From Methanothrix thermoacetophila PT (GTDB lineage: Archaea; Halobacteriota; Methanosarcinia; Methanotrichales; Methanotrichaceae), in assembly GCF_000014945.1 (NCBI RefSeq), contig NC_008553.1, forward strand, positions 310,001 through 374,000: 64,000 nt of DNA, written 5' to 3'. The notes below the pieces were generated by a model. That model ran no database searches. It had not been told where the DNA came from and saw only the letters and a program-made list of their open reading frames with translations. The translations under genes were made by a program, and so were the position numbers. Each line of letters starts with the position of its first letter. Positions within the stretch are counted from its first letter, which is position 1. Below, in pieces: positions 1 to 64,000 of this stretch.

Positions 1-71
1 GATGCCCATGCTCCTATGGCGAGAAGACCCACCAGATACAGGCCGAGAATGATTGCCATATTGAAGTCCAT
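1..71 (-). CDS. Sodium:solute symporter, N-terminal fragment
   Basis: Only the first 23 codons lie in the window. The start ATG at 71 follows directly on the stop of a tiny upstream ORF (shared base in TGATG), which implies translational coupling. The visible residues begin MDFNMAIILGLYLVG and form a first hydrophobic helix, as in the SSS (sodium/solute symporter) family, which takes up solutes across the cytoplasmic membrane with sodium. Family assignment rests on this helix and on the tiny membrane protein in front of it, a pairing known for archaeal symporters. The substrate cannot be told. Confidence 0.5.
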   Translation of the reverse strand, partial: MDFNMAIILGLYLVGLLAIGAWA

Positions 72-166
72 CAGCTCCACCTCAACGCCCAGCCCAGGAG
101 AACGAGAGTTATGATGCCAGGCACCATTGTTACTGCGATAAGAGTCTCAGTTGGCAGACCGAACAA
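71..166 (-). CDS. Symporter small accessory protein (about 31 aa)
   Basis: A very short ORF ends at 71-73, overlapping the symporter start by one base. The preferred start is TTG at 166 because a strong Shine-Dalgarno-like GGGAGG lies about 7 nt before it; an in-frame ATG at 205 would add 13 residues but sits only about 10 nt behind a TATA-like TTTATAT. The product is a single membrane helix (FGLPTETLIAVT onward) ending in ALRWS. Tiny one-helix proteins of this kind precede sodium/solute symporters in many archaea. The role as stabilising or accessory subunit is inferred from position. Confidence 0.5.
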   Translation of the reverse strand: MFGLPTETLIAVTMVPGIITLVLLGWALRWS

Positions 167-205
167 AGATATCTCCTCCCTCTGATGCATGATAGCGTGC
201 TTCAT

Positions 206-680
206 TGTGGCATATAAAGGTGGCGTGTGAAGCACGCAGCATTTGAATGTATGCTGTGGTTTGCAGTAAAAACCATGATAAATGATCGATTTATTGATGG
301 ACGTTTTATTATTAGTATTGATGTATTATCTTGATCTTCAATGTGCTATTTCATCGGTGATCGGGTAGCGCATAACAATAAAATACATACTGGTGCATGA
401 GGTCGGCGGCTGTGCTGTATCGTTGGGCACAGGGCAGTGTGACGAATTCGCTGTAAATGATGTCGTCTCAAAATTCCCATGCGTATTGATTTATGTGGAT
501 TGTTATTTCCGCGCAGAATCGATGCAGATCAGTATCGTTGCTCAAATAGTTTCGAGACGATCTCAATTAAAAACCGATCGGTATGCATTGCACCAGCATG
601 AGGTCAATTTACAGCAAATTAAACACACCACCGAGCTCAGCCAGATATGACCCTTGTGAGGTCACGTGGCATTCTGCCTG
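206..680. other. Intergenic, 475 bp, no convincing gene
   Basis: Open frames here lack ribosome binding sites and family resemblance. The stretch holds one copy of the short TCGTCTC-ended inverted repeat (462-560). The TTTATAT at about 216-223 on the minus strand is a candidate TATA box for the symporter pair. Confidence 0.5.
462..560 (+). repeat. Family C inverted-repeat element, copy 1
   Basis: About 99 bp bounded by GTCGTCTCAAAATT and TTTCGAGACGA, an imperfect terminal inverted repeat. The interior contains the same blocks (GATGCAGATC, a CGCG core, ATCCACATAAATC in reverse orientation) found at 18349-18444 and 19201-19298. This copy is the most diverged and lies in opposite orientation. 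Confidence 0.6.
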
Positions 681-1295
681 TTATCTCCCAAGTCTCGTCC
701 AGATGTATACGAAGCGCTGTACTGCTGTGATGTGGCTGAGTATCATAGTGATGAGCACCATCCAGCCGAGTATCTGGAGACCTTCTATCCTGTGGGGGTA
801 CAGGGCATTTGCAAGCGTTGCGATGATCAGGAAAACAAGCCTGTCAGCCCTGCCGAGCATACCCCCGTAGCATCTCCTGAGATTCACAGCCTGCGCCTGT
901 GTACCGATGTAGCTGGTCACGAGAACACCTACGACCGCTAGATAGCCTATCTCCCACCCGATATAGCCTGCGAAGATTATTCCTGATAGCAGCAGCACAT
1001 CAGAGTACCTGTCGATCACATGGTCGAGAAAATCCCCTCTCTGATCCGCGTGCCCCATCCTGCGGGCCAGAGCGCCATCCACGGCGTCCGCGAGCCCGTT
1101 GAGCATGACCATGATCGCTGCTCCAAGAAGCATTCTCTGATCTGAGGCGGAGATGTAGTAAAAGACGAACGCGAGAAATGAGAAGCAGAGGGAGAGGACT
1201 GAGAGCATATTGGGGGTGAGGCCCAGCCTCTCGACGATCTCAGCCATAGGCTCTGTGACCGATCTCGATACCCCTCTGAGATCATCCAAGGTCAA
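681..1295 (-). CDS. CDP-alcohol phosphatidyltransferase (archaetidylinositol-phosphate-synthase-like)
   Basis: Integral membrane enzyme of 204 aa that joins a CDP-activated archaeal lipid to a polar alcohol. The family signature DG-x2-AR-x8-G-x3-D-x3-D is complete at about residues 72-94, giving the metal- and CDP-binding aspartates, followed by several hydrophobic helices. In archaea this size class includes archaetidylinositol phosphate synthase; that substrate is likely but not proven. The start overlaps the 3' end of the adenylate-kinase-like gene by 14 bp and it is the last gene of a five-gene overlapping minus-strand operon. Confidence 0.85.
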   Translation of the reverse strand: MTLDDLRGVSRSVTEPMAEIVERLGLTPNMLSVLSLCFSFLAFVFYYISASDQRMLLGAAIMVMLNGLADAVDGALARRMGHADQRGDFLDHVIDRYSDVLLLSGIIFAGYIGWEIGYLAVVGVLVTSYIGTQAQAVNLRRCYGGMLGRADRLVFLIIATLANALYPHRIEGLQILGWMVLITMILSHITAVQRFVYIWTRLGR

Positions 1296-1803
1296 TCTCC
1301 GGATCCCCCAGCCAGTCGATGCCTCCAGGGGGCATCTCGATCTCTCTTTTTAGTATAGCGGTTATGATCGATGCAACCTCCTCCGGGCTCAGATCGGTGG
1401 TGTCGATCTCATGTACCCTGGAGCAGAGCTCAAGCGCCTCAACCAGTATGAGATCGATCGCCTCTGCCTCGACGTTCTCCCTGATCTTGCTCGCACTGTA
1501 TCCACGGGCCTCCAGGCGCCTGCGAAGAACGTTCGGATGTAGCCTCAAGACTATCGCCTCATCTGCAAAATGATGCGCGAAATGCCCCTCGATGATCAGC
1601 ACATCATCCCCACATGATCTCTCGATCTCTTCGATCTTTTCTTCGAGAGCATCCATGTCGGCTTCCAGGCATTCCCTCTCAGGGTCGAAGCCTGCGCTCA
1701 TCCCATCCCTTATCAAATCATTGAGATTCACGACCCTGAACGGAAGGAGACCCGAGACCGTTGTCTTTCCCGTCCCCGGGGTGCCGGTCAGTGCTATCCG
1801 CAT
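1282..1803 (-). CDS. Adenylate kinase-like NTPase of the Fap7/AK6 type
   Basis: A 173-aa P-loop kinase. The Walker A motif GTPGTGKTT is at residues 7-15 and the length and DLI/GHFAHHF pattern fit the Fap7/AK6 (archaeal 'putative adenylate kinase') family. Family members have weak nucleotide monophosphate kinase activity and help late 18S/16S rRNA maturation in the small subunit. It overlaps hisC upstream by 10 bp and the phosphatidyltransferase downstream by 14 bp. The ribosome role is established for eukaryotic and some archaeal homologues and is inferred here. Confidence 0.85.
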   Translation of the reverse strand: MRIALTGTPGTGKTTVSGLLPFRVVNLNDLIRDGMSAGFDPERECLEADMDALEEKIEEIERSCGDDVLIIEGHFAHHFADEAIVLRLHPNVLRRRLEARGYSASKIRENVEAEAIDLILVEALELCSRVHEIDTTDLSPEEVASIITAILKREIEMPPGGIDWLGDPEIDLG

Positions 1804-2852
1804 ATCTCCCTGTAGGCCTCCAGAAACCGCGCGTTCTGCTCAGGAGTTCCAACGGTGACTCTAATGTGATGATCTCCAGCATCTCTGAAGGATCTGCAGT
1901 CCCTGACTATGATCCCCTTCCGCAGCATTCTCTCAGTGATGACATCAGACCTCTCCGAGGTCTCTATGTATAGAAAGTTCCCCCACGATGGGCTCGCCTC
2001 TACGATCTCTGAGAGCAGCAGCTCCCTCTCTCTCTTTATCATCTCCACGGATCTGCGCATGTGCTCCAAGTCGCTCAATGCTGCAATCCCTGCAGCAACC
2101 GCAGGGGTTGTGACCCCGAAGAAAGGAGGTGCAGCCATTCTGTAAGCCTCAGCGATCCATTCTGGCGCGAGCGCATAGCCCAGGCGAACTCCTGCAAGGC
2201 CGAACGCCTTCGACATGGTCCTACCAACAACAAGATTCTCGTACTCATTCACCAGATCCACCATGCTCCTCTCCGCGAACTCCACATATGCCTCGTCCAG
2301 GAAGACCACAGCATCTGTGGACTCGATTATCGATCTCAACAGCTCCTCATCCACGACCTCTCCGGTGGGATTGTTAGGAGAGCATATGAAGACCATCCCA
2401 ATGCTCTTATCTCTCAAACGCTCGATCATCTCACCCGGCTCGGTTCGCCTGACGAACACCGGATCCGCGCCGCACAGGATCGTGACGATCTCGTAGTAGC
2501 TGAATGTCGGGGTGGGGATCAGCGCGCGAACCCCGTGATCCAGGAAGAGACGGGAAAGAGTATCGATCACGCCATCCATTCCGGAGCCAATGAGCACCTG
2601 GCCCTCAGGAAAGTTTGTGTAACGGGCGATCGATTCTATGAGATCCACTGTCTCGGGGTAGAGGTTCAGTGGAGCTTCGGCTATAGCCCTCCGCACTGCC
2701 GGGCTTGGCCCGTACGGGTTCTCGTTGCTGCCCAACTTCACGATCCTCTCAGGGGGTATCCCGTAGGTCCTGGAGATCTCCTCAATCCCCCGCCCGGCGA
2801 CGTACGGCCTGAGTCTGGAAAGCACAGGTCTAAGCCTATAGTCTCTCTCCAA
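1794..2852 (-). CDS. hisC: Histidinol-phosphate aminotransferase
   Basis: Fold-type I PLP aminotransferase of 352 aa, close to the usual length. It converts imidazole acetol phosphate and glutamate to histidinol phosphate in histidine synthesis. The N-terminal substrate loop GSNENPYGPSP is at residues 41-51, the SPNNPTG motif near 158-164, and the PLP-binding lysine is K215 in SKAFGLAG. The start overlaps the end of argD by 17 bp. Related aminotransferases can act on other amino acids, but the N-terminal SNENP pattern favours HisC. Confidence 0.93.
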   Translation of the reverse strand: MERDYRLRPVLSRLRPYVAGRGIEEISRTYGIPPERIVKLGSNENPYGPSPAVRRAIAEAPLNLYPETVDLIESIARYTNFPEGQVLIGSGMDGVIDTLSRLFLDHGVRALIPTPTFSYYEIVTILCGADPVFVRRTEPGEMIERLRDKSIGMVFICSPNNPTGEVVDEELLRSIIESTDAVVFLDEAYVEFAERSMVDLVNEYENLVVGRTMSKAFGLAGVRLGYALAPEWIAEAYRMAAPPFFGVTTPAVAAGIAALSDLEHMRRSVEMIKRERELLLSEIVEASPSWGNFLYIETSERSDVITERMLRKGIIVRDCRSFRDAGDHHIRVTVGTPEQNARFLEAYREICG

Positions 2853-3978
2853 TTACATCCACCACGCGATCGATCTCTTCCTTTGTGACGACAAGAGGCG
2901 GTACCAGACGGAGCGTATGCTCACCTGTGCTGTTCAGCAACACACCATCCGCACGGGCTGCATCCACCACAGCCCTCGCATCCTTATCTATATCGACACC
3001 GACCATGAGACCGAGCCCGCGAGCACTGACGGGCAGCCTGCTCAGCTCTCTCAGGAGGTAAGAACCCATCTCCTCCGATCTCCTCACAAGATTCTCATCC
3101 CTTATTGCAGATATAGATGCCAGTGCTGCTGCGCATACCAGAGGTCCGCCGCCAAAGGTGGATGCATGATCTCCGCGCTGGAAGCAGCCTGAGATGTTCT
3201 CGTTGGAGAGCATCGCGCCCATTGGAAGCCCGCCGGCGATCGCCTTCGCCAGGGTCATGATGTCAGGCATCACACCACTGTGCTCCTTCGCAAACCATCT
3301 CCCTGTCCGCCCGAAACCGGTCTGTACCTCGTCAAAGATCAGGAGAGCCCCTCTGTCATCACATATCTCCCTGGCAGCCCGGAGGTACTCGTTCGATGCA
3401 GGATAGACCCCTGCCTCGCCCTGGACCGGCTCGAGTATGACAGCGGCGGTTTCTTTTGTGACGGCTGATTTCAGCGCCTCTAGATCGTTGTACGGCACGA
3501 ACGTAGCCTCATTGAGGGGGCGGAACGGCTCTCTGTAGCTCTGCTTGTACGTCAGCCCGAGAGCGCCAAGCGTCCTCCCGTGAAAGCTGCCTGTCGCAGC
3601 GACGATCTCGATTCTTCCTGTGGCCCTCCGCGTGAGCTTCAGTGCAGCCTCCACGCTCTCTGTGCCTGAGTTGCAGAAGAAGACCTTGTCCATGCCGCTG
3701 AGGGACTTCAGCTCCTCTGCGAGCCTGACCTGGTTCTCAGTGTAGTAGAGATTGGATGTGTGTATGAGAAGCTCACACTGCCTCTTTATCGCCTCGACCA
3801 CCCTCGGATGGCAGTGGCCAACGTTGTTCACGGCTATACCTGCAACGAAGTCTATGTACTCCCTGCCGTCTTGATCCCAGACCCTCGCGCCAGAGCCGCG
3901 TGCTATTAACACGGGCTGTCTTGTGTATGTCTGGAATATCGCCCGCGATTCTCTTTTAATGATATCATCAATGCTCAT
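2836..3978 (-). CDS. argD: Acetylornithine aminotransferase
   Basis: Class III PLP aminotransferase of 380 aa in arginine synthesis, interconverting N-acetylglutamate semialdehyde and N-acetylornithine. [12 protein letters not shown] is at about 215-226 and the PLP lysine is K245 in [28 protein letters not shown] marks the cofactor phosphate site. ATG at 3978 overlaps the previous stop as ATGA, a coupled start. Dual activity with N-succinyl-diaminopimelate is known in the family and cannot be excluded. Confidence 0.93.
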
Positions 3979-4619
3979 AGGAATCTCCTCGCAAACCTCA
4001 GGCTATCCCTTATCTGCGCCATGACATTATTGCATGTTATCCCCATGTGCCCCGGATACATGCAGCTCACATCATCCAGCTCCAGCAGTCTCTCTATTGA
4101 TCTCACGAGATCCTCTGTGGAGCCTCCAAACAGATCTGTCCTTCCTATATTCCCGTCCGGAAATACGGTATCTCCTGAGAAGAGCATGCCCTCGCGCCGC
4201 TCATAAAAACACATGCTCCCTGGGGAGTGGCCCGGTGTGTGGATGACCTCAAGCCTCAGATCGCCGAGATCCAAGACCATGCCATCCTCAAGAGGCATAT
4301 CCACCTCGAACTCAGGCGCTGTGTCGCCGAAAAGGTACGCCACCGTCGCCAGATCATCGCCCACCAGACCAATCTCCTCTTTTGACAGCATGATCTTAGC
4401 ACCAGTTCTCTCCTTTATCGCAGGCGCAGCTGCAGAGTGATCGTGATGGCAGTGTGTGAGAATTATCATCTCGAGTTCCTCGGGATCGATGAACCTTCTG
4501 ATATTCCTGATTGTGGGCTCGGCGAACATCCCGGCATCGATCAGGACCGGCCGCTCGGCCATGACCAGGTATGCATTTCCGTCGTAGGCCGCACCGCTAA
4601 CCTTATGCACCTCAACCAT
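3975..4619 (-). CDS. Metallo-beta-lactamase-fold hydrolase (glyoxalase II-like)
   Basis: A 214-aa single-domain MBL hydrolase. The metal motif HCHHDH gives H56, H58, D60 and H61; further ligands lie in HTPGHSPGSM (about 130) and the terminal PGHMG. This compact layout matches glyoxalase II-like thiolester hydrolases. It is first in the five-gene operon running to 681; the AT-rich TATATAAT at about 4650-4657 fits as its TATA box, with a start point close to the ATG, so the messenger is probably nearly leaderless. The substrate is unknown. Confidence 0.85.
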   Translation of the reverse strand: MVEVHKVSGAAYDGNAYLVMAERPVLIDAGMFAEPTIRNIRRFIDPEELEMIILTHCHHDHSAAAPAIKERTGAKIMLSKEEIGLVGDDLATVAYLFGDTAPEFEVDMPLEDGMVLDLGDLRLEVIHTPGHSPGSMCFYERREGMLFSGDTVFPDGNIGRTDLFGGSTEDLVRSIERLLELDDVSCMYPGHMGITCNNVMAQIRDSLRFARRFL

Positions 4620-4649
4620 CTAAACACCTTCTGGCCAGATAACGTCTGA

Positions 4650-4657
4650 ATATATAA
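4650..4657 (-). promoter_or_regulatory. Candidate TATA box in the 45-bp divergent gap
   Basis: ATATATAA lies in the short gap between the MBL operon and thiC. It is about 31-38 bp before the MBL ATG, the usual archaeal distance for a leaderless or short-leader start. It is too close (about 8 bp) to the thiC ATG to serve that gene from the same distance. Confidence 0.4.
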
Positions 4658-4664
4658 TGGTAAC

Positions 4665-5945
4665 ATGACTCTGATGGAAGATGCAAAGAACGGGAGGATT
4701 CCCGATGCGCTCAGGAGTGCCGCTGAGATCGAGGGAGTGGATCCGGAAGCGCTGAGGAGGCTCCTGGCGGCAGGGCGTGTGGTGGTACCCATGAACGCCC
4801 GGCGGATGAGAGAGAGGGCTGTGGGCATAGGAGAGCTTCTCTGTACAAAGGTCAACGTCAATGTCGGCACATCCCCATCGCTTTCCAACATTGAGGAGGA
4901 GGTTGAGAAGGCGCTGGCTGCAGTGAACGCGGGAGCTGATACGATCATGGACCTCTCGACTGGAGGGGATCTCGATGAGATCAGGAGATCGATCCTCAAG
5001 AAGGTCGATGTGCCAGTTGGAACCGTCCCGATATACCAGGCGGCTGTTGAGGAGAATCTCACGTCGCAGGGCATGTTCAACGCTCTTGAGAAGCATGCAA
5101 AAGATGGTGTCGATTTCGTCACGGTCCATGTCGGCGTGAACAAAGAGTCGATGAGACGCCTGTGCAGGGATCCGAGGCTCATGGGCGTTGTCTCACGCGG
5201 CGGCTCTCTGACAATGAAGTACATAACCGAGACCGGAGAGGAGAACCCATACTACGAGGAGTTCGATTACCTGCTGGAGATAGCGAAGGAGCACGACCTG
5301 ACGCTGAGCCTGGGCGATGGCCTCAGGCCTGGGTGCATAGAGGATGCGAGCGACCGGGCGAAGTATATGGAGTTCATACTGCTTGGAGAGATGGTTGCGC
5401 GCGCCAGGGAGGCAGGCGTCCAGGCGATGGTGGAGGGGCCAGGCCACGTGCCCGCGGACGAGATAGAGACCAGCGTGCGCGCGATGAAGCACCTCACTGA
5501 CGGCGCCCCGCTATATCTTCTGGGTCCCATTGTCACAGATGTTGCGCCAGGATACGATCACATCACGGCTGCGATGGGCGGGCTGATCGCCGGCATGGCA
5601 GGTGCCGACTTCCTTTGCGCCACAACGCCAAGCGAGCACCTAGATCTGCCCACTTTAGAGGATATCATCGAGGGTACGGTGGTGACGAAGATCGCAGCTC
5701 ATGCAGCCGATCTCACAAAACCCGGAGTCAGGGAGCGCGCGAGGGCATGGGACCGGAGGATGGCAGATGCCAGGGCGAACCTCGACTGGGAGGCGCAGTT
5801 CAGAGAGGCGATAGATCCCACAAAGGCGAGAAGAATCCGCCACAGAAGGGGAATCGATGTGGAGACCTGCACGATGTGCAGCGAACTCTGCGCGATAAGG
5901 ATCGCGAGAGAGGCCCTGAAGCATGAGCGCTCAGACGAATCTTGA
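4665..5945 (+). CDS. thiC: Phosphomethylpyrimidine synthase
   Basis: Radical SAM-type enzyme of 426 aa that rearranges aminoimidazole ribotide to HMP phosphate for thiamine. Core motifs include DLSTGGD (about 92), VEGPGHVP (about 256), and [13 protein letters not shown]. The C-terminal cluster motif reads CTMCSELC, that is C-x2-C-x3-C, in place of the C-x2-C-x4-C of bacterial ThiC, as in other short archaeal ThiC proteins. The 45-bp gap upstream is too short for a TPP riboswitch. Its 3' end overlaps nurA by 23 bp. Confidence 0.93.
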
Positions 5946-6945
5946 GAGGGCCGCAGACTCCTTGATAAAGTATCTCACTGTGAGACCCGAGGAGCTCATG
6001 CGCCAAACGGGGATAAAGGAAAAGGACTTCGCGCCCATCGAGCCGCAGCCGTTTGAGGGAAGGATATTCGCAGTCGACGGCTCCAACGTCAAGGTCTGCG
6101 ATCTCTCCGTGGTCAAGGCGAACCACATCCGCGCTGGGTATGTGGTTTACAGAGGGAGGCGGTGGGAGAGAACCGCTGTGACCTATGATGATCTCTTTGT
6201 TGCTGATAGAAGGGACTACATGGAGTGGTTCAGGGAGCCGCTGGAGAGGCTCGAGATGGGGGAGATCGATCTGAGCGGCCTCCGGGGGAGCGAGCTCGAC
6301 AGGATCTCGACCTATTTCAGAGAGCTACAGGAGTATGTGGCGCTTGACGCTGCGCTTTCCGAATCCGAGGAGGGGGATCTCATTCTTTATGATGGCGGCT
6401 TCGCCATATGGAAGGACCGCCCCTTCGGCAGGGTCGTAGATGAGATCATAAAGAGGGCAGCGAAGCGCGGCGTGGATTTGCTAGGCGTGAGCAAGTCCAC
6501 CACGATATCATGGGGAGAGATTTCAATGCCTCTCGTGTATCACGTCTCCAGGCTCGGAAAGAACCTGCTGCCCGGAATGGCATGGTGTGTGGATCTAGGA
6601 GGAAAGAATGTCCATCCGGATCTGCAGGAAGGGCGCTGGGAGGGGAGCATTTACATGGTGCTGTTCCATCCAGAGGCAGACCGAGCCTTCAGGGTGGATG
6701 TTCCTTCTTACATGAATGGACGTGTCACCTCTGCCCTCTCAAAAGCAGCCGCTTTCTCCGGATCATCGGAATCTCCCGGATATCCCCATGCCTTATTCAG
6801 AGCACACCATGACCTGAAGCTATCCTCACATGATGGTAATATGAGCTGGTTCAGGATGATCGACACGATGGCAAAACGCCACAGTGTGAGCATGAAGGAT
6901 CTCAGAAGCGCGATGGATTACCACGAGATCCTGGACATATTTTGA
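5923..6945 (+). CDS. nurA: NurA-domain 5'-3' nuclease
   Basis: A 340-aa protein with the NurA signature IFAVDGSN at about 49-56, whose aspartate binds the catalytic manganese, plus the conserved aspartate-rich LYDGGFAIW near 157-165. NurA works with the HerA helicase to resect DNA double-strand breaks. herA, mre11 and rad50, the usual partners, are not beside it; it overlaps thiC instead, so co-transcription with thiC is probably incidental. Confidence 0.8.
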
Positions 6946-7029
6946 TCTGATGCGCAGCTCATGATATACTGTTCCGGTGGATGCCGGTCCCTCACAGACC
7001 AAGGGTCTGGGCCGGCAGCTCATATTATC

Positions 7030-8238
7030 TCATATTATATGACTAATAATGGCATGCGGATCTATGAGGCCCATCCGCTGCCATATTATGTATATTCCGA
7101 GAAACGTGCCCAGGGTTGCGCCGAGGTTTGCGAGGGCTGCAACAAGCACCACACGGAAGAAGCGGTTCTCCATCATCTCATCCATGCTCTCAGCACTTGC
7201 CAGCCTCTTCACATCCCCCATCGTCGGCTTCCGCTTCCATGCCTCGACCATCCCGGCGAACCATCCTGCAGCCACCAGAGGGTTCAGAGTCGTCATCCAG
7301 GCGATCATGAATGCTGTGAGGACGGACAGAGGATGACCTCTTGCAGCCACGACTCCCAGCGCTGCAAGTCCGCCGGTCACCAGGAACCATATGCCAAACG
7401 CCAGGAGCACGACACCGCTCGAGTATCCTGCGACCAGGATGTATACAAACGTGAGGATGATTAGCAGTGTAACAATGATGCCAAACGCCTTGCCCAGGCT
7501 GAATCTCTTTTCAGGAGGCGCGTCGAAGATTTGCGTGTCCGGTATTCTCGATGGATCTGAGAGGTAGCGCATTATGCCCTCACGGTGGCCGGCGCCCACG
7601 ACCGCGAGGACCTTTCCGTATCTCGACAGGTCATAAAGATTCCTGGCTATGTATGCATCCCGTTCGTCGACCAGCGCCCTGGCAGCGGACGGCGCGATCT
7701 TCCTGAACTCGGCCATGAGCTGGGATACCACATCCGAGTCCGTGACGCTGTCTATATCGAGATCCTCCTTTCCAAAGCCCAGGGCAGCCACAACAAGGCT
7801 CCAGAGCATCTTCAGCTTCTCCCAGATGCTCATCGCCGACCAGAACCGCTGAATGGTTATGCTGATATCCCTGTCGACCAGGGCGACTCTCGCGTTGACC
7901 ACTCTGGCAGCCTCTATGGCAGCAAGCATCTCAGCTCCTGGCCTGACACCCATCTCAGAGCCTATCTGCCTCTGGATGTATGCGAGGAGCCACTGGACCA
8001 GAACTAGATAGATCCTCCCGCCGCTCAGAAGCTCGCTTACCTTTATATCCTCATCTCTGTCCTGGCCTGTCAGCGCGAGATACCGCCTCTGGCAGAGCTC
8101 TACCGCCACGATATCCGGCCTGGTCTGCTCTATGGCCTCTCTGACCTCGGCAACGCTTTTTTCTGATACGTGTGCGGTGCCTATGACCAAGATCTCGTTT
8201 CTTGCATCCGTCGATGATCCTTCTGTTATATCTGCCAT
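7030..8238 (-). CDS. TraB family protein
   Basis: A 402-aa protein. The N-terminal half is the TraB/GumN-like domain with GTAHVS at residues 20-25, VELCQRRY near 46-53 and GAGHREG near 216; these histidine and glutamate residues are conserved in the family and are proposed to be catalytic. The last 150 residues hold four to five membrane helices, as in archaeal TraB homologues. Family members include the enterococcal pheromone shutdown protein; the archaeal role is unknown. It starts one base before the end of the protease gene at 8239, so the two are co-transcribed. Confidence 0.85.
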   Translation of the reverse strand: MADITEGSSTDARNEILVIGTAHVSEKSVAEVREAIEQTRPDIVAVELCQRRYLALTGQDRDEDIKVSELLSGGRIYLVLVQWLLAYIQRQIGSEMGVRPGAEMLAAIEAARVVNARVALVDRDISITIQRFWSAMSIWEKLKMLWSLVVAALGFGKEDLDIDSVTDSDVVSQLMAEFRKIAPSAARALVDERDAYIARNLYDLSRYGKVLAVVGAGHREGIMRYLSDPSRIPDTQIFDAPPEKRFSLGKAFGIIVTLLIILTFVYILVAGYSSGVVLLAFGIWFLVTGGLAALGVVAARGHPLSVLTAFMIAWMTTLNPLVAAGWFAGMVEAWKRKPTMGDVKRLASAESMDEMMENRFFRVVLVAALANLGATLGTFLGIYIIWQRMGLIDPHAIISHII

Positions 8239-9351
8239 TTACAGCCTCACATCCGAGCACAGCTCGATGGCCCTGAGGAGATCCTCTCTTGATATTATAC
8301 CCACCAGCCTGCCATCCTCGATGACGGGGAGCCTTCTTATCTTCTTATCGCCCATGATCTTTATGGCCGCGGTCGCCTCATCATCCGGCCCTATGACATA
8401 TATGTTTCTGGTCATGACATCTCCGACACGGGTTGTCTCGCGCAGATGCTCAGGAACACGCTGCAGATCTGTGATCGTCACTATTCCCACAAGCTCATCG
8501 TTGACCATCACAGGATATCCCCTGTGTTTCTCATAAAACATCAGCCGCATCAGCTCCGCGAGAGTCATCTCCGGAGGCACAACCCGCACATCCTTAGACA
8601 TTATGTGCCTCACCTTTATGCCCCGCAGGCTGTCTTCTATTGTGGTGCTCCTGTCCTCCTCAGAAGCAGCTATGTATAGGAATATACCTATGATCAGCGT
8701 GAGAAAGTTCAGCGTGAAGAGTCCGAGAAATATGAGGAACACAGCAAAGATCTTTCCAAGAGCGGCTGCGTTCTTTGTTGCAACCACATACGGCATCCTT
8801 GTGGAGAACCATGCCCTGAGCACCCGCCCGCCGTCCATGGGGAAGGCGGGGATGAGGTTGAATATCATGAGAATTATATTCATTATGCCCAGAGTCCAGA
8901 GGAGTATCGAGAAGGGATGGCCTTCTCCCAAAATCGATTCCGATTGTGTGTAAAGAAGTATCGACATTACGCCGAGAGCCGCGCTGACAGCAGGTCCGGC
9001 TATCGCCATCCTGAGCTCCATCGATGGGTTCCTGGGGATCTCCTCCATCGAGGCGACGCCGCCGAAGAAGTAGAGGGTGATGCTTCTTATCTCTATTCCA
9101 TACCTTTTTGCAACGTACGAGTGGCCGAGCTCGTGAAGACCCACGCATATGAAGAGCAACACCGCGAAGAGGAGGGAGTAAATCCATCTGACTAGAGGGG
9201 GCTCGACCGCGCCGAAGCCGTAGAGCTTGCCGAAAACAGTGGCGCTGACGCTTCCAAAGAGATATGCAACCCATGGGATGATCAGAAGAAATGTCACATG
9301 AAGCCGTATCGGTATGCCCATGACCCTGCCGAGCTGGATGGAGTTTTCCAT
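8239..9351 (-). CDS. Site-2 protease family membrane metalloprotease with two CBS domains
   Basis: The start at 9351 (MENSIQLGRVMG) is preferred over an upstream one at 9681, because the added 110 residues look non-coding. The product is 370 aa. HELGH at residues 73-77 is the zinc motif and PAFPMDGGRVLRAW supplies the second catalytic aspartate, as in SpoIVFB-type M50 proteases that cut substrates inside the membrane. Two CBS domains fill the last 120 residues and probably sense adenine nucleotides. The substrate is unknown. TraB follows immediately. Confidence 0.9.
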   Translation of the reverse strand: MENSIQLGRVMGIPIRLHVTFLLIIPWVAYLFGSVSATVFGKLYGFGAVEPPLVRWIYSLLFAVLLFICVGLHELGHSYVAKRYGIEIRSITLYFFGGVASMEEIPRNPSMELRMAIAGPAVSAALGVMSILLYTQSESILGEGHPFSILLWTLGIMNIILMIFNLIPAFPMDGGRVLRAWFSTRMPYVVATKNAAALGKIFAVFLIFLGLFTLNFLTLIIGIFLYIAASEEDRSTTIEDSLRGIKVRHIMSKDVRVVPPEMTLAELMRLMFYEKHRGYPVMVNDELVGIVTITDLQRVPEHLRETTRVGDVMTRNIYVIGPDDEATAAIKIMGDKKIRRLPVIEDGRLVGIISREDLLRAIELCSDVRL

Positions 9352-9647
9352 GGTACAGAGTTGTCGAATGAAGTTAATATCTTTTGGCTCCTGCAACACA
9401 TATGCGGTGTATGTGTGGAGAATTGTGCCCAGAGGTACACAACGACTCCCGCAGACTACGGCAGTCGTCTCAAATTGCCTCGAAAAACTGGCCCAGCGGC
9501 TCGATTTGTGCTGATCAGCAGTCCCAAGCGTTCCCATTATACAATGTAATGTATCAATCATGTGAGATAAAATCAAAAACGCCCACAAAGGAGGCCCAAA
9601 AGTTCCCATTATATGTATCGATAGCATCAGATATTTCGAGATGACTT

Positions 9648-10295
9648 CTACTTGAATACCTCCCCCGCACCCATGTACCATAGAACCATATCGAGGTGCG
9701 CCATCGGTATATCGATACTGCGCGCGAAGTCCGACATCTCAGACTCTATCTTAAGATACCTGCTTCGGCTCAGTGATCTCGGATAATCAGGTACGACTCC
9801 ATACCGGACCAGGCTCTTCAGGATATGCCTGTCGAGTATGGCAAGATCCCTTCCAAGCCCGATGTTTCTCAGGAAATGGCTCGCCTCCTTGTATCCCATC
9901 CCCTTCACGTTTCCGACAAGCCACTCGCGCGTCTGAAACAGATTCTCTGGATCGATGCGAGCTCTCACAGAGAGCATTCCATCCAGCATGAAGAGATCCC
10001 TCGCCATGCATATGTACTCAGCCTTCCTGCGGCTGAACCGCACCCCTTTGAGCTCCATCTGTATTCTAGCCGGGACAGGGCAGCGCAGCTCACCCATGGA
10101 GGAGAGCTTCTCGACAGCCGCCCAGCATGACCTTGCTCTGGACTGTGGCGTCAGGAGACAGAAGACAAGCTCCTCGAAGAGCCGCTCCTCATCGGCATCC
10201 AGCCAGAGCTGATCAAACTCCCTCAGCCTGGCCTCTACGACATCCTCAAGCTTCCTGTGCAGCTCCTTCAGCTGCTCGATCTCATGTGTGCTCAT
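9648..10295 (-). CDS. ogg: 8-oxoguanine DNA glycosylase/lyase (Ogg2 type)
   Basis: A 215-aa helix-hairpin-helix glycosylase. The hairpin and catalytic lysine are in KGMGYKEASHFLRNIG (K136) and the catalytic aspartate is D155 in AILDRHI, the arrangement of archaeal Ogg2 such as MJ0724. It removes 8-oxoguanine and nicks the strand in base excision repair. The protein ends GAGEVFK; a C-terminal lysine is a feature of Ogg2 enzymes that recognise the lesion with the terminal carboxylate. Confidence 0.88.
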   Translation of the reverse strand: MSTHEIEQLKELHRKLEDVVEARLREFDQLWLDADEERLFEELVFCLLTPQSRARSCWAAVEKLSSMGELRCPVPARIQMELKGVRFSRRKAEYICMARDLFMLDGMLSVRARIDPENLFQTREWLVGNVKGMGYKEASHFLRNIGLGRDLAILDRHILKSLVRYGVVPDYPRSLSRSRYLKIESEMSDFARSIDIPMAHLDMVLWYMGAGEVFK

Positions 10296-10361
10296 GATTC
10301 CAGCATCTCATCTTGATCTCTGGCATCAAATCGTGAGGCTCTCAGAGGTGAACCACGGAGA

Positions 10362-11534
10362 TCAAAGCAGCCCGAGCTCCCTGTGTCTCCTGAGGATCTC
10401 ATCTGCAAGCCTCTCGATCGCCCTGAGGTCATCTTCCTTTGGGTAGCCCTTCACGATGACAGGCTCTATGATCTCCATCTTCAGGTTCGGCATAAGCGAC
10501 CTCATCTCCTCAACGATCCTGGCGCCCCAGCCGTATGACCCGATGATGGATGCGAATCTGGCCTTCGGCCTCAGCGCATTCGCGAGGATCGCGGCATATG
10601 CGATCAGCGGATGTGGCCTTGTTATGAACGCAGGGGTCCCGAAGACTACGGTGGCTGCATCGACAAGCGATGCCGCAAGCGCGCCAGTATCAGTTTTTGT
10701 GAGATCGAATCTTTCCACTGATACTCCTCGATCGATCAGGGCATCGACAAGATGGCTCACCATCTTCTCAGTGGAGCCGTGCATCGATACAAACGGGACC
10801 ACGACCAGGTTCTTCACATCATCTGAGGTCCACTCCGAATATGCATTCAGCACGACCTCTGGCCTTTTGTGCAGAGGCCCGTGGCTCGGCGCGATGATCT
10901 CAGGCCCAAGCGCACGTATGCGCTCGAGATGCCTCCGCGCATTCGCCCTGAAAGGCATCATTATCTCAGCGTAGTACCTCTTTGCGCTCTCAGGATTCCA
11001 CGCGAAGAGATCGCTGGTCGCGAGATGTGCCCCGAGGAAATCGCATGTGAACAGCATCCGCCTCTCCCGGAGATACGTGAATATCGTATCAGGCCAGTGG
11101 ACCCATGGCGCGCTGATGAACTCGAGCGTCATATCTCCGAGAGAGAGAAGCTCATTATCGCTCACAGCGCGCGTGCGATCCTTTGAGACTATGCCGAAAT
11201 CGAGGAGAAGCTCGATGCACTTCTGCGATCCGAGGACTGTTGAATCATACCTCTCGAGGAGGAACTTTATCGCGCCTGAGTGGTCCTGCTCGGCATGCTG
11301 GGAGATTATGTAATCAATGCGATCTATACGGAGCGAATCGAGGTTATCGATCAGCACATCCTTCTTGCCCGGATCGACCGCATCTATCAGCGCGGTCTTT
11401 TCACTGCCCTTTATGAGATACGAGTTGTAGCTGGTGCCATCCGGCAGAGGTATGAGCGCATCGAAGAGACGTCTGTCCCAGTCGATCGCGCCCACATGGA
11501 AGACATTTTTACATATCTCTCGGATCATATCCAT
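10362..11534 (-). CDS. fprA: A-type flavoprotein FprA (F420H2:O2 oxidase-like)
   Basis: A 390-aa flavo-diiron protein. The N-terminal MBL-like domain has the diiron motif HAEQDHSG (H80, E82, D84, H85), with more ligands in the HWPDTI and PSHGP segments. The C-terminal flavodoxin domain begins around residue 250 with VSMHGSTEK for FMN. In methanogens FprA reduces O2 to water with F420H2 and so protects against oxygen; NO reduction is an alternative known for the family. Confidence 0.9.
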   Translation of the reverse strand: MDMIREICKNVFHVGAIDWDRRLFDALIPLPDGTSYNSYLIKGSEKTALIDAVDPGKKDVLIDNLDSLRIDRIDYIISQHAEQDHSGAIKFLLERYDSTVLGSQKCIELLLDFGIVSKDRTRAVSDNELLSLGDMTLEFISAPWVHWPDTIFTYLRERRMLFTCDFLGAHLATSDLFAWNPESAKRYYAEIMMPFRANARRHLERIRALGPEIIAPSHGPLHKRPEVVLNAYSEWTSDDVKNLVVVPFVSMHGSTEKMVSHLVDALIDRGVSVERFDLTKTDTGALAASLVDAATVVFGTPAFITRPHPLIAYAAILANALRPKARFASIIGSYGWGARIVEEMRSLMPNLKMEIIEPVIVKGYPKEDDLRAIERLADEILRRHRELGLL

Positions 11535-11770
11535 CCCAACCTTTTGTATATGTGAAGAGTGTAGGCATCCGACTTAACGTTAGCCATTGAGTGAATGAAA
11601 AATGAAAACATACAAGCTCCGTTCGCATGCGCGAGATCGATCACATTGTGACCATTCACAGCCTCATGCTCCGCACCCGGTGCCCTCCAGATACTTGCGG
11701 GCATTATCCCTCGACCGGGCTTTGCAAATGCGAATTGGATGTTCTGTATCCCCATTGATGCACCGATACT

Positions 11771-11778
11771 CTTTATAT
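11771..11778 (+). promoter_or_regulatory. TATA box, leaderless promoter of the NosD-like gene
   Basis: CTTTATAT lies about 23-30 bp before the two possible start codons (11801 and 11807), placing the transcription start at or next to the ATG. No Shine-Dalgarno sequence is visible, so the messenger should be leaderless. Confidence 0.5.
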
Positions 11779-11800
11779 CCGGACGTCCTCCCCGTAACCT

Positions 11801-13747
11801 ATGCACATGCGATACGCTCTTTGTCTTCTGATGCTCATTCAGATCTCGCTGGCAGACGCGGGGACGATCGTGGTAACGCCCGGCGGCAGCATCCAGGCGG
11901 CGATAGACTCGGCTTCATCTGGCGATGCCATAGAGATTCAGGGTGGCATCTACTCAGAGAGAATCGTGGTCGATAAGAGTTTGATCATAAGGGGCAATAC
12001 GACATCCGGCTACCCTGTGGTGAACGCAGGAGGATCAGGAACCGCTGTTACGATCTCTGGAGATGATATACAGATCACAGGAATCAGGGCGATTGGCTCG
12101 GGAATGGCCCCAAGAGATGCTGGTATTTTCGTAACGGGAAGGAACAACCGCGTGATGGACTGCCAGGTCTCAGGCAACAGATACGGGATCGTGCTCTCCT
12201 TCGCAGAGGGCTGTACGCTTGAGAACATACTGGCTGAGGCCAGCAGCGAGGCAGGCATGCTCCTCGACAACTCCACGAAAAACAGCATCATCGGATGCAA
12301 ACTTGAAAACAACATCCACGGTATCAGGCTGGTATCATCGGAGTCAAACACGATACGTGGAAATATCATATCGAATACCACATTCGAAGCTCTCTCTCTA
12401 GAGAGATCTAGCAACAGGAATCTCATCGAGGACAACATCATCAGGTTCAACCAGATAGGCATCTCCCTGGAGACCTCACGGGGCAACAATATAACCAGGA
12501 ATCTCGCGAGCAACAACAGTGTGGGGATAAAAATAGCAAACCACAACGACACCGAGTCGATCAGCCCCATCGAGAACCCGGGCAAGTACGGCGGAGTCTC
12601 GATAAAGTACAAGCCTAACAGCGATATCAAGAGCTACGACGTCAGGGACAAGGATCTGAGCTCGTACACGACAAACACGATCTACAACAACACCCTGATC
12701 AATAACGAAGAGAACGCCATCGATGATGGAAACAATCAGTGGGATAACGGCACACTCGGAAACCATTACAGCGATTTCGATGAGCCTGAGGAGGGATGCA
12801 GGGACAGAAACCGCGACGGCATCTGCGATTCAGCCCACGAGATCGAGGGCGGGATGTCCACCGACAGGCACCCACTCTCGCCGAAGGATCCGATGAAGGC
12901 GAGGTTCATGTCCAAGAAGAATGGCGCATACCTCGGCCTGGACAGGATGGTCTTCATGCCAGGGGAGAGGATCGATATGAGGCTGTCCGTTCCAGAGAAC
13001 ATCACCGCGTGGATAGGGGTACTGCCTGCAGGCGAGCCACACGGCGCTCTCGACAGGACAAAGGCGATATCGTACACCACTGTAAACAGCAGCATCAGGG
13101 AGGTTGCGCTCGAGGCACCGAGGATGGTGGGATCATATGAGATACGGATGTACTCAACCGAGGAGATGGTGTATCTCCCGATAAGCGTGGAGGTACCCGA
13201 GATCCATATCTCTCCTGCTGAGGTCAAGGCGTGTGAGCCGATCAACGTGACGTACTCAGGGGCTCCGGGCTACGAGGGTGACTGGATAGGGATGTTCTCC
13301 ACAGGCGCGGGAGATCGCTCGCCGCTCTCCAGAAAATATCTCGACGGGAGCACGAACGGCTCGCTTGTGCTGTACACACCAAGCACACCGGGAACATATA
13401 ACGTGCGGATGTTCGCGGACGATGGATACAGGCTGCTTGCGGTCAGCGAGCCGGTCACGGTGAAGCAGAATGCCGGCGTGAGGATAGTCGCGGAGCCTGA
13501 GACCGTCTCGCCAGGCCAGGCGATATATGTTCACTTCTGGGGCGCGATGCCGGACAGCGTCATAGGCATGTACGGGGTGACGAGACCTGATAAGTTCTGG
13601 ATAAGCATGCAGCCGACTGGCGGGCCGTCATGCGGCACCCTGACGTTCAGGGCTCCATACGGCGGGGGCAACTACGACTTCAGGCTCTTTGAGAACAACG
13701 TCTACAGAAAGCACATGGGCGCCAGCAACGTCGTGCGGGTTGTGTAG
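11801..13747 (+). CDS. Secreted NosD-like right-handed beta-helix protein
   Basis: A 648-aa exported protein. A short signal peptide ends near LADAGT. Residues 20-300 are a run of beta-helix rungs (PbH1/CASH domain) in NosD style, with repeats such as NRYGIVLS, NNIHGIRL and NQIGISLE. A calcium-like DRNRDGICD segment follows near 340. The C-terminal 280 residues are two or three Ig-like beta domains repeating the pattern 'W-I-G-...-G-S-Y-x-V/I-R-M/L-F'. Many N-x-S/T sites suggest glycosylation. A role in surface layer or sheath is inferred; no enzyme motif is seen. Confidence 0.8.
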   Translation: MHMRYALCLLMLIQISLADAGTIVVTPGGSIQAAIDSASSGDAIEIQGGIYSERIVVDKSLIIRGNTTSGYPVVNAGGSGTAVTISGDDIQITGIRAIGSGMAPRDAGIFVTGRNNRVMDCQVSGNRYGIVLSFAEGCTLENILAEASSEAGMLLDNSTKNSIIGCKLENNIHGIRLVSSESNTIRGNIISNTTFEALSLERSSNRNLIEDNIIRFNQIGISLETSRGNNITRNLASNNSVGIKIANHNDTESISPIENPGKYGGVSIKYKPNSDIKSYDVRDKDLSSYTTNTIYNNTLINNEENAIDDGNNQWDNGTLGNHYSDFDEPEEGCRDRNRDGICDSAHEIEGGMSTDRHPLSPKDPMKARFMSKKNGAYLGLDRMVFMPGERIDMRLSVPENITAWIGVLPAGEPHGALDRTKAISYTTVNSSIREVALEAPRMVGSYEIRMYSTEEMVYLPISVEVPEIHISPAEVKACEPINVTYSGAPGYEGDWIGMFSTGAGDRSPLSRKYLDGSTNGSLVLYTPSTPGTYNVRMFADDGYRLLAVSEPVTVKQNAGVRIVAEPETVSPGQAIYVHFWGAMPDSVIGMYGVTRPDKFWISMQPTGGPSCGTLTFRAPYGGGNYDFRLFENNVYRKHMGASNVVRVV

Positions 13748-14042
13748 AGGGCAAGATCCTGCCCTCACACATACTTTTGTCATGCTCACATTTATTTTGG
13801 CACGCCTCTTCTCCAGTATGCAGGGTTTTGATTCTACTTTGTCAAATGGTCAGGAGCTTGAATCGCTGAAAGCCTGACTGGAATCGTCTTCATCGGCATA
13901 CAGATCATGAATCCTACGACGTCATGTGCTGTTGATCTCAATGATATGGGTACACAACTGTCAAATGATACCAAAGCACTGATATGCGGTGAAGTTTACA
14001 GCAAAACTGATGGGCTGCATCATCTTGCAGTCCATCAGGAAT

Positions 14043-15485
14043 CTACTTTTCCAGTTCAGTTGCCGCTGAACCGCCACGAAGCTCTCCCCTCGCCAGCGAT
14101 GCGAATATGCCGATGAAGCAGAGCACAGAGAATATCGCAAAGGCGATCCTGCTGCTCTCTATGAGGCTGGAGTATGTATCAGGGGTTATCTCGACCCTTC
14201 CGATATAGATCGCGAAGATCACCATCGCCAGACTCATACTCAGCATCTGGCCCAGGAGACGCATCGTTCCGAGTGTCGCAGACGCTATCCCGTAGTATTT
14301 TCTCTCAACCGAGCTCATTATCGCATTTGTGTTTGGTGGCGTGAAAAGGGCCAGCCCAAATCCCAGAAGGAGGAGCACGGCGCCGATGAACCACACAGGT
14401 GTTCGCTCATCAAGAAACACAAACGGCACAATGCTGAGCAGAGTGATGGCCATGCCAGCAGAGGCAACAAGCCTGGGCTCCATCCTGTCGGAGAGCCTGC
14501 CGGTGAGGGGGGAGAGGATCGTCATCATCAGCGGCTGTGCGAGGAGCACCAGGCCCGCACTCCTGGGATCCAGGGCCTTTATATACTGCAGGTAAAGGCT
14601 CAGCAGGAATCCTGTCGCGAAGGTTGCGCTGTAGTTTATGAGCGCCGCGAGGTTTGATAATGCAAAGACACGGTTGGATTTGAAGAGATCGACCTCGATA
14701 ACAGGGTTCTCAGCTTTCGTCTCCAGATACAAAAACAGGACGAGCCCGGCCAGGCCTGCAACTGTCACAAAACGTCCGGCGCTGGAGGGGAGCAGCGACA
14801 TGCCGTATACAAGAGCCATAATGGAGATGCCGTAGACCAGAGATCCGCTGAGGTCAAACCGCTCGCCCCTCGCATCTGCCCACTCTCCTCTAAGATTCAT
14901 CAGCAGTGCAAGCGCCAGAGCTCCGATCGGAACCGTTGCCACGAACAGGCTCCTCCAGCCAAGATACTGGGTGAGAATCCCGCCGAGGACGGGGCCAAGT
15001 GATAGTCCTAGATAAACAGAGGCCGCATTGATCCCGATAACCCTGCCGCGCTTTCTCAGAGGAAAGACAGACGTCAGTATCGCGACCGCGGTGCCGAAGA
15101 TCATCGCAGCTCCAACCCCCTGCACAAATCTCGCAGCTATTATCATGCTGGCGGATCGCGAAACGGGCGCGAGTATCGAGGCCAGGGTGAAGAGCGCTAT
15201 CCCGTAGCCGAATATCCTCTTCCTCCCGTATATATCGGCCAGGCGTCCGAACGGCACCAGGAAAACGGCAGCTGCCAGAAGAAAGGCGGTCGAGATCCAG
15301 CTGAGCATCACCGCATCCATTGAGAGCTCACTGCCAATAGCTGGCAGTGCAATGTTTATGGATGATGACATGAATGCTGTGAGGAATGATCCAATCACAG
15401 AGACAACAAGAGCACAGCTCTGTATGCGTTCTGCATCACTATTTTCGTGGGGGTCACACATGACGATACCCTGTTGGAATGCCAT
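14043..15485 (-). CDS. MFS drug-efflux-type transporter (DHA2-like)
   Basis: A 480-aa membrane protein with about 14 hydrophobic helices, the DHA2/EmrB size. The loop 2-3 motif reads GRLADIYGRKR and the antiporter motif C resembles LGPVLGGILTQ in helix 5. It is expected to export small molecules by proton antiport. The first 25 residues are hydrophilic, so an internal start is possible. It stands alone; the 3' neighbour is non-coding. Substrate unknown. Confidence 0.88.
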   Translation of the reverse strand: MAFQQGIVMCDPHENSDAERIQSCALVVSVIGSFLTAFMSSSINIALPAIGSELSMDAVMLSWISTAFLLAAAVFLVPFGRLADIYGRKRIFGYGIALFTLASILAPVSRSASMIIAARFVQGVGAAMIFGTAVAILTSVFPLRKRGRVIGINAASVYLGLSLGPVLGGILTQYLGWRSLFVATVPIGALALALLMNLRGEWADARGERFDLSGSLVYGISIMALVYGMSLLPSSAGRFVTVAGLAGLVLFLYLETKAENPVIEVDLFKSNRVFALSNLAALINYSATFATGFLLSLYLQYIKALDPRSAGLVLLAQPLMMTILSPLTGRLSDRMEPRLVASAGMAITLLSIVPFVFLDERTPVWFIGAVLLLLGFGLALFTPPNTNAIMSSVERKYYGIASATLGTMRLLGQMLSMSLAMVIFAIYIGRVEITPDTYSSLIESSRIAFAIFSVLCFIGIFASLARGELRGGSAATELEK

Positions 15486-15596
15486 TGCATTTGCAAGGAT
15501 GTATCGCTTTCGGTAATGTGGATGATGCAGAATGAAATGTCATGCAGCTGTTAAATCATACAGAGATAAACTTCAGTGTGAATCGCCATTGTGACA

Positions 15597-16048
15597 TCAA
15601 GCTCCCCTAGGTGAACTACCCTGAAGAGCAGGGCTTCTTACCTCATAGCCAAATCACAGAAATGTGATGTAGAAGTTGACTCCATGGGCGCTACGGGCTG
15701 TCCCATCCCTGCGATGTGTGTTCATGGAAGCATTGCAGTCTATATCACTGAGAATCCACAGTGAGGACACTCATGAACCCTGTCCGATAACTCTTGGTAA
15801 GAAAATGGTTTTCGCAAAGGTCCATTTTCATCCACATGGGTGACCTTGGGTCATGGGTGTTTTCTACAATGCTTCCACAGGCAGAACACCTTTGAGTGGT
15901 GTTCATGGGATTTGATCAGCCTTCGACCAGCACATTCAGCCTCGTACGAATGCATGAACATGAACCTGGACCAGAATGCATCATGGATGTCACGATGCAT
16001 GCATCAGGATTGCTTTGATGACTCCTTGAACCTTGCGATGTATTCTGA
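15597..16048 (-). pseudogene. tnpB relic 2 (C-terminal part, IS200/IS605-like)
   Basis: Read on the minus strand this stretch is close to the relic at 34696-35225. Fragments in shifting frames spell the TnpB C-terminus: IHDAFWSRFMFMLSYEAE, a zinc-ribbon part NTTQRCSACGS and, after a frameshift, ECPHCGFS. There are several stops, so it is dead. The N-terminal half is missing; the relic stops at a family B element (16049-16138). It lacks about 70 bp present in relic 1 between two GCATGCATCGTGACATCCATGA direct repeats. Confidence 0.8.
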
Positions 16049-16138
16049 GGACGTGTCCGAATAAGGATTAGGTGTTTATGATGTGCAGAAGAGGGGAAGA
16101 TCCAGATTTCCGGCCACAGCTCTTATCCGGGCACATCC
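16049..16138 (-). repeat. Family B inverted-repeat element B3
   Basis: 90 bp with ends GGACGTGTCCGAATAAGG and CTTATCCGGGCACATCC. It abuts tnpB relic 2 at TATTCTGA, the reverse complement of the 8-bp target duplication at element B2, so both copies occupy the same site in the same orientation relative to tnpB. The other flank does not carry the duplication. Confidence 0.8.
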
Positions 16139-16187
16139 CCACTCCCCCAGAGTTAAAACTTTAAACAGCGTCGGCATAGCAACATAC

Positions 16188-17411
16188 ATGAGCGCAGCTG
16201 ACGAGATGTTCGACCCTGAATACATGCTGGATCTCCTCAGAGATCTCATAGCCTTCAGGACGGTTGCACCACCTGGGAGCTTCTACCATGAGATAGTGGA
16301 TTACCTCGTACCGGTGCTCAATGATATGGGATTTGCGACGAAGAAGCTTGTGATGCCTGCAGAGGTCTTCGAGTCAAAGTGCACCGATCCCAGACTCTCA
16401 GGGGATAGAGTCAACCTGATCGCAGATATGGATCTCAGGAGGCCAGAGTGGCTAGTGATATATACACACCTCGACGTCGTACCTCCAGGCGACGGATGGT
16501 CCACAGATCCATTCTCGCTCACGATCAGGGATGGCAGAGCATACGGCAGGGGAGTCTCGGACTCGAAGGGGGCTGTCGCGGCGATGATCGCCGCCCTCAG
16601 GGGCATTCTCAGAGAAAGAAAGCCGAAGTACAACCTTCGCCTGCTTCTGACGACCGATGAGGAGGTTGGCGGCTACTCCGGGCTGTGCTATCTTGCAGAT
16701 TCCGGAATGGTGAAGGGGGACAAGATGCTCTGCATGGATGGGTTCTCCGATGATGTTGTGATCGGCTCGAATGGCATTATCACATGGGAGGTCACGGTGA
16801 ATGGGAGAGCGGCGCACAGCGGATCCAGCTTTCTCGGAGATAACGCGATCGAGAAGTCGCTTCCTGTGATCGACGCAATACTCCGACACAAGAGGGAGGT
16901 TGAAAAGAAAAGCTCCTCGCTTCCAGCCAGCTCTGTGCTAAGGGATAAAGGGATCGCACACATGATGCCGATATTGAACATAAATGTGATACATGGCGGC
17001 ATTAAGGAGAACATAGTCCCCGACAGATGCGTCTTCCGAGGAGACAGGCGGGTGATCCCGGAGGAGAGGATGGAGGATGCCATGAGTGAGCTTGAGGAGA
17101 TAGTCAAACGCTTCGGCTCCGACATCGACATAAGAATGTGGCCTGGGTATCCTCCCATGAGGATGGACCCGGAGCATCCGTGGGTTCTTGAGGTGAAGGA
17201 GGCTGTGAGAAGAGCAACGGGAACGGAGCCTCATCTGTCCGGGACGCAGGGGAGCCTGGACCAGGCGTATGCAACAGAGATCACAAAGATCCCTGCAGCG
17301 GTCTACGGTGTCGGGAGGCAGCTCGAGAGCAATGCACATGGAATCGATGAGAACGTGAGTGTCGAGGATCTCGTGAGCTACATGCGGTTCGTCGGGGAGC
17401 TTCTGCTCTAG
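16188..17411 (+). CDS. M20-family deacylase/peptidase (ArgE/DapE-like)
   Basis: The start at 16188 (MSAADEMFDPEYM) is preferred: an upstream ATG at 16083 would read through the family B element. A TATA-like CTTTAAAC lies about 25 bp before 16188, giving a leaderless messenger. The 407-aa product has the M20 dinuclear zinc motifs YTHLDVVPPGDGW, GRGVSDSKGA and TTDEEVGG, and a dimerisation domain in the middle. It probably removes an acyl group or hydrolyses a peptide, as in ArgE or DapE; the exact substrate is open. Confidence 0.88.
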   Translation: MSAADEMFDPEYMLDLLRDLIAFRTVAPPGSFYHEIVDYLVPVLNDMGFATKKLVMPAEVFESKCTDPRLSGDRVNLIADMDLRRPEWLVIYTHLDVVPPGDGWSTDPFSLTIRDGRAYGRGVSDSKGAVAAMIAALRGILRERKPKYNLRLLLTTDEEVGGYSGLCYLADSGMVKGDKMLCMDGFSDDVVIGSNGIITWEVTVNGRAAHSGSSFLGDNAIEKSLPVIDAILRHKREVEKKSSSLPASSVLRDKGIAHMMPILNINVIHGGIKENIVPDRCVFRGDRRVIPEERMEDAMSELEEIVKRFGSDIDIRMWPGYPPMRMDPEHPWVLEVKEAVRRATGTEPHLSGTQGSLDQAYATEITKIPAAVYGVGRQLESNAHGIDENVSVEDLVSYMRFVGELLL

Positions 17412-17485
17412 GCGATCTTCAAGATGGTGTCTCTCAATCAGAGAACCTTAGCGGAATTTGTGGAATTTGCCTGGGTGATGATGGT

Positions 17486-17890
17486 TTGAAGGTAGTGGCT
17501 GTTGTGGGTCACCACAAGTCGGGGAAGACCACGCTGATCGAGGCTCTGGTAAAATCCCTCAAGAGGCACGGCCGCGTCGGGACGGTGAAGCACATGCCGG
17601 GGCACCATGTCGACCAGGGCGACACGCACAGACACCTCATGGCAGGTGCGGATGTCGTCATCGGCTTAGGCCTAGGCCAGATCGTGGTGACCCCCAAGGG
17701 GAGCCTCGAGTCTGCTCTGGAGGAGATGAGATCCCGAGGCATCGATTTTGTCATACTCGAGGGGTTCAAGAGCAGCCAGTACCCGAAGATAGTTATCGGC
17801 GGAATAGATGTACAAAACAAGATATGCGATGTGCATGATGTGAATGATGCCGCAGTGGAACATCTTGTGGAAATGATTCTCTCGCTCTGA
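17486..17890 (+). CDS. mobB: Molybdopterin-guanine dinucleotide biosynthesis adaptor MobB
   Basis: A 134-aa P-loop GTPase-like protein with Walker A GHHKSGKTTL at residues 8-17, KHMPGHHVDQGDTHRH and LEGFKSSQYPK, all typical of MobB. It helps attach GMP to molybdopterin for molybdenum or tungsten enzymes, in methanogens formylmethanofuran dehydrogenase. The start is TTG with GGGTGA about 8 nt upstream. Confidence 0.9.
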   Translation: MKVVAVVGHHKSGKTTLIEALVKSLKRHGRVGTVKHMPGHHVDQGDTHRHLMAGADVVIGLGLGQIVVTPKGSLESALEEMRSRGIDFVILEGFKSSQYPKIVIGGIDVQNKICDVHDVNDAAVEHLVEMILSL

Positions 17891-17929
17891 GGATAAAGAG
17901 CTGCATCGGTCGGTCTTACCTTCAGTCTT

Positions 17930-18030
17930 GGCTCATCTGGTCGAATCGTCAGAGCAGCGATTTTTACGAGCCCAACTAGCAGCAATCGACTCAGCCTCTC
18001 TAGAAGGTTACTGACCGCCAAATCACAGGG
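17930..18030 (-). repeat. Family E repeat, diverged copy
   Basis: The reverse complement shares, with gaps, CTGTGATT, GTCGATTGCTGCTAGTTG and CTCTGACGATT with the copies at 33806-33893 and 40172-40265. Similarity is partial, so this is the least certain member. Confidence 0.4.
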
Positions 18031-18203
18031 ATTAGCCTCAGTTTAGCCTCAGTTTATGCGCAATCATCAGTACTCAGACTGCATTACGCCGGCGCGGTCT
18101 CAGAACTTATTTGAAATTAGTTATATGTTAGTAGAATAAAGGGTTTGGCCTTCCTGGCGAAAGAGGGATCAGTGGAGTATTTCTAAAAACCTCTGGTTTT
18201 GAG

Positions 18204-18319
18204 TGCTGTGTTGAATAATATTTGGAAATCCAATAGCAGAGAGCTAATTCATATAACATGAGACTTTAGGAGGAATCGATAGCTATTGGCCACAAGGTTT
18301 CGAATTATACAACACAGCA
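18204..18319 (-). repeat. Family A element 1 (IS-derived MITE)
   Basis: 116 bp bounded by TGCTGTGTTGAATAA and its inverse ending ACACAGCA. The interior (CCAATAGC, CATATAACATGAGAC, CGATAGCTATTGG) matches copies at 27115 and 31281 in inverted orientation. No target duplication is preserved here. The ends match those of the 988-bp insertion sequence at 32548. Confidence 0.85.
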
Positions 18320-18348
18320 CATTTGGGAGCTCATGCAATACATGAGTT

Positions 18349-18444
18349 CGTCTCGAAACTATTTAAACAAAGATGCAGATCTGCATCGATCCTGCGCGGA
18401 AATACAATCCACATAAATCAATACGCCTGGGAATTTTGAGACGA
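18349..18444 (+). repeat. Family C element 2
   Basis: 96 bp from TCGTCTCGAAACTATTTAAA to AATTTTGAGACGA. The interior, with GATGCAGATCTGCATCGATC and ATCCACATAAATCAATACGC, is almost identical to the copy at 19201. Confidence 0.75.
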
Positions 18445-18497
18445 CTTCCATCGATTGCATCTGGCGTTTTAGAAGGGACTCTGTGTGGAGTCCCGGG

Positions 18498-19070
18498 CTA
18501 AAGCAGCAGAAGCACGATGCCCATTGCCATAAAGATCAGCCCAGCTGCCAGTGTGATGGTTCTCCGGTTTATGTATCCCAGTATGAACCTTCCGAGGTAA
18601 ATGGCGCTAATTGAGAGTATGAACAGCGCAAGCATTGTGCCACCGAGAACCAACCATGGGTTGTACTGTGTCGCGAATACCGCAGATGCGATCTGTGTCT
18701 TATCCCCCCACTCAGCCAGAAATATGACCAGAAAGCCTGATAAAAAGGGGCTCTCATCAAACTTCCTGCCATCACCTTCATCTCCATCAAGATCCCTCAG
18801 CGTGATTATCCCGAAGAGCAGGAAGATCCCTCCCGAGATTATCTTCAGAATGCTTGCAGGAACGACCTCTGTTATCCATGCGCCGAGGAGTATGGCGAAT
18901 CCATCGACGATGAGAAAGGCAGACATCACCCCAATCAGCAGCTTGAAATGCTCCTTTGTTCTGGTGGATAGCAGCAGAACAGAGAGCTGTGTTTTATCGC
19001 CGAGCTCTGCGATGGCAATTGTGATAAAAGGGATGAACAAGTCTACAAACATCCATGTTCGGTTGCTCAT
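18498..19070 (-). CDS. TMEM165/GDT1 family cation transporter
   Basis: A 190-aa membrane protein with six helices and two copies of the family signature E-x-G-D-K-T: ELGDKTQ near residue 22 and EWGDKTQ near 119. GDT1/MneA proteins move Mn2+ or Ca2+, in bacteria as Mn exporters and in eukaryotes as Golgi antiporters. Which ion is carried here is unknown. It is a single-gene unit between repeats, not far from a CDF-type exporter. Confidence 0.9.
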   Translation of the reverse strand: MSNRTWMFVDLFIPFITIAIAELGDKTQLSVLLLSTRTKEHFKLLIGVMSAFLIVDGFAILLGAWITEVVPASILKIISGGIFLLFGIITLRDLDGDEGDGRKFDESPFLSGFLVIFLAEWGDKTQIASAVFATQYNPWLVLGGTMLALFILSISAIYLGRFILGYINRRTITLAAGLIFMAMGIVLLLL

Positions 19071-19457
19071 CTTATTTTATAGCTGTTTCTCCCTGAGGCA
19101 AATAAGCACCACTCATGCGAGACCGTCGTGATGCATGCTCATAATGATGTCATTTTCTCGACTGGCCGAACCCGCTCTCAGTAATCGGATACGTTGAATT
19201 CTTCTCGAAACTATTTAAAGCAACGATGCGGATCTGCATCGATCCTGTGCGGAAATACAATCCACATAAATCAATACGCTTGGGAAATTTTGAGACGACT
19301 TCGTTGGTAAGATGCTGCACGATCTCCACGAGGTCGCATGCATCTGACTTAATGCGAGAACACGACCAAGAAAACATGCAACCATTGAAGATCTATACGG
19401 AGATATTTTGTGAGGATATCTCCAGGCCAGAGCCGCCGACTCGATGATCGGTTTCTG
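19071..19457. other. Intergenic with family C element
   Basis: 387 bp without a supported gene. Apart from the family C element at 19201-19298 nothing recognisable is seen. Confidence 0.5.
19201..19298 (+). repeat. Family C element 3
   Basis: 98 bp from CTTCTCGAAACTATTTAAA to TTTTGAGACGA, about 90% like the copy at 18349 by eye. The two flank the GDT1 gene as direct repeats about 850 bp apart. Confidence 0.75.
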
Positions 19458-20354
19458 TCAGTCCACCCGTTTCTGAAATACCACCCTGCCCTGGCCACAG
19501 TACTCGTTCTCAAGCTGTATTGTGGCATGCTCTATCCCGAAGATCGAGCTAAGCTTATCTCGTATCTCACTGAGCGTCCTTTGATGGTCTGATTCCGGAG
19601 AGACCACCACATGTGCGCTGAGCAAGATGTTCGAGGAGCAGACGCCCCATATGTGAAGATCATGGACCTGAATTACCCCTGACGCGGTGGAGATCTGGTC
19701 CACGACCTCATCGGTCCTGATGCATTCTGGTACGCCCTCCATGATCAGCCGGAACGAGTCTTTGATGAGTCTGTAGGAGCCGGCAAATATCATGACAGAA
19801 ATGAGCAGGCTGATGATCGGATCCGCGGGGTACCAGCCCGTCCTCCAGATGACAAGCGCTGCTGCGATCACGCCGAGAGATGCTGCTGCATCACCAAGGA
19901 CGTGGAGGATCGCGGACCTCAGGTTAAGATCATCCATGTGGCCATCCCTGCTCAGAACAAATGCGACGATTAGGTTCACGATGAGCCCGAAGGTTGCGAT
20001 GAGAAGCAGGTCCAAGCCCTTCACAGGCTCCGGCTGGAGAAGTCTCCTGTATGCCTCAATGAGAATGACCAGGGCCACGAACCCAAGGGTTAGTCCGTTT
20101 GCAAGCGCCGCAATTACCTCGAAGCGGTGGAAGCCATAGCTGTACCGTTCGCTGGCCGGAAGCGCCGAGATCCTGATCGCGAACCAGCTCAGACCGAGCG
20201 CGAAGAGATCGAGGAATACGTGTGCTGCATCCGAGAGAAGCGCCAGGCTGCCAGTCCACCAGCTCCCCAGAAGCTCAGCTATCAGTATGGATATTGTGAG
20301 GATCATGGCCAGCGAGAAGCGCCGCTCAATAACTCTGACCTCGTGTGCTATCAT
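19458..20354 (-). CDS. Cation diffusion facilitator (zinc-type) exporter
   Basis: A 298-aa CDF antiporter with six membrane helices. The metal site is formed by DAAHVFLD in helix 2 (near 42-49) and HVLGDAAAS in helix 5 (near 151-159), the H/D-x3-D pattern typical of Zn2+ carriers. The C-terminal cytoplasmic domain with HDLHIW and HVVV is the usual ferredoxin-like regulatory domain. It exports Zn2+, Cd2+ or Fe2+ in exchange for protons. Confidence 0.92.
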   Translation of the reverse strand: MIAHEVRVIERRFSLAMILTISILIAELLGSWWTGSLALLSDAAHVFLDLFALGLSWFAIRISALPASERYSYGFHRFEVIAALANGLTLGFVALVILIEAYRRLLQPEPVKGLDLLLIATFGLIVNLIVAFVLSRDGHMDDLNLRSAILHVLGDAAASLGVIAAALVIWRTGWYPADPIISLLISVMIFAGSYRLIKDSFRLIMEGVPECIRTDEVVDQISTASGVIQVHDLHIWGVCSSNILLSAHVVVSPESDHQRTLSEIRDKLSSIFGIEHATIQLENEYCGQGRVVFQKRVD

Positions 20355-20450
20355 GGATGATGACCTATAGATGCGGTTTTTCAGCTGGAATCTTGATCGC
20401 CCAGCAGTCTTTGCCTACTGTTTTGTATACAGTGTGAATGAATCTCTGAG

Positions 20451-20912
20451 TCATGAATAACGCAGGTCTATGTAAACCCCGCTCAGGCATCCGTCACTGT
20501 CCACAATGGCGATTACAGGATACGCGCCCCTCTTTGCGTGAATCTTGATCACGCCAATTGGGTTCTGGGTGTCGGCATCGAGCAGGCTCAGTACGCCGCT
20601 ATCGACTGTGACGTATCCCAGAACGACTCCCTCCCTGAGAGGTATTCGTTCGAGCGAGCTGTACCTCCTGTCACGGTACTCTGCTGCCAGCCCTCCGAAT
20701 GGATCATAGAACATGTAGCTGAAGCCGCGAGCAGGCATTGTGATACATCCGTAGAGCCACGGAGCATGCTCGCTTATCAGCCAGGGCCTTCCAATGCCCA
20801 TATTGAAGAGAACCTCCGCCCTCCTCTCACCAGGGGCATATTCAACCTGTGCATTTACCGAAGCGACTAAGAGCAGCGTAAGGAACAGAAGGCATATTCC
20901 CAGTTTTCTCAT
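20451..20912 (-). CDS. Secreted protein of unknown function (153 aa)
   Basis: A clear signal peptide (MRKLGICLLFLTLLLVASVNAQ) is followed by about 130 beta-rich residues with no family I recognise. The distribution of aromatic residues (PWLISEHAPWLYG, FSYMFYDPFGG) suggests a compact extracellular beta fold. It stands alone, upstream of the metal exporter. Confidence 0.65.
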   Translation of the reverse strand: MRKLGICLLFLTLLLVASVNAQVEYAPGERRAEVLFNMGIGRPWLISEHAPWLYGCITMPARGFSYMFYDPFGGLAAEYRDRRYSSLERIPLREGVVLGYVTVDSGVLSLLDADTQNPIGVIKIHAKRGAYPVIAIVDSDGCLSGVYIDLRYS

Positions 20913-20979
20913 AGAATTTATTCTGATGGAATTGTAGTTATCTCTTTTGCAGGGATCCAGGAGGTCGCTGGATCGATAA

Positions 20980-21080
20980 GGACCTGTCCGGATGGATGCA
21001 GGATAGATGCCTATACTGGAAATCCGGACCTTACCACCTTCTGTAGGTCAGAAACACATAATCCTTGATCGGAACAGTCC
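20980..21080 (+). repeat. Family B element B1
   Basis: 101 bp with ends GGACCTGTCCGGAT and ATCGGAACAGTCC. It lies about 50 bp before the start of the gene at 21132 and carries the TCAGAAACACATAATCCTT block also seen in B2. Confidence 0.65.
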
Positions 21081-21131
21081 ATTGATAATATCCCAAAGAT
21101 TAAATAACATCGCCGGATACCAGGGGGCTGA

Positions 21132-22007
21132 ATGAACCAGAAGGAGTTTGCCAAGGCATTTGCGATATTTGTGGGAGCTGTGATGGTGCTCTCCGCGTTT
21201 GCGGGATTTGTTCTGCGGAGCGGGGATGTGGAAACCCCCTCCAGTCCGGAATCTGTTGAGACTGCACCGCTCTCAGCCTTTGGGGTGAGGGGAAATCTTG
21301 TGGACATGAGCTTCTCCAGCATGCAGGACCTGCTTGAGATGTGTCCGGAAAACACAACATTCGCTTACTGGATCGATCTTGAGGCATCGCAGAACATAAC
21401 AGATGCAGCAGCCTCTGTGATCCCAGAGATATATCCACCTGCTGCTGGGTTGATGTACAGAGACAAGATGTACCCCACTGAGATCAGGCGAGGGGCATCG
21501 GTATTCTTCAACGGCACATGGGCTGAGTTCCATTGGATCATGCCCTTCACCTACAACTACCAGGGGCTTGTGATCCCCTATAATGATTTCATGATCGTGC
21601 CGGCGACCGGGGATCTCGGAAGGGTGTTCGGCAGGCCGACGCTGTTCGGCCCCGAGGGCGCGCTGAAGCAGATCCTGGATGTTATTCTTGGCGGATTCCC
21701 GACTGATCGGCTGACCCTGGCGTATGACGAGATCGCGGATCTCCAGATTGCAGGTGTAGGTGGCATCGAGAACGCACCACTCGGCGGCGAGTATGAGGAG
21801 TTCTATGCAGGCATCACGCAGAGGGAAAACGATGTTTATGTTCGCTGCAGGTTCCTGTCTCCGGCTGGGAATACACTGACAAGAATACAGGCGTTCGCAT
21901 CCAAATACAACATGAGCATCTCGCGCGACGGCAGCATTTTGCGACTCGATGGAACCATCGCACCGGAGGAGATCAGGGGCGTGATCGCGGATCTGCTTGC
22001 GCCCTGA
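21132..22007 (+). CDS. Membrane-anchored extracellular protein, unknown function
   Basis: 291 aa. One N-terminal hydrophobic helix (residues 8-28) anchors or exports the protein; about 260 mostly hydrophilic residues follow. Start ATG is preceded by GGGGGCTGA and a TATA-like ATTAAATA about 30 bp upstream. No motif or family is recognised. It lies just ahead of the L7Ae operon but has its own spacing, so a functional link is not implied. Confidence 0.7.
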   Translation: MNQKEFAKAFAIFVGAVMVLSAFAGFVLRSGDVETPSSPESVETAPLSAFGVRGNLVDMSFSSMQDLLEMCPENTTFAYWIDLEASQNITDAAASVIPEIYPPAAGLMYRDKMYPTEIRRGASVFFNGTWAEFHWIMPFTYNYQGLVIPYNDFMIVPATGDLGRVFGRPTLFGPEGALKQILDVILGGFPTDRLTLAYDEIADLQIAGVGGIENAPLGGEYEEFYAGITQRENDVYVRCRFLSPAGNTLTRIQAFASKYNMSISRDGSILRLDGTIAPEEIRGVIADLLAP

Positions 22008-22076
22008 TAGCGTAAACTTTTTAGATAGGGAGATGGAGCTGGATCTGTTCATTCGAGTGAGGCAATTTTCCGATGA

Positions 22077-22104
22077 ATGATGATGGGCTGGTGCCCTGAA
22101 GGAG
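22077..22104 (+). promoter_or_regulatory. Possible box C/D-like kink-turn in the L7Ae leader
   Basis: An AUGAUGA (box C-like, 22077-22083) is followed after 12 nt by CUGA (box D-like, 22096-22099), with GGGC-UGGU-GCCC able to form a hairpin between them. The ribosome binding site AAGGAG starts right after box D. L7Ae binds kink-turns of this type, and archaeal L7Ae is known to bind its own leader in Sulfolobus, so autoregulation is plausible. The C96 base would be shared between pairings, so the fold needs checking. Confidence 0.35.
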
Positions 22105-22113
22105 ATGTGTGAT

Positions 22114-22482
22114 ATGGCTAGACCGATATACGTGAGGTTTGATGTTCCACCCGAGCTGGCATCAAAGTCGCTTGAAGCGCTTGAGCTGGCTCGCGACACC
22201 GGAAGAATAAAGAAGGGAACGAACGAAGCTACCAAGGCCGTGGAGCGAGGGGTTGCGAAGCTCGTGATAATTGGAGAGGATGTGGAGCCACCTGAGATAG
22301 TGGCACATCTGCCCCCGCTCTGCGAGGAGAAGAACACCCCCTACGTGTACGTGAAGAAACAGAGCGACGTGGGGGCGGCTGCCGGTCTGAGTGTGAAGAG
22401 CGCGGCAGCTGCGATAATAGAGCCGGGAAAGGGAAAGGAGCTGTTGGAGGAGATAATCCAGAAACTCCAGGCTCTGAAGTAG
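22114..22482 (+). CDS. rpl7ae: Ribosomal protein L7Ae
   Basis: Multifunctional K-turn binding protein of the large subunit, box C/D and H/ACA RNPs and archaeal RNase P. From ATG 22114 ([14 protein letters not shown]) it is 122 aa; an ATG at 22105 falls directly behind the GGAG site and is unlikely. The RNA-binding segment [12 protein letters not shown] and [12 protein letters not shown] are typical. It heads the rpl7ae-rps28e-rpl24e-ndk operon. A gene for RNase P RNA, another of its partners, lies 1.7 kb downstream. Confidence 0.95.
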
Positions 22483-22492
22483 GTGATAAATA

Positions 22493-22705
22493 GTGGTTGA
22501 GGAGAACGGCGTCCCCGCAGAAGTCATAGAAGTCATAGGGGTCACCGGAATGCACGGAGAGGCCACCCAGATAAAGTGCAGGATACTGGAGGGCTCGAAC
22601 AAGGGCAGGATCATAACCAGGAACTGCATGGGACCTGTGAGGGTTGGCGATGTCCTGATGCTTCTGGAGACCGCGCGCGAGGCCAAGAAGCTGACAGGCA
22701 GGTGA
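22493..22705 (+). CDS. rps28e: Ribosomal protein S28e
   Basis: A 70-aa small-subunit protein starting with GTG, 10 bp after rpl7ae. [13 protein letters not shown] and the C-terminal [11 protein letters not shown] are diagnostic of S28e, an OB-fold protein found in archaea and eukaryotes. Position between L7Ae and L24e is the standard archaeal order. Confidence 0.95.
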
Positions 22706-22709
22706 TCCA

Positions 22710-22880
22710 ATGGAAGAGAGAAGATGCTCATTCTGCAACACCAGGATCACCCCTGGCACGGGGAAGCTGTATGCAAAGAAGGACGGGACTGTATACTACT
22801 TCTGCTCGTCCAAGTGTGAAAAGAACATGCGGCTTGGCCGCGTTTCCAGGAAGATAAAGTGGGCTCGAAAGGGGGCGTAG
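22710..22880 (+). CDS. rpl24e: Ribosomal protein L24e
   Basis: A 56-aa zinc protein that is short but unmistakable: CSFCNTRI near the N-terminus and FCSSKCEKN near residue 32 supply the four zinc-binding cysteines, followed by a basic tail ending WARKGA. The start is 4 bp after the rps28e stop, with GGTGAT as a ribosome binding site overlapping that stop. Confidence 0.95.
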   Translation: MEERRCSFCNTRITPGTGKLYAKKDGTVYYFCSSKCEKNMRLGRVSRKIKWARKGA

Positions 22881-22883
22881 AGG

Positions 22884-23333
22884 CTGGAGCGCACATTTGT
22901 CATGATAAAGCCTGATGGTGTGCAGAGGGGGCTTGTTGGCAGGATAATCCAGCGGATCGAGGAGAAGGGCTTCAAGATAGTGGCGATGCGCCTCTCGGTC
23001 ATGGACAAAGAGCGTGCTGAGAAGCACTATGCAGAGCACGCTGGAAAGCCCTTCTACGGAGACCTCGTCGAATTCATAACCTCTGGCCCATCTGTGCAGA
23101 TGGTCGTTGAGGGAAAGGGAGTCATATCTGCCATAAGAAAGATGAATGGCGCGACCAACCCCGCCGAGGCAGCACCTGGCACAATCAGAGGCGACTTCGG
23201 GATAGAGACCGGTCGTAATGTGATCCACGGCTCTGACTCTCCTGAGTCTGCAGCCCGCGAGATAGCCCTTCACTTCAGCGACTCAGAGATATTCGAGTAC
23301 AAACGCATCGATGAGCCCTGGCTTTACGAGTGA
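22884..23333 (+). CDS. ndk: Nucleoside diphosphate kinase
   Basis: Exchanges gamma phosphate between NTPs and NDPs. The catalytic histidine lies in NVIHGSDS and the family core [15 protein letters not shown] is present. The first ATG (22902) would cut off ERTFV, which forms the first strand; no ATG, GTG or TTG lies in the right place, but CTG at 22884 gives 149 aa and the canonical M-E-R-T-F start, just after rpl24e with GTAGAGG before it. CTG initiation is therefore inferred. infB, which usually follows, is absent here. Confidence 0.92.
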
Positions 23334-23466
23334 GCTGGGCTCAGGCGCATCTCTCTTTTATTGCAGTGGACTCTGCTGAGGAGCCCGGGATGTAGCATAT
23401 TTGCTGTATTTGCAGCAATTTTGATAACAGCACACAAAACTCGATGGCCATCTCTGGAGGAGTTGG

Positions 23467-24186
23467 ATGAACCAAAACCACGGGGAATTCGACTGTGATC
23501 TGCACAGCCGAAAGGCCCCGGTAGATTGTGGGATGGGTCAGCATCTTCGATCCAAGCTGGAGAATCGAAGCGATGAAAATCCATCTGTTCGTGGTGGTAA
23601 TAAGCAGGCCATACGCGTCAGCAAACCAGGGATAAGGGCGCTTGGTATCGCAGAGAGCTTCGTGCGCTCGGATTCTTTATCCACGCTGGCAGGCCTGGTG
23701 ATGCGGGGGGATATGCGCATCGATGGTGTTGCGCTTGCTGAGATCACAGTGGGCGGGATGGATGCGACTGATGGAGTGCTGTCGATATACAGAAAGCTCG
23801 GAAGAGAAGATATCAATATTTTAATGCTGAGCGGAAATGTGATCAGCTGGTTCAACATAATAGACCCAGAGAGGATACACAGAGAGACAGGGCTGCCGGT
23901 GATCAGCGTCACTTACGAGGAGTCTGACGGGCTTGAGAGGTACATAGAGGAGTACTTCCCTGGCGATGTGGAGCGGCTGATGAAATACAGGGCGCTTGGC
24001 GAGCGAAGCGCCATCAGGCTGAAAACAGGATACGATCTGTTTGTTAGAGCTCATGGCATCTCTCTGAAGGAGACCAGGGCTGTGCTGAACAGATTTACAA
24101 TCGAGGGAAGGATACCTGAGCCGGTAAGGGTTGCAAGGCTCGTCGCAAGAGCTGCAATGAGGATTGGGCGCGAGTCAGGAGAGTAA
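23467..24186 (+). CDS. DUF99 family protein (endonuclease V-like fold)
   Basis: 239 aa. From about residue 50 it matches DUF99: SKPGIRALGIAESF, GVALAEITVGGMDATDG, and LPVISVTYEE. The family shares the RNase H-like fold of endonuclease V; activity is unknown. The first 48 residues are extra relative to typical members, but the start is well supported by GGAGGAG 8 nt before ATG 23467. Its last 21 bases overlap the 3' end of RNase P RNA on the other strand. Confidence 0.8.
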   Translation: MNQNHGEFDCDLHSRKAPVDCGMGQHLRSKLENRSDENPSVRGGNKQAIRVSKPGIRALGIAESFVRSDSLSTLAGLVMRGDMRIDGVALAEITVGGMDATDGVLSIYRKLGREDINILMLSGNVISWFNIIDPERIHRETGLPVISVTYEESDGLERYIEEYFPGDVERLMKYRALGERSAIRLKTGYDLFVRAHGISLKETRAVLNRFTIEGRIPEPVRVARLVARAAMRIGRESGE

Positions 24187-24478
24187 GCCCCCTTCTGTTT
24201 CGGCGGCATTCAGCTTAGCGCCATACCCGGGCAAGGGGCTGGACACCCCCAGAGCTGCCCTATTTTGGCTTGCACCCACAGGGTTTCGCCGTTTCATCTG
24301 CATTCCGTGAGACCTCCGCCTTTCGGCATCATCGCATTATCACGGCGCAGTCCCGTTTCTGTGCCAGAGCCGGAGCTCTCGCCCCGCATCATCTCGATGC
24401 CTGTGTGTCCAGAGGTGGGGGGACTTTCCACACCGGCCGATACCGGCCAGCGGCAGCCGCCCTTCCTCTCTCGCGCCC
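24166..24478 (-). ncRNA. rnpB: RNase P RNA
   Basis: About 313 nt, the archaeal size. Diagnostic conserved stretches are read on the minus strand: GTGTGGAAAGTCCCCCCACC (CR-I), GGCGAAACCCTGTGGGTGCAAG, GGCGCTAAGCTGAATGCCGCC and the near-terminal ACAGAAGGGGGCTTA (CR-V). The ends are set by P1: 5' GGGCGCGAG (24470-24478) pairs fully with 3' CTCGCGCCC (24166-24174). The RNA processes tRNA 5' ends with L7Ae and other proteins. Its 3' end lies within the DUF99 coding sequence. Confidence 0.95.
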
Positions 24479-25818
24479 GCGTTCGATCATCCCTGGAGAT
24501 CTGCATCATGAGGCAACAGCTTCAAGCGATCTGCAGTCTCGCCTTTCCATCCAGGAATGGGTTTCGTGAATCTCAGAGCCATTCTGGCCATGAGATCCGG
24601 AATACATGCACTGCATTCCAAGCTAGATATAGTTTTTCGATCGTCAGTCTTAGATGCAGAACGCTGCATGCCCTGAGCAATCGCTCAGTCCGAGATGGGT
24701 TCTCCACTTGTATGGCTCTCATCCTCGAATATCGACTCGAAGAGGAAGTACTTCTCAACGTAAGCCTTCAGCTCCTCATCTGATATGCATGACCTCCTCT
24801 TCTCCTCATCGTATAGCCTCTTTATCTCAGAGTGTATGAGATTGAGCCTCCAGTCGTCCTTGTTTATGGTGACGTCCATGTCGATGAGATCTCTCAGAGC
24901 CTCCTCCACCTTGATCTTCAGGACCTCTCTGCCGGATGTTGGGCCTATCATCAGGCTCCTGCTGGCTCCAACGATCTCCGGTGGATACGGCTCATAGGTG
25001 AATGGATTCTTGATCACGCCAGCTGTGTGTATGCCGCTCTCGTGTGAGAATATGTTTCTGCCAACCACTGCCTTGTTCCTTGGAACCCTTATGCCCACAT
25101 GCTCCTCCATGAACTGGGCGAACTCTGTCAGGCATGAGAGGTCGTACTTCTCGAAACCCTCAACCCTGGTTTTCAGAAACAGGAGAACCTTCTCGAGCTC
25201 TGCATTGCCTGCCCTCTCCCCTATGCCCAGAAATGTGAGGTTCGACCAGTTCGCTCCATACCAGTAACCCACAATGGAGTTCACCGTGCCAAATCCGAAA
25301 TCATCGTGGATGTGCGTCTCTATGTTCTTCACCCCGATCTCGCGCAGCCTCCGGACCATGTTTGGTATGGAGTACGGATCGTTCATACCCTCAAACGGCA
25401 GCCCGTACCCGAGGGTATCGCAGATGCGGATGGTGCAATCCCTATCTATATCAATTATCTCCCTCACAAGGGGGTATACAAAGCCCTCCAGATCAGCACG
25501 CGTGATATCCTCCAGATGCGCCCTGGTTCTCAGACCATGATCGACAGCGTACTGGAGTGCGTCAAGATACATCTCCCGTGCAGCCTCCCTGCCGGGAAGA
25601 CCCATCTTTATCAGTATGTGCGGATCCGAGATCGACATCAGTATGCCTGTCTCCCTGATACCATCCATCTCCAGCACGAGATCTATGTCATTCGTGTTCG
25701 CCCTGCTCCAGCCTGTGACCTCCGGGTTACAGCCCATGTCCAGCATCTCTCTTGCGGCCCTCTTATCGGCTTTGCTGAACAGGAATACCTCCAGCTTCTC
25801 TATGCCTATCCTGTGAAG

Positions 25819-26687
25819 GGGTGTGTCTAATATGCTAATATTAGAATATGCTGTATTCCAAAGTTAAGCTAAGATAAATTTTAATATACCATAAAACAAG
25901 CAAATAACATGCTTAAGAGATGGGATACAAGATTATACGATATTAAGTTAATATTAGAAGTATTTGATTCGTTATCGTTAGATTTGCGATCAATAAATGC
26001 TCCAAAACCAAAAGTTTATGATTTGGAGACCATAATTAAGGCACTTTTGATAAAAGAGTTTGAGGGGCATTCTTTAAGATCAGCAGAAGTTAGGATTAAA
26101 GAAGTGCTTGGAATAAGAATTGATCATTCAGTTTTGCATTTCTGGGAAAAGAATTTATCTTCAAATATTGAAGAGATATTAAATAAAGTTCTTGAAAGGT
26201 TACAATCAATAGATTATACAGATAGTTTCATTGATTCCACTAAATTCGCAAATAAAAAAAGGATATCATAAAGATACAAGCAATAACCAGGAAAAATGAA
26301 ACGATATTCCCTGTGGAAACGAGGATAAAATCGGAACTAACAGTGCCTGAGGGATCAGGCTATTTATTTGGTGACGGTGAATATGATTCCAGGAAATTTT
26401 TGAATGATGTTGTAGATAAAGGTTACATGCCTGTTATTAAACCGAGAAAAATAAGTGCCGGTGGTTTTGGATCCAGAATCAGAGATCGGATCTTTAATAG
26501 AGAAATATACAAACACAGATCAGTTTGTGAAGGATTCTTTGGTGCTTTGACCAATTGGTTTGGAGATAGAATACCATGTTTCCTCGAAGAGACAACTATT
26601 ACAAGGATGCTTCTGAGAGTACTGGCTTATGCATTGAGAATTCTATCAAGATTTAGTATAAAATAAATTTGAATGATAGACACACCC
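25819..26687 (+). mobile_element. 869-bp insertion sequence with 10-bp target duplication
   Basis: Ends are GGGTGTGTCTAAT and its inverse ATAGACACACCC (10 bp perfect). TCCTGTGAAG flanks both ends (25809-25818 and 26688-26697). Base composition is much more AT-rich than the host genes. It carries one transposase in two overlapping frames. Family not settled; a 10-bp duplication and a DDE transposase fit IS4/ISH8-like or unclassified groups. Confidence 0.9.
25909..26666 (+). CDS. DDE transposase, two frames joined by a -1 shift at an A7 run
   Basis: Frame 1 (25909-26271, 120 aa) holds the N-terminal region and first catalytic aspartate FIDSTKF. A -1 shift at the run of seven A (about 26251-26257) continues through QAITRKNETIFPVETR to the second aspartate FGDGEYDSRKF and glutamate SVCEGFFGALTNWFGD, ending at 26666. 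The fused product would be about 252 aa. Poly-A slippage is a known way insertion sequences control transposase; a simple inactivating mutation is the alternative. Confidence 0.75.
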
Positions 26688-27038
26688 TCCTGTGAAGGTA
26701 CTCATATATTCTCAGCCTGTCCCTCAGATTTATGACGATTCCGGGCATCTGGGCTCCATCGCGAAGCGTGGAGTCGCTTATGAACACATCATTCCCGTTG
26801 GGCAATCTTATCTTTGGAAGATCCTCATAGGACATGAACTGCATACGCATCAACCTCCAGCCAGGGTCTCTGTGCTTGACATGGTGTGGTTGAAAGGAAT
26901 AACTCCAAAAGCATGCTCAAAGCAGAGTCCACACATACACAAAGAAGCAGGCCCTGTGCCAAATTAAGTGGTCATTGGTGATATTTATAATTTTTGTCGG
27001 ATTTCATATGGTTAAATAAAATAATATTAAAACATTGA

Positions 27039-27114
27039 GTATTCCTATAAACCCTTATTTTTACAATGGCGGATTCTCGCTGATATCGTATTTGACTTGA
27101 ATTTTCCTCAAAAC
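27039..27114 (+). repeat. Family D repeat, truncated copy
   Basis: From GAGTATTCCTATAAACCC to CCTCAAAAC this matches 51720-51800 closely. The last part, including the inverted GGAATACTC end, is replaced by family A element 2. Confidence 0.75.
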
Positions 27115-27230
27115 TGCTGTGTTGAATAATTCGAAGCCTTGTGGCCAATAGCTATCGATTCCTACTAAAGTCTCATGTTATATGAATTAGCTCTCTGCTA
27201 TTGGATTTCCAAACATTATTCAACGCAGCA
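27115..27230 (+). repeat. Family A element 2 (IS-derived MITE)
   Basis: 116 bp, ends TGCTGTGTTGAATAA and TTATTCAACGCAGCA. The interior is nearly identical to copy 3. It sits within or at the broken end of a family D repeat, so it arrived later. Confidence 0.85.
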
Positions 27231-27604
27231 CCCAAATGCGTCGCATAAATTGCATTGCTGGTGGAGTTTTGGAGACGCTTTCTAATCCAAGTCCCGCACC
27301 ATGTGTCATCGAGTTCAAACGCGATACTGCATATTGCGTGACACTCTCTCCTGAATGTTGGAGTTGCGCCCTGCTACTCTAATAGTACATGTCGACTCCT
27401 GAAAGCCCATACAACTGATTCGATGCAGTCTCTCTCATGATGCATTGATCGCGCAACAACTGAGTATGAGCGAACATATCTATATTTGTCGATATCGCAT
27501 GCCATCTAAATAATGTCTGGTGGTCGTGTAGATCTCATCTAGGTTCAAGATGAACACAAATCTTTTTAATTTATAGGAGTCATCAGGGGGTGGAGGTGTT
27601 TGGT

Positions 27605-28168
27605 TTGAAGTCTGTCTATGCAACACTGATGCTTTTCCTGCTGCTGGGGTTAGCCTGTGCAGGCACTTTCACGGCAGGTCTTGATGTTGATACGTATGTG
27701 GACAGGGATAACCCGAACGATACATTTGGAGATGCGACCACGCTGTGGGTGGCATCAGCTGCGGGTGAGCCCGTGAAGATCGCATACATCGGATTTATAA
27801 ATGCATTCGGCAACCAGGGCATATTCTCTCCCGATCAGGTCTCCACAGCAACCCTGAAGCTGACGGTCTCAGATGTGGAGAAGCCTGGTATCATAAAGGT
27901 TTACTTTGTCTATGGATACATCAGCCCTGAGCTCACATGGGAAGATGCCCCTGAGGCTGTGGAGAATGCTTCCGCAGAGATTGAGATCGACTCCCCTGGA
28001 GAGTACACACTGGATGCCACTGACATCATCAAGGAGGCTGTAAGGACGTGCACAGAGGGCTGTCCGTATGGTCTGAAGATCGTCGCTGAAGGTGATGCAT
28101 CAGTCGGCCTTGCCTCCTCAGAGGTATCAAAAGGCTCAACTGAGCTCAAGTACATCGCCGAAATGTAG
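27605..28168 (+). CDS. Secreted DNRLRE-like beta-sandwich protein
   Basis: The TTG at 27605 (MKSVYATLMLFLLLG) is preferred because GGAGGTG lies 6 nt before it; GTG at 27590 would overlap that site. A signal peptide ends near ACAGTF. The remaining 165 residues (DTYVDRDNPNDTFGDATTLWV, LKLTVSDVEKPG, DATDIIKEAVR) follow the DNRLRE/disaggregatase-related domain seen in Methanosarcina surface proteins. Probably part of the cell envelope or matrix. Confidence 0.72.
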   Translation: MKSVYATLMLFLLLGLACAGTFTAGLDVDTYVDRDNPNDTFGDATTLWVASAAGEPVKIAYIGFINAFGNQGIFSPDQVSTATLKLTVSDVEKPGIIKVYFVYGYISPELTWEDAPEAVENASAEIEIDSPGEYTLDATDIIKEAVRTCTEGCPYGLKIVAEGDASVGLASSEVSKGSTELKYIAEM

Positions 28169-28516
28169 CTCAGCGGTTTGAGCTGCACGTTCTCTTTTTG
28201 TGGATATCATTCGACGACCAGCTATGTAGAGGGTTCATTTGGGGGGGCACAAGTCGTCTCGATATCCACATGCAATAGATGTGAATCTGGATCCATAAGC
28301 TGCATACGATATATCAAATGGCATCTGGTTGGTCCGAAAATAGCATTGAATGTTGACCATTTCACCCACATGGGTGACCTTGCATCGTGAGCGTTTTTTT
28401 GGTCAAGTTCGCCGTGACCTCCAGAGGGCATGGCACTCTCAGATGACAACAGAAACCTCCAAATCCCATACCAATATCATGATCTACTGTGATTTATTTC
28501 GTGATGGAGGTTTCTT
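28169..28516. other. Intergenic, 348 bp
   Basis: No gene. At about 28358-28400 CCCACATGGGTGACCTTGCATCGTG resembles part of tnpB relic 2 (15836-15860), so a small relic fragment may lie here. Confidence 0.35.
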
Positions 28517-29182
28517 ATGCGGCTGATCTGCATAGCTGATGTTCATGATGCACCCTCGCGACTGTGGTTTCTGGAAGGACGGTCTGCGGATCTGATGGTG
28601 ATAGCAGGAGATCTTCATAATGATGGAACGCCAGATACTGCGGTACGTGTTCTCGATCAGCTCTCCCGGTTTCCGCAGATGAAACTCATAATCCCAGGCA
28701 ACATGGATCCCAGGACATTTGCAGAGGATCTCTGGCGAAGCCACGGTCTCATACCGATTCACCGATCCACGTTCGTGATTGGGAAAGTGGGGTTTGTGGG
28801 CATGGGCGGGATGGTGGCGAGGAATCCGAAGAGGATCGGAGATCCGGCAAGGTATTACCACAGCGATGAGGACCTGTACAGAACACTGACAGATCTGCTT
28901 CGCTCTATTCGCGATCTTGATCGACGGGTTGTGGTGGTTCACCAGCCACCGAGAGGGGTGAGGGATCGTCTGTACAACGGAGAGCTCTCTGGAAGTTCTG
29001 GTCTGCGTAGGGTGATTGAAGAACTGCAGCCTGATCTGGTGATATGCGGCCACATACACGAGGACCGCGGCGCCTTAAACCTCGGAGGCACACTGGTGGT
29101 GAACGTGGGGGAAGCGCGCATGGGATACGCTGCTCTGATAGATCTTGATGATCTGGATGTGGAGTGGCTGACTGCAGAATAG
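28517..29182 (+). CDS. Calcineurin-like metallophosphoesterase
   Basis: A 221-aa one-domain phosphoesterase. Metal-binding motifs in order: ADVHDAP (residue 6), GDLHNDG, GNMDPRTF and ICGHIHEDRG with a final NVGEARMG. Compact archaeal members hydrolyse phosphodiesters; the substrate is unknown. Start preceded by GGAGG. The following CBS gene is 40 bp downstream on the same strand. Confidence 0.88.
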   Translation: MRLICIADVHDAPSRLWFLEGRSADLMVIAGDLHNDGTPDTAVRVLDQLSRFPQMKLIIPGNMDPRTFAEDLWRSHGLIPIHRSTFVIGKVGFVGMGGMVARNPKRIGDPARYYHSDEDLYRTLTDLLRSIRDLDRRVVVVHQPPRGVRDRLYNGELSGSSGLRRVIEELQPDLVICGHIHEDRGALNLGGTLVVNVGEARMGYAALIDLDDLDVEWLTAE

Positions 29183-29221
29183 GTTCAGTATTTATAGGCC
29201 TATCACCAAGATACACCTGAA

Positions 29222-29617
29222 GTGGGTGAGATGCCTGTAAGGGTTATGGATTTGATGAGCTATCCGGTGCTCACAGTGCCACCAAACGCAAAGGTTATAG
29301 ATGCGATAAAGCTGATGGCCAGCGGACCGAAGGGGTGTGTGATCGTCGCAGAGGGTGGTCTTCTCAAGGAGGTAGAGGGCATCGTCACAACAAGTCGTAT
29401 ATTCAAGAAGGTCTTCGCAGCCGGCCTGGACCCTGCGAACGTGAGCGTGGCAGACATCATGACACCAGCACCACTTGTCACAATCTCCCCAGAAGCAACC
29501 ACCCGCGAGGCTGCTGAGCTCATGGTGCGCCACAACATACGCCGTCTTCCAGTGGTCAAGGACGGCGTGCTTGTAGGCATCATCACCAGCAAGGACCTCC
29601 TGCAGTGCGTGAAGTGA
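29222..29617 (+). CDS. Two-CBS-domain protein
   Basis: 131 aa made of one Bateman module: first CBS from VRVMDLMSYPVLTV to about 60, second from VADIMTPAPLVTISPEA to the C-terminus ending VGIITSKDLLQCVK. Such proteins bind adenosine nucleotides or SAM and usually regulate a partner. No partner domain is fused. Start is GTG 29222 or ATG 29231. Confidence 0.9.
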   Translation: MGEMPVRVMDLMSYPVLTVPPNAKVIDAIKLMASGPKGCVIVAEGGLLKEVEGIVTTSRIFKKVFAAGLDPANVSVADIMTPAPLVTISPEATTREAAELMVRHNIRRLPVVKDGVLVGIITSKDLLQCVK

Positions 29618-30082
29618 TGGGGGATAGCAGGGCGCAAACTCCAACCTTCAGGAGAGGAGGCACAACGATAGCTATTTATGGTAAGGTGGAGACGCATACT
29701 CCTGTAGCGGGCGCTTCTGTCCTGCGCGTCGGCGCGGGGTCAGTGCGCGAGATGCTGCATAAGATGTATGGCTGACAGACATAATCCTGTGTCGAGGTAG
29801 CCTAGCCAGGTAGGGCGCAGGTTTGCTAAACCTGTTCCCCTTCGGGGATCGAGGGTTCGAATCCCTCCCTCGGCGCTCAATTTTACGGAATTCCATACCG
29901 ACCGATTTCCGTACTGCGTGATGGGGGTTAGCAGGACGCTTATTCCGGTGTTCAGGCCGAAGAGGAAGTCACATGACAGAATTCAGAGTGCACATGAAGG
30001 CGCCGTGTTTTTATGCCCGTGAGCAATCTGACCGAATGACTTAGTCCGTGCTTGCAGAACAGAATGAGACCAGAATGGTGCC
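29618..30082. other. Intergenic around tRNA-Ser
   Basis: Apart from the tRNA at 29791-29875 no gene is supported. GCTATTTATGG near 29671 is a TATA-like sequence too far (about 120 bp) to be a normal tRNA promoter. Confidence 0.4.
29791..29875 (+). tRNA. tRNA-Ser (anticodon GCU)
   Basis: 85 nt without encoded CCA. Acceptor GTCGAGG pairs with CCTCGGC (one G-U), anticodon stem CAGGT/ACCTG encloses TTGCTAA with anticodon GCU, the long variable arm TCCCC-TTC-GGGGA marks a class II serine tRNA, and the T arm is GAGGG-TTCGAAT-CCCTC. It reads AGU and AGC codons. Confidence 0.96.
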
Positions 30083-30997
30083 TCAAACATACATTTTCAT
30101 CAGCGGTTCCTGCCTGCCGAATCCCCTCAGCTGGATCTCGTCGTCTGTGAGTATGAGATATGTGTTATCACCACCATCCGCGAGCGAGCCAGCATTGGCG
30201 ACCAGCAGGTCCTCATTTCTCCTGTAAATGGCTGCCTGGTGCGTGTCGCCATAGATGAAGCAGTCAACCTTGCCGGGATGTCGTTCTCGGATGAATTTAA
30301 TGATTGCATCGTACTGTGACTCGACAGGGCTGTACCTCAGCGTCCTGAGCACTCCAGATCTCACCTTATCGAATATGCTTGTGACCCTCCAGAGCGACTC
30401 CTCGATCTCCACGGCCTCACCCAGATAGCAGGACCTGTAGATGCTTTCATATGCATATGCCATCATCCTCTCGAGATCCGCGGGAAGAACGGGCTCACCC
30501 GATAGTCTGCGTATGCCCTCGAAGATCTGCACAGGTAGTGATTTAATGCCATCGAGATGATGGCCGTGTGTGAACATAAAGCGTCTGCTCCCAATCTCCA
30601 TCTCATATGTAGGGTAATGGAATGTCATCCTAAGTCCTGCAAGATTCATCGCCCACCTCAGGTTCGGAAGGTAAACGCTGAACAGTTCACCCCTCGCCGC
30701 CCTCTCGAGAAGTGAGAGCTCCTGGCATATGACCGTCATGTGGTGATCGTGATTGCCCACCACATAGCTCACCCCCAGGCCCAGCTCGTCCAGCCGCCTG
30801 AAGAAATAGCTTGCATCGCGAATGGCGCTCTCCATCCGGACCCTCCAGAGATCGAGGATATCGCCAAGAAGCACAACCTCATCGATGCCGTCTCCGTACC
30901 TCCAGAGTTCCCATATGAAGTAATCGACATTATCACGCCTTGAAAGAACAGAGGACTTCAAGCCGAAATGCGTATCGGAGATCACAGCAATTGACAT
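30083..30997 (-). CDS. Metallophosphoesterase (LpxH-like domain)
   Basis: 304 aa. The five metal motifs are clear: SDTHFG (residue 7), LLGDILDLW (about 43), VGNHDHH (about 80), THGHHLDG (about 144) and YGDTHQA (about 248). The layout resembles UDP-diacylglucosamine pyrophosphatase (LpxH) but archaea lack lipid A, so the natural substrate is another nucleotide diphosphate or phosphodiester. It stands alone. Confidence 0.88.
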   Translation of the reverse strand: MSIAVISDTHFGLKSSVLSRRDNVDYFIWELWRYGDGIDEVVLLGDILDLWRVRMESAIRDASYFFRRLDELGLGVSYVVGNHDHHMTVICQELSLLERAARGELFSVYLPNLRWAMNLAGLRMTFHYPTYEMEIGSRRFMFTHGHHLDGIKSLPVQIFEGIRRLSGEPVLPADLERMMAYAYESIYRSCYLGEAVEIEESLWRVTSIFDKVRSGVLRTLRYSPVESQYDAIIKFIRERHPGKVDCFIYGDTHQAAIYRRNEDLLVANAGSLADGGDNTYLILTDDEIQLRGFGRQEPLMKMYV

Positions 30998-31757
30998 CAG
31001 GACTACACCCCTTCAGCCACCCCACTTCAGCGACAAAACATGATTATGATTCAAACTCAGTAATACTTTAACTTATTGGTGGGAAGGGTGGATTGTTTAG
31101 TCCCGAAACCTTTGACCTTATCTAGTCGGCGTTTTGAGTTGTGGTTCAACATGGTTCACGCTCCATTCGATCGATGAATAATCTGAGGATGCATACGGGT
31201 GGTAGTCTGGCCCAGACGACACCATCTCACTGCCAGTAGCCGGGTGGTTTCGAGATGACTTAAAATTAATTCGTGGGCCTTGCTGTGTTGAATACGCTGC
31301 CTTGTGGCAATAGCTATCGATTCTTACTAAAGTCTCATGTTATATGAATTAGCTCTCTGCTATTGGATTTCCAAACATTATTCAACACAGCAGTGGGCCT
31401 GGATATATATCCAATGCTGAGCCTTGCTCTCGATGAGGTCATCTCAAAATATGTGGATACATCACCTTGAGTACTGCTCTTCGGCATCATTGAGCAGCAC
31501 AACCGGGCTCTGGGCCAGATTTTCGATGTAATTTTGAGAAAACCTCAATCTGTTCTCAGAGTCTCCTCGTAGGTCTGGAATGCTTCTCCCCGGTCCAAGT
31601 GCTGAAGGCTCTCGTTTGTACACAAATCACGTGGCCATGCAAATGCCGATACATCGGTTATCTGATGTAATAAGATTGATCTGATTTAATCAAAATTTAT
31701 TTAACCTAGACTCAACACAGAATGATTTTAGAAAATTAAAACCAATTTGAGTTAAGG
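30998..31757. other. Intergenic repeat region, 760 bp
   Basis: Contains family A element 3 with its target duplications (31273-31400). The rest (31400-31757) shows no gene; a TATA-like AAATTTATTTAA at about 31690 may drive the substrate-binding protein gene. Confidence 0.5.
31281..31392 (+). repeat. Family A element 3 with intact 8-bp target duplication
   Basis: 112 bp from TGCTGTGTTGAATA to TTATTCAACACAGCA. GTGGGCCT flanks both sides (31273-31280 and 31393-31400), so this copy arrived by transposition and is recent. Confidence 0.92.
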
Positions 31758-32547
31758 GTGATACAGATGAGATGCTTTATCCTGCTTGTAATGCTGGCTC
31801 TTCTAGTTGTACCATCAATGGCACAGCAAGAGCAGCCGATCACCATCAGAGATGAAGATGGGCGAGACGTGGTGATTCCTGCAACTCCTGAAAAGATTGT
31901 ATGCCTCTCCCCTGCTGCAGCCGAGGTGCTCTGCGCTCTGGGCATGTCTGACAAGATTGCCGCAGTCACCGAGGATTGCATTATACCCTCACTATGTCGC
32001 TGCCTTCAGGAGAAGGAACGTGTGGGTACATCCGGCAGGAATGCAGATCTTGAGAGGATACTGGAGCTGAAGCCGGATCTGGTAATAGCCAAGACCGGCT
32101 CTTTATTCCCGGAGGAGAGCGAAAAGGTTCTCGTCAGTTGTGGGATCCCCGTTCTCAGATATCGCGCGTTGCATATCGACGCTCTTATTCCGATGATCAA
32201 CGATCTGGGTAGGATAGTAAATGCAGAGGATAAATCACATGAGATCATTGGCTGGATCACCAAATACTACAACACTATTCTGGAGCGAGTAAGCTTGGTT
32301 CCTGAGAGCGAGAGACCCACGGTATACTTCATGTCCATGGGGCACTTCGATTGGACCGCAGGGAACCAATCAGCTGGTGATATAAGAATTTCAGAGGCTG
32401 GTGGCAGGAATATCGCTGGAAATCTCACTGAAACGGTCCCGCATGTGGACATGGAGTGGGTCATCCAGCAGAATCCACAGATAATAATATTCTCAATGGC
32501 ATCGAATCAGTACAAGGGAGATACACCAACAGAGGACGAGATGAGAG

Positions 32548-33535
32548 TGCTGTGTTGGATAACTATTTAAACTAGGAAAATATATAATATATTTCATGGC
32601 CTATGAGGATAACCGCAATTGGCGCGAATACAATGAGAAATTGGTTAGGCGAGGATGGTTTTACCTTAGCACTGACTTTGTGAATAATTGGGATGAAGAG
32701 CTACTGAAGATGAATAAGAACAAGAATGGCAGACCCTATCGCTATCCTGAGACATTTATTCAATTTTGTGGTTTAGCATACGCCTTTCTTCATTTACCAT
32801 ACAGGCAGCTCGAAGGATTTATTCAGGCGCTAAGCGGATTTGTTCCTGGGCTGTTGGCTGCCGATTATTCGACATTATGGCAGAGGATTACGAATTTGGA
32901 GTTGAATATTCCAATACCTGATAACGATTTAGTGGTCGCAGTTGACTCAACAGGAATGAAGGTTACGAATAGAGGCGACTGGATGAGAGAAAGTCATGGT
33001 GTTGAACGCAGAGGCTGGATAAAAGTGCATATCGCCGTAGATGTTGAAACAAGGAAGCCCGTAACCTTCGAGATAACCGATGAGACCGTCACTGATCATG
33101 AGATGGTAAAACCGCTGCTGGAAGATGTTAAGCTTGAAGATTCACTGATGGATGGAGCTTATGATAAGGAGGGGGTATTCGATTTCATGAAAGAGAAGGG
33201 CGTAGATATGCCTGGAATCAAGATCAGGAAGAATGCTATCGTCAAAGCAGGCTCGTCCAGAGCCGAACCAGTTCTTGAGTTTATGAAGTATGGATACCAC
33301 AGTTGGAAAATTGTGCATGGATATGGAAGAAGGTGGGCGGCTGAAAGTGTATTCTCAGCAATTAAGAGGATATTTGGCGAGACTGTGAGGGCCACTTCGA
33401 AGGAAGGCATGATTCGCGAAGTACGCAGGATGTTCACATTTTATACTATAATTTTAAGCGTATAACATTATGACGAAGATTCTTGAAAGAATAAGAGAGA
33501 ATATATGAATATAAAGCTACTTATCCAACACAGCA
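32548..33535 (+). mobile_element. 988-bp IS5/ISH1-like insertion sequence
   Basis: Ends TGCTGTGTTGGATAA and TTATCCAACACAGCA are a perfect 15-bp inverted repeat. GATGAGAG (32540-32547, 33536-33543) is the 8-bp target duplication. An 8-bp duplication together with this transposase fits the ISH1 group of the IS5 family. It appears complete and recently inserted. Confidence 0.93.
32596..33465 (+). CDS. IS5-family DDE transposase
   Basis: 289 aa, intact. Catalytic residues sit in VAVDSTGMKV (first D, about 115), LMDGAYDKEG (second D, about 182) and AESVFSAIKRIFGE (E, about 253), the last with the Y/R-x2-K-like context of IS5 transposases. It should mobilise its own element and, by shared ends, the family A short elements. 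Codon use is more AT-rich than that of neighbours. Confidence 0.93.
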   Translation: MAYEDNRNWREYNEKLVRRGWFYLSTDFVNNWDEELLKMNKNKNGRPYRYPETFIQFCGLAYAFLHLPYRQLEGFIQALSGFVPGLLAADYSTLWQRITNLELNIPIPDNDLVVAVDSTGMKVTNRGDWMRESHGVERRGWIKVHIAVDVETRKPVTFEITDETVTDHEMVKPLLEDVKLEDSLMDGAYDKEGVFDFMKEKGVDMPGIKIRKNAIVKAGSSRAEPVLEFMKYGYHSWKIVHGYGRRWAAESVFSAIKRIFGETVRATSKEGMIREVRRMFTFYTIILSV

Positions 33536-33805
33536 GATGAGAGCGAAAAGAGATGAGATAATGTCTCTAACGGGTTTTGATTCAATCGATGCGGTCAAAT
33601 CCGGGCGTGTATACGTTATGGACATAAACATGGCCAGCGGCCTTTCAGAGCTTATAACACTGCTGTATTACGCCAAGTGGTTCCATCCGGATCTCTTCCA
33701 AGATATCAATCCACGGGAGGTACATGCTGAGCTGCTCAAGAAGTACTTCGGCATGGAGATTGATGGCATCCACCAGGTGTACCCAGAATAACTACTAAGG
33801 CTATA

Positions 33806-33893
33806 GGCCGATTCATCTGAGTGGTGAGCTCTGTACAACTAGCATCAATCGCCTCTACTCAATATGCAAGATTGCTGATCCGCTGAATCACAG
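33806..33893 (-). repeat. Family E repeat next to element B4
   Basis: The reverse complement (GTGATTCAGCGGATCAGCAAT ... TAGAGGCGATTGATGCTAGTTGTACAGAGCTCACCACT) is closely similar to 40172-40265. In both places it adjoins the same end of a family B element, which suggests a composite repeat of about 190 bp. Confidence 0.7.
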
Positions 33894-33901
33894 GGACAGA
33901 T

Positions 33902-33997
33902 GGGCCTGTCCGAATAGGGATTAAACGTCTCAGACATCCAAAAGCAAGGCCCAAATCCCCTGCCCTCAGCTTTCTCAGCTCTTATTCAGACGGGTTC
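33902..33997 (-). repeat. Family B element B4
   Basis: 96 bp with ends GGGCCTGTCCGAATAGGG and CTCTTATTCAGACGGGTTC. The interior has the GGCCCAAAT block seen in other copies. Confidence 0.7.
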
Positions 33998-34157
33998 GGA
34001 TGAGCCACCACCAAATTTAACTCTGGGAGAGGGCGCAGTGAGGATGAAAACGAAGCCCTCCCTGCTTCTGGCATGCTCAACGATTTGATGTAATAGATCG
34101 ATATTATAATTCAATAAATGATTATTATTACAAATATCCGATATTCTCAGATAGTGT

Positions 34158-35225
34158 GACTCAGCAAAAAGCTAGCTGAAGCGCTGGATGCTTGTAGATG
34201 GATAATAGACTTCTCCAAGAGCTGAAAGTAGCCAGAGAAGGGGCGTAGAGCTCAAAATCTATGACACTCAGAACATGATACCGCTTCTGAAACTTGAGCA
34301 TCCCAAACTGAACCTGATCTATTCTAAAGTGCTTCAGATGGTGAACTACGCGCTTTCTATCATCAAAGGTCTTTCAGCTTCTAAGAATAATGGCCAGAAG
34401 ATAGGACATCTCCGATTCAAAGGCCCTGGATGATTATGTTTGCCACTATCCGATATTGACAAGCTATGGGCAGAAGGATAGGACATCTCAGAGCCAAATG
34501 TCCTAGCTGGCACAAAACCATGAACCATAACCAGTCAGGGTTCAAGCTGGATCAAGATCATGGTCGTTTGCACCTCTCCAAGATAGGTGATATCAGAATC
34601 AGAATAGGACCTGTCCGGATAAGAGCTGAGGCCAGAAATTTGGACCTTATTGCTTCTGCATATCATAAACACCTAATCCTTATTCGGACACGTCCTCAGA
34701 ATACATCGCAAGGTTCAAGGAGTCATCAAAGCAATCCTGATGCATGCATCGTGACATCCATGAGGCATTACTACAATGCTTCCAGGAACATACTCATCGC
34801 AGGGAATAACAAAAGCATGCATCGTGACATCCATGATGCATTCTGGTCCAGGTTCATGTTCATGCTCTCGTACGAGGCTGAATGTGCTGGTCGAAGGCTG
34901 ATCAAATCCCATGAACACCACTCAAAGGTGTTCTGCCTGTGGAAGCATTGTAGAAAACACCCATGACCCAAGGTCACCCATGTGGATGAAAATGGACCTT
35001 TGCGAAAACCATTTTCTTACCAAGAGTTATCGGACAGGGTTCATGAGTGTCCTCACTGTGGATTCTCAGTGATATAGACTGCAATGCTTCCATGAACACA
35101 CATCGCAGGGATGGGACAGCCCGTAGCGCCCATGGAGTCAACTTCTACATCACATTTCTGTGATGCAGGTGTTGGCTATGAGGTGGGAAGCCCTGCTCTT
35201 CAGGGTGGGGTAGTCCACGCTATGG
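34158..35225 (+). pseudogene. tnpB relic 1 (IS200/IS605-like), interrupted by a family B element
   Basis: Frame-broken remnants of TnpB in order: ALDACRWI, IYDTQNMIPLLKLEHPKL, LRFKG, NQSGFKL-x-LSKIGDIRIRI, then the 89-bp element B2, then HRKVQGVIKAIL; the RuvC middle is gone; the C-terminal part has IHDAFWSRFMFMLSYEAE, zinc-ribbon NTTQRCSACGS and ECPHCGFS, and the tail AGMGQPVAPMES. Frameshifts and stops show it is dead. Without B2 and one duplication the GDIRIRIHRKVQG frame is continuous. The 3' end may include a guide-RNA (omega RNA) relic. Confidence 0.85.
34607..34695 (+). repeat. Family B element B2 with intact 8-bp target duplication
   Basis: 89 bp, ends GGACCTGTCCGGATAAG and CTTATTCGGACACGTCC. 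TCAGAATA flanks both sides (34599-34606 and 34696-34703). This is direct evidence that family B moves by transposition. Confidence 0.92.
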
Positions 35226-35268
35226 CGTGACCTCCTGAAGATTGGAGTTCACATCATGCCGCTTTCTC

Positions 35269-35952
35269 TCATAGCTGGATCATCTCGATGGGCATTGCCC
35301 TTGAGTGCACAGCGGTTGCCACAAGCACTCCATGGACACCGATCTCTTCAAGAGCATGAACATCGCTCAGGCCACGAACGCCGCCGCCAACCAGTACAGG
35401 ATGATCGCTTGAGGCCACAGCACTGCTCAGAAACTCGATATCTACGCCTGCTGATGTCCCAACTCTGTCTAGCTCCAGAAGTATGATACCGAGAAGATCG
35501 AGGTCATTCATCTCTTTTATTAACTCCAGCGGATCCAGGAGACCGCTATGTGATATGACCTTTCTGTGCTTCATGTCTATGCTCACAACTATATCGCGAA
35601 GATCAGATGCATCTGAGATCAGATCCAGCGATGCGGTCTCGGTCCCCAGGACAGGTGTTGTGGGTTCTGGAAGCAGAGACAGGTCTGAGAGCGTGGAGAT
35701 GCCGATGTCTGCCATGGTGATGGCCTTCGACGATATCCTCTCGATCGTCTTGAGATTATCCCCGCTGCCAGAGAGCCTGTTCAGATCTGCGACATACACC
35801 TCTTTCGGGGCGAGAATCTCGATGATCTCGATGGGATCCGGGGTTGATACAACTCTGCTGAATGTATTTATTGAGCGGTATCTGGACCTCTCCCCGCGTA
35901 CCGCATGAACCACCTTACTGTTATATATGTCCATCACGAAGATGCAACGCAT
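35269..35952 (-). CDS. HisA/HisF-like TIM-barrel protein
   Basis: 227 aa. It resembles HisA: MRCIFVMDIYNSKVVHAVRGERSRY at the N-terminus (catalytic aspartate position D8), SIDMKH in the middle and LVGGGVRGLSDVHALEEIGVHGVLVATAVH as phosphate-binding loops. Methanogens carry such HisA paralogues beside methanofuran genes; it is divergent from mfnB with 26 bp between start codons. A role in methanofuran or purine-like metabolism is inferred from position; the substrate is unknown. Confidence 0.75.
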   Translation of the reverse strand: MRCIFVMDIYNSKVVHAVRGERSRYRSINTFSRVVSTPDPIEIIEILAPKEVYVADLNRLSGSGDNLKTIERISSKAITMADIGISTLSDLSLLPEPTTPVLGTETASLDLISDASDLRDIVVSIDMKHRKVISHSGLLDPLELIKEMNDLDLLGIILLELDRVGTSAGVDIEFLSSAVASSDHPVLVGGGVRGLSDVHALEEIGVHGVLVATAVHSRAMPIEMIQL

Positions 35953-35978
35953 CCTTATCCTCTCGGGAACTGATGAAT

Positions 35979-36677
35979 ATGAGGCTGTTGGTAAGTCCGA
36001 TGGATCTAGAAGAGGCAGTAGCTGCCCTGGACGGTGGTGCGGATATAATCGATGTCAAGAACCCGCGGGAGGGATCCCTTGGCGCGAACTTTCCTTGGGC
36101 GATCAGGTCTGTAGTGGAGCTGGTTGCAGGGAGAACGCCGGTCAGCGCCACGATCGGGGATCTGCCGTTCAAGCCAGGAACTGCGAGCCTAGCCGCTCTG
36201 GGCGCAGCAGTATCAGGCGCCGATTACATCAAGGCGGGCCTGCTGGGTGTGAGCGAGCCAGAGGAGGCGATCGAGCTTCTGAGGCCGATCGTGAGGTCTG
36301 TGAGGGATTACGATTCGCGAAGAAAGATCGTGGCAGCGGCATACTCTGATTTCAGACGGGCGGGCTCGCTGCCGCCGCTGGTGCTTCCGGAGATAGCTGC
36401 CGAATGCGGGGCTGATGTTGTTATGGTGGACACTGCCATAAAAGATGGCAGATCCACACTGGAGTTCATGTCTGTGGAGGAGCTGAAGCATTTCGTCGAA
36501 TCCGCCCATGATCTCGGGATGGAGGCAGCGCTCGCCGGGAACCTCGGGGTGAGAGATCTCGAGGCGATCAGAGCGGCATCTCCTGACATACTCGGGGTAA
36601 GGGGGGCTGTCTGCGGCGGAGACAGGAACAGCAGGATACGCGCGGAGCTTGTGAGGTCGCTGAAGGATTCTCTCTGA
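35979..36677 (+). CDS. mfnB: (5-formylfuran-3-yl)methyl phosphate synthase
   Basis: 232 aa from ATG 35979 (MRLLVSPMDLEEA), matching the length of MJ1099. It joins two glyceraldehyde 3-phosphate molecules into the furan of methanofuran. The Schiff-base lysine K27 in DVKNPREGSLGA and K85 in GADYIKAGLLG are both present, as is ATIGDLPFKPG. ATG at 35973 is a possible alternative. The longer frame from 35862 overlaps the divergent gene and is not needed. Confidence 0.95.
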   Translation: MRLLVSPMDLEEAVAALDGGADIIDVKNPREGSLGANFPWAIRSVVELVAGRTPVSATIGDLPFKPGTASLAALGAAVSGADYIKAGLLGVSEPEEAIELLRPIVRSVRDYDSRRKIVAAAYSDFRRAGSLPPLVLPEIAAECGADVVMVDTAIKDGRSTLEFMSVEELKHFVESAHDLGMEAALAGNLGVRDLEAIRAASPDILGVRGAVCGGDRNSRIRAELVRSLKDSL

Positions 36678-36771
36678 TACGTGCGAATCTGATGGAGCGC
36701 ATGCGGATATAAACGAGGATAACGTCATCGCATATCTATTGCTCAGAAAAGAAAAAGAAGCGGCGGGGGTC

Positions 36772-37317
36772 TCAGCTCAGCGTTCTGGGCACGTCCTTCT
36801 CGCCTCTGATCGTCCCCTGCAGGGATCCGCCGGAGGATGAGTAAGCATCGAAGTATCCTGCGGCAGATCTGCCGCCACCTCCGATCTGGTTCAGTCTTGC
36901 GCTATATAGCTCCACATTTGGATATGTCACGATGTTCAGCGTGAGCATGTTATCGACAATCGCGCCATTTGCCGTTACGATCGCATTCGAGCCCCTGACA
37001 GTGCCGGCACCGAAGACCACAGTGCCGATCTGGGCCAGGTTCAGGTTGACTGTTCCAACCATCTTATCATCCAGAGTCCTGAGCTCGAAAGACCAGTTCC
37101 CCCTGATATCTATGCTCGTGTACGTGGTTGCGCTGCCGGTCGCGCCCCCCGTCTTCGCCAGGTACTCGGCGGTATGCTCTGGGCTCACTATGTTCATCCA
37201 TCCAAGACCCCCGCCAAGTGAATCATCGTACTGCGGTGGTGTTGATTCGTACCTCTGCGCGCCGGCATTCATCGCCATGAAGGCGATGAGCAGAATAACA
37301 GCATAGCAAAACCTCAT
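36772..37317 (-). CDS. Secreted protein of unknown function (181 aa)
   Basis: Signal peptide MRFCYAVILLIAFMAMNAGAQ, then a beta-rich domain with IRGNWSFELRTLDDKMVGTVNLNLAQ, typical of small lipocalin-like or beta-barrel extracellular domains. GGGGRSAAGYFDAYSSSGGSLQGTI is low-complexity. It begins 4 bp before the end of the radical SAM gene (ATGA overlap) and so is in that operon, which is odd for an exported protein. Confidence 0.65.
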   Translation of the reverse strand: MRFCYAVILLIAFMAMNAGAQRYESTPPQYDDSLGGGLGWMNIVSPEHTAEYLAKTGGATGSATTYTSIDIRGNWSFELRTLDDKMVGTVNLNLAQIGTVVFGAGTVRGSNAIVTANGAIVDNMLTLNIVTYPNVELYSARLNQIGGGGRSAAGYFDAYSSSGGSLQGTIRGEKDVPRTLS

Positions 37318-38453
37318 TTTGGGACCTCCTTTTCAAGGTGCAAACTCCTGAAAACATCATCCTTCATCTGGCATGAGCAGCGATGCCGGAACCAGCTGTA
37401 CCTGCTCATCCTCCTCCAGATGTTCTTAAGAGAGCTCTTTTTAACGTTGCCGAAGCTGATCGGCATGTATGCACATGGCATGGCATCGCCGGATGGATCA
37501 ACATGTATCCATCGCCTTCCTGCGAAGCATCCGAACATCTCCGGCGAAAGAAGGTACGGCAGGGCTGTGACCCTCGGCCCGTCTGGCTGCCTGTTCTTCC
37601 TCATATGAAACTCGGCTAGACGCTCGATATCTTTGGAGGAGAGAACTTCGTCCAGATGATCCTCCCACCGCCCTACTGCCACGATCTCGTACAGTGAAAG
37701 TTCGTGTGCCCCGAGATCTGATGCCAGGGAGTACGCATCTTCAAGCTGGTCTATGTTGTATGGCGAGACGACCATGAAGAGATCCACCAGAAGTCCGGCT
37801 TGCAAGGCGTTCCTGGCGCCGGAGATGGCATCTCCGAACGCGCCCCTTCTTCCTCGGAAATGATCATGCTGCTCCTCCACAGGGCTGTCTATGCTCACCC
37901 TTATAGCGTAAAGGCCTCTCTTCTTGAGCTCCAGCGCAAGCTTCTCGCTCAGGGCGTATCCGCTGGTGAAGCAGGTCGCTATCGCTCTGTCGTCGACGCT
38001 CGCAACCAGATCGGGCAGGTCCAGCCTCAGCATAGGCTCTCCGCCGTCGAATGTGACAAGATACGATCCGAGATCCAGGGCCTCGGAGATCACCCTTTTA
38101 ACGACATCCCCCTCCAGGACATCCCCGCTTCTCGAGGGTGCTGAGCAGTGGATGCAGCTGTTAGGGCAGCCGCGGAAGACCGAGATCGAGAGCTGATCTG
38201 GAACCTTCCTGCGCATTAGATGTCTCAGCTGAGCTGATATCATCCTGTCGAATGCCATGCTGGGCGCAGGCGGGATCCATGTGGAGAATATCAGCCTGTC
38301 GCCAGAGCTGATTGGCTTCTCGTTCGCAAAGATGCTGTTGATCTTTTTGACGATCGGCTTAGCAACTGGAGCGAGAGGGCCGGTCGCAGTCATCCGGAGG
38401 CCGCCATCCAGATCAACAGCCAGCCTCAGAAGAGGGGACTCGGTAAGCTGCAT
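37314..38453 (-). CDS. Radical SAM/SPASM domain protein
   Basis: The start at 38453 (MQLTESPLLRL) is preferred over 38480; both overlap the prenyl synthase end. The cluster motif is FRGCPNSCIHCSA (C-x3-C-x2-C), followed by GGEP-like FDGGEPMLR and VSIDSP. The C-terminal region (CFAGRRWIHVDPSGDAMPC and CSCQMKD) has the extra cysteines of a SPASM domain for auxiliary clusters. The overlap with an isoprenyl diphosphate synthase gene suggests isoprenoid lipid or quinone-like chemistry, but peptide modification is equally typical for SPASM proteins. Confidence 0.82.
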   Translation of the reverse strand: MQLTESPLLRLAVDLDGGLRMTATGPLAPVAKPIVKKINSIFANEKPISSGDRLIFSTWIPPAPSMAFDRMISAQLRHLMRRKVPDQLSISVFRGCPNSCIHCSAPSRSGDVLEGDVVKRVISEALDLGSYLVTFDGGEPMLRLDLPDLVASVDDRAIATCFTSGYALSEKLALELKKRGLYAIRVSIDSPVEEQHDHFRGRRGAFGDAISGARNALQAGLLVDLFMVVSPYNIDQLEDAYSLASDLGAHELSLYEIVAVGRWEDHLDEVLSSKDIERLAEFHMRKNRQPDGPRVTALPYLLSPEMFGCFAGRRWIHVDPSGDAMPCAYMPISFGNVKKSSLKNIWRRMSRYSWFRHRCSCQMKDDVFRSLHLEKEVPK

Positions 38454-39295
38454 CTCTTCACCATGCTCTCTGTCATGCAATCCAGTATCATGAGCAGACG
38501 CTCCTTCATCTCTGGATCGCCACCTGCGCTGCGCAGTGATGTGTGTGCATTACCTGTGTGCTCTCTCACAGCATCAACACACATCCTCAAGGTCTCCTCC
38601 GGCCCGGACCGCAGGGCGTAGATCCTCGGCAGGGTCATCGATTTCTTGGTAGACCTCTTGCCCTGGTCGATGCCGATGAGCTCCTCGAGATCATCCACTA
38701 TCTGGTAGGCGAGCCCGAGCTCTAGACCGTACCTCTCGTACAGTATCTGATCCTCGCGATCCGCGCCTGCTATCATGCATCCGAGCCTGGCAGATGCCGC
38801 GAAAAGGGATGCCGTCTTCTTTGTTATGCACTGGTAGTACTCCTGTGGAGATGCTATCCTCGAGAGATCTATGATCTCCCCCTCTGCCATATCCATGCAC
38901 GCCTTTGAGAAGAGCCTGATTGCGGGCTCACCGTATGAGGAGATCAGCCCTATAGACATCGATATCAGATAATCACCTGCGAGCAGAGAGGCCTCCATGC
39001 CGAATCTCCTGAACGCGCTTGGGGCTCCACGCCTCTCCACCCCGCAGTCGAGTATATCATCATGTATGAGGGATGCCGCGTGTGCGAGCTCCACTGCGAG
39101 CGCCGCGTTGAGCGCGTATCGCGGATCGCATCCGAAGGCCTCTGAGGAAAAGAGGAGTATCAGGGGGCGAACCCTCTTGCCAGGAGACATGAGCACGTAC
39201 TCGATCACCTCACCCACGTGCAGCCCCTGGGACTCCTGCACCAGCGCCCCCAGGCCGTCCTCGATGAGCCCGTGCTCTTCCCAATTCGCAAACAT
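38426..39295 (-). CDS. Short-form isoprenyl diphosphate synthase
   Basis: 289 aa, slightly shorter than the usual 320. The first aspartate-rich motif is SLIHDDILD (DDxxD, near 78), the second is QIVDDLEEL, where the last aspartate is glutamate. A GKR motif is near the N-terminus (SPGKRVRPL). It makes farnesyl, geranylgeranyl or longer diphosphates for archaeal lipids. The gene overlaps the downstream radical SAM gene by 28 bp. Confidence 0.9.
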   Translation of the reverse strand: MFANWEEHGLIEDGLGALVQESQGLHVGEVIEYVLMSPGKRVRPLILLFSSEAFGCDPRYALNAALAVELAHAASLIHDDILDCGVERRGAPSAFRRFGMEASLLAGDYLISMSIGLISSYGEPAIRLFSKACMDMAEGEIIDLSRIASPQEYYQCITKKTASLFAASARLGCMIAGADREDQILYERYGLELGLAYQIVDDLEELIGIDQGKRSTKKSMTLPRIYALRSGPEETLRMCVDAVREHTGNAHTSLRSAGGDPEMKERLLMILDCMTESMVKRCSLPSPLF

Positions 39296-39495
39296 CCAGG
39301 CATTCTCTGCGGGAAGGATATTTAGCTTTTGCGTGATTCATCTTGTGGACATTCAGGCTGCTGCATCTATATAAAAATCAGAAAAATGTTTGGATCTGGC
39401 ATGCCAAGCGCGATGAGGGCGAAGCTCTCTTTGATTCTGATGCGTTTACCGATCAGAGACATCCCGCTCGGAACATCTAAGATCTCCTCGTATGT

Positions 39496-39969
39496 TCAGT
39501 TCAGCCTCCAGATCGTGTAATTGAGGTATGCCGCAAAGCTCACCCACATGATGTAGGGTATAAGAAGAACGCCCGCAATTCTGGAGACATCGTAAAACCG
39601 CCTCATGGTTATTATTATCGAGAGCCAGAGTGCAGCTATGACCACCAGCGCGTACAGTGGCGATCGCAATCCGAAAAATGCTCCGGACCATGAGATGTTG
39701 AGAAGAAGCTGAACGCCGAATGGTATCAGAGCACTCTTCAGGGTTCCTGACTCTGGCTTCGAGTCCAGCACCAGGAACAGCGATATTCCCATGAGCGTGT
39801 ATAGCACCACCCAGACAACGCCTATGAGCCATCCTGGCGGGGTGTACGATGGTTTGATCAGCATCGGGTACCACGTGGAGACGGACATATCTGTAAAGTA
39901 CGACCCGAGGACACCGGCAAGCTGACAGACCGTTATGCACAGAACGATCAAGATGAATCTTTCTCTCAT
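39496..39969 (-). CDS. tspO: TspO/MBR family membrane protein
   Basis: 157 aa, five helices. The tryptophan-rich signature WYPMLIKPSYTPPGWLIGVVW (20-40) and NISWSGAFFGLRSP are diagnostic. TspO binds tetrapyrroles and is linked to stress responses in bacteria; in archaea the role is unknown. Single gene. Confidence 0.9.
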   Translation of the reverse strand: MRERFILIVLCITVCQLAGVLGSYFTDMSVSTWYPMLIKPSYTPPGWLIGVVWVVLYTLMGISLFLVLDSKPESGTLKSALIPFGVQLLLNISWSGAFFGLRSPLYALVVIAALWLSIIITMRRFYDVSRIAGVLLIPYIMWVSFAAYLNYTIWRLN

Positions 39970-40074
39970 GAAAACCCCACGTAATCTGAAATTCGCTCTT
40001 CAGCCTGGGAATGCAGCGTTGATCCCAGTTACCATGTGCATATGTTCCAGGATCTTATTATCTTTTGGCTCATT

Positions 40075-40162
40075 GGACCTGTCCGAATAAGTGCTGAATT
40101 CAGAGATCTGTGGCTTGCTCCTTTTTGATGGAGAATACCCTCAATCCTTATTCAAACAGGCT
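40075..40162 (+). repeat. Family B element B5
   Basis: 88 bp, ends GGACCTGTCCGAATAAG and CCTTATTCAAACAGGCTC. The interior GCTGAATTCAGA-ATCTGTGG-TTGCTCCTTTTTG is shared with B8. Confidence 0.8.
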
Positions 40163-40171
40163 CAGCTCATA

Positions 40172-40265
40172 CGTGTGATTCGCGGATCGGCAATCCTGCA
40201 TATGGGGTAGAGGCGATTGATGCTACTTGTACAGAGCTCACCACTCTGACGATTTGGCCTCATGA
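40172..40265 (+). repeat. Family E repeat next to element B5
   Basis: Runs from GTGTGATTCGCGGATCGGCAA to CTGACGATTTGGCCTCATGA. It matches the copies at 33806 (inverted) and 53536 (diverged) and adjoins the right end of a family B element. Confidence 0.7.
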
Positions 40266-40326
40266 GCCTGTCTTTCTTCGTACAGGGAACACGTCTGCAC
40301 ACCCGCGCCTGGAAGAAACTCTGGAC

Positions 40327-40692
40327 TCAATCCTCCTCCAGCCTGCAGAGCTCACAGCTGTGATGCCACTTGGGCTCAACCTGTACCTTAACAGGGTTGC
40401 TCATCGTATATGCACCGGCCTTAATCTCCCTAATGATCCTGCGCACCTCGTCCTTGTTGTGAGATGAGACCCTTCCAACCTCTGTTCCCACAATGCCGTG
40501 GTGTCCCTCAGTCCTCTCGATCCTCACCACAGAATACTCAGGGGCGTCTTCCCTGTCACCGTCTCCGAGATACAAGAGGTCTTCGTGGTAGAATCCATAG
40601 CACAGGGGCCATGTGTGCTCCGTGATCGCCTTCACAAGATCATCCTCACTCTCCACCTCCATGAAGGAGAATATACGGTCTGGGTGTTTCAT
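40327..40692 (-). CDS. Conserved-looking protein of unknown function (121 aa)
   Basis: ATG 40692 is chosen because it overlaps the previous stop as ATGA and has GGAGG 8 nt upstream. The product is acidic with EVGRVSSHNKDEVRRIIREIKAG and a C-terminal CELC pair after HHSC. I do not recognise the family. It is translationally coupled to the 40689-41474 gene, so both probably act together. Confidence 0.65.
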   Translation of the reverse strand: MKHPDRIFSFMEVESEDDLVKAITEHTWPLCYGFYHEDLLYLGDGDREDAPEYSVVRIERTEGHHGIVGTEVGRVSSHNKDEVRRIIREIKAGAYTMSNPVKVQVEPKWHHSCELCRLEED

Positions 40693-41474
40693 CGGATGAA
40701 CCTCCATCTCGATCTGACCAGCGATGCAAGCTTCGGGTTCTTGAATGCCATGTATATCTCAGGATCTGTCGTGAATCCCATGAAGGGGTCGATTGTGCCC
40801 TCCTCCATATTGGCCACCCATATTTGAACATCTGTGTCCTCGAGGTGGCTCACATGTTCCCGGTAGAACGCCATAAAAGGATCCAGGTTCTCCTCATGTG
40901 GCACAATTGCAGCCATACTATCGTAAAGCTCGGAGGCGAGGATGCACTCCTCAACATCGAGCATGCTTATCCTGGGATAGACGAGAACCTCCAGCCTGTC
41001 ATCGCCCTTCACAAAAGACAGCCTGCCGAGACCTCTGTGAGATTGTGAATATCCGGCCCGGATGAGAAAATCTGTCGTCAGGTCCTCCAGATTGAAGCGG
41101 ACGAGCTCCAGCAGCTCACCCCTCAATCTTTTGAACGTCTCGTATGCCCTCTCGAAATCCGGACGGTCGTACTTTCCAGAAAGCGGGAAGTGAAAGATCC
41201 TTCCATGTATTACTATGAAGCTGTCAAGCTTTGGAGTGTCCGGGAAGACCGGATGTCCGCTCATCATGCTCGAGAATATCCCCGGCGCCGGTCTATCCCC
41301 AACCATTCTCCTAAGAATATCCATCTCAGCATCGCTAAGATCTGCCTCGCGAACCGCCTGGTAGATCCTGTGAAGGAGCTCGCATCTCGCGATGATCCCC
41401 CTCTCCTTCAGGAGGCTGTTAATCCTCTCACCGATAAGCCCTATCTTGTCTGTCATGATCTCATGAAGCCCCAT
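40689..41474 (-). CDS. Protein of unknown function (about 261 aa)
   Basis: Start uncertain: ATG 41474 or 41456; the frame upstream to 41576 overlaps mptA. Helical N-terminus (ERINSLLKERGIIARCELLHRIYQAV) resembles a small regulatory domain; the C-terminal half is mixed alpha/beta (VKGDDRLEVLVYPRISMLDVEE). No catalytic motif seen. It follows mptA directly and precedes the coupled 121-aa gene, forming a mptA cluster. Confidence 0.65.
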   Translation of the reverse strand: MGLHEIMTDKIGLIGERINSLLKERGIIARCELLHRIYQAVREADLSDAEMDILRRMVGDRPAPGIFSSMMSGHPVFPDTPKLDSFIVIHGRIFHFPLSGKYDRPDFERAYETFKRLRGELLELVRFNLEDLTTDFLIRAGYSQSHRGLGRLSFVKGDDRLEVLVYPRISMLDVEECILASELYDSMAAIVPHEENLDPFMAFYREHVSHLEDTDVQIWVANMEEGTIDPFMGFTTDPEIYMAFKNPKLASLVRSRWRFIR

Positions 41475-41541
41475 TTTATCGAATTTGCCTGCAAGCCGTG
41501 CATGTGACCTGCTGATATCATCTGCAGGTGCACAGAATTCT

Positions 41542-42510
41542 TTACATCTGAGAGGCACCGCAGGGCTGCATCTCATGGATTGCAGCGAGCTCCGCCCTCA
41601 GCTCTCCCATCTTCGCCACTCTCTCTGCGAATGCATTGTGCCTGTGTATGCTCTCCTCGTTTATCTGCTTCAGCGTTACAACAGCGTCATCTGGAAGTTC
41701 TACGAAGGTTGCGACGACCCTCTGGGCCATCTCCCTGACGCAGTCCTCCACAAACATCGGGTTCATGTGCGCCCTTGATACGACAAGCGCCTCATCAGGG
41801 CGCTTCAGCAGGCCGTAGACCTTCGAGGACATCGACTCCTCTATGATTCTTATTATGCGATCTATGGGGACGCACTTCCTGTCCCTGACCTCTATGGATA
41901 TGCTCCCGCGGCCCCGCTGGTTATGCGTGGCCACCGGCACCTTCTTCAGGAAGCCCTCGATCGCGTCCTCGCTTAGCCCGAGGTTAAGGAGATCCCTGCG
42001 CATCTGCTCCCTGACTATCTCTTGGGCACAAGGGCAGGCTGTTGTACCAATGACCTCCGCGCCGACGATCTTCTTGACGTGTGGATCAGGTCCGGAGGTG
42101 GCCATCGCTTCCGCGAAGATATCCACCACCTCCTGGCAGTTCACCCTTGTGGCAGGGGTCTGCCTCTTCACTATGTACTCGCTCTTCATCTTCACCTCAG
42201 CCCTCGTCGCATACTCATGCCGCTCGAGGAGGCGCAGAGCGATCTTGCCGCAGAGCTCCTCTATCTCATAAACAGGCCTCGAGATCTCCTCCTCGAGAAC
42301 CTCATCGATTGCCTCGGTGTTCCTCGAGAGATTCGCGCCCTTCCTGCTCGATGGCAGATCCACAAACACCTCGAAGTTCGATATGAGAACAATAGGCCTC
42401 TCGCCGCTCCTTTCGACCTTCACGAGCTTCTTCACTCCTGTCACCCCGACCCTTGTGAGGTTGATCGGGTACGCCGGGTGACAGGCCTGGACATCCGGCA
42501 ATCTCTCCAA
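41542..42510 (-). CDS. mptA: GTP cyclohydrolase MptA (type IV)
   Basis: 322 aa. MptA opens GTP to dihydroneopterin 2',3'-cyclic phosphate, the first step of methanopterin synthesis, and uses Fe(II). The FolE2-like metal site shows in [16 protein letters not shown] (near 154-170) and [15 protein letters not shown] (near 200). N-terminus [21 protein letters not shown] fits the family. It is probably the second gene of a minus-strand unit after a small acidic protein. Confidence 0.95.
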
Positions 42511-42521
42511 CTCACTCCACC

Positions 42522-42725
42522 TTACTCATCATCCAGGCCGAGCTCGTCCATCAGCAGCAGGAGCCTGTCGACCTCCTCAAGAAGCTCATCCAGCATCTCT
42601 GAGATCCGGCAGTCCCTTTCGTTTATGCCATCCAGAATGGACTCAAGCTCTGCCCGAACACTTCCATCATAGCCTGTGAGCATCAGCTCACGAAGCTGTC
42701 TCTCGATATCGTCTGGATCATGCAT
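42522..42725 (-). CDS. Small acidic helical protein
   Basis: 67 aa from ATG 42725 ([15 protein letters not shown]), which has GTGAGGAT about 7 nt upstream; an earlier start at 42797 would give 91 aa. It is almost wholly helical and acidic ([19 protein letters not shown]), ending 11 bp before mptA. Function unknown; may be a partner of MptA or unrelated. Confidence 0.6.
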
Positions 42726-42797
42726 GTGATTATCCTCACGGTAAAACACCTGTGCCAAAGATATTTGAGCCTTTTCTGATATTCGCGGATCCGCCAT

Positions 42798-43407
42798 AGC
42801 TGAATACCTCTGCTGGAAACAGCAACAAACGAGATCTTCCGTGGGTCTGGATGGACTGAGGTATTACCATGAACATGGCATGGGTTTTAACCTCATACGA
42901 CTCATTTTGAGAAAACGACCATCAAGTGGTTTCGCGAACGCGCAGATCCGATAGGGATTGCAAGATTCCCAAAAGGCTTGAGTGGCTCAGAGTCAGTTGC
43001 CCGATCTGTGGAGAGGAGATAACACAGTACCTCTCCATCAGAAGATGGATCGCGCGATAAGCGAGAACTGATACACCGAGAGAGCACGCTCTCTTTGAGG
43101 CTGAGATCACACTCGACCCGCAGACGTTCTCGCCCGTCACAGATTGAGCTGAGATGCGAGCTCAATACGTGGGGCTGAAGGAAACGACAACTGCACTCTT
43201 CGGATAGCATGAAAAACTATGGAAAAGCTGAGCTTCAGAGTGCGCATAATATAGTGCGCATAATATGAAGGCTCTGAAGTTACTCGGTTCCACCTGAAGA
43301 GGGTTCATCGCCCCATAAACAGCATCTGATCATTCCCCATATGCTTTCGTCATCTGCATGAAGACAGAAGACGTTGGTTTCCAACTTCTGTGAAAAAGAA
43401 ACACGAC
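42798..43407. other. Intergenic, 610 bp, possible gene relic
   Basis: No intact gene. A plus-strand reading from about 42950 to 43150 shows a protein-like stretch (see the relic entry). The remainder shows nothing recognisable. Confidence 0.4.
42955..43147 (+). pseudogene. Possible relic of a zinc-ribbon-like protein
   Basis: One frame reads CKIPKRLEWLRVSCPICGEEITQYL up to a stop, then, after the stop, PREHALFEAEITLDPQTFSP. The CPIC pair and amphipathic pattern look like former coding sequence, but no family is recognised and no start or ribosome site is seen. Confidence 0.25.
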
Positions 43408-44310
43408 CTAGAGGAGGTTTCCCATGAAACCTGCAGCCACTGCTATGGTGAAGATGGTGAGCACAAATGCCGCAAGCAGTTTTCTCTCGAAGATGGCCGA
43501 CAGGAGGGAGAGTTCTGGGATGCTTGCCCCAGCACCACCTATGACGAGCGCCAGCACAGCCCCCACACTCATGCCCTTCTCGATGAGGGCCAGGCCGATT
43601 GGCAGAATCGTCTCCGTCCTGATATATAGAGGAATGCCGATGATGGCAGCCGCGGGGATGGCAAGAGTGTTGTCCTGCCCTGCGATCTGGACGACGAGAT
43701 CTGACGGCACGAAACCGTAGATGAACGCACCAATACCTGCGCCAAGGAGGAGATACGGCATGAGCTGGCAGAACAGTGTGAGGGCAAAATCCGCGGATCT
43801 CCGTATCCTCGATCCTGCATCCTGCGCTGGCAGATCGTCCCTCACAAAAGCCACGGATTTCACCTGTGATTTGAAGCCAAGTGCATCCAGCACGAGACCA
43901 GCAGAGACTGCCACCAAAAAAGTTACGGCGAGGTACAGCAGAGCGACCCTCCATCCCAGCAGCACAACGAAGAGCGACAGTATCACGGGATTTAACAGCG
44001 GTGAGGAGAACAGAAATGACATGCATGCTGCAAATGGCACTCCGGCATTGAGCATCCCGAGAAGCATTGGTATCGTGGAACAGGAGCAGAACGGCGTGAG
44101 AGCTCCAAAAGCCGCGCCTAAAACGCTGCCTGCAACAATATGCCTGCCTCCAAGCGCTCTCTTTACCGCATCATCTGACACATACTCGTGGATGAGCCCC
44201 ACGAGAAAGCTCACGCCTATGAACAAGACGGTCAGTTCTAATGCAATCTTCACAAAGAAATTGATGACTATCATTAAGCTGTCATAAAACACACAAACCA
44301 CCCCTAACAC
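43408..44310 (-). CDS. ArsP/DUF318-type permease
   Basis: 300 aa, eight or more membrane helices in two repeats. PFCSCSTIP near 73-81 and the phenylalanine-rich FLFSSPLLNPV mark the UPF0718/ArsP permease family, where the cysteines bind organic arsenicals or similar thiophilic substrates. A cytoplasmic loop separates the two halves near 150-180. An internal start at 44274 is possible. The small cysteine-containing gene 90 bp upstream is on the same strand and likely in the same unit. Confidence 0.85.
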   Translation of the reverse strand: MLGVVCVFYDSLMIVINFFVKIALELTVLFIGVSFLVGLIHEYVSDDAVKRALGGRHIVAGSVLGAAFGALTPFCSCSTIPMLLGMLNAGVPFAACMSFLFSSPLLNPVILSLFVVLLGWRVALLYLAVTFLVAVSAGLVLDALGFKSQVKSVAFVRDDLPAQDAGSRIRRSADFALTLFCQLMPYLLLGAGIGAFIYGFVPSDLVVQIAGQDNTLAIPAAAIIGIPLYIRTETILPIGLALIEKGMSVGAVLALVIGGAGASIPELSLLSAIFERKLLAAFVLTIFTIAVAAGFMGNLL

Positions 44311-44399
44311 GCAGAGCGCAGAATCTGGTAGAAGGTAGAGGGCGCAAACTCCTTTGGAGGAAGCCCGTGCGAAAGATATAGATGAGCGGATGACCCGCT

Positions 44400-44690
44400 C
44401 TACTTCGTTCTGGCCTCGTAGTACCGCCTGTACTCCCTCAAGAAGGCCTCTTTGTAGTACTGTTCTGCTCCCTCAGCGATGTAGTTGAACTTTCTGAGGT
44501 CTTTTACGAGCTCATCACCGGTCACATCATCAGGCGTTTTTCCTTTCTTGAAATACTCCTGGAATACCTCGTTCATCCCCATGATGCCTATGATGCGCCC
44601 TCCAACGTTTATCTGCTGAAGGCTGACAACACGCCCGCAGCAGCCACCACTCATCCTGCCAAAGACCTTATCCAGCAAGCTACCACCCAA
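44400..44690 (-). CDS. Small protein with GGCCG motif, unknown function
   Basis: 96 aa. An N-terminal MSGGCCGRVVSLQQINVGG carries two adjacent cysteines, then IGIMGMNEVFQEYFKKGKTPDDVTGDELVKDLRKFN and a helical tail ending RRYYEARTK. No Shine-Dalgarno precedes ATG 44690; a TATA box about 25 bp upstream makes the messenger leaderless. The adjacent cysteines, the operator-like palindrome and the ArsP-like permease downstream suggest metalloid or thiol chemistry. This is inference. Confidence 0.7.
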   Translation of the reverse strand: MGGSLLDKVFGRMSGGCCGRVVSLQQINVGGRIIGIMGMNEVFQEYFKKGKTPDDVTGDELVKDLRKFNYIAEGAEQYYKEAFLREYRRYYEARTK

Positions 44691-44696
44691 AAACGC

Positions 44697-44720
44697 ATCA
44701 AGTTTAATTGATATATAAAC
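44697..44720 (-). promoter_or_regulatory. TATA box with overlapping ArsR-type palindrome
   Basis: ATCAA-GTTTAA-TTGAT (44697-44712) is a perfect inverted repeat with the spacing of the ArsR/SmtB operator ATCAA-N6-TTGAT. It overlaps by two bases an AT-rich ATATATAAA (44711-44719) at the usual TATA distance from the start codon at 44690. Binding there would block transcription of the small protein and probably the permease. Confidence 0.5.
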
Positions 44721-44916
44721 ATTGCGTGAAGAAATTTTGATGCTTTTATACAGCTAAATAAAAAATACGCATCTACAAATGTTGATGCTAATTACAGATC
44801 GACTCGAAGAGGTTGGACTGCCCGGCATTTGCATTTGATGGATGCCTGTCCAGCCACGCAAAGGATTTTATCTGGGTCTGCGACTACTTCAGCCAGTATC
44901 AATCTGAGGAGAGAAG

Positions 44917-46158
44917 ATGGAGATCTCTGCACAGGAAAAGTACGAGTTCAAGCGTCTGCTGGATGAGCTCAGATCAAAATCAGGAAGGGGCACGGAGCTC
45001 ATCTCCCTATACATACCGCCGGACAAACAGATCTCTGATGTGATGGCACAGCTCAGAGAGGAGCACGGCCAGGCTGCCAACATAAAGTCCAAGCTCACGA
45101 GGACCAATGTTCAGAGCGCGCTGGAGTCAGCAATGGCCAGGCTCAGGTTAATCCCGAGAGCACCTGAGAACGGGGTTGTTCTCTTCATCGGCGCTGTGGA
45201 CATCGGCGGCAACAGGACTGACATGTACACAAAGGTCATAGAGCCGCCGGAGCCGATCACCACATACCGGTACCACTGCGATTCGTCGTTTCTCCTGACA
45301 CCGCTCGAGGAAATGCTCTCGGAGAAGAAGACATTTGGTCTGATAGTTCTTGACAGGAGAGAGGCGACCATAGGCATACTCAAGGGCAAGAGGATTGAAC
45401 CTTTAAAGCATCTAACATCCACAGTTCCTGGTAAGCAGAGGAAGGGAGGGCAGTCTTCTCACAGGTTCCAGCAGCTGAGGCTAATAGCGATCCACGACTT
45501 CTACAAGAGGATCGGGGAGGCAGCAAACGATGCGTTTCTGAGCATAGATCAGAAGGAGCTCCAGGGCATCCTCATAGGCGGGCCATCCCCAACAAAGGAG
45601 GAGTTCATAGCCGGAAACTTCCTGCATCACGAGCTTCAGAGGAAGATTGTGGATGCATTCGATGTATCATATACAGATGAGGCAGGACTCTCGGAGCTCG
45701 TCGAGGCTGCGCAGGACAGGCTTCTCGATCTGGAACTCACCCAGGAGAAGCTGGCCATGCGCCGGTTCATGAAGGAACTCGTGAGCGACAGAGGTCTCGC
45801 ATCTTATGGAGAGAAGGAGGTGCGCCACAACCTCGCCCTCGGCGCGGTTGATCTCCTTCTCCTCTCTGAGGAGCTCAGGAAGACGAGAGCAAAGGTCAGA
45901 TGCCAGAACCAGAGCTGTGATTATTCAGAGGAGATGACGAGAACACCATCCTCCCCTGCGATAGGGACGTGCCCCAAATGCGGCTCGCCCCTCACGATAA
46001 CTGAGGAGGTGGATCTGATAACAGAACTCTCCCAGCTGGCAGAGCAGAGCGGAGCAGCCGTGAAGATCATATCCACAGACTTCGAGGAGGGTGCGCAGCT
46101 CCTGCATGCATTCGGCGGGATCGCAGCTGTACTGAGGTACAAAACATCGCATCGCTGA
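44917..46158 (+). CDS. prf1: Peptide chain release factor aRF1
   Basis: 413 aa, the archaeal length. NIKS at 55-58 reads stop codons; KGGQSSHRF (near 182) carries the GGQ that triggers peptide release. The C-terminal domain includes a zinc-type set CQNQSC and GTCPKCGSP. Start supported by GAGGAGAG before ATG. It begins a same-strand cluster of RNA- and sugar-phosphate-related genes extending to 51504. Confidence 0.95.
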   Translation: MEISAQEKYEFKRLLDELRSKSGRGTELISLYIPPDKQISDVMAQLREEHGQAANIKSKLTRTNVQSALESAMARLRLIPRAPENGVVLFIGAVDIGGNRTDMYTKVIEPPEPITTYRYHCDSSFLLTPLEEMLSEKKTFGLIVLDRREATIGILKGKRIEPLKHLTSTVPGKQRKGGQSSHRFQQLRLIAIHDFYKRIGEAANDAFLSIDQKELQGILIGGPSPTKEEFIAGNFLHHELQRKIVDAFDVSYTDEAGLSELVEAAQDRLLDLELTQEKLAMRRFMKELVSDRGLASYGEKEVRHNLALGAVDLLLLSEELRKTRAKVRCQNQSCDYSEEMTRTPSSPAIGTCPKCGSPLTITEEVDLITELSQLAEQSGAAVKIISTDFEEGAQLLHAFGGIAAVLRYKTSHR

Positions 46159-46221
46159 TAGAAAAGCTTCGTGCGGATTCAGGTGCTTACATCCAATCGT
46201 AAAAGATACACGGATACGACC

Positions 46222-46635
46222 ATGATCGAAGTCACAGTTCGCACCCTGGTGAGGCCCACCGAGAGAGTGGAAAAGGTTGTGGCGGCAATAGAGCGGATCT
46301 TTCCCGGACTGACGCTTGACATAAGAGATGACCTGGTACAGGGCTACGGAGGAATATCCTCCCTTCGGGTTTTCCGCAAGGTATTAAGAGATGAGAGGAT
46401 ACTGGATACAGCGAGGTCTGTGATGCTCGCGGGCAGGATAGGCGATTCGTATCAGTTCAGGATAAGCAAACCCGGAGCCTTCATGGGGCGTGTGGGCTTT
46501 CCGCCAGAGGAGGAGCCGCTCGGATCGATTCATGTCGAGATATCCGGCGGCGAGGAGGTCATAGACTGGCTTGCGCCCAGAACCATCGATGGGAAGCCGG
46601 TCGCGGAGATAGAGCTGGATGAGGTGGAGCAATGA
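46222..46635 (+). CDS. UPF0201 family protein
   Basis: 137 aa from ATG 46222 (MIEVTVRTLVRPTERVEKV); the frame begins upstream at 46171 without a ribosome site. VRPTERVEKVVAAIERIFPG and FNPPEEEPLGSIHVEI-like FPPEEEPLGSIHVEI are typical of UPF0201, an archaeal family with a two-domain fold resembling a ribosomal L5-like protein. Function unknown. Its stop overlaps the next start (TGATAA/ATGATA region). Confidence 0.82.
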   Translation: MIEVTVRTLVRPTERVEKVVAAIERIFPGLTLDIRDDLVQGYGGISSLRVFRKVLRDERILDTARSVMLAGRIGDSYQFRISKPGAFMGRVGFPPEEEPLGSIHVEISGGEEVIDWLAPRTIDGKPVAEIELDEVEQ

Positions 46636-47393
46636 TAAGTTTCTCCTCAAGCGCGCTGGTGGACAGGCCATTCGACTGGGCATACCAGCTTGAGGATTTA
46701 GGATACACAGGCTGGGAGATCGTCTGCGAGGGCATGCAGCGTCTCACCGAGGATAACGTGGACGAGGCGAGAAGGATCGCGGAGACGACAGATCTGGTGA
46801 TAACACTGCATCTTCCCTACTCGGATCTGAACCTCGCATCTGTGAACCAGCCGATATGGGAGGAGAGCGTCAGGCAGATGAAGAGCTGTCTGACTCTGGC
46901 AGCGGATTTCACAGAGCTCGCTGTGGTCCACCCGGGCCATCTCTCCCCGCTCGGAGCGCAGGTGCCGGAACGCGCGTGGGAGCAGAACATTCTCGGCATA
47001 CGGAGCATATGCGATCATGCAGAAGATCTGGGAATCACCATTGCCGTTGAGAACATGGTCAACATACCCACGCTGCTGGGCAGGGCACCGTTCGAGATAG
47101 TTGGAATCATGGACACAGTCGACAGGGAGAACCTTGGATTCACGCTCGATGTGGGGCATGCAAACACAAATGGAAACCTGAAGGAGTTTCTGCAGCTACG
47201 AGAGAGAATAACACACATCCACATACACGACAACCATGGAGAGAGGGACGAGCACCTGCCTGTCGGCTCAGGGACTGTCGACTGGAGGCTGGTTTTCTCC
47301 TCGCTCAACGGATACAGAGGCAGATACGTCACAGAGGCGAGATCCCTTGTACAGGGTCAGACCAGCCTGAGCAGAATAAAAATGTTGATGTAA
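46632..47393 (+). CDS. Sugar phosphate isomerase/epimerase-like TIM barrel
   Basis: 253 aa. AP endonuclease 2-type barrel: ITLHLPYSDLN, VVHPGHLSP, IAVENMVN, FTLDVGHANTNG, and HIHIHDNHGERDEHLPVGSGTVDW carry the histidine, glutamate and aspartate metal ligands. Members isomerise sugars or act on abasic DNA; sequence points to the former. Substrate unknown. Coupled to UPF0201 by a 4-bp overlap. Confidence 0.85.
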   Translation: MISFSSSALVDRPFDWAYQLEDLGYTGWEIVCEGMQRLTEDNVDEARRIAETTDLVITLHLPYSDLNLASVNQPIWEESVRQMKSCLTLAADFTELAVVHPGHLSPLGAQVPERAWEQNILGIRSICDHAEDLGITIAVENMVNIPTLLGRAPFEIVGIMDTVDRENLGFTLDVGHANTNGNLKEFLQLRERITHIHIHDNHGERDEHLPVGSGTVDWRLVFSSLNGYRGRYVTEARSLVQGQTSLSRIKMLM

Positions 47394-47437
47394 AAGGGCA
47401 GCATATTACCCTGTATTCCGCGCCCCTGATTCACGAG

Positions 47438-48109
47438 ATGCACCCGAAAGAAGAGTCCAACAGGAGTGATCTGGACGATCTCATCGATGCGCTTCTGAAA
47501 CACTTCGATGAGAAGGATGCTGCCAGAGAGGAGGCGCTGAGGTTGTCCAGAATCGTCATTAGATTGTCATCAACCGCCATACGCGCCACTCACAGAAGAG
47601 AGAGGCGCGAGGCGGAGAGTCTGCTTAAAGATGCGCGTGAGCATCTCACCACGATAAAGGACCTCTTGGTCGAACATCAGGACGTGAGGTACTCAGGATT
47701 CGTGGATGATGCGGAGCAGGAGTTCGTCGAGGCGAGCGTACTCTACTCCCTGATATTCGAGGGCAGGATGCCCACACATGAGGATCTGGAAGTTGACCCG
47801 GTGAGCTATCTCAGTGGCCTTGGCGATCTGACCGGCGAGCTCAGGCGGAACATCCTGGAATTAATAAGAAACGGCAGGCCTGAGGACGGAGAGGTCCTCC
47901 TCGAGATAATGGAGGAGATATACCACATGCTCATGCGGTTCGATTACCCTGATGCACTGATGCGCGGTCTCCGCAGGAAGACAGACCTGACGAGGTCGAT
48001 GATAGAGAGGACGCGCGGCGATATCACAAACGCGCTCCAGATACAGTCACTGGAGAGGCATCTCGCCCTTCTGGAGGATAAGCTTAAAGGCTTATACTCC
48101 AAGCTGTAG
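47438..48109 (+). CDS. Archaeal translin-family protein
   Basis: 223 aa, all helical. YSLIFEGRMP, VDPVSYLSGLGDLTGELRRNILE and FDYPDALMRGLRRKTDLTRSMIERTRGD follow translin, a nucleic-acid-binding octamer that in eukaryotes forms the RNA-processing C3PO nuclease with TRAX. Archaeal translins can have RNase activity; the needed acidic residues (e.g. E in the ADLTGE-like motif) are present. It lies between sugar isomerase and SepRS. Confidence 0.88.
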   Translation: MHPKEESNRSDLDDLIDALLKHFDEKDAAREEALRLSRIVIRLSSTAIRATHRRERREAESLLKDAREHLTTIKDLLVEHQDVRYSGFVDDAEQEFVEASVLYSLIFEGRMPTHEDLEVDPVSYLSGLGDLTGELRRNILELIRNGRPEDGEVLLEIMEEIYHMLMRFDYPDALMRGLRRKTDLTRSMIERTRGDITNALQIQSLERHLALLEDKLKGLYSKL

Positions 48110-48175
48110 AGCGTCAACTACTCCGGTCTGAAGACCAGAGTTTCTGCTGCCCTGCACCCCCCAGGAGGTTACTTT

Positions 48176-49813
48176 ATGAAATTCGACCCGGCCGAGATCA
48201 GAGAGGCTGCTGAAAAGGACTTTGATGGCACATGGAAGCGTGGCGTTGACTATCTTGAGAGGCCCTCGCTGGAGAGGATCTATCCGAGGAGGAGCTATCC
48301 TCACGGAAGACCGCATCCTGTGTTTGAGACCATCCAGAGGCTCAGGGAGGCGTACCTGCGCATGGGGTTCACGGAGATGATGAATCCCGTCATAGTGGAT
48401 GCGCAGGAGGTCCACAGACAGTTCGGGTCTGAGGCACTTGCAGTTCTTGACAGATGTTTTTACCTCGCAGGCCTGCCGCGGCCGGATATTGGCATCTCAG
48501 AGAGCAGGCTGTCAGAGATAAGCTCCATAGTGGGAAAGGAGCTCACTGCTGAGGAGATCGAGGCTCTCAGGGAGATCCTGCACAGCTACAAGAAAGGGGC
48601 TGTGGAGGGCGACGACCTGGTTCCGGAGATTTCTAAAGCGATCAACGCATCAGACTCCCAGGTCTCGATGATGCTCGAGAGCGTGTTCCCCGAGTTCAGG
48701 GAGCTCAGGCCGGAGCCTACGAGCAGAACCCTTAGGAGCCACATGACCTCAGGGTGGTTCATATCGCTCTCGAACCTATGGTACAGGATGCCCCTGCCAG
48801 TGCGTTTGTTCTCTGTGGACAGATGCTTCAGAAGGGAGCAGTCTGAGGACGCGGCCCGTCTGATGTCCTATCACTCCGCGAGCTGCGTCGTGATGGACGA
48901 GGATATGTCTGTGGATGAGGGCAAGGCGATCTCAGAGGGACTCTTGAGCCAGTTCGGCTTCGAGAACTTCAGGTTCAGGCCGGACGAGAAGCGCTCGAAG
49001 TACTACATCCCCGGGACGCAGATAGAGGTCTACGCATACCATCCGGGCCTTGTGGGTTCAGAGACGAAGTACGGCAGCGGCTGGGTCGAGATTGCGACCT
49101 TTGGGGTTTACTCGCCAACAGCGCTGGCGCAGTACGATATCCCATACCCTGTTCTGAACCTCGGCCTCGGCGTCGAGCGCCTGGCAATGATACTCTACGG
49201 ATCGAAGGATCTGCGTGCTCTCTCATACCCGCAGCTCCAGCCAGACTGGAGTCTGAAGCCGATCGAGATCGCCAGGATGATACATGTGGATAAAAGCCCG
49301 ATGACCGTTACGGGAAAAGAGATCGCGAGATCGGTCGTGGAGACATGTGTGAAGTACGGGAATACACCATCGCCATGTGAGTTCGACGCATGGGAGGGCG
49401 AGCTCTTCGGCCGGAGAATAAAGGTATCTGTGGTCGAGCCCGAGGAGAACACAAAGCTCTGCGGTCCCGCTTACCTCAATGAGATTGTTGTCTACAGGAA
49501 TGAAATACTTGGAATACCGAGGACTCCGAAATGGGAGGCTGCCTTCGAGGAGGGCGTCCAGACAGGAATAAGGTTCATAGACGCGTTCGCGGAGCTGGCA
49601 GCGCATGAGATCGAGATGGCGACCATTGAGGGAAGAGGGAGCGAGACGAGAGTGAGGATTGTGAGAACAGCGGGCGAGATCAATGTGAGAATCGATCCGG
49701 CGCTGGAGAGGTACATCACGAGCTATAAGAAACGGATAGACATCCGGGGACCGGTATTCACGACGGTGCGCTCAGAGCTTATGCAGGGGGATAAACACGG
49801 AGAGAAAACCTGA
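48176..49813 (+). CDS. sepS: O-phosphoseryl-tRNA(Cys) synthetase (SepRS)
   Basis: 545 aa class II synthetase charging tRNA-Cys with phosphoserine, later converted to cysteine by SepCysS. Start supported by AGGAGG. N-terminus [49 protein letters not shown] and motif 2/3 segments [10 protein letters not shown] and [11 protein letters not shown] fit SepRS. Its presence indicates the methanogen route to Cys-tRNA. The partner SepCysS is not in the window. Confidence 0.95.
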
Positions 49814-49856
49814 TCGCAATATCGATGAGAAGAGGCTCGCCGGCGAGTCTGCTGCA

Positions 49857-50495
49857 TTGCTTGTCAGGGATGGTATGGTCGTTGGCCTAGGCACAGGCTC
49901 CACTGTTGCATGGACGATCAGGGCGATCGGAAGGATGGTGGCTGAGGGGCTCGATATTCTCGCCGTTCCAACATCCTATCAGTCTGAGGCGCTGGCGATA
50001 GAGTGCGGGATTCCGCTTACAACATTATCGCAAAATCCAGTGCTCGATCTGGCCATAGATGGCGTTGATCAGATTGATATCAGGATGAACGCCATCAAGG
50101 GCGGAGGCGCAGCGCACACCAGGGAGAAGGTGGTATCGATCGCTGCCAGGCGCTTCGTGGTCGTGGCAGATGGATCGAAGCGTGTGGAGGTGTTGAACAG
50201 ACCGGTCCCTGTAGAGGTCCTGCCGTTTGCTGCAATGGTCGTCGAGCGCGAGCTGGTCAGGATTGGCGGGTATCCTGTGGTCCGTCAGGCCCGGATGAAG
50301 GACGGCCCGGTGATAACGGACAACGGGAACTTTGTGATGGACGTATCATTTGGGGAGATCCGCGATCCTGCAACTCTCGCTCAGGAGATATCGCAGATAC
50401 CGGGCGTTGTCGATCACGGGATTTTCACAAAGATAGATGAGCTGCACATCGCCCACAACGGAACGGTGGAGGTGATCAGGAGAAATGATCTCTGA
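49857..50495 (+). CDS. rpiA: Ribose-5-phosphate isomerase A
   Basis: 212 aa from TTG 49857, but typical members have about 15 more residues before [12 protein letters not shown]. The same frame upstream reads [16 protein letters not shown], a normal RpiA N-terminus, yet no ATG, GTG or TTG occurs there; an ATA at 49791 follows GGGGG. The true start is likely non-standard or the N-terminus shortened. VDQID and [11 protein letters not shown] (active-site) are present. Interconverts ribose 5-phosphate and ribulose 5-phosphate. Confidence 0.9.
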
Positions 50496-51504
50496 GTCCA
50501 GAACCATCTGGTGGGACAATGGAATAAAGACCATCGACCAGACCAGGCTCCCGGCGGAGTTCGTCGTGATCACGATCAGAAGCATTAAGGAACTCGTAAA
50601 CGCGATCACCTCCCTCAAGATACGCGGCGCGCCCGCGCTCGGTGCAGCCGGGGGGTACGGCATCGCACTGGCAGCGATGCGTTCGAAGTTTCAGGAGAGG
50701 GACGGCGTGCTGCATGAGATGGAGATCGCCGCGGAGATGATCAAAAACTCGAGACCTACAGCGGTAAACCTCTCATGGGGCGTGGATAGGGTTCTGAGGG
50801 CAGCTCAGGAAGGAGAGATAGCTGATGAGGTGAGGGAGATCGCACTTCGCGAGGCGGAGAGGATCGCCGAGGAGGATCTGATCATCAATAAGATGATCGG
50901 CAGACATGGCGCGAAGCTCCTGAATGATGGTGACAGTGTTCTGACGCACTGCAATGCCGGCAGGCTTGCCTGTGTTGGGTGGGGCACCGCACTCGGTGTT
51001 ATACGCCAGGCTGTGATGGACGGGAAGGAGATTCACGTCTACGCATGCGAGACCAGGCCTCTGAATCAGGGATCGAGACTCACATCCTGGGAGCTGATGG
51101 AGGACAATATAGATGTGACACTAGTGTGCGACAGCGCATCTGGCATCCTCATGCGCAGGGGCATGATCGACAGTGTGATCGTGGGAGCAGACAGGATCAC
51201 GAGGGACGCGGTATTCAACAAGATAGGAACCTACACGCATGCAGTCCTCGCGAAAGCACATGGAATCCCGTTCTATGTGGCTGCGCCGCTCTCGACGTTC
51301 GATGCATCACACGATGAGAGCGAGATAGTGATCGAAGAGAGGGATGGAGACGAGCTCAGGCGTCTCGGTGTGACGAGACTTGCGCCTGATGGCGTGAAGG
51401 TTTACAATCCAGCGTTCGACGCCACACCGATTGATCTCGTCAGTGCGATGATAACAGAGAAGGGGGTCTTCAGGCAGCCGCTCATGCCTCCGGGGATTCT
51501 GTGA
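50485..51504 (+). CDS. mtnA: Methylthioribose-1-phosphate isomerase/eIF2B-like sugar isomerase
   Basis: 339 aa; the start overlaps rpiA by 11 bp. [34 protein letters not shown] (catalytic cysteine), and [18 protein letters not shown] (catalytic aspartate) are diagnostic. In archaea, close relatives isomerise ribose 1,5-bisphosphate in AMP recycling or methylthioribose 1-phosphate; MtnA-type motifs are complete, but coupling to rpiA keeps both options open. Confidence 0.88.
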
Positions 51505-51596
51505 GGTTGATGGTCGAATGTTTAACATGATGTAAGTTACAAAACAGAGCATGACCCCACAGTCAATCTTGGTGTGCTTGCTCAGAATCCAGCAGC

Positions 51597-51900
51597 TTAA
51601 CTCTGGGGAGTGGAGAGGGCGCATTGGGGATGAAAACGATGCCCTCCCTACCTCAGGCATGCTCAACGATTTTATGTAATAGATCGATATTATAATTCAA
51701 TAAATGATTATCAGCTACAAGAGTATTCCTATAAACCCTTATTTTTACAATGGCGGATTCTCGCTGATATCGTATTTGGCTCACATTTGCCTCAAAACCG
51801 GAATACTCACAAGTATCCTATATTCCAGACGTGACTCAGCAAAAGCTACCAGATGCGCTGGATGCTTGTAGATGGCTTTATAACATGCTTCTTCAAAATT
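51597..51900 (+). pseudogene. tnpB relic 3 (5' end), interrupted by family D
   Basis: 51597-51712 is very like 34018-34128 ahead of relic 1 (CTCAACGATTTTATGTAATAGATCGATATTATAATTCAATAAATGATTA). After the family D repeat, 51831-51900 reads TQQKLPDALDACRWLYNMLLQNF, a TnpB N-terminus, then stops matching. Confidence 0.65.
51720..51809 (+). repeat. Family D repeat, complete copy
   Basis: 90 bp from GAGTATTCCTATAAACCC to AAAACCGGAATACTC, with GAGTATTCC/GGAATACTC inverted ends. It interrupts the sequence shared between tnpB relics 1 and 3. Confidence 0.75.
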
Positions 51901-51907
51901 TCCCTTT

Positions 51908-52384
51908 TTATATCCATCCACTTCTGACTTCAGTCAGCCTGATCAAGCGTCGTATTTTGTATCTTGGATATTTGACGACCATGAACCGCGGGTCTTCTTC
52001 GATTAATGTGCGTAGCTGTTTTGCGCAATGGTACGTGACGCTGAGCAGTTTCGCGGCCTGTGTAAACGTGACCTGCCGGAGGCTGTTTCTTTTCATTACC
52101 GGGTAGAGATCGTCGATGCAATTGAATGGCCGATCGATGTGGACAAAGGTCTTCAATCTCGTGATCCTCTTCCGATCCTGCGCGACCTCTAACTGCAGAT
52201 CGACGTATATCTTATCAATTTCAGCGATGTGTGAATATTTCACTTCCTCGAAGCCATGCGCGGTTACGAAACAAGACGGTACTGGCGGTAGATCGTGGAT
52301 TTTATGGTCTCGGATCTCATCCGCGCTCTCTGGATGGCTCTCAGTTGATGGCTGCGCAGAATGCAGCGGGTCAGAAATTTCCAT
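51908..52384 (-). CDS. Doubtful 158-aa ORF with HTH-like segment
   Basis: The frame includes FTQAAKLLSVTYHCAKQLRTLIEEDPRFMVV, which could be a small helix-turn-helix, and a reasonable acidic N-terminal half. No ribosome binding site is clear and it sits among transposon relics, so it may be a decayed gene or chance ORF. Confidence 0.25.
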   Translation of the reverse strand: MEISDPLHSAQPSTESHPESADEIRDHKIHDLPPVPSCFVTAHGFEEVKYSHIAEIDKIYVDLQLEVAQDRKRITRLKTFVHIDRPFNCIDDLYPVMKRNSLRQVTFTQAAKLLSVTYHCAKQLRTLIEEDPRFMVVKYPRYKIRRLIRLTEVRSGWI

Positions 52385-52528
52385 TTTTGAAGGGGAAATT
52401 TGAGCGAGCTATTCCTCTAAATCCGCGCGATAAGAGGCTCTGTGGCTGCTTTTACAGCATGCTCTATGATCGCCTGTGTGCAGGCGTCAGGACGATTGGC
52501 TGATCGATGGGTTTGTGCATTGTTCACA

Positions 52529-52617
52529 GGACCTGTGAGGATAAGAGCTAAGGCCAGAGATTTGGGCCTTACTGATTTTGTATGTCTGAGATACTCTATC
52601 CTCATCCGACACACGCC
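52529..52617 (+). repeat. Family B element B6
   Basis: 89 bp, ends GGACCTGTGAGGATAAG and ATCCGACACACGCC. It shares AGAGATTTGGGCCTTACTG with B9. Confidence 0.75.
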
Positions 52618-52624
52618 CTTACGC

Positions 52625-52715
52625 GGACGTGTCCGAATAAGGATTTGGTGTTTATGATGTGCAGAAGTGGGGAAAGATCCAGATTTCCGACCACAGCTCT
52701 TATCCGGACAGGTCC
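52625..52715 (-). repeat. Family B element B7
   Basis: 91 bp, ends GGACGTGTCCGAATAAGG and TTATCCGGACAGGTCC. Closely like B3 (GTGTTTATGATGTGCAGAAG). It follows B6 after 7 bp, in opposite orientation, just before the SUI1 gene. Confidence 0.82.
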
Positions 52716-52790
52716 ATGTGAGACACCACCAGATTTTAATAGCAAATCCTACGGATATAGATTGGGTTTTATGGAGGTACCTGCAAAAAG

Positions 52791-53099
52791 ATGAGCTCAG
52801 AGATGTGCACGGTCTGCGGTCTTCCCAAGGAGCTCTGCATATGTGAAGAGGTAGCCAAGGAGCAGCAGAGAATCGTCGTCAAGATCCACAAAAGGAGATA
52901 TGGCAAAGAGGTCACAGTCATTCAGGGCATAGATCCACATGAGATAGACCTGCAGGATCTCTGCACCTATCTCAAGTCCAAACTTGCATGCGGCGGGACT
53001 GTGAAGGACGGCGTCATCGAGCTCCAGGGCAATCACATCGGCAGGATCAAAGACCTGCTAAGTAAAAAAGGTTTCAGCGCCAGTCAGATAAGCCTCTGA
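52791..53099 (+). CDS. Translation initiation factor aIF1 (SUI1)
   Basis: 102 aa. SUI1 fold with [21 protein letters not shown] and [17 protein letters not shown]. An N-terminal [14 protein letters not shown] zinc-type motif is typical of archaeal members. It helps select the start codon on the small subunit. GGAGGT lies 12 nt before ATG. The tandem B6-B7 repeat ends 75 bp upstream, so the promoter lies in or next to it. Confidence 0.93.
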
Positions 53100-53210
53100 G
53101 AGCGTATTCGGCGAAGCCTGCCTTCGGAGCATAGCTTTGCATGCAGATCTTTGCGGTCTGGCGCACAACATCTCTTTTAGTTTATAGATTGTCTCATCAC
53201 TGGAGAACAT

Positions 53211-53261
53211 GCCTGAATAATAAGTTGAAGCCGTAAATTTGGGCCTTACTGCTTTTGGATG
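53211..53261 (+). repeat. Family B element B9, truncated
   Basis: CCTGAATAATAAGTTGAAGCC to TTTGGAT, the left part of a family B element. It is cut by B8, which starts at 53262. Confidence 0.6.
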
Positions 53262-53350
53262 GGATGTTTCCGAATAAGAGCTGAATTCAGAAATCTGTGG
53301 CGTGCTGCTTTTGCAGGGAGGAGCTACTCGATCCTTATTCGGACAGGTCC
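53262..53350 (+). repeat. Family B element B8
   Basis: 89 bp, ends GGATGTTTCCGAATAAG and CCTTATTCGGACAGGTCC. Nearly the same interior as B5 (GCTGAATTCAGAAATCTGTGG). Confidence 0.8.
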
Positions 53351-53501
53351 TTTGGATGTCATAGACATTTACGCTCTTATCCATTTGATGACTTGCCCGA
53401 AGGAACAGTGGTCATGATATGCGTTCGTGTCGAATGAATGCGTGCTATCACCAACCACATCGCATGCCCTACAAGTTGCCACGTACATATGAGAGAACAT
53501 T

Positions 53502-53620
53502 TAATCCTTATTCGGACAAATCCTCGCTGCTGTTGAGTGGATCGGTGATCTCACAGAGCGAGGTATGGGGCGATTGATGCTGGTTGAATACATTTGCTCC
53601 CCTGGTGCTTCGGCCTCATG
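53502..53620 (+). repeat. Family B end fragment with family E repeat
   Basis: AATCCTTATTCGGACAAATCC (53503-53523) is a right end of family B; GTGGATCGGTGATC to CTTCGGCCTCATGG (53536-53620) is a diverged family E copy in the same arrangement as at 40075-40265. Confidence 0.55.
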
Positions 53621-53757
53621 GATTTATAGGCGATCTCAGCGGGTGCATCAGCAGCCTTCTGATTTGAAGCATGTAACCGCACCATTCAGAGGAGAGCTAC
53701 AGCGCTGCAGATTGGCGTTGGCGTTCGATATCCTATTGTAAACCGAAATTGAAATAA

Positions 53758-55098
53758 ATGTTTACAATTTCATTTGTAGGTATGCACGATGGCCACCTGA
53801 TGCTGATACCTATACTTCTGTACCTTCTGATAACAGCATTCCTGGGATACCTTGTCCGAAGCGAGCGGTCCTGGAATGATTTCTTTCTTGGGGGCAGAGG
53901 ATTTGGCACGCTTCACATCACAGGATCGCTCGTTGCCACGATATTGGGAGCATCATCCACGATAGGTCTTGTCGGCCTCGGATACTCCAGAGGACTCCCC
54001 GGGGCATGGTGGCTCCTCTCCGGCGCCCTGGGACTTCTCGTCCTGTCAAAGGTGGCACATGCTGTGAGAAGAACTGGAGCGCGAACGCTGCCCGACCTGA
54101 TAGGAATTTTTTATGGATCTTCCGCTAAAAAAACAGCTTCCATCCTCATCTTGATCTCATGGCTTGGAGTGATCGCAGCCCAGATTGTCGCTGCCGGGAG
54201 GATCATGGGCGCGCTGTTTGGGCACGACTGGTTCTGGATGTCTGCCATGGCAGTCGTGCTGGTTGCGTACACGGCACACGGCGGACAGCGTGCGGTTGTC
54301 AGAACAGACTTGTGGCAGATCTATGTGATTCTTGCAGGAGTGATCCTCATGTTCGCGATATGCCTGAGATCTGCGCCCGAAGCTCTGAACCGCCTGGAAT
54401 TTCCAATGTCTGAGCAGATGAGTCTGCAGGATATTATATCAATGGTTGTGGTGGTCGGGTCGATGTACCTCATCGGCCCTGATATCTACTCAAGAGTCCT
54501 CTCTGCCAGAAACCCCGAATCTGCCAGGGTCGCCGCGATATTCTCAGCGATGATAATCATACCACTTGCATTCGTCATCACATCCATCGGGATATTCGCG
54601 CAGCATCTGCTCCCTGATATCCGGCCGGAGGACGCGCTGCCACTGCTTATAACTGATATCCTTCCCCCGTGGGCGGGAGGAGTGGTCGCAGCAGCATTTC
54701 TGGCGGCCGTGATGTCATCAGCCGATACATCTCTCCTGACCGCATCCTCCATACTCACCCTCGATCTCGGCCTGGGATCGGGAGTGAGAGCACGATGGCT
54801 GGCGGCGCTCTTTATAGGCACATGTTCCATGTTGCTGGCGATGAGCACTCCAGGGATCATATCAACGCTGATGCTCGCCTACACTGTATTTTCAGGGGGC
54901 TTTCTGGTTCCGGTGATTGCAGGTTTTCACAGAGAGCGGCTTGGACTGACCCAGAGCTCAGCAACTGCCGGCATGCTATGCGGTGGAGCCACATCGCTAC
55001 TGCTGGCTGAAGTTTTCCCACTCTCTGGAATATGCGTATCAGCTTTAACGATGGCGATTGTCAGCGCAGTGGAGAAAAGACGTAGAGTGACTGAATGA
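53758..55098 (+). CDS. Sodium:solute symporter
   Basis: 446 aa, about 13 helices. RSERSWNDFFLGGRGFG, a signature loop after helix 1, and the following helices GSLVATILGASSTIGLVGLGYSRG fit the SSS family (PutP/PanF type). It transports a small solute with sodium. No small accessory protein ORF precedes it. Substrate unknown. Confidence 0.88.
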   Translation: MFTISFVGMHDGHLMLIPILLYLLITAFLGYLVRSERSWNDFFLGGRGFGTLHITGSLVATILGASSTIGLVGLGYSRGLPGAWWLLSGALGLLVLSKVAHAVRRTGARTLPDLIGIFYGSSAKKTASILILISWLGVIAAQIVAAGRIMGALFGHDWFWMSAMAVVLVAYTAHGGQRAVVRTDLWQIYVILAGVILMFAICLRSAPEALNRLEFPMSEQMSLQDIISMVVVVGSMYLIGPDIYSRVLSARNPESARVAAIFSAMIIIPLAFVITSIGIFAQHLLPDIRPEDALPLLITDILPPWAGGVVAAAFLAAVMSSADTSLLTASSILTLDLGLGSGVRARWLAALFIGTCSMLLAMSTPGIISTLMLAYTVFSGGFLVPVIAGFHRERLGLTQSSATAGMLCGGATSLLLAEVFPLSGICVSALTMAIVSAVEKRRRVTE

Positions 55099-55344
55099 GT
55101 TCAGAGACATGAGTGCCCGGAGAATGCCGGTAGTGAGATCTTACCAACCTCTCCACGACTTTATTCCCTCCCCTAAAGGGTCGGAGACCCTCTGCGATTC
55201 AACAAACTTGAACGATTAAGTGATCTGGTTCATCAAGTGGTGCACGACCGATGTGGGGAGACGATTGATACGGGTCTGAATACACCCGAACCCGGATCTC
55301 CTCCGATACAGCAACGTGAGCCAGAAGAGAAGATCTGGCTCAGA

Positions 55345-56643
55345 TCACGCCTTCAACCCGAACTCCTTCAGTCTGTTAATCGCATCCCTACGGGCGCTCT
55401 GATGCTCTTTCAGGAACTCCCTGATTCGGGCTGCAGCGATCTTCTTGCACGAGCCACACATCTGCCTGCCGCTCCTGCATTCCTTGTACAACTCCTCCAG
55501 CTCACTGTCATCCTCGGCTAGGTGGAACAGCAGAAACTCGTAGACAGCGCACCTCTCGGGTTCCCCTCCATAGCGTCGATGCTCGGCGAGAGATTGCTTC
55601 CCTCCGGTTATCGCCTTCATGATCTTGTTCGCAGCCTCATCAGGATCCTCTGTCAGTGCTATGTAGCTCTCCGGCCGGCTGGACGACATCTTCCCTCCTG
55701 TCAGGCCGGTCATGAACCTGTGGTATATGGAGGCTGGTGGGATGAAGCCGAACTCGCCGTTATTCACCTCAACCTCTCTTATGAGCTCGTCGATCCTCTC
55801 AGCACTGACACCGTCGAAGAGATCTATGTGCTCTGAGTACTGCTTTATCGTGTATCCAGCCTCGCTAAGCGCATTTGCAGCCGCTTTGATGAGATCAGGA
55901 CCCGCCGCCTTGCCCCGAATGCTTATGTATCCTTCCCTCTGCTCGACCAGAAATTTTCGCATCCTGTATGCGAGATCTCTGGTCAGCCTCATGTGTGCAT
56001 CCTGGTCGGACCCCACCGGAACGACAACAGGCTTCGGACCACCGTAGTCCGGAAGCTGCGGATGGAGGATGTCTGCGCTCTGAGCCATCACGCTCTCCAT
56101 GTGGCCGATTGATGTTTCTCCGGAGAATCCGTATATCGCGCTCACCTCCGAGAAGTTCGCCTCCGCGGCTAATTCAAAGGCAAGATCTCTCATCCTGTAG
56201 TTCTCAGATTGGAAGTATATGTGGCCTGTGGGCTCGAAGCCGAGCGCTATTAGGCTTAGGATATAATCATTGATGCCGAGCTCCCTGCACCTCTGCCAGC
56301 TGATCCCGCGCACGGCATGTGCCTCCATGTTTGCGATGGCCACAAACGCATCCGCGCCGTGCTTCTGATGCCATATGATCTCGTTCATCACCATCATATG
56401 GCCGAAGTGCGCCTTGCCGCTGGGCATGAAGCCGCTCATGACTGCAAACGGCCTATGCTCATTCATCGCCCTTAGGACGACATCATAATCTCTGTGCCCG
56501 AATATTATACGCCTTCTCATGTATGGATGTGGATCATCGATCTCCGGCAAGATCTCCTCGAACCGAGAGATGCCAAACTCCTCAAACAGCTTTGAGTAAT
56601 CTTCGATCTGAGATGTGCCCCAGGGGTCCAGCTTCACTTCCAT
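55345..56643 (-). CDS. trpS: Tryptophanyl-tRNA synthetase
   Basis: 432 aa from ATG 56643 (MEVKLDPWGTSQIEDYSKLFEEFG). A TATA-like TTAAATATA about 26 bp upstream gives a leaderless messenger; a TTG at 56655 is less likely. The HIGH motif is PSGKAHFGHMM, the KMSKS motif GGKMSSSRPES, class I. Archaeal/eukaryotic TrpRS type, with the C-terminal CGSCKKIAAARIREFL. Confidence 0.95.
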   Translation of the reverse strand: MEVKLDPWGTSQIEDYSKLFEEFGISRFEEILPEIDDPHPYMRRRIIFGHRDYDVVLRAMNEHRPFAVMSGFMPSGKAHFGHMMVMNEIIWHQKHGADAFVAIANMEAHAVRGISWQRCRELGINDYILSLIALGFEPTGHIYFQSENYRMRDLAFELAAEANFSEVSAIYGFSGETSIGHMESVMAQSADILHPQLPDYGGPKPVVVPVGSDQDAHMRLTRDLAYRMRKFLVEQREGYISIRGKAAGPDLIKAAANALSEAGYTIKQYSEHIDLFDGVSAERIDELIREVEVNNGEFGFIPPASIYHRFMTGLTGGKMSSSRPESYIALTEDPDEAANKIMKAITGGKQSLAEHRRYGGEPERCAVYEFLLFHLAEDDSELEELYKECRSGRQMCGSCKKIAAARIREFLKEHQSARRDAINRLKEFGLKA

Positions 56644-56694
56644 GGCTGGGGGCAATGATCCGGACGTATATTTAAGTTATCTCATCCCCGATCC

Positions 56695-56784
56695 AGACCT
56701 ATCCGAACAAAGGCCGTGTGTTTGAATCGTGCGCCTTGAAGATATTGTCCATCAAATAGACTCCCTCCTTATCCGGACACGTCC
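56695..56784 (+). repeat. Family B element B11
   Basis: 90 bp, ends AGACCTATCCGAACAAAGG and CCTTATCCGGACACGTCC. It lies immediately upstream of the trpS promoter. Confidence 0.75.
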
Positions 56785-56793
56785 CCCGGGCCG

Positions 56794-56833
56794 GACATGT
56801 GCAAACAAGGATTTAAGCGCTTGCGACGCATGC
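56794..56833 (+). repeat. Family B fragment, partial duplicate of B12
   Basis: GGACATGTGCAAACAAGGATTTAAGCGCTTGCGAC repeats the first 35 bp of B12 at 75 bp distance. It may come from local duplication. Confidence 0.6.
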
Positions 56834-56868
56834 CTAGTGATTGTGATAGCGCCACCCCCATGCAAGCC

Positions 56869-56958
56869 GGACATGTGCAAACAAGGATTAAGCGCTTGCG
56901 ACATCCGAAATCAGTAAGGCACAAATTTCTGGATTTATCTCATATTTCGGACAGGTCC
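56869..56958 (+). repeat. Family B element B12
   Basis: 90 bp, ends GGACATGTGCAAACAAGG and ATATTTCGGACAGGTCC. It ends 63 bp before the srp54 start. Confidence 0.75.
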
Positions 56959-57021
56959 GGGTTTTCAATGCCAAAAGTTATGAACATGTAGATACAGCTT
57001 CTGTAAGTCTGTGTGAGAAAT

Positions 57022-58356
57022 ATGGTGCTCGATAACCTAGGCGGATCGCTTCGAGGTGCCCTGAAGAAGATAGCCTCGGCAACACGTGTTGATAAGGCTC
57101 TTGTGGACGACGCTGTGCGCGACATCCAGCGCGCCCTGCTGCAGGCTGATGTGAATGTCAAGCTGGTGATGAGCCTCTCGAACAGGATACGCGAGCGTGC
57201 GCTCAACGAAAAGCCACCTGCAGGGATGAATCCCAGAGAGCACGTGATAAACATAGTCTATCAGGAGCTGATCAATCTCATCGGGAGGGGCACGGACATC
57301 CCTCTTAAAAAACAGACGATCATGCTTGTAGGCCTCCAGGGAAGCGGCAAGACCACCACAGCTGCAAAGCTTGCGACATACTTCCAGAGGAGGGGGTTGA
57401 GAACAGCTGTCATATGCGCGGACACCTTCCGGGCGGGGGCGTACGATCAGCTCAAGGCACTCTGCGACCGCCAGGGGATATTTTTCTACGGGGAGAAGGG
57501 AAACGAGAACGCGCCTGAGGTCGCAAAGAACGGCCTTGAGGCAACAAAGAAGTACGACGTGCGAATAGTGGATACAGCTGGTAGACACGCACTCGAGAGC
57601 GATCTGATCCAGGAGATGAAGGATATCCATGCGGTTGTGAATGCGGATCACAAGCTGCTCGTCATGGATGCTGCTATAGGACAGCAGGCGAGCGAGCAGG
57701 CCAGGGCATTCAACGAGGCTGTTGGGATTACAGGGGTCATAATAACAAAGCTCGACGGCACCGCGAAGGGCGGTGGTGCGCTGAGCGCGGTCGCCGAGAC
57801 GAAGACATCAGTCGCGTTTATAGGCGTTGGCGAGACCGCATCGGATCTAGAGAAGTTCGAGGCTGACAGGTTCATATCACGCCTTCTCGGCATGGGAGAC
57901 ATAAAGGGATTGATCGAAAAGGCGCAGGAGGTCCAGATCGAGAGCGATGTCGATGTCGATGCGATGATGAAGGGGAAGTTCACCCTGAAGGACATGTACA
58001 AGCAGCTCGAGGCCATGAACAAGATGGGTCCGTTGAAGCAGATTATGCAGATGCTCCCATTTGGTGGAATAGGCATCGAACTCTCTGATAAAGAGTATCA
58101 GGTAACAAAGGAGAGGCTCGAAGCATACAGGTTCATAATGGACTCCATGACAGATGAGGAGCTTGAGGACCCGAAGATAATTAACGCCAGCAGAATTAAG
58201 AGGATCGCACGCGGAAGCGGCACACGGCCTGAGCTTGTCAAGGAGCTTTTGAAGTCACATGCTGCAATGCAGAAGGCCATAAAAGGAATGAGAGGGGGAA
58301 TGGGGCGCATGAACATGAAGAAGCTCATGAAGCGTCTGGGCCAGCCGAAGGTCTAG
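57022..58356 (+). CDS. srp54: Signal recognition particle protein SRP54
   Basis: 444 aa from ATG 57022 ([17 protein letters not shown]); a GTG three codons earlier is also possible. The N domain is followed by the G domain with GLQGSGKTT (about 104), DTAGRH and [11 protein letters not shown]; the M domain is methionine-rich at the end. It binds signal sequences and SRP RNA and targets ribosomes to the membrane via FtsY. Confidence 0.95.
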
Positions 58357-58550
58357 ACCCTCGACTCCTCATATGCTATCCATACTATCACAATTCCCAC
58401 CAGTATCAGCAGCGGGCCTATGGACCCTTTGATTATGCTTGCTGTGTACGACCACCAGTTCAGCCCGTACATCCAGCTATTATGCCCGAACCATGCCGGG
58501 TTGGCCATGGTCCATATGCCCACGACAGCCACCAGAATGCCAATGATCAC
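58353..58550 (-). CDS. Two-helix membrane protein, unknown function
   Basis: 65 aa: helix 1 [15 protein letters not shown], a tryptophan-rich loop ([18 protein letters not shown]) and helix 2 [20 protein letters not shown]. Similar tiny membrane proteins are common in methanogens; function unknown. The stop overlaps the end of srp54 by 4 bp (convergent). Confidence 0.65.
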
Positions 58551-58860
58551 CTTCAGAACATCTCCAAGCTTCAGGCATATCCCTCCCTTCAGATTATCCT
58601 GATGTAAGTGAATGGGAACGAATCAATATATAAATGCCCATCCCCTCAGGAGGATCGGTCCGAATAAAAGGTTGGGGCCAGAAATACTAGCCATACAGCA
58701 CTTGTTTGCCATGCATTACATTCTTATGCGATTATACAACTCTGGGTTCGATGGCGCAGCAATGGCCATGTGTGTATCCATTTACTCAGAAAGGTATTTA
58801 AATGATGCTACATATTCTCGCAATGATGATTTACTTTGTGTTACTATAGGGGTGATATGA
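58551..58860. other. Intergenic, 310 bp
   Basis: Contains a partial family B element (58652-58690) and a TATA-like TATTTAAAT near 58794, probably the promoter of the next gene (GGGGTGAT before its TTG start). Confidence 0.5.
58652..58690 (+). repeat. Family B fragment B13
   Basis: GGATCGGTCCGAATAAAAGGTTGGGGCCAGAAAT matches the left part of B2. Confidence 0.55.
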
Positions 58861-59619
58861 TTGTATACACGTCTGTCTTTTGTCTTTATTATGCTCGTGA
58901 TGCTGCTCACAATCTCCTCTGCCCAGGAGCCGTTATGGCTTGGACGCGGCGCTACTGAGGATGTCATGAACCTGAATGTAGGTGCGAGGTCGCCGGGATA
59001 TGTTCCCGCATTTGGGACCAGCGGATTTGCAGCGCCTGCATCCCCACAAGTGATGGCGCTGAGCACCAGCGCGATGGTGCATCAGGCAGAATCATTGCTG
59101 TCTGAGATGAAGAGAGAGCGAGATGAGATCCTCTCGATATACAATCTGACGAGAAAGATGGCGGTTTATGCATCTGAGAACGCGAGCATTGCCAGATCGA
59201 TGGCTGAATCGGCTGAGATGAATGCGAGAAGAGCGGAGACGAGCGCATACGAATGCAGGGTTGCACTCAATGAGACCGAAAGTGTGAGATCTGAGATCCT
59301 CTCGATATACAATCTGACGAGAAAGATGGCGGTTTATGCATCTGAGAACGCGAGCATTGCCAGATCGATGGCTGAATCGGCTGAGATGAATGCGAGAAGA
59401 GCGGAGACGAGCGCATACGAATGCAGGGTTGCACTCAATGAGACCGAAAGTGTGAGATCTGAGATCCTCTCGATATACAATCTGACGAGAAAGATGGCGG
59501 TTTATGCATCTGAGAACGCGAGCATTGCCAGATCGATGGCTGAATCGGCTGAGATGAATGCGAGAAGAGCGGAGACGAGCGCATATGAATTCAGGATGGC
59601 GATCAACACGAGCAGCTGA
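58861..59619 (+). CDS. Secreted coiled-coil protein with 56-residue tandem repeats
   Basis: 252 aa, TTG start. Signal peptide ends near SSAQEP. After a 60-residue linker three repeats of 56 aa follow (about 89-252, the last shortened); at DNA level they are 168 bp and almost identical. Each contains EILSIYNLTRKMAVYASENA, and NLT, NAS and NET give possible N-glycosylation sites. 56 residues equal eight heptads, so a continuous coiled coil is likely. It may form a surface or sheath fibre. Copy number is probably variable. Confidence 0.85.
   Translation: MYTRLSFVFIMLVMLLTISSAQEPLWLGRGATEDVMNLNVGARSPGYVPAFGTSGFAAPASPQVMALSTSAMVHQAESLLSEMKRERDEILSIYNLTRKMAVYASENASIARSMAESAEMNARRAETSAYECRVALNETESVRSEILSIYNLTRKMAVYASENASIARSMAESAEMNARRAETSAYECRVALNETESVRSEILSIYNLTRKMAVYASENASIARSMAESAEMNARRAETSAYEFRMAINTSS
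59125..59612 (+). repeat. 168-bp tandem repeat, 2.9 copies
   Basis: Repeat starts at 59125, 59293 and 59461, each opening with GAGATCCTCTCGATATAC. The first two copies are identical over nearly all their length. The last ends at 59612 with small changes (GCATATGAATTC for GCATACGAATGC). Confidence 0.92.
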
Positions 59620-59721
59620 AGCTCCAGCTGAGATGAATCCGATCCCCGCAGCTGGGGCTGTATCTGTGCTCATCGGAAAAGATTTTTACAGTTTGACATT
59701 CTTGGGCAAAGCAGTGAGACC

Positions 59722-60741
59722 TTGAACATCAAGCGTAACTGGATGATAGCTGTTGTTCTCATAGCGTTCATCGCCATAGCCTACTTCATGTTCCCGCTAG
59801 TGGATGGCATCATCCTCGGCACAGTCTTCGCATACATCGGCAGGCCGATACGCGATATGTTCGGGCCCCGGAAACGCCTCGGCTCAGCCATCGCCACCAT
59901 AGGGATAATAGTGCCAATCTCGCTGGTTCTGATCCTGGGTGTGATGGAGATAGCGAATTTCTTCATGTGGATCGCCCAGAACCCTGGCAGCATGGCGAGG
60001 GAGATGAGCAGCACCATATCTGGCCTCGAGATTCCTGATGAGATATACACCCTCATCACAGGAAGCCTTCAGAGCATTCTGAGCTTTGTTGCTGACGTTG
60101 CAGCGAGGATGCCACTGCTCGATTATGGGAGGAGAGTGGTTCTGCTGGCGGTGAATATCATAGTTGCAATACCAGTATGCTATTTTCTTCTCTGCGATGG
60201 CGAGCGGTTTGTCGATTCCTGGTTCACAATAGTTCCTGAGGAGAGCCTTGACACATACAGGGCGTATTTCAACAGGATCGACAGGATCCTGAGCGGTATA
60301 TTTCTCGGCAGCATGTACACCGCAATCGTTGGAAGCGTGATCTCTGCCATAGTCTTCTATGCATTCGATGTCCCCAGGCCGTTTGCGATGGCGAGCCTGG
60401 TTTTCATAGCAGGGCTGGTGCCTGCACTAACAGCATGGGCTGTCATTGTGCCGGTATCTATATACAGATACATCCACATGGGGCCTGCCGAGGCGCTCAT
60501 GTTCTTCGCCGTAGCATCCGCCCTGATCTACCTCCCATCTGAGCTGATCGTGCGCCCGTATCTTGTGGCCGCACGCTCGTCCATACATCCTCTGCTTGTG
60601 ATGCTCTCTTTTCTGGGCGGAGCGATGGTGGCTGGCATAGGCGGTTTCTTCCTGGCACCTGCGGTCATGGGTGTGATCGTAGGCATATATCAGGTCAGGA
60701 GGGAGCAATCCCTGGCAGCGAAAGAAACTCAGAATCTGTAA
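59722..60741 (+). CDS. AI-2E/UPF0118 family transporter
   Basis: 339 aa from TTG 59722, seven to eight helices. Paired amphipathic segments and the C-terminal FIAGLVPALTAW, SELIVRPYLVAARSS and FFLAPAVMGVI fit the AI-2E (TqsA/UPF0118) family of small-molecule or sodium/proton exporters. Substrate unknown. Close upstream is the coiled-coil protein, same strand. Confidence 0.88.
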   Translation: MNIKRNWMIAVVLIAFIAIAYFMFPLVDGIILGTVFAYIGRPIRDMFGPRKRLGSAIATIGIIVPISLVLILGVMEIANFFMWIAQNPGSMAREMSSTISGLEIPDEIYTLITGSLQSILSFVADVAARMPLLDYGRRVVLLAVNIIVAIPVCYFLLCDGERFVDSWFTIVPEESLDTYRAYFNRIDRILSGIFLGSMYTAIVGSVISAIVFYAFDVPRPFAMASLVFIAGLVPALTAWAVIVPVSIYRYIHMGPAEALMFFAVASALIYLPSELIVRPYLVAARSSIHPLLVMLSFLGGAMVAGIGGFFLAPAVMGVIVGIYQVRREQSLAAKETQNL

Positions 60742-60759
60742 GGTCTCTGAGGTAGAGGC

Positions 60760-61995
60760 ATGAGGTTCTGCATAGAGACATACGGCTGCACATCGAACAC
60801 CGGGAACTCCATGGAGCTAAGGGGAGCGCTGATTGCGCATGGGCATCAGGAGAGCGATCTTGATGGCTCGGAGGTCGTGATCCTCAACACATGCGCAGTG
60901 ACATCGCGCACGGAGCGGAACATGCTCAGGCGGATCGGCGAGCTCAAAGGCAGGAGGCTGATAGTGGCAGGCTGTTTGCCTGCTGCCATTCCAGAGCTGA
61001 TTGAGAGTGTGGAGTGCGTGGGTGTTCTGAACAGATGGGGCATAGACAGGGTCCTCGATGCTCTCGGAAGATCCGAGCATCCAACATCGGAGCTCTCTGC
61101 ATCCTGTCTGCCCGGCAGCCTCTGTGGCGTTGTCAACATCTCAGAGGGGTGCCTGGGAGCATGCGCATACTGTATAGTGAAGAGGGCCAGAGGGACTCTG
61201 AGGAGCAGAGAACCGCACGAAATAGAGAAAGACGTCATGCGTCTCATAAGCAGCGGTGCTGTTGAGATCCAGCTGACCTCACAGGATGCCGGAGCTTACG
61301 GATGTGACATTGGCGCGTCGCTTCCGGAGCTTCTCGATCTTCTCTCTGATATAGATGGAGCGTTCATGATACGGGTAGGTATGATGAACCCCAACTCTGT
61401 CCTGAAAATTCTCGACGATCTCCTGGATTCTTACAAAAACGAGAAGATTTACAGATTCATTCACCTCCCACTCCAATCCGGCTCCGACAGGGTCCTGGAG
61501 AGGATGAGACGGGGTTATACATCCGATGATTTTGTTAATGTCGTGAGTGCGTTCAGATCGAGATACCCGGAGATCTCGCTTACAACAGATGTCATAACCG
61601 GTTTTCCGGGAGAATCTGATCAGGATTTCAGAATGACGGAGGATGTGATAAGAATAACGCAGCCTGATAAGGTGAACGTCACGAGATTCTCGCGGAGACC
61701 TCACACACTTGCCTTTATGATGCATGATATGCCTGACAGAATAAAGAAAGAGAGATCGCGCAGAGTGACAGAGCTCTGGATGGATATCGCGCTAATACGG
61801 AACAGGCGGTACATAGGGGAGACGCTGGATGTGCTGGTCACCGAGCAGGGGAGAGCTGGCACCATGAAGGCGAGGACCAGGAACTATACCGGAGTTGTGG
61901 TTCATGGTCTCAGCTCACCCGGGAAATGGGTGAAAGCGAGAGCGATAGATGCAACACCCTTTTACGTAAAGGCCAGATACACTGAAAGTCTGTGA
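60760..61995 (+). CDS. tRNA (N6-threonylcarbamoyladenosine-37) methylthiotransferase
   Basis: 411 aa MiaB-family radical SAM enzyme. N-terminal UPF0004 domain with YGCTSN, NTCAVT and AGC for the auxiliary cluster; radical SAM motif SEGCLGACAYC (C-x3-C-x2-C); C-terminal TRAM domain. The archaeal/eukaryotic CDKAL1-type turns t6A37 into ms2t6A in tRNAs reading ANN codons. Confidence 0.9.
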   Translation: MRFCIETYGCTSNTGNSMELRGALIAHGHQESDLDGSEVVILNTCAVTSRTERNMLRRIGELKGRRLIVAGCLPAAIPELIESVECVGVLNRWGIDRVLDALGRSEHPTSELSASCLPGSLCGVVNISEGCLGACAYCIVKRARGTLRSREPHEIEKDVMRLISSGAVEIQLTSQDAGAYGCDIGASLPELLDLLSDIDGAFMIRVGMMNPNSVLKILDDLLDSYKNEKIYRFIHLPLQSGSDRVLERMRRGYTSDDFVNVVSAFRSRYPEISLTTDVITGFPGESDQDFRMTEDVIRITQPDKVNVTRFSRRPHTLAFMMHDMPDRIKKERSRRVTELWMDIALIRNRRYIGETLDVLVTEQGRAGTMKARTRNYTGVVVHGLSSPGKWVKARAIDATPFYVKARYTESL

Positions 61996-62045
61996 ACACT
62001 CCAGTCGGAGTGAAAGTCTACAGAGCTCGACTGTATGTCAGCCAT

Positions 62046-62588
62046 CTATGTGAGGGCCATGAGCTCTAGCTTCATGCGCTCCCGATCGCTCATATCAGAC
62101 CCACTGTTGGATGTGAGCGATTCGTCCAGCAGGTATGTCAGTGTCAGCTTCCTCCGCTTGCCGTGTGTGAGCCTGACATGTCTGGGATCGAGCTCTGCGG
62201 CACGCTTCATAACCGAGATCACGGTCGTTTTATTGAGCCCAAGCATATCAACAAGCTCCGCAGTGGTGTATTCCCCGGGCCTCTCGCTCATGATCTCTAT
62301 CAGCGCTCTGGCATGCCTGTCTATCGCACGCCCCTCACTGTGCTCAAGATCCTTTGCGGCTCTGGCATGTCTCGCTCTGAGCTGAGTCTTCAGATCTGCG
62401 ACCTCTTTTGATAATCTGTCTACCTGATCGATCAGTCGACCGAGCAGCTCAACATCCCTTCCATACCCAGCACTCTCTGTCAACCTGTTTACGGCAGTTA
62501 TGAGCTCAATCATGGCCTGCTCTTCCCTCAGCTTCCGTTCAGTTTCAGCGGCCCTGTTTTTATACACCTCTAAAAGCTCTTCGAACAT
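62046..62588 (-). CDS. Coiled-coil protein with winged-helix-like C-terminal domain
   Basis: 180 aa. Residues 1-75 form a coiled coil (RLIDQVDRLSKEVADLKTQL); a DNA-binding-like domain follows, with YTTAELVDMLGLNKTTVISVMKRAAELDPRHVRLTHGKRRKLTLTYLL, resembling a helix-turn-helix plus wing. Probably a transcription regulator. No clear operon partner. Confidence 0.65.
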   Translation of the reverse strand: MFEELLEVYKNRAAETERKLREEQAMIELITAVNRLTESAGYGRDVELLGRLIDQVDRLSKEVADLKTQLRARHARAAKDLEHSEGRAIDRHARALIEIMSERPGEYTTAELVDMLGLNKTTVISVMKRAAELDPRHVRLTHGKRRKLTLTYLLDESLTSNSGSDMSDRERMKLELMALT

Positions 62589-62990
62589 CTGCTTACACCT
62601 ATCAGTTATATGGTTTGTTTGGATTAAGCAAAATATTATTTGCTCTTAAACAGACGCTACTATATATAGATTTCGATGTACACTCTGCGGTTTCCACAGG
62701 AGATTTATGGGTCACAGCGATCCATTATACCAGATCAGCCGTGTTTATGAGCTCGCTTTTATCCATGTAAATGCTTGCCAGAAGAGGCACCTGTCCTGCT
62801 ATACATTCCTGGAGAATAAATGAGTACTTCCAGAGCCAGATTGCATGTCCTCCAAGTTATTGAGACACAAGAGCTTATGAGGCTTGTGCAGCGTTATGAG
62901 CCTGTCTCAGGTTTCTGTTCACAGGATATATGTCTTCGCAACACTGCTGACTGGATGCGCCACATGAACTACATTGTCTCAAGTTTCTGT
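62589..62990. other. Intergenic with short direct repeat
   Basis: 402 bp; no gene is supported. One copy of a 33-bp direct repeat at 62905-62937 duplicates the 3' end of the neighbouring HAD gene. Confidence 0.5.
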
Positions 62991-63009
62991 TCACAGGATA
63001 TATGTCTTC
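62905..63009. repeat. 33-bp direct repeat, two copies
   Basis: TCTCAGGTTTCTGTTCACAG... (62905-62937) and TCTCAAGTTTCTGTTCACAG... (62977-63009) share about 31 of 33 bases. The second covers the C-terminal codons KTYIL and stop of the HAD gene. Confidence 0.75.
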
Positions 63010-63794
63010 ACTGCAGCCGGAAGCTGGCGGATATCTCTTATCATGACATCCGCCACCTCTAGCAGCCTGGGGTGCGGGTCTGGATTCTGCTGGATTGTAA
63101 GCACCCCCAGATCTGCCTCCTCTAAGGCATAGATATCGTTGAGACCATCGCCGACCATCACCACGGCTCTGTGATTCTCCTTGAGCCTCTTAACGATCTC
63201 CCTCTTCCGCATCGGATCTGCAACAGAGTATATATTTTTAGGATCGATGCCGTAATCGACCATATGGATCAGACTTCTGGCGCTGTCTCCAGACGCTATG
63301 TAGATATCCGCTCCCATATCCCTGAGCTCATCCAGGACAGATCTGACACCGGGGAACGGCACGCCACCGGTGCTTACAATGTACGGTACAGTCATATCCA
63401 CGGCATCCACGATTAACCCTGTCGTGTGATATGTTTCAGGGCATCTCTGTCTGACTGCATTATGTGCTATCAGCAGATCCCTGACGGTCGCATCTGAGCA
63501 CCTTATTGCTTCAATCACATCCGAATGTGAGACGGGTGTGCTGTAGCAGCTTATCTCTATGCCCTCAGAGCTCATCTCTATCAGCTTGAGCAGATGTGTG
63601 TCCTCTGGGCACCTCTGGATATCCCCCGGATCCATCTGGGGCACAACAAGCGCCCGCCCCGGCCTCTCTATGATGAGCTGCGCTGTCACAATCCCCTCCA
63701 GGATCCTCCCGTGAATTAGATCATTGGCCACACGATACATCCGAAGCAGCGTGCCTGCCACATCAAGAACAACTGCCAGCTCGCCCATTACCAC
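62991..63794 (-). CDS. HAD-superfamily phosphatase
   Basis: 267 aa. Motif I LDVAGTLLR (nucleophile and acid/base D11-like), motif II IASGDS near 168, motif III lysine in KRLKENH, and motif IV MVGDGLNDIYALEEADLGVL. The layout resembles the P domain of P-type ATPases or sucrose-phosphatase-like HADs. Substrate unknown. Probably the downstream member of an operon with the gene that ends at 63828. Confidence 0.82.
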   Translation of the reverse strand: MVMGELAVVLDVAGTLLRMYRVANDLIHGRILEGIVTAQLIIERPGRALVVPQMDPGDIQRCPEDTHLLKLIEMSSEGIEISCYSTPVSHSDVIEAIRCSDATVRDLLIAHNAVRQRCPETYHTTGLIVDAVDMTVPYIVSTGGVPFPGVRSVLDELRDMGADIYIASGDSARSLIHMVDYGIDPKNIYSVADPMRKREIVKRLKENHRAVVMVGDGLNDIYALEEADLGVLTIQQNPDPHPRLLEVADVMIRDIRQLPAAVKTYIL

Positions 63795-63827
63795 TTGATA
63801 TTCGCGGATGGGTGATGAATATATCGA

Positions 63828-64000
63828 TCAGGAGCAGAGGGTGAGATGCACCTGATGGGAGAAATCGGGGACGCTTTTCGAGGTATCGGAAGAGATAACT
63901 CCAATGAGCGCGCATCCGTTGATCGTCAGGTGCTCCGGTATGCAGCCCGGATCCTTCGAGCACCATGGAGGCGTTATGAACCTGATCCCCATCGCCTTCG
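63828..64000 (-). CDS. Partial gene of unknown function, C-terminus only
   Basis: The last 56 codons of a frame running off the window edge. It reads MGIRFITPPWCSKDPGC, LTINGCALIGVISSDTSKSV and ends LTLCS. The cysteines and ordered hydrophobic pattern look like a real protein, and it lies 33 bp upstream of the HAD gene on the same strand. I do not recognise the family. Confidence 0.45.
   Translation of the reverse strand, partial: KAMGIRFITPPWCSKDPGCIPEHLTINGCALIGVISSDTSKSVPDFSHQVHLTLCS

Follow-up and report, generated by a model that had tools for sequence, protein, structure and literature searches.

The gene and its 168-bp array

The gene lies on the chromosome of the closed 1,879,471-bp genome of Methanothrix thermoacetophila PT, of which we analyzed a stretch of 64,000 nucleotides (C1:310001-374000), hereafter called the window. 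It occupies positions 58861 to 59619 of the forward strand as an open frame that starts with TTG and encodes 252 amino acids. A TATA box (TATTTAAA, 58795 to 58802, forward strand) preceded by an A-rich, BRE-like GAAAGG is kept upstream of 6/6 orthologs of the genus, and a Shine-Dalgarno-like GGGGTGAT (58849 to 58856, forward strand) stands 4 nt 5' of the TTG. Comparison of the upstream DNA revealed that all six same-genus species share the TATA box, the motif AGGTGATATG, and either TTG or GTG as the start codon, and the start of the gene is therefore well placed. A sigma-70-type promoter scan was set aside, the host being an archaeon, and the TATA/BRE comparison was used instead. As far as we searched, the main text of the published transcriptome and sheath papers does not mention the gene, and Mthe_03xx tags in the literature matched only another gene.

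Residues 1 to 21 (58861 to 58923) were predicted to form a signal peptide cleaved after SSA-Q. This hydrophobic segment is the sole membrane-like stretch of the protein, and an AxA-type cleavage site is present in most relatives. It is followed by a conserved Gly/Pro N-region (residues 22 to 68, 58924 to 59064), modeled as disordered (pLDDT <50), and by a lead-in to the coil (residues 69 to 88, 59065 to 59124), with helix predicted from residue 69 onward. The cleavage region (ISSAQEP) holds no lipobox cysteine after the signal peptide, and we found in the protein no sorting signal, no C-terminal anchor, and no C-terminal membrane helix; any attachment to the envelope would be a guess.

Tandem Repeats Finder returned one real array in the window (59124 to 59595; period 168, 2.8 copies, 99% matches, score 930), the remaining rows scoring just 50 to 56. 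At a lag of 168, identity is unbroken over 294 bases (59124 to 59417 versus 59292 to 59585), and the gene reached a self-match score of 298, while its codon-shuffled versions never exceeded 15. The protein carries 2.75 copies of a 56-residue unit (56 codons, or 8 × 7), which we delimited by the array and by in-frame comparison. Unit 1 (59125 to 59292, with Cys132) and unit 2 (59293 to 59460, with Cys188) are identical at 168/168 nucleotides. Unit 3 (59461 to 59616) continues for 42 codons like the other two, with a single silent change (TAC/TAT) in its first 126 nt, and then ends in a different 10-residue C terminus, EFRMAINTSS, without a cysteine. The preliminary description of three near-identical copies thus holds for units 1 and 2 in full and for three quarters of unit 3, the last part of which is different. 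The array is single copy in the PT genome, where the only other relative is a diverged paralog without an array (C1:1283078-1283497).

Repeat units across the genus

We compared PT with five same-genus orthologs (G042 to G046), with one genome per species. All lie at the same locus, conserved in the genus, between SRP54 and an AI-2E-type transporter gene (SRP54 of G044 is found on another contig, because the one bearing the gene stops upstream of it). As in PT, three units were found in G042, while G043, G044, G045, and G046 harbor two. At least three of the genomes compared are MAGs, and in these a count of two is a lower bound, as identical repeats may collapse in MAGs. Copy number was thus not constant but two or three among species, each represented by one genome, and export of the protein is predicted; the variation in repeat number anticipated earlier, between cells, is seen here at the level of species. 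In a tree of the flanking PerM gene, PT stood farthest from the other five, with G042 closer to the two-unit species (node support, a weak 59%). Because the two three-unit species are not sisters on this tree, the number of units has probably shifted on at least two occasions.

Within genomes, the units were close to each other, with dS values of 0 to 0.04 in PT, 0.04 to 0.11 in G042, 0.04 in G044, 0.07 in G045, and 0.16 in G043. The units of G046 were diverged (dS of 0.43), the only such case among the six genomes. Between PT and G042, on the other hand, unit dS was 0.59 to 0.97, similar to that of the N-region of the gene (0.88), and 16 of 126 sites were fixed differently between the three PT units and the three G042 units. 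In the unit tree, grouping was mostly by species. These computed distances are in good agreement with the earlier suggestion that the array is homogenized, since two species 0.6 to 1.0 dS apart each carry nearly identical units. The companion suggestion of a recent expansion proved too simple: the likeness of units within a genome extends across most of the genus, so homogenization keeps recurring. Furthermore, 21 of 28 interspecies changes in the gene fall on codon position 3, dN/dS between species is ~0.1, and the units themselves are under purifying selection (dN/dS, ~0.1).

From these comparisons, the array is best read as that of a selected protein undergoing concerted evolution, which is more than one fresh duplication. 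Homogenization recurs but is not constant, given G046, in which either it has lapsed or conversion was partial. The units of G046 (L006) diverge from each other about as much as from those of other species, and its unit 1 groups with G043.

Heptad phasing, sequons, and the protein family

In the unit, 9 of 10 alanines occupy one 4-3 pair of registers (2 and 6; p about 1e-4), and hydrophobic power peaks at a period of 3.50 (p = 0.012 for one unit). The alanine register and the period back the proposal that the 56 codons of a unit are eight heptads. Similarly, a free scan from 3.0 to 4.5 placed the best hydrophobic period at 3.48 to 3.56 in 19/20 family proteins. Counted in 21-nt heptads, the lags of the DNA duplications detected in the family are 8 (genus), 1 (G019), 5 (G012), and 3 (G017), the matches in G012 and G017 being short. 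With a probability of 1/7 that an in-frame lag is a heptad multiple, our estimate of the chance of four independent whole-heptad lags is ~4e-4. We regard these lags as the strongest evidence that selection sees the coil itself and, judging from the sequences, take the heptad phasing to be real and selected. The G019 relative (L011) has its own tandem array of 21-bp units encoding the seven residues ARDEAVS, an independent expansion.

The coil contains no Gly or Pro, and each unit except the terminal one has a single cysteine, in register with the core alanines. An AlphaFold2 model made from four sequences, as a monomer, has helices at residues 69 to 136 and 140 to 251 (pLDDT about 80; pTM, 0.40). 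Helix prediction is easy for an Ala-rich sequence. If straight, residues 69 to 251 would span ~27 nm and each unit ~8.3 nm, at the standard 0.149 nm per residue.

NLT and NAS sequons are present in all three units, as first described, and NET is present in units 1 and 2, but NTS replaces it in unit 3. The PT protein harbors 9 sequons versus 2.5 expected by shuffling (p = 0.0005), and sequons are enriched roughly 2- to 5-fold in relatives, significantly in most. The PT genome encodes three STT3 oligosaccharyltransferases above the Pfam cutoff, and genomes of Methanothrix harundinacea are reported to contain N-glycosylation genes, AglB among them in multiple copies (PMC9128505).

In 19 family members, G28, N37, L38, G41, G55, F56, P59, and Q63 of the N-region are invariant. 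A profile of this region (A3) matched 22/50 genomes from the taxonomic family of the host and none of 188 from elsewhere in the class; the PT protein fits its pattern, LGxG..NLxxGA..GFxxPxxPQ after the signal peptide and then a heptad coil. Since the gene is absent from more than half of the genomes of this taxonomic family, life in a sheath does not depend on it. No convincing curated relative was found in Pfam or NCBIfam (in NCBIfam, nothing came near the cutoff), and the N-region profile had no relative in the PDB. The family is thus uncurated, probably envelope located, and, among the genomes searched, restricted to the host's taxonomic family. Other candidates were rejected. A tropomyosin match of the whole protein to solved structures was at chance level (E = 0.29); Pfam matches to PPP1R21, DUF3175, Cas2, and others were taken as composition noise because most relatives lack them; and searches for a viral, plasmid, or phage origin returned no relatives.

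A candidate rod of the cell envelope

Methanothrix, a major producer of methane, is enclosed in a tough sheath, and to our knowledge, the layer between its membrane and that sheath is little known. With moderate confidence, we propose that, in the cell envelope of Methanothrix, the protein forms a secreted coiled-coil rod of the alanine-zipper type, which is N-glycosylated and has a length stepped by 56-residue units. After removal of the signal peptide, the Gly/Pro-rich N-region would dock to an envelope partner, and the C-terminal helix (69 to 251) would self-associate via its alanine faces, possibly linked by disulfides through the core-register cysteines, with the sugars on the outside of the rod. 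Recombination between identical 168-bp repeats would lengthen or shorten the rod by one unit of eight heptads (~8.3 nm), and the same recombination would maintain the likeness of the units in each species. Changes other than whole heptads would not survive, because they would break the coil. The rod could act as a spacer, tether, or brush between the membrane or S-layer and the sheath. The family offers a clean natural record of coiled-coil length change, in whole heptads only and with units alike within species.

The precedent for an effect of coil length is the bacterial Braun lipoprotein, Lpp, likewise an exported alpha-helical coiled coil with core alanines; a 4-3 heptad core was found here, and export is predicted. 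In Lpp+14 and Lpp+21, whole heptads set the distance between envelope layers, added heptads widening the periplasm (PMC5736177). Unlike Lpp, the PT protein is archaeal, lacks a lipobox and the C-terminal lysine for peptidoglycan, has an extra N-region, and is 3-fold longer. Its coil matched the Alanine_zipper family PF11839 (28.8 bits; cutoff, 23.1), but the match is spread over the repeated stretches and only 2/19 relatives share it; it seems to reflect a similar composition and not common ancestry, and the protein would not be an Lpp family member. The more specific form of our proposal, an archaeal molecular ruler in which a glycosylated, disulfide-linked alanine-zipper rod sets the membrane-sheath spacing and is tuned in eight-heptad quanta by recombination of homogenized repeats, is unlikely to hold in full. 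Repeat number offers a simple handle on whether coil length sets envelope spacing, as with bacterial Lpp.

The sheath proteins of the same organism, MspA (Mthe_1069) and SH (Mthe_0667/0668), are also exported envelope proteins, described as amyloid-like beta proteins (PMC10470525, PMC11576556); they are set apart from the PT protein by this description and by our model, which is helical over residues 69 to 251 and not beta-rich. Borg elements of Methanoperedens encode archaeal proteins with near-identical in-frame repeats, reported to have formed recently and independently (PMC9879509). Those repeats, however, are extrachromosomal and make disordered regions, whereas the PT gene is chromosomal and vertically syntenic and encodes a heptad-phased helix.

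A rather unlikely alternative is that the protein is a surface adhesin or a stalk for contact with phages or partners and that its repeat array serves as a contingency locus, with cells differing in the number of repeats. Identical repeats of 168 bp lend themselves well to recombination, copy number does differ between species (2 or 3), and bacterial minisatellite surface proteins, such as staphylococcal Sdr, are reported to behave in this way, combining an exported repeat region with variable copy number (PMC3324548). However, just 2 or 3 units were seen, selection within units is strongly purifying, and searches of Pfam, NCBIfam, and the PDB revealed no recognizable adhesive domain. Unlike Sdr, the PT protein has neither a wall anchor nor an adhesin domain, and its repeat unit is a coiled coil of 56 residues, not Ser-Asp.

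Short tandem duplications commonly arise by mutation, and the perfect identity of units 1 and 2 would also fit a single fresh duplication in PT, by slippage or unequal crossover, that has no special biology and will drift. This reading is already disfavored, and we consider it quite unlikely: homogenized units are found at the same locus in 4/5 other species, each time with a species-specific sequence, and both the dN/dS of ~0.1 and the heptad-multiple lags across the family speak against it.

It is more doubtful still that the protein works with the extracellular side of metal or cofactor importers, the rod merely holding the docking region. N-region trees separated the genus copies, a group that includes the PT paralog, another in which several members are CbiMQO linked, and further sequences, and neighborhoods were conserved only within these groups. 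Relatives in G003, G016, and G018 (L028, L035, and L034, respectively) adjoin CbiM/CbiQ/CbiO-type transporter genes together with DUF4198, and those in G032 and G004 adjoin an iron/cobalamin-type ABC ATPase. Nevertheless, the genus copies and the PT paralog lie away from metal-transporter genes, and three of the metal-transporter cases may be one inherited arrangement; moreover, these genomes are very rich in binding-protein genes (9 to 69 each), so that such a neighborhood is a weak clue.

Finally, an antisense frame (59092 to 59673, reverse strand, 193 aa) is open across the array, and also in an ortholog, but it is almost certainly not the real gene with the sense strand wrong: the 168-nt repeat length is a multiple of 3, so any stop-free antisense frame stays open through the array, while the interspecies changes fall on sense-frame third positions (21/28) and the promoter, ribosome-binding site, and signal peptide all fit the sense frame.

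Returning to the relatives of the gene, the clusters of G003, G018, and G016 also include small His-containing exported proteins. The paralog-group loci L026, L030, L039, and L040 lie near a small exported protein without an assigned family, and at some loci of this group a DUF2116 protein is also close by, as is a beta-helix-like surface protein. A contig from another genus (L032, G019:C50:2000-9732) carries a near-identical copy of the PT paralog (L026) together with its neighbors, which suggests either a misbinned contig or a very recent transfer.
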